From contig JAIBDA010000021.1 of assembly GCA_024679635.1 (NCBI GenBank), positions 1 to 16,404 on the forward strand: a stretch of DNA of 16,404 bases, given 5' to 3'. The stretch's first letter is position 1. Every line of letters starts with the position of its first letter. Shown one piece after another: positions 1 through 16,404 of this stretch. The DNA comes from Amphritea sp. (lineage in GTDB: Bacteria > Pseudomonadota > Gammaproteobacteria > Pseudomonadales > Nitrincolaceae). The notes under the pieces are model-generated. The model ran no database searches, was not told the DNA's origin, and saw only the letters and a program-made list of their open reading frames with translations. Both the position numbers and the translations under genes were made by a program.

Positions 1-2282
1 ATTTCCTGAACACCGGCGTCTGCATACTTATCCAACAGGGCTTCCAGCACTTTCTGAGCTGTATTGGAATATTTAGTGAAGTAGTTACGCTTCTTAACAT
101 TATTCGCTCGTTCCTGACGAGTCAGCGGCGGCTGATCATATACTACGTGACAGATCAGGTCGAAGGGATCCATCTCCTTGCCCACTTCGTCATTCAGAGC
201 TTCCCAGATCACACCATCCCCCGCCAACTCATCAATAACAGCTTGCTTACGCTCACTGTCTTGCCACTTGCGGGTGAACTCATCCAGTGAAGCAAAATGC
301 TTCTGTACAGTTTTCCGGGTGTAGTCTTTGAATGACTCGGTTACCAGTTTGCCATCAGTATCGTAATACTGAACCCGCTCAGCGACCTTCTTCACAGTTA
401 TACCCGACACTCGATACTTAACGTATCCAGGTTCGTCTTCATCCCAGGCACCGTCTGATCCTGTACTGGTTGGATCGTACTCTCCCGATGGTTCATCACC
501 ACCCTGTTCGGTACTATCATCTGACAACTCTGAATCTGGAACATCCTCTTCGCTGCTGTTCAGCTCGTCGATAAAGGAACTATCTTCTTCGTCCGTAATA
601 TCTTCAGGCTTAGCGACCATCACTTTCTCAGGAATACCGTCGAAGCGCTCATCGGCAAACAACTCTGTCGCCTTTTTGAAATCCAGGATAGTGAACCAAA
701 GCTTGTTATAGCGATCATCGATGCGGGTACCCCGACCAATGATCTGCTTAAACTTAGTCATCGACTGAATATTCTGATCAAGCACCACCAGCTTACAAGT
801 TTTGGCATCGACGCCTGTGGACATAAGCTCTGAGGTGGTTGCGATAACCGGATAAGGCTTCTTAGGGTTAATGAAATTATCCAGCTGCGCTTTACCAATT
901 TCATCATCACCGGTGATTTTCATCACATACTTTTCGTTCTTGGCCACTTGTTCCGGGTTTAGATTGACCAATGCCCGACGCATCCGATCGGCATGGTCTA
1001 TGTCGTTGCAGAAGACGATCGTTTTGGCCATTGGATCAGTACGTTTTAGGTAAGCCGTGATCGTTTCAGCCACTAGCTGGGTGCGCTCATCAACAACCAA
1101 GGTACGATCAAAATCTTTCTGGTTGTAGATACGGTCCTGGATAATCTCGCCGTTGTTATCCACCTGATCCTTATTGGGTCGCCAACCCTGCAAGTCGATA
1201 TCGATATCAACACGCACCACTTTATATGGCGCTAAGAATCCATCCTCGATCCCCTCCTTCAGCGAGTAGGTGTAAACCGGGTCACCGAAGTAATCGGTAT
1301 TGGATACCTCTTCGGTCTCCTTAGGGGTAGCAGTGAGGCCAACCTGAGTGGCACTGCCGAAATATTCCAGGATCTCACGCCATGCACTGTCTTCAGCTGC
1401 ACTGCCCCGGTGGCACTCGTCGATAACGATCAGATCAAAGAAGTTAGGATCAACCTGCTTATAAGCCTTCTGACTTTCCTCTGGCCCTGTTAGTGCTTGA
1501 TAAAGCGCCAGGTGGATCTCATAGGCTGGATCAACTGTACGCCCGGTTATCTTGGTCATCACCTGGCCAAAGGGTTGGAAGTCATTGATACGGGTTTGAT
1601 CAACCAGAATGTTGCGATCTGCTAAGAACAGAATGCGCTTCTTCTGACGGGCCTTCCACAGTCGCCAGATGATCTGAAAAGCTGTATAGGTTTTACCCGT
1701 CCCCGTAGCCATTACTAGCAGAGCACGGTTTTGACCTGCGGATACCGCCTCGATCGTTTTATTGATTGCTTGTAGCTGATAATAGCGAGGGGATTTACCA
1801 CTACCGTCGTCATGATAATCTTGTGTAATGATAGGCAACTGGGCTTCTGTATAGCCCTTCCACTGACAATACCTCTGCCAGAGTTGTTCAGGCGTCGGAA
1901 AGTCTTCCAGCGTGATCTCTGATTCCAGCATCTGTGGATTAGTTTTATCGTGGAAGACGAAGCCGTCACCATTACTGGCAAAGATAAACGGTACGTCCAG
2001 CAGCCGGGCGTAATCCAACCCTTGCTGCATACCTTTACCGATTTCATGCTTATTAGCTTTAGCCTCGATTACTGCTAGCGGCATATTCGGCTTGTGGTAT
2101 AGCACTATGTCAGCCGATTTAACCGTTTTACGGACACCTAACTGGCCTCGGACAATAACCTTACCATCCCGGAGCTTTACCTCCTGTCGGATCTGCATCA
2201 TCGCGTCCCAGCCTGCTTGATCAACTGCTGGCAGAATGAACTTGGTGATGATGTCAGTTTCGGTAAGCTGCTTCTTGTCCAT
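1..2282 (-). CDS. hsdR: Type I restriction enzyme, subunit R (HsdR), EcoAI/EcoEI-like; 3' end beyond the window
   Basis: Motor and nuclease subunit of a type I restriction-modification complex. It translocates unmethylated foreign DNA and cleaves it with HsdM and HsdS, which are not in this window. The reading frame is open from the ATG at 2282 to the left edge, giving 760 residues; the family runs to roughly 800, so only a short C-terminus is missing. The N-terminal nuclease shows a PD-(D/E)xK pattern (D58, then E73-A-K75). The SF2 helicase core has Walker A ATGTGKT at about 192-198, DECH at 288-291 and motif VI GRGTR at 516-520. A strongly acidic linker lies near residues 560-625, before the C-terminal domain. 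The first codons are ATG-GAC-AAG-AAG, with an AGGA ribosome site about 10 nt upstream. The gene is divergent from everything to its right. In pipolins, type I RM genes are known cargo. I am very sure of the family. Confidence 0.95.
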
Positions 2283-2396
2283 GCTGAACGTCCTGTCTGC
2301 TTAAGCGCTATCTATTTGATCTAGTAATATAACATCCGCTTCTCTTGCAACCCAACATATTCACCTTGAACCCCTAAGCATTATCACCAAAATGAA
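2274..2396. repeat. Direct imperfect repeat, copy A (hsdR leader and first codons)
   Basis: About 123 bp, recurring imperfectly in the same orientation at 3024-3147. The two copies share CTTGTCCA, then CTGAACG, then CTGTCTGCT, then a long block around AAGCGCTATCTATTTGATCT, and end with ATCACCAAAATGAA. Copy A is the functional upstream region of hsdR. On the minus strand it holds a plausible promoter (TTGGGT, 18 nt, TATATT), the leader, and the ATG-GAC-AAG start. Confidence 0.8.
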
Positions 2397-2483
2397 ATAG
2401 TTATCCGGTGTTCTATATAGCACTTAGTGGCTACGGCATGGCATTCTTGAATGTATCTAAGCTGATAAAGAGGGAACTGAGAA

Positions 2484-2840
2484 ATGTTTAAACAGGAATA
2501 TCGAAATTGGGTCGAGTACCGTGATTTACCAGGCGTTTTAGAGTATGACTTTCACAGAGCCAATGATGATATCAATGCCCCTAAGCCACCCTACTACGAG
2601 CTAATGGATCAGGTTTGGGATGATACGTTGAAAATTCTGAAGAAAGCCTATGATGAAGGCTATCAATATGTCCTTTTCACCCATGGTGGATCTACATCAC
2701 GAATGGGTGAAACCACATCTCGATCTCAAGTGCGAAAATTGATGCGCAGCAAACTTGCCACTCCATATATCATCCGTAAAGAAAGCATTCAGCACGCGAC
2801 TGTTTTTGTAGCCGCTCTTAGAAAACCAAAAAGTATTTAA
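2484..2840 (+). CDS. Small hypothetical protein (118 aa)
   Basis: I do not recognise this protein with confidence. It starts at an ATG with AGAGGG about 9 nt upstream. The N-terminal half is acidic and aromatic (WVEYRD near residue 10, then YYELMDQVW). The C-terminal half has a hydrophobic strand ending in FTHGGSTS, an Arg-rich helix (SRSQVRKLMRSK), and a final strand (ATVFVAALR). The order strand, HG, basic helix, strand is loosely like Smr-type nuclease folds, but the usual spacing is not clear, so this is only a hint. The gene sits alone between the two copies of the hsdR leader repeat and is divergent from hsdR. It could be an insertion into that leader. Its predicted length is intact. 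Confidence 0.6.
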   Translation: MFKQEYRNWVEYRDLPGVLEYDFHRANDDINAPKPPYYELMDQVWDDTLKILKKAYDEGYQYVLFTHGGSTSRMGETTSRSQVRKLMRSKLATPYIIRKESIQHATVFVAALRKPKSI

Positions 2841-2856
2841 AATCATATAGCTATGT

Positions 2857-2882
2857 AAAAGTGGCGTATTGGGTATAGATAG
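2857..2882 (+). repeat. Dispersed repeat copy 1 (AAAAGTG-GCGTATTGGGTATAGATAG)
   Basis: First of three same-strand copies of a GCGTATTGGGTATA element (others at 3197-3230 and 8732-8762). This copy lacks 7 bp (ACAGGTT) that the second copy has after AAAAGTG. It lies just after the 118-aa gene. Confidence 0.75.
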
Positions 2883-2960
2883 GACGTTATGTCCACTTCA
2901 GACTAAGTCCCCTTGATAGAGCCTCCTGGATAACAGATTAAACTAGACCTTCTAAAAATC

Positions 2961-3018
2961 AGGCCTTGTTGCTGGCCTTTATGTACTGCCCCCTCTGTAA
3001 TAACAGAAATGCGGGCAG
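2961..3018. terminator. Two adjacent hairpins, possible terminator
   Basis: The first hairpin is AGGCC-TTGTTGCT-GGCCT (2961-2978), followed by a short T run. The second is CTGCCC (2986-2991) pairing with GGGCAG (3013-3018), with an inner stem TCTGT/ACAGA. Neither has a long U tract, so a terminator role is only likely. A structured RNA is the alternative. Confidence 0.35.
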
Positions 3019-3023
3019 CCTAA

Positions 3024-3147
3024 CTTGTCCAAACTGAACGCTCTGTCTGCTAAAGCGCTATCTATTTGATCTAATAATATCGCACCACCCCTGTTGCATC
3101 CCAACGAATCCGCCCCTGCATAGCTGAGCTATCATCACCAAAATGAA
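3024..3147. repeat. Direct imperfect repeat, copy B (degenerate second hsdR leader)
   Basis: Second copy of the hsdR upstream region. On the minus strand it keeps GAC-AAG right after the start position, but the ATG has become TTG, and the frame stops after 17 codons without resembling HsdR. It looks like a decayed duplicate of the promoter and leader. Confidence 0.8.
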
Positions 3148-3196
3148 CGGTGCGAACATAAGACTGCTTGGTACACAGTGAAATCAAGTAGTTAGG

Positions 3197-3230
3197 AAAA
3201 AGTGACAGGTTGCGTATTGGGTATAGATAG
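3197..3230 (+). repeat. Dispersed repeat copy 2
   Basis: The most complete copy: AAAAAGTGACAGG followed by TTGCGTATTGGGTATAGATAG. It shares AAAAAGTGACA, TTGCGTATTGGGTATA and spacing with copy 3 at 8732, and the TAGATAG end with copy 1 at 2857. Confidence 0.8.
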
Positions 3231-3655
3231 CAACAACGCTGACTCACCCATTTCCTCGTATCAGAATGATCACTTTTCGTTAATGCCTCCACACCTGGTT
3301 ACATTGAAAATTCACACGTCATCTTGCCGATCTGATCGACTCTCCTCCAAAAAAGTTAAATATTTTAAATTTTTTAAACTTTTTCAGATAGCCCTAACAA
3401 GCTCTCATCCCCGTTATAAGCCGTGGAAAATTGAAGGTCTACATGGGACAAGAGCTTTCATTTCACCCTCCTTTAAACCGGGCTCACAGCTCGTTTACCA
3501 CCTTCATCCAGTTTTCAGAGATACGAAAAACAAAAACAATAAACCCTTTTAATATCAATCAGTTAACCTATTTACACATTCGATTATCTGTCATATAAAT
3601 AGCAACCAAGAGGCACAAACAGTTATTGCTAGGACAAAAGAACAGGATCTTTTAC

Positions 3656-3677
3656 TAGCGGTTTTCTGCATCCGCTA
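3656..3677. promoter_or_regulatory. Inverted repeat TAGCGG-N10-CCGCTA upstream of recombinase
   Basis: Perfect 6-bp arms with a 10-bp spacer, 67 bp before the recombinase start. The size and position suit an operator or an excisionase or integrase arm site. No partner protein can be assigned from sequence. Confidence 0.3.
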
Positions 3678-3744
3678 ATGGTTGAGAAGGCCGATCTGAA
3701 TTGTGTGTTCGAAAGTTTAATAACGATTAATGGGAGAAAGGAAA

Positions 3745-4935
3745 ATGGCTCTACAAATTAAGCCAACGCAGAAGGCACTAGACGCGGTGGATCGCCCTGA
3801 AAAGGGTAAAGCAGCGATTGAGCTACGTATTGAAAATCACCCCCATGTTCGCATTTGGCGTGGACCCGCCGAAGATTCTTATGGCGCACGGATAAGTGTT
3901 AAGAAACAGCGCAAATGTTTCGTGACATCTCGTGGGAATTACAAGCTACGACAGGGAATCGCGCTTGTTGAAGCAGATATTCAGCAACGAAGGCTGGGTA
4001 AAACTCCACAACCAAACGATTTGACTACAAAAGCTGCTGCTGACCTGTACGTCACGCCACATATTGAAGACTTGAAAGATGCGAAGGGGGCGTTGTCCAA
4101 GCAAAGAGTCCTTCACAATTTAAAACTGGCTGATGGTCAGCGTGTAGGCGACATCCCAGTCACTCAACACGATAAAGCCACCGCTTTAGAGGTACTTTCA
4201 GCTGCAAAGGAAGGCCGAAGACCCGCCAGCGCCAAGCGTCTTTTTAGTCGCTACAGCAAGAACTTATCAATTTTCGTCGATGAAGGCTTACTCGATGTAA
4301 ACCCTTGTCAGGGCATAAAGCTCCCCCGAGAGAACAACATCCGTAAGCGCATACTAACTGATCTAGAAATGCACCTACATACGATGAAGGCACTTGCTCT
4401 CCGAACACCCCAAGGTCACTGCCAAGTTTTAGCGAGCGCTATTGGTTGCCGTATCGGTGAAGCTATGAAAATGCGTTGGAGTGACATTCAACCTGACGGA
4501 TTGAGCGTAGTGATCTCCGATACAAAAAATGGGGGTGATTCCATATATCCCCTGAATAGTGCAGCCCGCCCAATTTTAAAACAGTGCAGATCATGGCAGA
4601 TAAGTGACTACATTTTTCCCTCCACCATTCGCCCTGAGGGGCACATAGCATATCCGCGTCAATCATTTGTAAAGATTCGAGCTGAGGTTATGGCGGAAGC
4701 TGGTACCGCCGGTGTTTTGCCAGAGTACTGGATGCATGACTGTCGCCGTTCCTTCGGTAGTAAATGTAACTCAGTGAATGGCGACCTACGAGCCACCCAG
4801 CAACTGCTCAATCACAAGAGCAGCACCACAACTGAACGCTACACCCACCATGTTTCCAAGCAACTTGCTGATGCCAGTGAACGTACCGTTCAAGCACTGT
4901 TTGGCGACCTACTCAACCAATTTAAGTGTGTTTAA
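3745..4935 (+). CDS. Tyrosine recombinase (integrase) of the pipolin
   Basis: Site-specific recombinase expected to integrate and excise the element by forming a covalent phosphotyrosine intermediate. Catalytic residues, numbered from 3745, are R236 (GCRIGEAMKMRW), H331 and R334 (HDCRR), H357 (LLNHKSS) and nucleophile Y366 (ERYTHH). The N-terminal half carries the arm- and core-binding domains. At 396 aa it is normal for the family. An in-frame ATG exists at 3730, but it has no ribosome site, whereas the ATG at 3745 follows GGGAGAAAGG, so I prefer 3745. The gene opens a plus-strand run: the excisionase-like gene follows 11 nt after its stop, with its ribosome site touching this stop codon. 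This is only distantly like the second integrase at 10961, so the two probably act on different elements. Confidence 0.93.
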   Translation: MALQIKPTQKALDAVDRPEKGKAAIELRIENHPHVRIWRGPAEDSYGARISVKKQRKCFVTSRGNYKLRQGIALVEADIQQRRLGKTPQPNDLTTKAAADLYVTPHIEDLKDAKGALSKQRVLHNLKLADGQRVGDIPVTQHDKATALEVLSAAKEGRRPASAKRLFSRYSKNLSIFVDEGLLDVNPCQGIKLPRENNIRKRILTDLEMHLHTMKALALRTPQGHCQVLASAIGCRIGEAMKMRWSDIQPDGLSVVISDTKNGGDSIYPLNSAARPILKQCRSWQISDYIFPSTIRPEGHIAYPRQSFVKIRAEVMAEAGTAGVLPEYWMHDCRRSFGSKCNSVNGDLRATQQLLNHKSSTTTERYTHHVSKQLADASERTVQALFGDLLNQFKCV

Positions 4936-4946
4936 GGAGAACTAAC

Positions 4947-5147
4947 ATGACCGCACAAGCCCTGACCGTGAAGCAGTTTGCTGAACGATATTCGCTCAAC
5001 CCAAGCACCGTTAGCGCGCAGGTTACGCGCCAAGCTGACGCGCTTCCAAAATTCCTACGTATCGGGAAACAGATCCGTTTTCCGGTACTGGAAATTGAAA
5101 AGTGGGAATTATCCCAACTGAACGCTGACGCTAGTCAGAACCTTTAA
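4947..5147 (+). CDS. Small HTH protein, excisionase/AlpA-like
   Basis: A 66-aa protein with a winged-HTH (MerR/AlpA-like, HTH_17) layout. It has LTVKQFAERYSLNPSTV as the helix-turn-helix (residues 6-22), followed by FLRIGKQIRFPVLEIEKWE (36-54), the usual wing and final helix of excisionase-family proteins. It probably binds the attachment region to direct the adjacent recombinase towards excision, and may regulate the operon. The start at 4947 is set by AAGGAGA overlapping the recombinase stop. An upstream in-frame start near 4926 would lie inside the recombinase gene and has no better site. It differs from ordinary MerR regulators in being only the DNA-binding domain. Confidence 0.82.
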   Translation: MTAQALTVKQFAERYSLNPSTVSAQVTRQADALPKFLRIGKQIRFPVLEIEKWELSQLNADASQNL

Positions 5148-5166
5148 CGTGATAGGAGAAAATCAC

Positions 5167-5781
5167 ATGGCAAAGCCACAAACCCGGTTAATCAACTTGA
5201 ATAACCGAGCAACCTTCCGCCCTGAAACTGTAGGCCTAGGGAAGTTCATCGAAAACAAAGGCGTCTGGATAACAGACTTGCAAGGCGCCACGAAGCTTCT
5301 TGTGAGAGAAACAGACCCTATTGAAGGACTAAAACTTCTGCGTGTTGCACGTGAAGGCGTCCTTAACTGCGGAAGCAAAACGCCACTTGTGCTTCTGGAT
5401 GACGGTGCTTTTGTTGCTGTCGCATTGATCGATGTTATCGAGCCTTGGGATGACGACATCGTGATTAAAAACGAAAATGGGCGAGTTATTGCAAGCTTCC
5501 CAGGAGATGAATACCCAGATTCAGATTTGGTGATGGAAGAGCTTATGAAGGCTGTTGATTCCGCTCATACTCGTCGCCCACATCGCATTGATTGGGTAAA
5601 GCTGAAGAAGATTGATGACGAGGATTTAACGCCCGAAGACGAAGCGGGTACCGATGCTAAAGCTGATACTACCGTTAAAGCCGAAGCTGAAGCTAGTAAA
5701 CCGGCACCTGTCGAGCCAGACAGCAAAGGCAAAGCCGACTCTAAAACCCAGAAACAGGCCTCCTTAAAGGCTGCTTCCTAA
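5167..5781 (+). CDS. Unknown 204-aa protein between excisionase and piPolB
   Basis: I do not recognise this family. The start at 5167 has TAGGAGA 7 nt upstream. The first 150 residues look folded, with alternating strands and helices: hydrophobic strands VWITDL, KLLVRE and PLVLLDDGAFVAVALIDVI, then an acidic patch EPWDDDIVI. The last 50 residues are low complexity, rich in Ala, Asp, Glu and Lys, and probably disordered. There is no signal peptide or membrane segment. The gene lies 19 nt after the excisionase-like gene and 56 nt before the polymerase, with a hairpin in that gap. A small folded domain with an acidic tail next to a replicative polymerase resembles the layout of single-strand binding or replication accessory proteins. 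That is inference from position and shape only. Confidence 0.8.
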   Translation: MAKPQTRLINLNNRATFRPETVGLGKFIENKGVWITDLQGATKLLVRETDPIEGLKLLRVAREGVLNCGSKTPLVLLDDGAFVAVALIDVIEPWDDDIVIKNENGRVIASFPGDEYPDSDLVMEELMKAVDSAHTRRPHRIDWVKLKKIDDEDLTPEDEAGTDAKADTTVKAEAEASKPAPVEPDSKGKADSKTQKQASLKAAS

Positions 5782-5796
5782 AAACTTCCTAACAGG

Positions 5797-5824
5797 TATA
5801 AGGCCCTTTTCTAAGGGCCTTATA
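5797..5824 (+). terminator. Perfect 12-bp hairpin just before the polymerase gene
   Basis: TATAAGGCCCTT (5797-5808), loop TTCT, AAGGGCCTTATA (5813-5824). There is no U tract, only TAATATGG. It ends 13 nt before the polymerase ATG, where no clear Shine-Dalgarno sequence is visible. It could be a leaky terminator that lowers polymerase expression, or a translational control hairpin. Confidence 0.55.
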
Positions 5825-5837
5825 ATATGGTGCTTTC

Positions 5838-8660
5838 ATGACCCTCTCTCCCTCTTCAACTGGTAACAAGTATGAAGTATTAGCTCCTGATGATGAGCTG
5901 CAAATTCTCACCCCTGACTTACCAGCTAGGCCTGAGAACATTTCTATCGATGAGATAGAGCGAATCAACCCCATTGAAGCTTTTGATGCCATAGTCGGCG
6001 GTAGGGCGGCATTAGAAGAATTTCTGCCTGACAGCCAAACTCTGTCAGATATGGCCCCCGATCTTAGTATCCAGAAGATGCTAGAACTGGACTTACACTC
6101 GTATATCCAAATGCATCCCGGTGGGATCGATATTACTCAAGCTGAAGGACCTGTTGTGCATATGGGCTTTGATTCCGAGTTTTGTGATATCCCTGACGGC
6201 GATAAGAAAAGCGTTAGAGTACTTAGCTTGCAAGCGTATATCCGCGTCGGGAATCGCACGTATTCACATATTCATTACCCTAAAGGGCCTCAGAAGAAGG
6301 ATCGCCCCACTTTTTCAGAGTTCATTAGTGAAGTTATACAAGGAGCAATGAACGAAGGGGTTATCGATACGCCTCCAGCGGCGATATTTATCTACTCGCA
6401 TTTCATCCGTGCTGACGCCGGAGCGTGGCGTGACTTCTTTCATTTCAAAAATGAAGTGGACTCTTTGGGCGGTAGCTTTGCCAGTTTGATAAAGCCTTAT
6501 GGTGTGGATATCAATGTTATTAATGCTAAACGCATCAAACCCGATCCGTTAATGTTAAAGGGTGAAGGCCGGAAGTATTATCGCAGTCTAGTTAGGTTTA
6601 TTGACACGCTCCTACTGACTCCAGGATACGCCAGCCTTGATTCAGTGGGTGAAATGCTAAACATCCCCAGACTGGAGATTCCACAGCCATACAGTATTTC
6701 ACGCATGGATGAGTACCTAGAGGCTGACATTATTGGCTTCGAAGAGTATGCGCTACGTGACGCTGAAATAGCCTGTGAATATGGCCTAGCGATGCATGCT
6801 TTTACTCGTGAGCAACTCCATCTCGACAACCTTCCTGCGACCCTCGGTAGCTGTGCTGTTTCTGGCTTTCTTAACTCGCTATCCGAGTTCGAGAAGCTTG
6901 ATATCGAAGGCCTGGACTACGCCAGCTTATTCGGTCTTGAGTACAAACAGGAAGAGTATTGGCATGTTAAGAAACAGCGCACCCAGAAGCGTACTGTTAA
7001 GGTGTTTACACCTGCTAATAAATTTCATCGGCCTTTTATTGCTGACTGCTGTGCCGGTGGGCGTAATGAGGGCTTGTTTGTTGGTCCTACTCCTGAAGAT
7101 AAGTGGGTCGATATTGATATACGAGGCGCTTATACCCGTGGTCTTTGTGATATCCACCCCATCGATTATGAAGGAGCCTTTACATCCACCAATGTAGAAG
7201 ATTTCGTTGGGCATGTGATGGGCTTTGCTTATGTTAAGTTCAAATTTCCAGACGGAACTCGATTTCCTTGCTTACCTGTAGATGCAGGGGATCAGGGTCG
7301 GGTATTTCCTTTGGAAGGTGAATGTTACTGTGGGGCTCCCGAGATTTATTTAGCCCACACGCTGGGCTGTGAGTTAACGATCCAGCACGGGGTTATCTAC
7401 CCTTGGAAAACCACTGAAGTTCGCATATTTCAGCCTTTCGTCAAGTGGAGTCGTGATCAACGTGCTTTTCATAAAAAGAATGGAAATGTGTTCCAGGAAA
7501 AGTTGGTAAAAAGCGTCGCCAATAATTGTTATGGCAAAGGATTTCAAGGGCTGGTTCAGGGGAAAACAGGGTTTAATGCTAAGACAGGAATGAGCCAGAG
7601 AATTGGTGAAAGTGCTATTTCTAGCCCGCAAAATACTGGTCATACAGTATCATTTGTTAGGGCGGCAATCGGCGAACTTCTAGCTCGGATACCTAACGAG
7701 GTGACTGTGACTAATGTCACAACCGACGGATTTATCTGCAACATGGAACTCGAGGACGTTGATACATCAGGTCCGCTTTGCCAGCGATACCAAGCTTTAT
7801 GCGATCTTCTCTATAAGGGTGAGCACATGCTGGAGAAGAAGCATGTTGTTAGGCAATTAATAGGTATGAAGACACGCGGCCAACTTACTGCGATCCCCTA
7901 TCCTGGTGAAAAGCCTGTACTTGCTAAAGCCGGTTACAAACCTCCGGTGGATAAGTCCGAGCATAATGAACACATGGTCGGAAAGTACTTGAGCCGCTAT
8001 CCGGGGATGGACTACAAATTTAACTCACTGATATCCATGCGAGACCAGTGGATTACAGAGTCTGATTTGGTCAGATACGAGCAGAAACGGCTGATTAACT
8101 TTGAATTCGACTTCAAACGCCGCCCTGACAAGCCATATATGCAGGAAGTGCGCGACACCAAACACATTGCCTTCGATACGTTGCCATGGCGCAATCTGGA
8201 GGAATTCAGGCAGGTGCGAACGATATTTGATGGCTGGCGACGTAAGCACTGTTTGAAAACTATGGATGACTGGGCTCATTGGGAAGATCATTTGGCGGTA
8301 AAACAAGCATACAAGCCCAAGTGTGGCATCAAATTCCTGGACGGTGAACGTTCTGACGACCTGCTGAAGCGTGTTTTCTTACGCGCCTATGGTCAAGATG
8401 CATATGGCCTAACAAAGCATATGAAGCAGCAAGAGTTGGCTGATTGGTTAACTGAACAGGATTATCCGACATCATTGGATGATGTGAAAAGTGGTAGCCG
8501 TAATAGATCATCATTACCCTACCAAATCATCCCGGTGACAATAGGTGTGGTTAAGTTAATGAGGGTTCTTATCGAGCAATGGCCTGACCTGGAAGTTGAG
8601 AGTTTTATTCAAGCAGGGCGTGCTGAAGAATGCTGGGAGAAAATACTAGAAATTACGTAA
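5838..8660 (+). CDS. Primer-independent family B DNA polymerase (piPolB)
   Basis: Family B DNA polymerase, 940 aa, of the pipolin type, which is known to start DNA synthesis without a primer or terminal protein and to copy DNA processively. The 3'-5' exonuclease appears intact: ExoI D112-S-E114 (GFDSEF), ExoII around D193 (SHFIRADAG), ExoIII Y304xxxD308 (YALRD). Polymerase motif A is DIDIRGAY with D427 as the likely metal ligand. Motif B is K558 through N562-N-C-Y565-G566. Motif C is TTDGF with D630, a single-aspartate variant of the usual DTD. A KTRGQ motif at 678-682 fits the KxY/KxRG position. About 110 residues precede ExoI and about 230 follow KTRGQ. The 940-aa length and the TDG/KTRGQ pattern suit piPolB better than phi29-like polymerases of 500-650 aa. 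No terminal-protein gene is nearby, which also supports piPolB. Motif assignment is by eye. Confidence 0.88.
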   Translation: MTLSPSSTGNKYEVLAPDDELQILTPDLPARPENISIDEIERINPIEAFDAIVGGRAALEEFLPDSQTLSDMAPDLSIQKMLELDLHSYIQMHPGGIDITQAEGPVVHMGFDSEFCDIPDGDKKSVRVLSLQAYIRVGNRTYSHIHYPKGPQKKDRPTFSEFISEVIQGAMNEGVIDTPPAAIFIYSHFIRADAGAWRDFFHFKNEVDSLGGSFASLIKPYGVDINVINAKRIKPDPLMLKGEGRKYYRSLVRFIDTLLLTPGYASLDSVGEMLNIPRLEIPQPYSISRMDEYLEADIIGFEEYALRDAEIACEYGLAMHAFTREQLHLDNLPATLGSCAVSGFLNSLSEFEKLDIEGLDYASLFGLEYKQEEYWHVKKQRTQKRTVKVFTPANKFHRPFIADCCAGGRNEGLFVGPTPEDKWVDIDIRGAYTRGLCDIHPIDYEGAFTSTNVEDFVGHVMGFAYVKFKFPDGTRFPCLPVDAGDQGRVFPLEGECYCGAPEIYLAHTLGCELTIQHGVIYPWKTTEVRIFQPFVKWSRDQRAFHKKNGNVFQEKLVKSVANNCYGKGFQGLVQGKTGFNAKTGMSQRIGESAISSPQNTGHTVSFVRAAIGELLARIPNEVTVTNVTTDGFICNMELEDVDTSGPLCQRYQALCDLLYKGEHMLEKKHVVRQLIGMKTRGQLTAIPYPGEKPVLAKAGYKPPVDKSEHNEHMVGKYLSRYPGMDYKFNSLISMRDQWITESDLVRYEQKRLINFEFDFKRRPDKPYMQEVRDTKHIAFDTLPWRNLEEFRQVRTIFDGWRRKHCLKTMDDWAHWEDHLAVKQAYKPKCGIKFLDGERSDDLLKRVFLRAYGQDAYGLTKHMKQQELADWLTEQDYPTSLDDVKSGSRNRSSLPYQIIPVTIGVVKLMRVLIEQWPDLEVESFIQAGRAEECWEKILEIT

Positions 8661-8667
8661 TAATTTG

Positions 8668-8687
8668 AGGGCCGCTTTTGCGGCCCT
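8668..8687 (+). terminator. Hairpin terminator after piPolB
   Basis: AGGGCCGC-TTTT-GCGGCCCT, perfect 8-bp GC-rich stem, 7 nt after the polymerase stop, followed by a weak TTAATG tail. It probably ends the recombinase-polymerase transcript. Confidence 0.6.
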
Positions 8688-8731
8688 TAATGTATAAGCA
8701 ATCCCAACCTACTGATTTTATTCATCGATAC

Positions 8732-8762
8732 AAAAAGTGACACTTTGCGTATTGGGTATATA
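8732..8762 (+). repeat. Dispersed repeat copy 3
   Basis: AAAAAGTGACACT followed by TTGCGTATTGGGTATATA. It is nearly identical to 3197-3228 and lies between the polymerase terminator and the HTH-ImmA/PIN operon. Confidence 0.8.
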
Positions 8763-8793
8763 CAGAGCTATTGGGTACCGGCACAAGATCACA

Positions 8794-8833
8794 ACTTGAA
8801 TAAATTTCAACATGCCTAGTAACGACTTGAATA
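8794..8833 (+). promoter_or_regulatory. Putative operator: two ACTTGAATA direct repeats upstream of the HTH-ImmA gene
   Basis: ACTTGAATA at 8794-8802 and again at 8825-8833, 31 bp apart (about three helical turns), so on the same face of DNA. The first copy overlaps an inverted repeat TTGAA-N5-TTCAA (8796-8810). It lies 66-105 bp before the HTH-ImmA start. HTH-containing antitoxin-like proteins commonly bind such sites to repress their own operon. Confidence 0.4.
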
Positions 8834-8898
8834 GCATATAGGTTTACAATTAGTAAAAATAACAAGTAAATGGAAACCATTTTTTAGAGGCATGGATC

Positions 8899-9963
8899 AT
8901 GATTGGGGAGAGAATTGAGCGAGCAAGAAACGCTGCTGGGCTCAGTCTAAGAGAGCTGGGCAATATACTTGGCATTAGCCATACCGCAGTACGAAAATAC
9001 GAAAAAGAAAGTTTAATGCCTTCATCCAAGCAGCTTATTCAAATAGCAAAGGCTGTTGATGTTCGTATTGACTACTTCTTTCGACCTGTTGAAGTAAGAA
9101 TCGAAGGTATTGAGTATCGGAAACGATCTAGCATAACTAAAAAGATTTTGAACCGAATTACTTCTGATGTTTATGAGCAAGCTGAGCGCTGGGAAGAATT
9201 ACTTGGGTTATATCCACAGCAACCTATTCCTAATTTTTCATTGCCGAATGAGCTTCCATCGGAGGTTCCCAATTTTGAGGCCGTCGAAGCTATCGCAGAG
9301 CAAATGCGTAATGCTTGGGATTTGGGATTAAACCCAATTTCTGACTTAATCGATACTCTTGAAACTCGCGGTATCATGGTCATTGTTTCTTCTGTAGATG
9401 CTGGTAACAAATTTGATGGCTTAGCTGGGACTATCGGTGATAAGCCCGTTGTGGTTGTATCTGAAGAATGGTCAGGCGATCGTCAACGTTTTACCTTAGC
9501 TCACGAACTTGGTCATCTAGTGCTTCACAACCGTTTACCCGATGAGATGGATGAGGAATCTGCCTGCAATCTCTTTGCCGGAGCATTCCTACTTCCTAAG
9601 TCAACCGTATTAGAAGCCTTTGGGGGGCACCGTAAGGCTATTAACGAGAATGAGTTATCCATGCTTAAACAAGAGTATGGGCTAAGTATGAGCTCGATTC
9701 TTTACAGAGCATTCCAGTGCGGTGTTATATCAGTTAGCTATCGAAAACGTATGTTTATTTTGTTTAGCAAAAGAGGTTGGCGAAAAAATGAGCCCGGGGT
9801 TCCATACCCTGCTGAAAATACTTGGCTATTTTCACGTCTTGTATATCGAGCTTACTCTGAAGAATACATTGGAGAATCTAAAGCGGCTGAACTATTGGGT
9901 AAGTCATTACGAAATTTCCGCCAGGATAGCGATTTGGAGTATGTGAATGCGGGTACTCATTAG
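8899..9963 (+). CDS. XRE-family HTH fused to ImmA/IrrE (DUF955) metallopeptidase domain
   Basis: A 354-aa two-domain protein. Residues 1-58 are an XRE/Cro helix-turn-helix (IGERIERARNAAGLSLREL...ISHTAVRKYE). Residues of about 135-290 are an ImmA/IrrE-type zinc peptidase domain with H202-E-L-G-H206 as the metal and catalytic motif. ImmA-like proteins cleave or control phage and mobile-element repressors. The HTH-fused form often acts as the antitoxin or regulator of a PIN-type partner. The start at 8899 has AGAGG 8 nt upstream. The stop overlaps the PIN gene by 17 bp, so the two are translationally coupled. The C-terminal 60 residues (SRLVYRAYSEEYIGESKAAELLGKS) form a further helical region. 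It could instead be an independent regulator of element transfer. Confidence 0.9.
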   Translation: MIGERIERARNAAGLSLRELGNILGISHTAVRKYEKESLMPSSKQLIQIAKAVDVRIDYFFRPVEVRIEGIEYRKRSSITKKILNRITSDVYEQAERWEELLGLYPQQPIPNFSLPNELPSEVPNFEAVEAIAEQMRNAWDLGLNPISDLIDTLETRGIMVIVSSVDAGNKFDGLAGTIGDKPVVVVSEEWSGDRQRFTLAHELGHLVLHNRLPDEMDEESACNLFAGAFLLPKSTVLEAFGGHRKAINENELSMLKQEYGLSMSSILYRAFQCGVISVSYRKRMFILFSKRGWRKNEPGVPYPAENTWLFSRLVYRAYSEEYIGESKAAELLGKSLRNFRQDSDLEYVNAGTH

Positions 9964-10429
9964 TGACGCCAATGTCCTTATTGATATGGAAGACTGTGGC
10001 CTAACGGCCCTGATGTTAAAGCTACCCTATCATTTTCTGGTTCCTGACTTGCTTTATTACAGTGAGCTTGAAGAACATCACCCCGAATTATTGGATCAAG
10101 GCTTGGAAGTTATCGAGCTCAGCGCTGAAACAATGACCAGAGCTGATGATTTGGAGCGGAAGTACAGAAGACCGAGTATCTATGACTGTTTTGCCTTAGC
10201 CGCTGCAGAGCAAGAACAATGTCCCTTAGTTACCGGAGACGGGCCTCTTCGTTCGGCAGCCAAAAACGAGCAGGTAGAGATTCGCGGAACACTTTGGGTT
10301 ATTGAAGAATTAGTATTGAATAAATTAATCACTTTGAACGCAGCCTCTGACGCGTTCGATAAGCTTAAAGAGCAAAATTGTCGACTTCCATGGGGTGAAG
10401 TGGCCAAGCTACTAGATCGTTTGAAGTGA
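9947..10429 (+). CDS. PIN-domain ribonuclease, putative toxin
   Basis: A 160-aa PIN-fold protein, a predicted Mg-dependent RNase. The four conserved acidic positions are visible: D7 (ISDANVLID), E40 (YYSELEEH), D80 (SIYDCFAL) and D98 (VTGDGPLR). The ATG at 9947 has GGAG 7 nt upstream inside the preceding gene and overlaps it by 17 bp. PIN proteins paired with HTH or ImmA-type partners commonly behave as toxin-antitoxin or addiction modules, which would stabilise the element. The target RNA cannot be inferred. The last 50 residues form a helical tail not needed for catalysis and could contact the partner. Confidence 0.87.
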   Translation: MRVLISDANVLIDMEDCGLTALMLKLPYHFLVPDLLYYSELEEHHPELLDQGLEVIELSAETMTRADDLERKYRRPSIYDCFALAAAEQEQCPLVTGDGPLRSAAKNEQVEIRGTLWVIEELVLNKLITLNAASDAFDKLKEQNCRLPWGEVAKLLDRLK

Positions 10430-10566
10430 TGATCAACGGCTCAATGTGTAAATCCCGTGTTCAAGCTGAATTGCCCTAATCAAAGTATCCTAGCCTTATC
10501 AAAAATCTATGTAAGCACATCAAACAAAATCAACTAAAAACCCTTATATAACAGCTACCTTGTGGT
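10430..10566. other. Non-coding spacer at the pipolin end
   Basis: Short AT-rich stretch with no supported gene. It should include the element-side arm of the attachment site next to the tRNA fragment. Confidence 0.5.
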
Positions 10567-10622
10567 ATTCAAAATCCCCCGCCTTCAAAAGCGTGCCGGT
10601 TCGAGTCCGGCCACTGGTACCA
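10567..10622 (+). repeat. Attachment site: 3' fragment of tRNA-Leu(CAA)
   Basis: The fragment starts at ATTCAAAATCCCCC, which would be anticodon loop TTCAAAA (anticodon CAA) and the 3' anticodon stem. It continues through a class II variable arm (CGCCTTCAAAAGCG), a perfect T arm GCCGG-TTCGAGT-CCGGC, acceptor strand CACTGGT, discriminator A and encoded CCA. Upstream bases (TGTGGT) do not form the 5' anticodon stem, which should be GGGGA, so the 5' half is missing and this is not a working tRNA. Tyrosine recombinases commonly target tRNA 3' ends, and from memory E. coli pipolins also use a tRNA-Leu gene. The start of homology at the anticodon loop marks the likely crossover region. Confidence 0.85.
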
Positions 10623-10681
10623 TTACTTGATCAGTCTATCAATCAAGTATCAAAAGCCCTATGAACGGGGGCTACAGAAGG

Positions 10682-10711
10682 AAGCGGAACTGAAAAGTTA
10701 CCGCTTTTTTT
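10682..10711 (+). terminator. Rho-independent terminator after tRNA fragment
   Basis: AAGCGGAACT, loop GAAA, AGTT with a bulged A, CCGCTT, then a T tract. A strong terminator 60 nt after the tRNA end, as expected for the original tRNA transcription unit. It suggests that the DNA immediately right of the fragment was once the native tRNA flank or was carried with it. Confidence 0.8.
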
Positions 10712-10960
10712 GTGCCTCGAATTCCCCTCTGGTCTATATCTTGTCCGCCGTCTGCGCAATATCTGCGCGTCATGACATCCTACCTCCTACAATCTAATAT
10801 CATAGAATCCAACATACCGATCAATATCAGACAAAGCAGATTGGTCTCGATTTCCGGTCACTACCCGGTCTTTCGTACAAAAATGAGACCACTTCAAACC
10901 GTATTAACCACTCAATGAAATAGATATGAAGACCTTGGATAGTCAACTATCGGAGGTAGC
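10712..10960. promoter_or_regulatory. Upstream region of the second integrase, with inverted repeat at 10938-10951
   Basis: No gene is supported here. The inverted repeat GATAGT-CA-ACTATC directly abuts the ribosome site GGAGG (10952-10956) of the integrase. A hairpin or bound repressor there could limit integrase translation or transcription. Confidence 0.35.
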
Positions 10961-12139
10961 ATGATCAAGAAATTCAAATTCACCAATGACCGGATACGGT
11001 CGCTTCCACCCAACCCCCAAGCGTCTTCTTCAACCGATCTGGAGGTCTCCGACACCGAGACCACAGGGCTAAAGTGCCTATCAGGAAAATCCGGTAGCAA
11101 GCGTTTTTTGCTGCGTTATGTATTTAACTCACGTAAGCGCAGCATTACCCTTGGACGCTTTCCCGATATCGATGTAGCCACTGCCCGCAAAGCTGCCCGC
11201 ACGCATCGAGCCATGATTGCAGAAGGCAAAGACCCGAAATCAGTACAAGAAGCTCAGCAGCAAGCCCCTACTGTAAGCGAATTTTTCTGGCAGACGTTCT
11301 TGCCTCTACAGAAGAAACATAAGAAATCGTGGTCCAAGGACGCACAGCGATTCCGGGATTACTGTGAACCTTATATTGGGCACCTACTGTATACAGATCT
11401 GAAAGCATCTCATGTCCAGCAAATCCAGCTGAGGCTCAACGAACCAACTAAAAATCGCCCCGCCTACGCTAACGCAACCTGTAACAGAGCTCTTGCCGTA
11501 TTAAAAACGATGGGACAGTGCGCTGTTCGGTTTGATGTAGTACCCGTAAATGAAGCGATGAAAATCAAGCAACTACGTGAGAATAATGCCCGTACCCGTT
11601 TCCTAGACTCTAACGAGCTAAGATCACTCATTATCAAAGCGCGGCAGTATAAGAGCCCGTTCATCGGTGGGTTTATCGCAATGCTAGCCATAACAGGCTG
11701 TCGTAACAGTGAGATTCGGTTAGCTCAACACACTAACCTCGACAAAGCTAATCGCACGCTATTCATTCCCACAACCAAAAATGGCCGCAGTAGAACCTTA
11801 TATCTATCTGATCTGGCCATGGAGATTCTAGACAATACACCGACGGTTCCCGGAAACCCTTATATCTTCGCTGGTCGAAAGCCTGGAAAACCCCTTACTG
11901 ACTGCCGTGTAGCTTATCGACAGCTTCTTACTCAAGCAGGTATTGAGGACGCCAGTTCGATTGTATTTCACACGTTAAGACATTCTGTAGCCAGCTCCTT
12001 GGTATCCGCTGGCAGTACTCTCTATGACGTAAAATTCCAGCTAGGCCACAGCTCTATACAGAGCACAGAACGTTACTCTAAGCAAACCGCAGAGCGTCAA
12101 CGTAATACCAGTGAGAAGCTTTCCGCCCTAGTCAGATAA
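10961..12139 (+). CDS. P4-like tyrosine integrase of a second element
   Basis: A 392-aa integrase. The N-terminus carries a DUF4102-like arm-binding domain (SKRFLLRYVF, ITLGRFPDIDVATARKAAR near residues 47-85). A central SAM-like core-binding domain follows. The C-terminal catalytic domain has R248 (TGCRNSEIR), a Lys-bearing hairpin (TTKNGRSR), H337 and R340 (HTLRH), H363 (LGHSS) and nucleophile Y372 (RYSK). It starts 339 bp after the tRNA-Leu fragment and reads away from it, the standard arrangement for integrases next to their tRNA attachment site. GGAGG lies 4 nt before the ATG. A strong terminator follows at 12246. It probably mobilises the element to the right. Confidence 0.94.
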   Translation: MIKKFKFTNDRIRSLPPNPQASSSTDLEVSDTETTGLKCLSGKSGSKRFLLRYVFNSRKRSITLGRFPDIDVATARKAARTHRAMIAEGKDPKSVQEAQQQAPTVSEFFWQTFLPLQKKHKKSWSKDAQRFRDYCEPYIGHLLYTDLKASHVQQIQLRLNEPTKNRPAYANATCNRALAVLKTMGQCAVRFDVVPVNEAMKIKQLRENNARTRFLDSNELRSLIIKARQYKSPFIGGFIAMLAITGCRNSEIRLAQHTNLDKANRTLFIPTTKNGRSRTLYLSDLAMEILDNTPTVPGNPYIFAGRKPGKPLTDCRVAYRQLLTQAGIEDASSIVFHTLRHSVASSLVSAGSTLYDVKFQLGHSSIQSTERYSKQTAERQRNTSEKLSALVR

Positions 12140-12245
12140 AAGCTATCCGGCTCTTCTACCCACCCAATCCGTGAAGCATCGATATCAAGGACTGTGAAAT
12201 CGATATACATGGAAGAGACATAACTCAACTTATAATCTATCAATT

Positions 12246-12278
12246 AAAGCCCTGAATCCTTTGGATTCGGGGCTTTTT
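12246..12278 (+). terminator. Rho-independent terminator after second integrase
   Basis: AAAGCCC-T-GAATCC, loop TTT, GGATTC-G-GGGCTTTTT. A strong stem with U tract separates the integrase from the next operon, whose first ATG is 18 nt further on. Confidence 0.85.
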
Positions 12279-12296
12279 CATTTCTGGAGATACCAC

Positions 12297-12656
12297 ATGC
12301 ATTTTACAACCGTCTGGCCCGGAGGAATTAATCTCGGCCTACCTTCTGATGCGCATCAAGCCATGATGTCCCTGTTAATAGAACCTTTCGATAATGAAGA
12401 AGCCGCCAAACAATACTGGGCTAATAATTCAGGCACTTTGATCATCCTTCAGCCTGAAGATGATCAATCTGCTCTGGATAGTCTAATGACTTCAGCCCGT
12501 CAACAGATCCAATTTTCCCTTACCTATCCAGAATTCACAGAACCTGTCAGCCCTGACTACCAATTATCGTTAGCCATCGTCTCTGATGATGGTACAGGTG
12601 TCTATCTGCTCACCCATCGGGAATGCCCCCTATTGAAAGGACAAAACGATGCCTGA
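12297..12656 (+). CDS. Hypothetical protein (119 aa), first gene of YkvA operon
   Basis: I do not recognise this family. It is a soluble, acidic, mixed alpha/beta protein with no signal or membrane segment. Visible segments are VWPGGINLGLPS, the helix DAHQAMMSLLIEPFDNEEAAKQYW (residues 18-41), strand GTLIILQPEDD and strand LAIVSDDGTGVYLLTH near the end. The start at 12297 follows TGGAGA by 6 nt. A possible earlier start at 12261 lies inside the terminator stem and is rejected. Its stop overlaps the YkvA gene by 8 nt, so the two are coupled. Confidence 0.75.
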   Translation: MHFTTVWPGGINLGLPSDAHQAMMSLLIEPFDNEEAAKQYWANNSGTLIILQPEDDQSALDSLMTSARQQIQFSLTYPEFTEPVSPDYQLSLAIVSDDGTGVYLLTHRECPLLKGQNDA

Positions 12657-12957
12657 ACTCTCCCACCGCCGAGTATGGACCAAGCTGAAAGCTATCAAAG
12701 GCATTCGGGTGTTACTGCTACAGGCTCTTGTCCTCTACGCACTAATCCTCGATGCAGATATGCCTAAATGGGTAAAAGCTGCCGCAATGGCCGCCCTTCT
12801 ATATTTGATCGACCCCATTGATGCCGTACCGGATTTCACCCCGACAATCGGCTACCTGGACGATCTCGCCGTGCTCGCTGCAGTGATCAAAGCGCTTCAC
12901 GATCAAGTTCAGCCTCGACACGAACTACAAGCCAATCAGATGTACGCAGAACTATAA
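12649..12957 (+). CDS. YkvA-family (DUF1232) protein
   Basis: 102 aa, with the DUF1232 signature DPIDAVPDFTP at 55-65 followed by GYLDDLAVLAAV. The family is small and membrane associated or tail-anchored in places. Here residues 20-35 (VLLLQALVLYALIL) and 43-54 form hydrophobic helices. The biochemical role of DUF1232 is not known to me. AAAGGA precedes the start, which overlaps the upstream gene's stop. It lies in a three-gene operon with unknown proteins on both sides. Confidence 0.88.
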   Translation: MPELSHRRVWTKLKAIKGIRVLLLQALVLYALILDADMPKWVKAAAMAALLYLIDPIDAVPDFTPTIGYLDDLAVLAAVIKALHDQVQPRHELQANQMYAEL

Positions 12958-12972
12958 ATAAGGAATACGATA

Positions 12973-13482
12973 ATGGCCCGTAAGAAAACAAATACCCAAG
13001 CGCCCTCAGATACTAATGAAACTTTAGAAGAAGCAGTGCGCCCGGAAGAACCTGATACAGCAAATCAGCAACCCGACCCCGATACAAACTATGAACTAAT
13101 CATTGAACGTGGAGAAGCCGATAAACTCAGCCCGAAGTCGGTCGGTAAAATCTATTTTCAATTCGCCAAGAACCTGGAAGATAGCGGACTTTATCTGCGG
13201 ATCACTGGGAATGACGGTGGCGGATTACATTCTCGCGAATGGGTCGACTTTCAGAAAGTCATCGACACGATATCGCCCCAGAGCAATCACCCTTTTAAGT
13301 CGACGTTACTGAAGTCGTGCATGAAAGGAAAGTCATCTAACAACACCTCTTTTCTGGCAGCAATTCTACGTTCTCCAGAGATAAGGTTGATCAAAGCCAG
13401 CGATAAAAGTGCGTTTCTGCACCTGTTAGTAGACGACTTCGACAACGGTGCTGCTGCTCTGCTGCAGCGTGCCCCCGAGTAG
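12973..13482 (+). CDS. Hypothetical protein (169 aa)
   Basis: Unrecognised. The first 40 residues are polar and probably disordered (Asn, Gln, Thr, Pro, Glu rich after MARKKTN). From there a compact domain follows: YELIIERGEADKL, then SVGKIYFQFAKNL, then LYLRITGNDGGGLHSREWVDF, and helical segments to the end (AFLHLLVDDFDNGAAALLQ). An AAGGA site sits 8 nt before the ATG. The gap to the YkvA gene is 15 nt, so it belongs to the same operon. No catalytic motif is evident. Confidence 0.75.
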   Translation: MARKKTNTQAPSDTNETLEEAVRPEEPDTANQQPDPDTNYELIIERGEADKLSPKSVGKIYFQFAKNLEDSGLYLRITGNDGGGLHSREWVDFQKVIDTISPQSNHPFKSTLLKSCMKGKSSNNTSFLAAILRSPEIRLIKASDKSAFLHLLVDDFDNGAAALLQRAPE

Positions 13483-13550
13483 CCACTGACAGTGCATACA
13501 ACTCCTTTAACCGACACTCACTACCCTTCCCCTTTACACAGGTAAAATGT

Positions 13551-13988
13551 ATGAAGCTGCCAATACAGACGGACGACGGCGTGCTGCCCATTTCTAATCA
13601 ATTGATCCAGATACTGACTAATGAGCTAATGAAGCACTATCCCAATCTGGAACAGTTTACGGATGCTGAAGTGATTACTTACAATTTCCGTGATCCTGAC
13701 TACTCAGCCGATCAGGGTGGCTACCATCCCGTTGAGATTCGCATCAGTAGAGCGGACATGGCCTTCCAGCTGGATTACCTTACGGACTTCTCTTTTGTTC
13801 GGTCCGGTTGGGACAACGAGCTCGCCAAGGAGATTGATTTCGACCTGGCAAATGGCTGCTGTGAGATCCGTTACTGCAAACCTATAACAATTAAGCAGGG
13901 AGCAGATATGTACAAGAGGTATCAGGAAAACTTTATCAGCTACTACAGCATGGACGTTTACGATGTCGATGTAAGCGTAGAATTCTAA
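13551..13988 (+). CDS. DUF2787 family protein
   Basis: 145 aa. It matches my knowledge of DUF2787, small proteins of gammaproteobacteria often found on mobile DNA. Diagnostic stretches are LPISNQLIQIL (12-22), TYNFRDPDYSADQGGYHPVEI (43-63), LDYLTDFSFV, ELAKEIDFD (about 90-98) and NFISYYSMDVYDVDVSV at the C-terminus. Function is unknown. The ATG at 13551 has only a weak ACAGG site. It is separated by 68 nt from the previous gene, so it may be transcribed with the YkvA operon or alone. Confidence 0.85.
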   Translation: MKLPIQTDDGVLPISNQLIQILTNELMKHYPNLEQFTDAEVITYNFRDPDYSADQGGYHPVEIRISRADMAFQLDYLTDFSFVRSGWDNELAKEIDFDLANGCCEIRYCKPITIKQGADMYKRYQENFISYYSMDVYDVDVSVEF

Positions 13989-14119
13989 GATAGTCACGTA
14001 CTTTCATAGCTTACGGACAGTGTGATAGACACGTTGGATTATGAATTAAGATTCGTAAGCCAGCCCCTAGGTAAAGACTGGAAAGACCTAAAGATAGACC
14101 GGAACCGCGCTCCAGCGGT

Positions 14120-14272
14120 TCAGGCCTTTCTTTTTTCTTCCTCACGCCCCCAAGCGATACAAGCTCTGATACGACGAACCACATCATTGCCCTCCTTAGT
14201 TTCCAGGAACTTTAAATCCCTTGTCTTCGGCAGTACACAATTCAGTCGCAGTCGGTCATCTTTAGTAGTCAT
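14120..14272 (-). CDS. Possible small basic protein (50 aa)
   Basis: Minus-strand frame from the ATG at 14272 to the TGA at 14120. The peptide is highly charged (about 14 Lys/Arg and 9 Asp/Glu) with a protein-like pattern: MTTKDDRLRLN, LKFLETKEG and VVRRIRACIAWGREEEKRK. No good ribosome site is visible, which counts against it. The reverse frame over the same DNA (plus strand, 14022-14300) is Ser-rich and looks less natural. The hairpin at 14102-14121 overlaps its stop and could end the transcript. Confidence 0.35.
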   Translation of the reverse strand: MTTKDDRLRLNCVLPKTRDLKFLETKEGNDVVRRIRACIAWGREEEKRKA

Positions 14273-14527
14273 TTTAGTAGGTTTTTTTAAGGGAAACTGA
14301 CTACCAAAAACCTTTCAATTTTCCATGCTCTATAGGGGTTCTCCGAGACAATCACCCCTCAGTTACAACTGGATTACTAATGACGGTTATTCAGAGACAG
14401 ATCAACGTACTGTAAAGCACTAAGGCCTTGCTCTGTTCCACTCTGAAACTGGATATTTCTCCAATGATCCTCTATGGGGTTTTCAGGGCAAGAAAAGGAC
14501 TATTTTGGCCCCCTAAAGCCCAAACAT

Positions 14528-14568
14528 TTGATTAGCGGCGATTCATCGCCATTCCATTAATTAATCAA
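14528..14568. promoter_or_regulatory. Nested inverted repeats upstream of parA, candidate partition operator/centromere
   Basis: Outer arms TTGATTA (14528-14534) and TAATCAA (14562-14568). Inner near-perfect palindrome GGCGAT-TC-ATCGCC (14537-14550). It ends 16 nt before the parA start. In type Ib partition systems the ribbon-helix-helix protein binds sites upstream of the ATPase gene. Confidence 0.5.
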
Positions 14569-14584
14569 AATTGGGGTATAACCG

Positions 14585-15196
14585 ATGCGATTCTTAATAA
14601 CAAATTTGAAGGGGGGCACAGGGAAGAGCGCCATCGCCCTTAACTTCGCGGCTTATACAGATAGCCTTTACATTACCAACGACCTTACGGCACCCGCTCA
14701 CCATGATGTGGTGCAGATAGAGCCGGATAAAAAGCGTATCCCTTTATCACTAACACGAGAGAAAGATGTTGTTTTTGACTTTGGTGCTCTTTCCACATAT
14801 CTGGATCCTAAGGTATCCCAGGTATTGAACCTTTGCGATGTGATAATCATTCCTACCCGTCCGGATCCACGCAGCATCAGTGCGACGTTGAAAACCTATG
14901 AACTTGTGCTTGAGTCTGGCAAGCCCATCATAATCATCATCAATCACTTTCGGGATTGGAAAAAGTACGATACAGCACGTGATCAGTTAATAAATCAGCT
15001 AGGGAGGGTCCCCATATTTTCGATCCGGGAGACGACCTTATTTGATCGCGTCAGCAGAGATGGTGTTGATTGGCTGCTTAACGTGCATAACGAAAAAGGG
15101 GAGTATCAGCTCAATAAAACTCGCCAGACTCATGAAACTATTTATGATCGAATTGTTGCTATAGGGATTGCTCATGAAATTAAAAACATTTGCTGA
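14585..15196 (+). CDS. ParA-family partition ATPase (ParF-like)
   Basis: 203 aa. Deviant Walker A K9-GGTG-K14-S, with the signature first Lys. Walker B-like VVFDF with D65. IIIPTRPD (motif 3 region) comes next, then IIIIINHFRDW. The small size and lack of an N-terminal HTH match type Ib ATPases such as ParF, which form DNA-associated filaments or gradients to segregate low-copy plasmids. The gene has GGGG about 8 nt before its ATG and overlaps the ribbon-helix-helix gene by 23 bp. The substrate-specific role could instead be another MinD/ParA function, but the partner and operator favour partition. Confidence 0.88.
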   Translation: MRFLITNLKGGTGKSAIALNFAAYTDSLYITNDLTAPAHHDVVQIEPDKKRIPLSLTREKDVVFDFGALSTYLDPKVSQVLNLCDVIIIPTRPDPRSISATLKTYELVLESGKPIIIIINHFRDWKKYDTARDQLINQLGRVPIFSIRETTLFDRVSRDGVDWLLNVHNEKGEYQLNKTRQTHETIYDRIVAIGIAHEIKNIC

Positions 15197-15380
15197 GGTA
15201 GAACAGACAATTGGCGGCAGACCAAAGGTGGGAAACATGAAGGTGCGTATGAGCTTTTATGTCAGTCAGCCCGAGGCTGAACAGCTTAGATCATTGGCAG
15301 ACAAAAATGCACGTCCTATCAGTCAGATGGTTAGATTGATTATCGGTGAATATCTGGCCTCTCACTCCATATCAAACTGA
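15174..15380 (+). CDS. Ribbon-helix-helix protein, ParG-like partition partner
   Basis: 68 aa. The flexible N-terminus is followed by strand KVRMSFYV (23-30), then helices PEAEQLRSLADKN and ISQMVRLIIGEYL, the classic CopG/Arc layout. The start at 15174 follows AGGGA by 6 nt and lies inside the ATPase gene. In type Ib modules this protein binds the upstream centromere, represses the operon and stimulates the ATPase. The first 20 residues could hold the arginine finger used for that stimulation; R17 is the only clear arginine there. Confidence 0.8.
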   Translation: MKLKTFAEVEQTIGGRPKVGNMKVRMSFYVSQPEAEQLRSLADKNARPISQMVRLIIGEYLASHSISN

Positions 15381-15390
15381 AAAAACGAGA

Positions 15391-15425
15391 CCTAACCTGG
15401 ACATCCAGGTTAGGCCCATTTTTTT
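15391..15425. terminator. Bidirectional terminator between the partition operon and the converging gene
   Basis: CCTAACCTGG-ACAT-CCAGGTTAGG, perfect 10-bp stem. It has a T tract on the right (15419-15425) and an A tract on the left (15380-15386), so it can end transcription from both sides. Confidence 0.9.
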
Positions 15426-15427
15426 AG

Positions 15428-16404
15428 CTACGCTGCACGTTTAATACGACGGATATTACGTACTCTCCTTTTCTTCTTCCTATCATGAACCAATCGATAC
15501 TTATAACCGTATGGGCCGATACCGTTAAACGTTATTTTATCTTTATTATTAGATCGTACTGGTGGTGTAACGGTGTAATCACGAAAGATTCCTCTGACAA
15601 AGCGATCTGTAACTGAATAGTGATTATTTCTTTTTACAGTCACGCCTGTAATACCAGACTCTGCAACCAGTTCTTTGAAATTAGAATGAGCGTTGCTGAC
15701 CTGCCTGAACGCATCCAGAATATATGTCTTAGCTTCTGGAAGCGTCATCACTGTTCCTTTCGGTAGATGTTTGAGACGGGTAAGTATCGGTTGAATGTAG
15801 AGATTACTCCGCGCAGAGTTATGAAATTGCCAAGCTTTACACCCCCTGTCCCGCTCTATTGCATCGAAGGCCTCCCACATATCAACCATCACATCCCGAT
15901 GAAGATCATGCCAGTGCTGTAAGATTCCATATTCCAGTGATTCATCAGAGAACTGCCTGATCATCGATGCGAGTAGAGACACTCCTTCTTCTGAGGGTTT
16001 TCCTGTCTGCTTTAAACGAGCGATTTCCCGTCTAACAGCGTCTTTACAGTTATCCAACGCGACATACCACTGATCCGCAATTGAGGCGAAAGCGTCATCC
16101 AGTCTTTTAGCGCCTTCATTGGAGCATCCAGCATCAATCTCAGTAACTTTGAACGCTAGCTTAGAAAACACTTGTCCCAAGGCTTGTTTCAGCCCGGCGA
16201 TATTCTGATAGCAAAGCCGAGTATTCGCCTCGAATAAGTTCGCCATAATTGCAGCGTCGTTAGCTACGATATTTGAGTGACGTATCCTCAGTGGCTCGAA
16301 GCTCAACAGGGCTTTCAGTGTTTCGTTCGCCTTACGGACTGTTTGCAACGTATCGCAATCGAGTTGAATCACTTCCGCTAGCTGCTTAGCAGCTTTTACC
16401 ACAC
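15428..16404 (-). CDS. Unknown protein (at least 324 aa), possibly continuing past the window
   Basis: I do not recognise this protein. The frame is open to the right edge. The first possible start inside the window is a GTG at 16402 with no room to see a ribosome site, so the true start may lie beyond. The bulk is predicted helical, with Leu-rich repeats such as LKALLSF, NIAGLKQAL and CKDAVRREIARLK. The C-terminal 90 residues change character: GITGVTVKRNNHYSVTDRF, then a short beta-like region, then a very basic tail (HDRKKKRRVRNIRRIKR) likely to bind nucleic acid. It converges on the partition operon. A replication or DNA-packaging role is possible but not shown. Confidence 0.8.
   Translation of the reverse strand, partial: VVKAAKQLAEVIQLDCDTLQTVRKANETLKALLSFEPLRIRHSNIVANDAAIMANLFEANTRLCYQNIAGLKQALGQVFSKLAFKVTEIDAGCSNEGAKRLDDAFASIADQWYVALDNCKDAVRREIARLKQTGKPSEEGVSLLASMIRQFSDESLEYGILQHWHDLHRDVMVDMWEAFDAIERDRGCKAWQFHNSARSNLYIQPILTRLKHLPKGTVMTLPEAKTYILDAFRQVSNAHSNFKELVAESGITGVTVKRNNHYSVTDRFVRGIFRDYTVTPPVRSNNKDKITFNGIGPYGYKYRLVHDRKKKRRVRNIRRIKRAA

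Follow-up and report, generated by a model that had tools for sequence, protein, structure and literature searches.

The stretch of DNA that was analysed, here called the window, is 16,404 nucleotides long and contains two gene modules, a polymerase module (int1 to piPolB) and an int2 module (10961-13988, int2 to DUF2787), with a fragment of a tRNA-Leu gene between them (Table 1). A sequence-only reading had described a core of four genes, encoding a tyrosine integrase, an excisionase-like HTH protein, protein X and a 940-aa piPolB, and all four are indeed present within 3730-8660. The coordinates given at the time, 3745..8660, hold for this polymerase core (3745 is an in-frame ATG of int1, for which we use the start at 3730) but cover only half of the element: the int2 module, the tRNA-Leu fragment and the partition genes had been left out. 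As befits a pipolin, tyrosine recombinases are encoded (int1 and int2), and int1 adjoins the xis-like gene, both assigned with Pfam and PHROGs. We consider it virtually certain that the window is part of a genuine pipolin, a mobile element with its own DNA polymerase; it is a further member of the known class. The contig ends show no overlap; the circle is not closed and part of the element is missing from the contig.

Table 1. Features of the window, with position, strand and the evidence for each
Feature	Position	Strand	Evidence
hsdR, EcoAI/FtnUII-family type I restriction subunit, truncated by contig end; cargo	3..2300	-	NF046051 1143.9 bits; PADLOC REase_I
118-aa ORF	2484..2840	+	One relative among 78 piPolB loci (L031, 2e-37)
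int1, tyrosine recombinase of polymerase module	3730..4935	+	PF00589 2.3e-17
xis-like HTH protein (HTH_17/excisionase-like)	4926..5147	+	HTH_17 1.1e-5; phrog_66 excisionase 5.1e-5
Protein X, 210 aa, between xis and piPolB	5149..5781	+	Profile of positional orthologues
piPolB, primer-independent-type family B DNA polymerase, 940 aa	5838..8660	+	Tree, motifs, homologues, AlphaFold2 model
Operator-like repeat region, two TATTGGGTA, upstream of RmrA-like gene	8732..8777	+	More copies at 2867, 3215 and 9893
HTH + IrrE/ImmA protease, RmrA-like antitoxin/regulator	8899..9963	+	Peptidase_M78 2.1e-17; HTH_3 1.1e-10; PADLOC RmrA 2.7e-51
PIN-domain protein	9947..10429	+	PIN 6.4e-7; 17-nt overlap with RmrA-like gene
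att site: tRNA-Leu(CAA) gene fragment (3' half, running from the anticodon loop to CCA)	10568..10622	+	52/55 to intact genes
int2, P4-type tyrosine recombinase (arm-binding + catalytic domain)	10961..12139	+	PF13356 5.2e-15; PF00589 2.1e-21
int2-module gene	12261..12656	+	20/78 loci; phrog_32947
int2-module gene, DUF1232	12649..12957	+	PF06803 1.1e-12; 6/78 loci
int2-module gene	12973..13482	+	34/78 loci; phrog_28971
int2-module gene, DUF2787	13551..13988	+	PF10980 2.7e-31; 24/78 loci
ParA-family partition ATPase	14585..15196	+	CbiA 1.9e-6; phrog_164; PDB 3cwq 2.3e-4
Ribbon-helix-helix (RHH) protein	15168..15380	+	Weak RHH matches under Pfam cut-offs
324-aa ORF, truncated by contig end	15428..16402	-	Weak relatives in L026

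The polymerase and its relatives

The polymerase matches PF03175 at 3.3e-5, scoring 23.4 bits where the cut-off is 25.8. Its assignment is not a matter of chance, because 143 homologues were recovered at E<=1e-3, the best of which is 75% identical over 90% of the length. In the tree it falls in one clade with the piPolBs of E. coli, Staphylococcus and Fusobacterium, and nine protein-primed PolBs are placed outside this clade (support 100/99). The motifs that had been claimed for it (Exo I-III, Pol A-C with a TDG motif C, and KTRGQ) could all be aligned with those of protein-primed PolBs, namely phi29, PRD1 and seven others. The residues concerned are D112/E114 (Exo I), D193 (Exo II) and D308 (Exo III) in the exonuclease domain, and D427 and Y432 (Pol A), K558...YGK567 (Pol B), TTDG 628-631 (Pol C) and KTRGQ 678-682 in the polymerase domain. 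Motif C reads TTDG or VTDG in the 23 piPolB-side rows, versus DTDS in the nine protein-primed PolBs and RB69. The earlier identification as a piPolB is thus borne out by the tree and by the presence of TTDG and KTRGQ.

It is extremely improbable that the enzyme belongs to the protein-primed PolBs and has a terminal protein that escaped detection. The exonuclease and polymerase fold of the AlphaFold2 model (pLDDT 83.2) does find its best match among solved structures in phi29 polymerase, but the separation in the tree and the sequence of motif C speak against such an assignment. The same direction is indicated by the lack of any match to a terminal-protein family in PHROGs for the 16 window proteins, which is weak evidence because terminal proteins diverge fast. 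On the basis of kinship we infer that the polymerase would synthesize DNA without a primer.

The nearest relatives are P0001 (75% identical) and the piPolB of Aliamphritea hakodatensis (P0003; 66%, same clade, 100/99); the polymerase of an E. coli pipolin (L007) is 41% identical in the best segment. The plasmid pipolins of Staphylococcus and Fusobacterium share the piPolB clade at about 25% identity, but they reside on circular plasmids that carry recombinase-family genes and MobC/relaxase genes, and no tyrosine integrase is annotated in the two stretches compared. The window does not match this plasmid type, which has a relaxase or resolvase and has often lost the integrase: it has two tyrosine integrases, and a search of 16 window proteins against Pfam yielded no relaxase or resolvase.

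The genes preceding piPolB

At E<=1e-3, 39 of the 78 piPolB loci have a match to int1, a count that includes cross-matches to int2-type integrases. The xis-like protein scores 26.1 bits against HTH_17, slightly below the Pfam cut-off of 27, and its gene was matched in 24 of the loci. Protein X has no match in Pfam or PHROGs, and a single-sequence phmmer search recovered it in 0 of the 78 piPolB loci. A profile of eight positional orthologues, built without the window sequence, matched it at 7.2e-6, the next window ORF (n=93) scoring 1.9. This evidence suggests that protein X belongs to a conserved, fast-evolving family and is a partner gene of piPolB.

The order int1-xis-X-piPolB, put forward in the sequence-only reading as a pipolin core, recurs in E. 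coli TA8571 (L087). The E. coli pipolins have the same two modules and the same tRNA-Leu target, and the overall order in TA8571 (hsd genes ... int1-xis-212-aa protein-piPolB ... DUF2787-12973-like-12261-like-int2-tRNA-Leu) is as here. They differ in that an intact tRNA-Leu(UAA) lies near int2, the int2 module is on the other strand and no ParA is annotated in the stretch compared.

Accessory genes and repeats

The PIN protein is likely the toxin partner of the RmrA-like gene. The RosmerTA defence pair consists of an ImmA-type protease antitoxin, RmrA, next to a toxin, as outlined in PMC10440598; here the RmrA profile match is accompanied by an overlapping PIN gene, and both the pairing and a role in defence are putative.

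Upstream of this pair, the motif TATTGGGTA, chosen after the repeat had been seen, is part of a set of five window matches where 0.15 are expected (0 of 200 shuffles reach five). Direct repeats of 34 nt at 3197 and 8732, identical at 30 of 34 positions, exactly flank int1-xis-X-piPolB, and one could thus regard the core 3730-8660 itself as a 5.5-kb element. We consider this very unlikely, given a third repeat copy at 2849 and more TATTGGGTA core copies at 8769 and 9893, the fact that the 34-nt repeat has only 12-14-nt matches in the 78 related loci, and the tRNA fragment, which is of the att type used by relatives. A better explanation would be that the repeats serve the RmrA-like HTH protein as operator.

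New for this element is the pair of ParA and RHH partition genes, common to two Colwellia pipolins (L036 and L037). ParA is 49% identical to the ParA of a Colwellia pipolin and has close relatives in only 2 of the 78 piPolB loci; the RHH protein is likely its partition partner. In both Colwellia elements the ParA-RHH pair is located inside the element and X adjoins xis, as here. They differ in residing at tRNA-His, the 5' part of which is repeated, and in having the polymerase inverted relative to int1-xis-X. The 324-aa ORF that follows RHH received no Pfam, PHROG or PADLOC assignment.

The int2 module and the tRNA-Leu fragment

The module from int2 to DUF2787 recurs among gammaproteobacterial pipolins. 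Matches to int2 were found in 42 of the 78 piPolB loci at E<=1e-3 (int1-type cross-matches included) and in 20 at E<=1e-70, and HxxR, H and Y are invariant in a 10-row alignment. The gene starts 339 nt from the att site. Counted from its open frame (from 10943), 321 nt separate it from the end of the fragment; the corresponding distance between int2 and an intact tRNA-Leu(UAA) is 323-328 nt in three Aeromonas pipolins.

The intact genes to which the fragment was compared are those of L097 and L098, and the second-best window position for the tRNA-Leu 3' half reaches 29/55. The 5' half is absent, as the 32 nt upstream match it at 8/32. The fragment resembles the att sites of relatives and is the single att copy on the contig, with no partner copy.

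In the five relatives that show both att copies and both modules, the att copies enclose both modules. Polymerase and int2 lie between an intact tRNA and a 3' fragment in the L038 region of G002, in L016 and in L028, these three being the loci that combine an intact tRNA and a separate 3' fragment with a polymerase and a strong int2. In two Colwellia MAGs both modules are enclosed by repeats that cover the 5' part of tRNA-His and measure 128 and 142 bp. Other att-repeat rows do not bracket the polymerase. Those of L051 and of the 3'-half copy in L037 are located on one side, and the copies found for L048, L061 and the tRNA-Ala pair of L028 are simply adjacent intact tRNAs.

The pipolin of 'Proteobacteria bacterium 005FR1' (L038, G002) has the same gene set, with a tRNA fragment past the polymerase end, and its int2 module is the best match among the loci compared (1.9e-184; 68% over a 125-aa piece). 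It differs in residing at tRNA-Phe with its ends apart, thus integrated, and in having piPolB in two overlapping frames. When circularised, its gene order reproduces that of the window. The pipolin of Marinomonas sp. TW1 (L028) shares the tRNA-Leu(CAA) target, and its fragment begins at the same anticodon-loop position; it is, however, integrated, with the fragment outside both modules and int2 on the opposite strand. In L068, one of the 20 loci with a strong int2, the polymerase is followed by int2 on the same strand and no tRNA fragment is present in the gap read, so this order alone is no proof of joined ends. Because the fragment lies between the modules here, whereas the modules of relatives lie between att copies, the contig very probably shows the ends of a pipolin joined head to tail.

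Origin of the junction

Whether the junction stems from an excised circle (attP), rather than from a tandem or a chimera, is about evenly balanced. Two elements in tandem at one chromosomal tRNA-Leu, sharing the middle att copy, would as head-to-tail copies give the same junction without a circle. The element on the right could then be either a further pipolin or an element of a different kind whose integrase is of the pipolin type. Such an arrangement is a realistic possibility, somewhat short of an even chance. According to PMC7385651, some E. coli genomes have three att repeats together with an adjacent prophage. In all, 292 E. coli genomes contain 294 piPolB places, so two piPolBs per genome do occur. 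Genes like 12973 were also encountered in six of 369 gammaproteobacterial genomes without a detected piPolB and, next to YkvA, on a plasmid of Aeromonas caviae, so that the right half might derive from an element of another type. In these six neighbourhoods int2-like genes occur as well, and one has a 12261-like gene. Against the tandem, DUF2787 is missing from all six, five have int2 matches at 1e-33 to 1e-57 only and the sixth has none, and the block int2-12261-12973-DUF2787 is found together in piPolB loci, though these loci had been selected for piPolB.

A misassembly is another possibility, in which the identical att repeat led to the joining of both ends of a single integrated element. 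In several relatives the att copies are identical over 45 to about 100 bases, long enough to cause a misjoin at short k, but such an error is normally avoided with reads that exceed the repeat in length, and the junction is otherwise regular, with the spacing as expected; a chimera is therefore unlikely.

With the ends joined, the polymerase end (int1, xis, X, piPolB and the RmrA-like and PIN pair) lies to the left of the tRNA fragment and the integrase end (int2 to DUF2787, ParA and RHH) to the right. Recombination at the tRNA-Leu att site would be carried out by int2 and shifted towards excision by the xis-like protein, and the excised circle would carry the junction seen here as attP. piPolB, aided by X, could then copy the circle without primer or terminal protein, and ParA-RHH and the toxin-antitoxin pair may retain it in the cell until reintegration. 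We propose tentatively that the element exists as such a circle with the junction as a natural attP, a plasmid-like life stage that replicates itself after excision, is actively partitioned and has a RosmerTA-like pair for retention. For the ICE R391, stabilisation of the excised form by toxin-antitoxin, partition and replication is described in PMC4489591. As reported in PMC7385651, no episomal pipolin was found in the E. coli strains of that study and excision was negligible or undetectable by Illumina sequencing; PMC9710591 calls the role of piPolB in pipolins unclear and att-mediated excision in want of in vivo confirmation. A contig that runs through the expected circle junction provides the exact 55-base site and its flanks to test for excised circles. 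Excision of a pipolin becomes directly testable with such joined ends, and a replicating stage can be tested for with ParA-RHH and the conserved protein X as named partners.

Host group

Taken together, the window is likely part of a pipolin that integrates at tRNA-Leu(CAA) and has its ends joined, from a probably marine gammaproteobacterium. The suggestion that the element belongs to gammaproteobacteria outside the E. coli group fits, because the closest named relatives are Aliamphritea for the polymerase and Neptuniibacter, Pontibacterium and Neptunomonas for hsdR, genera that are not part of the E. coli group. The latter is 94% identical to one protein and 84-86% to those of the three genera.

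Phylogenetic position of the polymerase

The piPolB protein search returned 143 homologues (E<=1e-3), and among the best 120 of these, from which the identities were drawn, the matches listed include P0001 (75%), P0002 (71%) and the protein of Aliamphritea hakodatensis (66%), with those of Aeromonas, Citrobacter, Buttiauxella, Vibrio and Methylorubrum as the next named ones (34-41%). The sequence-only reading had proposed a tree with protein-primed PolBs as outgroup, and in that tree the polymerase falls on the piPolB side. A single branch (100/99) unites the 22 piPolB-side rows, among them E. coli TA8571 and the plasmids of Staphylococcus and Fusobacterium, and outside it are nine protein-primed PolBs and RB69 (32 rows, 862 columns; long branches flagged for two of the protein-primed PolBs, for RB69 and for Fusobacterium, odd composition for four rows). 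Motif C reads TTDG or VTDG in all 23 aligned piPolB-side rows and DTDS in the ten others. The KTRGQ element is common to E. coli and most rows, while in distant rows R replaces K or the last letters are altered; KTRGQ may have a part in priming.

The four genes of the polymerase module are present and arranged as first described. The 940-aa frame is intact, and the exonuclease and polymerase motifs assigned to it align with those of nine protein-primed PolBs. Among them, the integrase gene has its start at 3730; the start originally given, 3745, is an in-frame ATG. The AlphaFold2 model of piPolB (pLDDT 83.2; below 50 for residues 1-74 and 217-235) has phi29 polymerase as its best solved structural neighbour (E 1.8e-13, 12% identity).

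The piPolB gene of locus L007 was found in 292 of 5426 complete E. coli genomes, on chromosomes only. One Vibrio splendidus genome (G005) has two piPolB genes, of which the L021 copy has an in-frame stop, and a single contig of Methylobacterium J-076 bears two (L033/L067). The 69,022-bp contig JAQTWB010000006.1 (L004/L005) contains the same unit of 34,385 bp, with its piPolB, two times over (34,637 positions compared, 180 mismatches), perhaps a circle that was assembled double.

Module organization and the tRNA-Leu fragment

Features of the window and number of the 78 piPolB loci listed with a match (E<=1e-3; int1 and int2 counts include cross-matches between both integrases)
Feature	Position	Loci
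57-nt direct repeat	2274-2330 / 3024-3080
int1	3730-4935	39
xis-like gene	4926-5147	24
X	5149-5781
piPolB	5838-8660
tRNA-Leu(CAA) 3' half	10568-10622
int2	10961-12139	42 (20 at E<=1e-70)
gene 12261	12261	20
DUF1232 gene	12649	6
gene 12973	12973	34
DUF2787 gene	13551-13988	24
ParA	14585-15196	2
RHH	15168-15380

Since the window and the annotated E. coli pipolin show the same two blocks, the interval initially taken for the pipolin core (3745..8660) covers the polymerase module but not the whole element, of which it is one of two modules.

ARAGORN found no tRNA in the window. A tRNA-Leu(CAA) 3' half, running from the anticodon loop through CCA, nonetheless lies between the modules, flanked by the polymerase end and, across from it, by int2. 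It is identical at 52 of 55 letters to intact genes of two gammaproteobacterial genomes (next best site in the window: 29/55), and of the 32 bases that precede it only 8 agree with the 5' half. The fragment is 321 nt from the int2 open frame (339 nt from the ATG), and in three Aeromonas pipolins the intact tRNA is 323-328 nt from the open frame of their own int2.

In Marinomonas sp. TW1 (L028), a 13.4-kb pipolin is flanked by an intact tRNA-Leu(CAA) at one end and, at the other, by a fragment with the same start point as that of the window. Such a pair of intact tRNA and fragment also encloses the piPolB genes of L016, the L038 region, L064, L069 and L077; strong int2 matches occur in three of these six (L016, L028 and the L038 region), each time with polymerase and int2 both inside. 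In two Colwellia elements the flanking repeats instead cover the 5' part of tRNA-His, again with both modules inside, which brings the relatives with this arrangement to five. The polymerase was not bracketed in L051, by the 3'-half copy in L037, or by adjoining intact tRNAs in L028, L048 and L061.

With the fragment between the modules, the ends of the element look joined head to tail. An excised circle and a tandem pair would give the same junction; the contig, equal to the window (16404 nt), is not closed on itself. An extrachromosomal stage is favoured by the ParA and RHH genes, by a Colwellia pipolin ParA that is 49% identical, and by the place of ParA-RHH inside the repeat-flanked elements of both Colwellia MAGs. 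There is a precedent in R391, whose excised form owes its stability to toxin-antitoxin, partition and replication functions (PMC4489591).

Alternatively, the right half of the window could stem from another kind of element. Members of the int2 module are also carried at places where a pipolin was neither sought nor seen, and those of the 12973 type travel alone, on a plasmid too; however, around the 12973-type genes of genomes without detected piPolB (six neighbourhoods), DUF2787 was lacking every time, and int2 had a distant match in five cases and none in the sixth. On the Aeromonas caviae plasmid NZ_CP121793.1 (typed conjugative), at 13340-13747, the 12973 relative is at a YkvA-family gene. 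The order of polymerase then int2 on the same strand is found in one of the 20 strong-int2 loci, L068, where no tRNA fragment was seen in the gap between them. The place concerned, in this Actinobacillus minor pipolin with both genes head to tail on one strand, is at about 9207-9393.

Protein X

Protein X gave no family match. A profile of eight positional orthologues (Vibrio, Photobacterium, Marinomonas and Moritella, window left out) matches X of the window at 7.2e-6 (next of 93 window ORFs, 1.9). It also matches the xis-neighbour in three Colwellia loci in which the polymerase is turned round; X therefore goes together with int1-xis. Among the same-place genes of enterobacteria and most Aeromonas, the profile found none, or only matches of E 0.02. 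The C-terminal domain (about residues 70-150) was modelled with block means of 88-97, and the fold matches are weak. From its position, X may act in replication or excision.

Cargo and control

The window holds an hsdR of the EcoAI family and an RmrA-like antitoxin gene with an overlapping PIN gene, both likely defence cargo; in RosmerTA systems RmrA is paired with diverse toxins (PMC10440598). Repeats of TATTGGGTA precede both the RmrA-like gene and int1, and at a guess the RmrA-like regulator might govern the polymerase module via these. The two copies of the 57-nt direct repeat agree at 89%; one is at the hsdR start and the other upstream of int1, and it looks as if the promoter region was duplicated round the 118-aa ORF. 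Homologues P0005 (62% identical to piPolB) and P0219 (81% to hsdR) come from the same source, with a longest contig of 28,238 bp given for both, and possibly belong to one element with the same cargo. The 324-aa end ORF of the window has two weak relatives in L026 (3-1784 and 13146-13709), which flank the Thiocystis piPolB.
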